From positions 676,506 through 702,831 of the forward strand of contig MU646373.1 in assembly GCA_026770585.1 (NCBI GenBank): a stretch of 26,326 bases of DNA. The letters run 5' to 3'. Shown here piece after piece: positions 1-26,326 of the stretch (position 1 is the stretch's first letter; each line of letters begins with the position of its first letter). The position numbers and the translations under genes are program-made. This DNA comes from Baffinella frigidus (taxonomy: Eukaryota; Cryptophyceae; Cryptomonadales; Baffinellaceae). The notes beneath the pieces are model-generated. The model had not been told where the DNA came from. It ran no database searches and was given only the letters and a program-made list of their open reading frames with translations.

Positions 1-73
1 CCCCCCCCGAGTAATGATGTCTTTTGACCGTCAGTGCTTCAGGTGGCGCAGGGCACACGTTCCTGAATCCTTC

Positions 74-270
74 ACCCCTTAACCCTAACCCTCAACCCTC
101 AACCCTGAACCCTAAACCCTAAACCCTGATTCCCAAACCCTAAACCCTGACCTTTAAACCCTAAACCCTAAAACCTAAACCCTAAACCCCAACCCCCCTT
201 TGGAGCAGCCGGCGCTGGTATATTCGTACACTAAACCCTGACCACCAAACCCTAAACCCTAAACTCTAGT
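74..270. repeat. Degenerate CCCTAAA telomere-type tract, with exon A echoes
   Basis: Interrupted CCCTAAA and CCCTGAA heptamers run from 74 to 190 and 233 to 268. They are internal, not a chromosome end, since coding exons lie beside them. Partial copies of exon A's 5' edge are embedded at 209-231 and 270-323. Confidence 0.8.
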
Positions 271-492
271 CGGCTCTGGCGTACTCATGCATCTGGAGCG
301 TGCGGTTCCACATGGGGCAATCCGAAATAGCTTATTGCGGGCCTGGAGCGTCGGGGTTCGTGCTCTAGAGACCCTACGGTAGGACATCCCTAGGGAACTG
401 GGATTTTCCTACGGGAGTCAATAGACGGCCTGCACGCTTAAAGTGTACATCCAATAAGAATTCTCGTGGTGGCCATGCTCATGAGGCAACTT

Positions 493-634
493 CCTGAAAA
501 CCGGGTAGTTATGCCTACGGTATTGCCTACGGTAGGCCCTAGGAGCCTAGGGGGGGTCCTACGAAACATCAGGTCCCAGGTGCCCTACGGCCTACCGTAG
601 GCAATACCGTAGGCCTAACTACCCGGTTTTCAGG
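493..634. mobile_element. Inverted-repeat element (MITE-like), 142 bp
   Basis: Terminal arms of about 44 bases: cctgaaaaccgggtagtta at the left, its complement ending at 634. The arms contain CCTACGGTAGG. No coding capacity. It lies just upstream of exon A. Confidence 0.8.
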
Positions 635-674
635 ACGCGACCCTATCAATGCTGAGTTTGGTCCGTGGGTGCAG

Positions 675-773
675 TCAGCGCTGGCGTATTCATGCATCGG
701 GAGCGTGCTGTTCCACATGGGGCAGCCATCCGTGGCCCTCACCTTCATCCAACGCGCCCGCGACATCCGCGAG
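675..773 (+). CDS. TPR gene exon A
   Basis: 33 codons, S-A-L-A-Y-S-C-I-G to A-R-D-I-R-E, after acceptor gtgcag and before donor GAG|gtgcct. It is a full TPR helix pair: the small residues and the Y/G/A pattern fit the family. Degraded copies of its 5' edge sit upstream at 209-231 and 270-323. The copy at 270 has drifted and is not expected to be used. Confidence 0.75.
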
Positions 774-1552
774 GTGCCTATCTAACCCCGCCGAGTATTC
801 ATGATGGATACGAATTTGGGGGTCTCCGATCTGAGTTGCAATGAAAATTACCACACTGTAGATCTTGGTTTGGGACGTGATCCAGGTGTGTATTTCCTCC
901 TCCCTCCTGCCTCCTCCCTCCCTCCTCACTCCTCCCCCCTCCCCGCCTCGGGCCGTTGGATCGACTGTATTCGGGGTGACTGTATTCGGGGTGGGGCGCG
1001 GTGACGTAGTTTCAACCTTTATATACGACTCTTATCGTATATGACGTACATATATGTATTGCTATTGTCGTAAAGGGGCGAAGTGACGTAGTTTCAACGT
1101 ATATATTCTGCTTTTGTCGTATAGAACGTATAAATATATGGCTTTTGTCGTATGTAACGCTTACCAACTCATCTGGGCAGGCGAGTCTGGGGGAGCTGCA
1201 CATGGACACGGGGCTACTGTACAACAACATGGGCGCTTGCTTCGAGATGCTCGATCGGGTACCGCAGGGTAGAGAGAGAGAGAGAGAGAGATAGAAAGAG
1301 AGAGAGCGAGAGAGAGAGAGAGGAGAGTGAGAGGGGGGGGGGGAGAGAGAGGGGAGAGAGTGAGAGGGAGAGAGATGCGCGACCGGGTTACCAAAATTAT
1401 ACTGATAGAGGAACACATCGAAGAAGTTACAAGTATAGAGGAACCAAAGCCAGAAGTTAAAATCATTGTAGAGGAACCAATCCGCTCTACAACAACATGG
1501 GCGCTTGCTTCGAGATGCTCGATCGGGTACCACAGGGTAGAGCGAGAGAGAG

Positions 1553-1595
<43 letters not shown>

Positions 1596-4500
1596 AAGCG
1601 AGATAGAGAGGGAGAGAGGGAAAGAGAAAGATAGAGATTCTCGATCAGGTTCCTTCTTCTTCTGTTCTCTAGTACTCTGGATGCAGGTCCTAAGTAAGCC
1701 CTTGAGCCTTGCGTTGAGCGATGCTCAATCGGGTACCTTCTAGCTCTGCCTGAGTTTTATTCTGGCTCGCCTAAAAGTATTTCAGAACGTACATCCAGTA
1801 CAAAAGGGCGAACGAAAGCCGTTAGGACGAACCAGAATAAAACCCAGACAGAGCTAGACCTTTATCTGCTGATTTAGGACTCCACGCCTACACGAGGCTG
1901 CACGGAACCAGTTTGGAACCTGGGACTCTGGGGACGTAATTCGCATGCGGACGTGTGTATGTTCATATGTAGGCGTAACCTCTCTAGACAAATACCCGAT
2001 TTTGTTAAAAGCAATGTTTCCTCGTTCGGGTCTAGAGAGTGGACGACGCACCTCCCGGAGTCCCTGGGACGGTGCTGGCTGGCTGGAGCCCCCCCCCCTG
2101 CCCCCGCCCCCCCCACTCCATATCTTTCTCCCTCCTTCACTCCCTCCCTCCCTCCCTCCACCCTCCTCCCTCCACCCTCCTCTCTCCTCCCTTCTCCCTC
2201 CACCCTCCTCCCTCCTTACTCCTCCCTCCTCGCACCTCACTCCTCGCACCTCCTTCCTCCTTCCTTACTCCTCGTACCTCACTCCTCCTTTCTCCCTCCC
2301 CGCCAGCCGGTCCGTTGCCGCACGCGGGTGGCGACAAGGTGACTGGGCGCCAATGCACACGTCAGTTTTGGTATCGGTTGGCTCAACACCCCTCAACACA
2401 TACATCATATGCCATAAACCCTAAGCCCCCCCCCCCCCGGTGGGGCTCGGCACGTGGCTACCATCTAGCGCTGTTTTGGTATCGGTAGTTTGAACACCCC
2501 CTCACACATACATCATATGGACTGTGAGGTGTTACACCCCGTCAGTCAGTCGGGTGGCGCACGAGGGTGGCGACAAGGTGACAGGGACACCACATACACC
2601 ATATGGACTATGGGGGTCATGTGGACTGTGAGGTTTCGCTCCCCGACAGTCAGACGACGCACGCTGGTGGCGAAACCCCCGCGGGGCGTGCCGCGAGACA
2701 CACATGAAGCCTACGCCGTTGGCGTGTTTACTCTGGGGCGTGGCACGAGGCGCACATGAACCCGAACCCCCAAACAAGGTGACGGAGGCGATCGAGAGCT
2801 TCCAGCGGGCGCGAGACGTCTTCGCGTACGAGCACGGATTGTCCCACCCGCGCACTGCCACGGTAAGTTGACATTCTCCCACAAGTTGACATGCTCTCAA
2901 AGTTGACACGCTCCCGCTACTTCCCCGCCACGTGCCGTGCCCCATGCCCCATGCCCTCCCCCTCGGGGGGTTGTCCCACCCACGCACTGCCACGGTACCC
3001 CCCTTCTCTCCCACCCGCGCACTGCCACTGTAAGTTGACATGCTCTCAAAGTTGACATGCACCCGACCGCGCACGAACCTCGCGTGGGCTGAGGTTTTGG
3101 TGTGGGTTGCAGGTTATGAGGCACATCGCGCGGGTTACTGAGGTTTTCGGATGTCGGTTGTACAGGTTATGAGGAATCTCGCTGGGGTCACTGAGGTTGG
3201 TGTCGGTTGTGCAGGTTATGAGGAACCTCGCGCGGGTCAAGAACCGCCGCTTCGACTTCAAGGTCCCGCCACCCCCTTCTTTGCTACTACAAGTACCCGT
3301 TGAATGTTTAGAGAATTTGTATGGGAATTGGACGTGCTGCACTACGGAATTCCGTAGCGACTTCAAGGTCCCGTCACCCGCTGTTTTTCTCGCTAGAGAA
3401 ACTGCGTGTTTGAGGGTGGGCGACCTAATTCCGGCGTCAACCTAATTACTGCATTCCGTAGGGTGCTCCGGTATGCAATCCAGTAGGGAGACACTGAATG
3501 CTGGAATGAGGTTGACGCCGGAATTACGTCGTCCACCCTTACTCGGAGCACAGCCAACATGGCCATCATGCCTACCCTCCCGAGGAGACCTCGATCGACT
3601 AGGTTTCGGAGTTGAGAGTTTGTCTGTCTTGTGTAGGGACAGCTCTATGAGTGGACCTACGCGACTACACCCAACCTCGCTACAGAGAGGAGTGCTGAAC
3701 CGGCTCGCGTGGTTGTTTCTGTTGAATGCCGCCCCCCCCGAGCCCTCTGGAGATACAGTCCCGTGTAGGATGGCCGGAGTCACGTTACCACACCACGGTC
3801 ATCCCCACACGGTGGGCTTTGAGGGATTCGGGTTCCATAGATTTAGCGGTAACGTGACCAAATTTGCACTAGAAAATTCTTAAAAGTTAACTGCTCACAG
3901 GGTTAGTTGACTTTTGATGAAAGGTCCGTAGTCCACTGTGTGGTACACGGGACTGTATCCCCAGAAGCCCACCACGTCTGCGTGGATCATGAGAAACCGC
4001 CTCCCCCTAGGACCCTACAGTAGGCCGATGCCTAGGGCCCTATGGCGGTCCTAGAGGGGGGGCGCTTTGTTATGGACCGGCTGGCTGCAAGCTGGAAGGG
4101 CTCGCGGCTGTCCACGTTTATTACACACACATCCGTAACGTTCGGACCACGAAAGCCATCTCTGTTTCCAACGGCATGACACGAGAGGGCGTGCGAGACT
4201 CCTTCCCAGGCGTGACTCTCAGCACCGGTGCGGATGCTGATGCGCGAAACATCAACAGGTTGTTTGGGAGGTTCGAAAGCCGACGCCGTGCCCGCCATCG
4301 CTGGTGATTTCCAACCACGTGACCCGAAACCCGATACCCGAAATCGTAATCCGACACCCGACACCCGAAAGCCGTGCCCGCCGTCGCTGGTGCGTTCCAC
4401 CTCCCCATATTATCGACGAACAATTTGAGCACTCTGGAGCGAAAAAAACTCCAACCCGTGCCCCAGAGTATGTTTGCTCTGATGAGGATTCCCCCTTGAT

Positions 4501-4968
4501 TGTCCAAGAACAGCCAATAACGTTTGACCTGACGCGCTCTTGTACATCCTTCACATCGAAACGTGAAGGAGAAATGCCACAGCTTTCTTCCGTGAAGGTT
4601 GCTATCCCTTAAGTGGCGAGGCGGTCAAAATTAACCGCCAAGAGGTCCTAGGCAGGTCCTAGGGCCCTACGGTAGGGCGTATGAGCCTTCTCGCCACTTA
4701 AGGGATAGTAACCAAGACGTTACTGCCACGTCCCGAAATTAGTACCGGGCTGTAAGAAGGCGGTACACAAAGTTACAAGACGGTACAAAAAGTTACTACC
4801 GTCACGTCCAAATAAAGAGTCCATTTAATATATATCGTATCTTGGTACGCAGAGTGAAACAAGATTTTGCTGAATCGTGAAATGTGGCGGCAGGTCGGGA
4901 ACGACGGGGCCAAGAAGAAGAAGAAGGGCGGGAAGAAGGGTGCCAAGGGTGCTAAGAAGAAGAAGTGA
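675..4968 (+). CDS. TPR-repeat protein, 3' five exons (5' end outside window)
   Basis: Joined exons 675-773, 1181-1258, 2779-2862, 3215-3262 and 4894-4968 give 127 residues in one continuous frame, all junctions in phase 0, ending at TGA 4966-4968. The reading contains two tetratricopeptide units of the kinesin-light-chain type (ALAYSCIGSVLFHMGQ..., then LLYNNMGACFEML...EAIESFQRARDVF), then the helix-A start of a third (HPRTATVMRNLARVK), then a basic tail of Lys, Gly and Ala. TPR units are protein-binding helical pairs, so a scaffold or adaptor role is likely, but no partner can be named. No start codon is visible; the gene enters from the left edge. Several exon edges are echoed in adjacent introns. 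It converges with the minus-strand glycosyltransferase gene, with about 890 bases between the stops. Domain type is confident; function and exact homolog are unknown. Confidence 0.8.
774..1180 (+). other. Intron A-B
   Basis: Holds a short CCTCCCTC-rich tract (895-945), a direct repeat of 'gacgtagtttcaac' (1003 and 1084) and AT-rich sequence. No gene seen. Confidence 0.6.
1181..1258 (+). CDS. TPR gene exon B
   Basis: 26 codons after acceptor tgggcag; the core reads DTGLLYNNMGACFEMLDR, the first helix of a TPR unit. Donor CGG|gtaccg. It joins exon A and exon C in phase 0, and the second helix of the repeat is supplied by exon C. The 3' edge is repeated four more times in the following intron. 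Confidence 0.8.
1270..1732 (+). repeat. Tandem copies of exon B donor edge separated by GA microsatellite
   Basis: The 3' edge of exon B with its donor recurs at 1372-1386, 1488-1526, 1634-1648 and 1718-1732, each followed by GT. (GA)n tracts occupy 1270-1380 and 1541-1625. The copy at 1488 is nearly exact over about 45 bases. Confidence 0.85.
1740..1857. mobile_element. Inverted-repeat element, family E, 118 bp
   Basis: Ends ctagctctgcctgagtttta and its complement at 1857; arms about 30 bases. A related, interrupted copy is at 8283-8598. Confidence 0.8.
1858..2778 (+). other. Rest of intron B-C: CT-rich tract and acceptor echoes
   Basis: CCTCCCTC-rich low complexity at 2090-2310. Two copies of a segment with gttttggtatcggt...acatacatcatatg (2362-2410 and 2472-2519). 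Echoes of exon C's 5' edge, gcgacaag|GTGAC, at 2332-2344 and 2571-2583. Confidence 0.65.
2779..2862 (+). CDS. TPR gene exon C
   Basis: 28 codons: EAIESFQRARDVFAYEHG then LSHPRTAT, the classic kinesin-light-chain-like second helix and HP.TAT linker. Donor ACG|gtaagt is the only near-consensus donor in the window. The acceptor is the weak acaag|GTGACGG; two upstream echoes (2339 and 2578) carry the same acaag|GTGAC edge, which supports this start. Confidence 0.8.
2863..3214 (+). repeat. Intron C-D with donor and acceptor echoes
   Basis: Exon C's 3' edge is repeated at 2971-2994 (followed by gtaccc) and 3008-3029 (followed by gtaagt). The acceptor and first bases of exon D recur at 3113 and 3166, spaced about 52 bases. 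'agttgacatgctctcaa' also recurs. Confidence 0.85.
3215..3262 (+). CDS. TPR gene exon D
   Basis: 16 codons, VMRNLARVKNRRFDFK, completing the HPRTAT|VMRNLA TPR helix. Acceptor gtgcag; two echoes of the acceptor and exon start lie upstream at 3113 and 3166. Donor AAG|gtcccg, with a donor-edge echo at 3357-3367 that repeats gacttcaag|gtcccg. Confidence 0.75.
3413..3540. mobile_element. Inverted-repeat element, 128 bp
   Basis: Arms gggtgggcgacctaattccg / its near complement ending cgtcgtccaccctt. No coding capacity. In intron D-E. Confidence 0.75.
3747..3966. repeat. Spaced inverted repeat
   Basis: ggagatacagtcccgtgta at about 3749 faces tacacgggactgtatcccc at about 3947; an inner pair gtcacgttacc / ggtaacgtgac lies at about 3779 and 3848. 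It could be a larger decayed element. Confidence 0.6.
3986..4076. mobile_element. Inverted-repeat element, family B
   Basis: Decayed ends (catgagaaaccgcc ... gcgctttgttatg) around an internal ctaggaccctacagtaggc / tgcctagggccctatgg core. Relatives at 5468-5582 and 6386-6498. Confidence 0.65.
4077..4893 (+). other. Rest of intron D-E
   Basis: Contains CCCGAAA/CCCGACA heptad-like tract (4320-4380) flanked by two copies of gcccgcc.tcgctggtg, a family A element (4602-4708) and a short tandem repeat ggtacaaaaagttac (4752-4800). No exon recognised. Confidence 0.55.
4602..4708. mobile_element. Inverted-repeat element, family A, 107 bp
   Basis: Perfect ends ctatcccttaagtggcgag / complement; core ggtcctagggccctacggta. 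Best preserved member of the family (others 5699-5801, 5959-6061, 15257-15361). Confidence 0.85.
4894..4968 (+). CDS. TPR gene terminal exon E, lysine-rich tail
   Basis: After acceptor gcggcag, 24 codons then TGA. The peptide is VGNDGAKKKKKGG followed by more KK/GA blocks, with every lysine AAG. Phase 0 with exon D. Basic low-complexity tails of this kind often act in localisation or binding to acidic partners; here that is inference only. Confidence 0.75.
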   Translation, partial: VGNDGAKKKKKGGKKGAKGAKKKK

Positions 4969-5467
4969 GAACATGCAAGAACAAGCGAGCTAAGTAGAAG
5001 AAGTGAGGCCTGCGAAGAACCGGGGAGTCAATTTGAGGGCGTCGTTTCGACAAAAGAGGGTAGTTGAGAGTGTGTTTGGCTTGTGTACGGACGCGAGAAG
5101 CAGTTGAGAGTGGGTCTGTCGTGTGTACGGACAGCTAGTGTGTGAATCACAGAAAGTAGAGAGTTAGTGCAGTTGCACGCCGTACAAGGACGAAAAAACT
5201 TCGATGGAATGGTCCGAATAAAAACAGAGCAGCACAGGCGGTCCCCGAGACCCGCATACCTTCCTGCCTTTTGTTCCTTACACCCGTTGTTCCGTACACC
5301 CGTTGTTCCTTACACCCGTTGTTCCTTACACCTTTTGTTCCGTACGCCCGTTGTCCTGTACGCCCATTGTTCCGCACACCCATTGTCGGACGTGCCGGCT
5401 CTAACAAGAGAAGCTTTTGTTCCGCACGCCCGGTGTGCCGTACAATGTACACCCTTTCTTCCTTACA

Positions 5468-5582
5468 GGGGTACCTCGCTCATAAGAAACCGCCCCCCCC
5501 CCTAGGACCACCATAGGGCCCCAGGCATAGGCCTACTGTAGGGTCGTAGGGGTGGGCAGTTTCTTATGAGCGAGGTATCCCT
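5468..5582. mobile_element. Inverted-repeat element, family B, 115 bp
   Basis: Ends ggtacctcgctcataagaaa and its complement ending cgaggtatcc; inserted into the 17-base minisatellite, whose units resume on the other side. Confidence 0.85.
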
Positions 5583-5698
5583 GTACACCCTTTGTTCCTT
5601 ACATCCGTTGTTCCGTGCGCCCCGTGTTCCGTACACGCACTCACCGCTCGACGTGTACCCTGGAGGCAACCGTTGTATGGTGCCTCGGTGGCACCAAA

Positions 5699-5801
5699 TC
5701 CCTTGAGTGTCCAGTAGGCTCATGCACCCTACGGTAGGGCCCTAGGACCTGGCTAGGACCTATTGGGGGTCAATTTTGACCACCTCGCCACTTAGGGGAT
5801 A
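5699..5801. mobile_element. Inverted-repeat element, family A
   Basis: Same core as 4602-4708 in opposite orientation (ccctacggtagggccctagg ... ggtcaattttgacc); ends decayed (cccttgagtg / cacttaggggat). Confidence 0.8.
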
Positions 5802-5854
5802 TATAAAAAGGCTCCTCCCCTGCCTCACAGTGGCTACCACGCCCCTCTCTACGC

Positions 5855-25870
<20,016 letters not shown>

Positions 25871-26326
25871 CTGCGAGGCAGCGCTCAGGGGGGGTCAGGG
25901 GGGGTCATCCCGGGCGCACGGGGTTTTGCCTGTCTTTCTAAAAGACCGGCTTCACTGGAGGAGGTTGCTCGCTCGCAGGACGGTCCTTCTGGCTGGCCCT
26001 GGCTGATACAATATCAGCCCAAAAGTGATCAGTCTGAAAACAGCACTTATCAGCTGATCACTGATGATACTGATACGGATAAACTGATAACCCCACCCTA
26101 GCAGGACCGATCGTTCCTGCAAGAGTGACAGGCTTCACTGGCAGAGGTTGTGCGCGATCAAGAATGTTCGTTGTCGGGTGCAAGAGATCATGCGCTTCAT
26201 TTGTGTATTCCACAGTTGAAAGAATCTTCGACCAGATCTTCCAGTGTCGGCAGAGGGGTGTCTCCCGGCAGAGGGTCTTTGGGCAGTGCCCGAGTGCCGA
26301 ACTCTGGTTGGGCCGGGCCGGGGGGG
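25871..26326 (-). other. Right edge: upstream intron with duplicated segment
   Basis: 'ggcttcactgg.agaggttg' occurs at about 25948-25968 and 26130-26151; 'gatcag/ctgatcac' short inverted repeats at 26025-26070. No exon recognised; the GT31 5' end is expected here or beyond. Confidence 0.5.

Follow-up and report, generated by a model that had tools for sequence, protein, structure and literature searches.

Partial copies of exons lie in the introns of unrelated genes in the stretch of DNA analysed here (26,326 nucleotides; hereafter the window). An initial annotation had proposed that copies of a 5' edge always stand upstream of their exon and copies of a 3' edge always downstream, and that duplication centred on exon-intron junctions is the main mode of intron growth. 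The locus raises the question of whether these copies record a process directed at splice junctions or one that acts on non-coding DNA at large, in which the exon decides what is kept and what can still be recognised.

Genes and exons of the window

The window belongs to a 382-Mb assembly of a eukaryote in which much of the sampled sequence is N. Among 20 random 10-kb stretches, 15 were all N, three more were over half N and two were usable, with long N stretches thus in 18 of the 20; the window itself has an N run at 10774-10884. Exons were set by reading frame, splice sites and homology, which gave 20 exons with 40 edges, one of them a stop codon with no donor. The plus strand carries the final exons of a TPR gene, A-E (675-4968), which when joined match TPR_12 in Pfam (7.9e-18). 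On the minus strand lie the GT31 exons m1-m5, the unassigned exon m6, and the GT10 exons m7-m14 plus m9b. Joined, m1-m5 match Galactosyl_T (Pfam, 5.3e-18) and m9-m14 match Glyco_transf_10 (Pfam, 1.5e-26), the matched part being m10-m14, while for m7-m9 and one additional exon, m9b (13360-13414), agreement with GT10 relatives was judged by eye. A Pfam search with m6 returned no match, and Rfam and spliced-leader pattern searches gave nothing useful. Two donors are irregular: m1 (25792) requires GC, and exon B (1267) requires GG or a shifted donor. At ~20560-20640 the plus strand has a frame that by eye resembles an ankyrin repeat; an exon here would run counter to the strand of its neighbours.

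Table 1 Exons of the window, partial copies of their edges and an intervening repeat element. Percentages are identities.
Feature	Position	Strand	Remark
Window	G000:C71:676506-702831		in 382-Mb assembly
TPR exon A	675..773	+	in-frame TPR_12
Copy of A 5' edge, upstream	269..319	+	90%
TPR exon B	1181..1267	+	donor GG or shifted GT
Copy of B 3' edge with donor, downstream	1485..1538	+	96%
Second, weaker copy of B 3' edge	1708..1737	+	83%
TPR exon C	2779..2862	+	
Copy of C 3' edge, downstream	2968..2997	+	93%
Second copy of C 3' edge, ~30 nt of intron included	3009..3060	+	92%
TPR exon D	3215..3262	+	
Copy of D 5' edge and intron, upstream	3075..3135	+	within 49-nt tandem array 3075-3239
Copy of D 3' edge, downstream	3358..3390	+	85%; 10 exonic bases, under length rule
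TPR last exon E	4894..4968	+	stop codon; no echo
GT31 exon m1	25792..25870	-	GC donor; no echo
GT31 exon m2	25288..25413	-	no echo
GT31 exon m3	24441..24501	-	
Copy of m3 5' edge, upstream	24719..24766	-	90%
GT31 exon m4	23929..23999	-	no echo
GT31 exon m5	23531..23625	-	no echo
Exon m6	20917..21195	-	less certain; no Pfam match
Copy of m6 5' edge, upstream	21263..21323	-	80-86%
GT10-gene exon m7	15149..15226	-	
Copy of m7 5' edge and intron, upstream	15386..15465	-	85-90%
Copy of m7 3' edge and intron, downstream	14861..14948	-	94-97%
Second copy of m7 3' edge	15062..15089	-	96%
GT10-gene exon m8	14403..14501	-	no echo
GT10 exon m9	14129..14267	-	no echo
GT10 exon m9b	13360..13414	-	no echo
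GT10 exon m10	12938..13010	-	no echo
GT10 exon m11	12417..12482	-	10-nt copy of end past adjoining element (by eye) only, under rule
GT10 exon m12	10979..11032	-	one internal copy, 10932-10952
GT10 exon m13	9396..9475	-	
Copy of m13 5' edge, upstream	9595..9640	-	96%
Second copy of m13 5' edge	9793..9827	-	91%
Further short copy of m13 5' edge	10333..10352	-	95% over 20 nt, 9 exonic; under rule
~103-bp repeat element between m13 and nearest copy	9487..9589	+	at least 39 other genomic places
Copy of m13 3' edge, downstream	9139..9183	-	89%
Second copy of m13 3' edge	8852..8909	-	81%
GT10 exon m14	8702..8786	-	
Copy of m14 3' edge, downstream	8598..8637	-	88%
Second copy of m14 3' edge	8468..8529	-	90%; intron match on to 8413

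Exon edges are copied outward and in direct orientation

We compared each exon with the window by BLAST and scored an edge copy when a match had at least 28 bits, at least 12 exonic bases and a position within 1.5 kb. Partial edge copies were found on the same strand as their exon, 27-858 nt off and each outside its source edge; inverted matches of window exons were only 15-24 nt long and more than 9 kb distant. By this rule 11 of the 40 window edges carry a copy (A5', B3', C3', D5', m3-5', m6-5', m7-5', m7-3', m13-5', m13-3' and m14-3'), or 12 with D3'. This falls short of the at least 15 edges first counted; the difference may lie in shorter copies that were noticed by eye (C5', extra B copies, m13 near 10425), and the earlier labels (X2, E2b and the like) are not mappable one to one onto our exons. 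The accompanying descriptions were accurate: copies occur on both strands, in the TPR gene on the plus and beside the GT exons on the minus strand, and number one to five each among the window and 16 kinase exons.

The comparison was extended to 28 exons from elsewhere in the genome, 18 kinase and 10 chaperonin. The kinase loci were 18 of 108 matches, picked as short multi-exon matches before their sequence was inspected. Exon bounds in the first 16 were set by hand (frame, acceptor, donor) after the copies had been seen, and those of the chaperonin exons and of L055 and L056 are raw profile-match bounds. The 48 exons yielded 63 partial edge copies, seven exon-internal copies being excluded, and all 63 lay on the outer side, none being inverted and none comprising a whole exon (against one half, p ~1e-19; counting each of the 40 edges once, 9e-13). 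A check for wrong-side matches among window, kinase and chaperonin exons found none, so the proposed polarity is real and extends outside the window. Copies accompany 40 of the 96 edges: 11 of 40 in the window, 5 of 20 in the chaperonin exons and 24 of 36 in the kinase exons (20 of 32 edges in 16 exons and 4 of 4 in two exons fetched after that count). Among 36 exons, those of the window and of the first 16 kinase loci, 20 start with GT after the acceptor, so that mRNA junctions often read AG|GT.

The copies had also been said to decay with distance. Across 49 copies the trend was not significant (rho -0.16, p 0.26); it did appear within an edge, where similarity was greater for the nearer copy in 19 of 24 pairs (p 0.007).

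Simulated neutral duplication reproduces the polarity

As a control for polarity, pseudo-exons were placed randomly in non-exon DNA. Matches fell on the right and the wrong side 925 and 888 times in window introns, 1685 and 1570 times in intergenic DNA, and 1008 and 964 times in the kinase and chaperonin loci. Because pseudo-exons give close to 50:50, the polarity of real exons is not a scoring artefact, and its strictness stems from the exon being functional. We then simulated neutral tandem duplication in which exon-breaking events alone were rejected. These simulations, which are simple and unfitted (uniform events, random sequence, chosen parameters, few replicates), gave 0-5 wrong-side against 6-156 right-side matches per parameter set. 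Polarity by itself is therefore no evidence for a splice-aware process, and the view that it is a special signature is not supported.

Local direct duplication in introns and intergenic DNA

At a threshold of 32 bits and within 1 kb, direct duplications take up 26% of the bases in exons, 22% of those in introns and 27% of those between genes, and inverted duplications 0%, 2.5% and 14%, respectively; by the same thresholds the window holds 80 direct and 11 inverted pairs. The two random 10-kb stretches that could be used had direct coverage of 0.53 and 0.20 and inverted coverage of 0.04 and 0.05. Among 20,883 intron bases of the window, which are all non-exon bases outside 4969-8467 and may include unrecognised exon or intergenic DNA, the exon echoes account for 872, any local direct duplication for 4,366 and short-period tandem repeats for 2,901. 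With so small a share, and with such duplications similarly dense in intergenic DNA and introns (0.27 vs 0.22), exon echoes are not supported as the main source of intron length. The echoes are thus what can be seen at exons of a process that acts more widely.

We consider it probable that short direct duplications are born adjacent, often with filler, in all non-coding DNA, and that purifying selection retains those after which the exon is still in one piece. Stretches of tens to a few hundred bases would be duplicated repeatedly in place, in direct orientation. The likeliest route that we infer is the repair of staggered breaks, in which fill-in of the overhangs would leave two copies of a target T; in some cases captured DNA X (pieces of mobile elements, telomere-like repeats) would lie between them as T-X-T. 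Were T to lie across a splice junction, one T would stay on the exon and the other would fall outside it. The outer T would stand upstream of the exon where the junction is an acceptor and downstream where it is a donor. Selection would act as the filter that removes exon-breaking duplications, so that in every case the intact exon is the inner of the two. As introns drift while exons are conserved, truncated exon copies would stay recognisable for longer than copies of intron within intron.

Reach into the intron and preference for junctions

A different reading is that breaks or insertions cluster within ~10 nt of splice sites, each copying the adjacent exon edge, and that introns grow outward from there; nucleosome linkers at exon borders or the edges of co-transcriptional R-loops are possible settings. 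We hold this to be rather unlikely; the extent of the copies bears on it directly. Similarity continues past the junction into the intron at p<0.05 in 30 of 49 copies, several of which are low-complexity, with ~18-25 trusted by eye; clear junction-spanning duplications are those of m7, C, D, L040, L044 and L046. The other 19 copies have no significant similarity past the junction, and two of these are 96-97% identical to the exon (L048-3', L046-3').

Intron reach was 10 nt or less in 33 of 49 copies by BLAST extent and in 28 of 49 by anchored extension. The anchored figure differs from that in simulations with 60-nt units (26 of 104; Fisher p 0.0002, and p 0.004 for copies of at least 88% identity), as junction targeting would predict, and short reach is also more frequent than in 120-nt simulations. 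However, other simulations with units of 30-60 nt placed 0.29-0.67 of copies within 10 nt (n 6-20), approaching the real value, and short reach was accordingly dropped as proof of junction targeting.

The frequency of echoed edges also speaks for a preference. Divided by the duplication coverage of non-exon DNA, it was 1.6 in the window, 1.9 in the chaperonin loci and 3.4 in the kinase loci, where coverage is underestimated because the loci span only ~2.1 kb, against 0.37-0.90 in simulations; relative to neighbouring DNA, edges are thus echoed ~2-9 times more often than the simple neutral simulations give. Matched for age (edge copies of at least 90% identity against non-exon duplications of at least 80%), the ratios were 0.9, 0.5 and 2.2 in window, chaperonin and kinase loci, and 0.21-0.28 in the two simulations where the ratio can be formed. 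The age-matched raw edge rate, on the other hand, exceeds non-exon coverage only in the kinase loci (0.34 v 0.156; window 0.12 v 0.139; chaperonin 0.05 v 0.092), and the same kind of duplication is found in non-exon and intergenic DNA, both of which count against targeting. Introners elsewhere favour nucleosome linkers, according to the available part of a report on them (PMC9860276), which is consistent with a preference of this kind. A preference for junctions is thus possible and somewhat favoured by the ratios of edge frequency to coverage. In its fuller form, in which introns would grow preferentially at splice junctions through recurrent breaks a few bases from exon borders, with repair adding filler and an edge copy to build stacks of truncated exon ends, we likewise hold the idea to be rather unlikely.

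Spacers and elements between copies

Adjacent or near-adjacent tandem copies are seen in the array of exon D and in L033 (5 nt apart); elsewhere spacers stand between the copies. Of 49 spacers, 18 include DNA that recurs at other loci within a 139-kb genome sample. The 9487-9589 element, whose other places are 84-93% identical (40 of 1,057 candidates scored), separates exon m13 from the nearest copy of its edge, with 8 and 5 nt left at the two ends, and an element at 13972-14097 directly abuts a 20-nt copy on either side, giving T-X-T in both cases. This anatomy would fit staggered-break repair with captured DNA, as far as that process is set out in the accessible text of PMC8355091.

It could also be produced by MITE-like elements that insert at exon edges and duplicate a long target of 20-60 bp. 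The two elements that each stand between copies and the 18 spacers with DNA from other loci are what this proposal would predict; yet a flanking direct repeat at p<0.05 was found in only 7 of 31 element rows (a few rows being the same element twice), mostly distant from the element ends, and 31 of 49 spacers have no match in the comparison set, itself small. Long target duplication was for the first of these reasons abandoned as a general cause. Since most element copies lack the T-X-T arrangement, insertion by itself is not a sufficient explanation of the echoes, and we judge it improbable as their source. Two elements upstream of m13 at one point appeared to be in opposite orientation; alignment shows them to be direct. 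Families of at least ~40 copies exist, the examined ones lying inside introns or between genes. One further element, of 163 bp with inverted ends (484-646), has at least 39 other places at 89-94% identity (40 of 5,814 candidates scored) and, by eye, a possible TA target duplication.

The copies might instead be functional, serving as mutually exclusive exons or in recursive splicing, and some had been noted to keep usable splice sites. AG is indeed kept in 23 of 26 copies and GT in 17 of 23, and with 20 of 36 exons starting with GT, an AG|GT copy upstream might be used as a recursive site. Retention nevertheless does not differ from that expected at the overall identity (AG p 0.24, GT p 0.62), with no signal of selection to preserve or destroy splice sites in the copies by this comparison. 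Mutually exclusive exons need whole duplicated exons, whereas no copy spans both edges among the 48 exons, and offsets are a multiple of 3 in only 15 of 49, which together make a function of this kind very unlikely. Pieces of exon might also have been placed by random local transposition or by templated insertion, with which copies 73-773 nt from their source and common unrelated spacers would agree. This predicts either side and either orientation, whereas 63 of 63 copies are direct and outer and none is inverted, against ~50:50 for pseudo-exons, which makes it extremely unlikely and supports tandem direct duplication, as first proposed.

Comparison with described processes

It had been suggested that no named process leaves such a signature. 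Tandem duplication across an intron-exon boundary has, however, been described in a potato gene, whose first intron also carries a second tandem duplication (PMC4974935, from the portion of the paper at hand). This is the closest described event, a direct duplication crossing the boundary in both cases; in potato a new intron arose from a single event, which reads were used to check, whereas here many older copies lie within existing introns.

Small tandem duplications from staggered-break repair are stated in the available text of PMC8355091 to be the commonest human insertions below 100 bp, and plant data are cited there. They share direct orientation and locality with the exon-edge copies (none inverted for 48 exons; 80 vs 11 pairs). 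The mechanism was shown in mouse cells, while the present genome offers its putative footprint only, often with filler between the copies.

Introners, in the part of PMC9860276 available, resemble the present case in that elements with inverted-end repeats occur in introns here too; they differ in being the intron itself, with DNA-transposon kinds that make 3-9 bp target duplications, whereas here the repeated unit is the edge of a host exon. For telomeric-repeat insertion at breaks, the accessible text of PMC2246262 gives target duplication as a minority outcome (6 of 130 in rodents, 4 of 25 in primates). Telomere-like repeats lie beside copies in many introns here, a link by position only.

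Judged by titles and the openings of abstracts, the open-licence literature yielded no description of genome-wide exon-edge copies. As far as the available text goes, the potato case is a single event in one gene, whereas in the present sample copies accompany 40 of 96 exon edges, so that a single genome densely documents the ways in which introns have gained sequence. With the conserved exon as a reference for dating each copy, the entry point of new intron DNA becomes directly testable.

The telomere-like CCCTAAA repeats are scattered in introns of the window (62-196, 17038-17214, 17868-18118, 19188-19418) and of kinase loci L039-L054. Read in the direction of the gene they are more often C-rich than G-rich, with 172 vs 35 motif counts over 16 kinase loci (C-rich excess in 11, G-rich in three, equal in two) and, in the window, 11 to 0 in the TPR gene and 60 to 32 around the GT exons. 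Within 80 nt upstream of the acceptor the C-rich motif occurs in 7 of 36 exons and the G-rich motif in one; downstream of the donor the numbers are 2 and 4.
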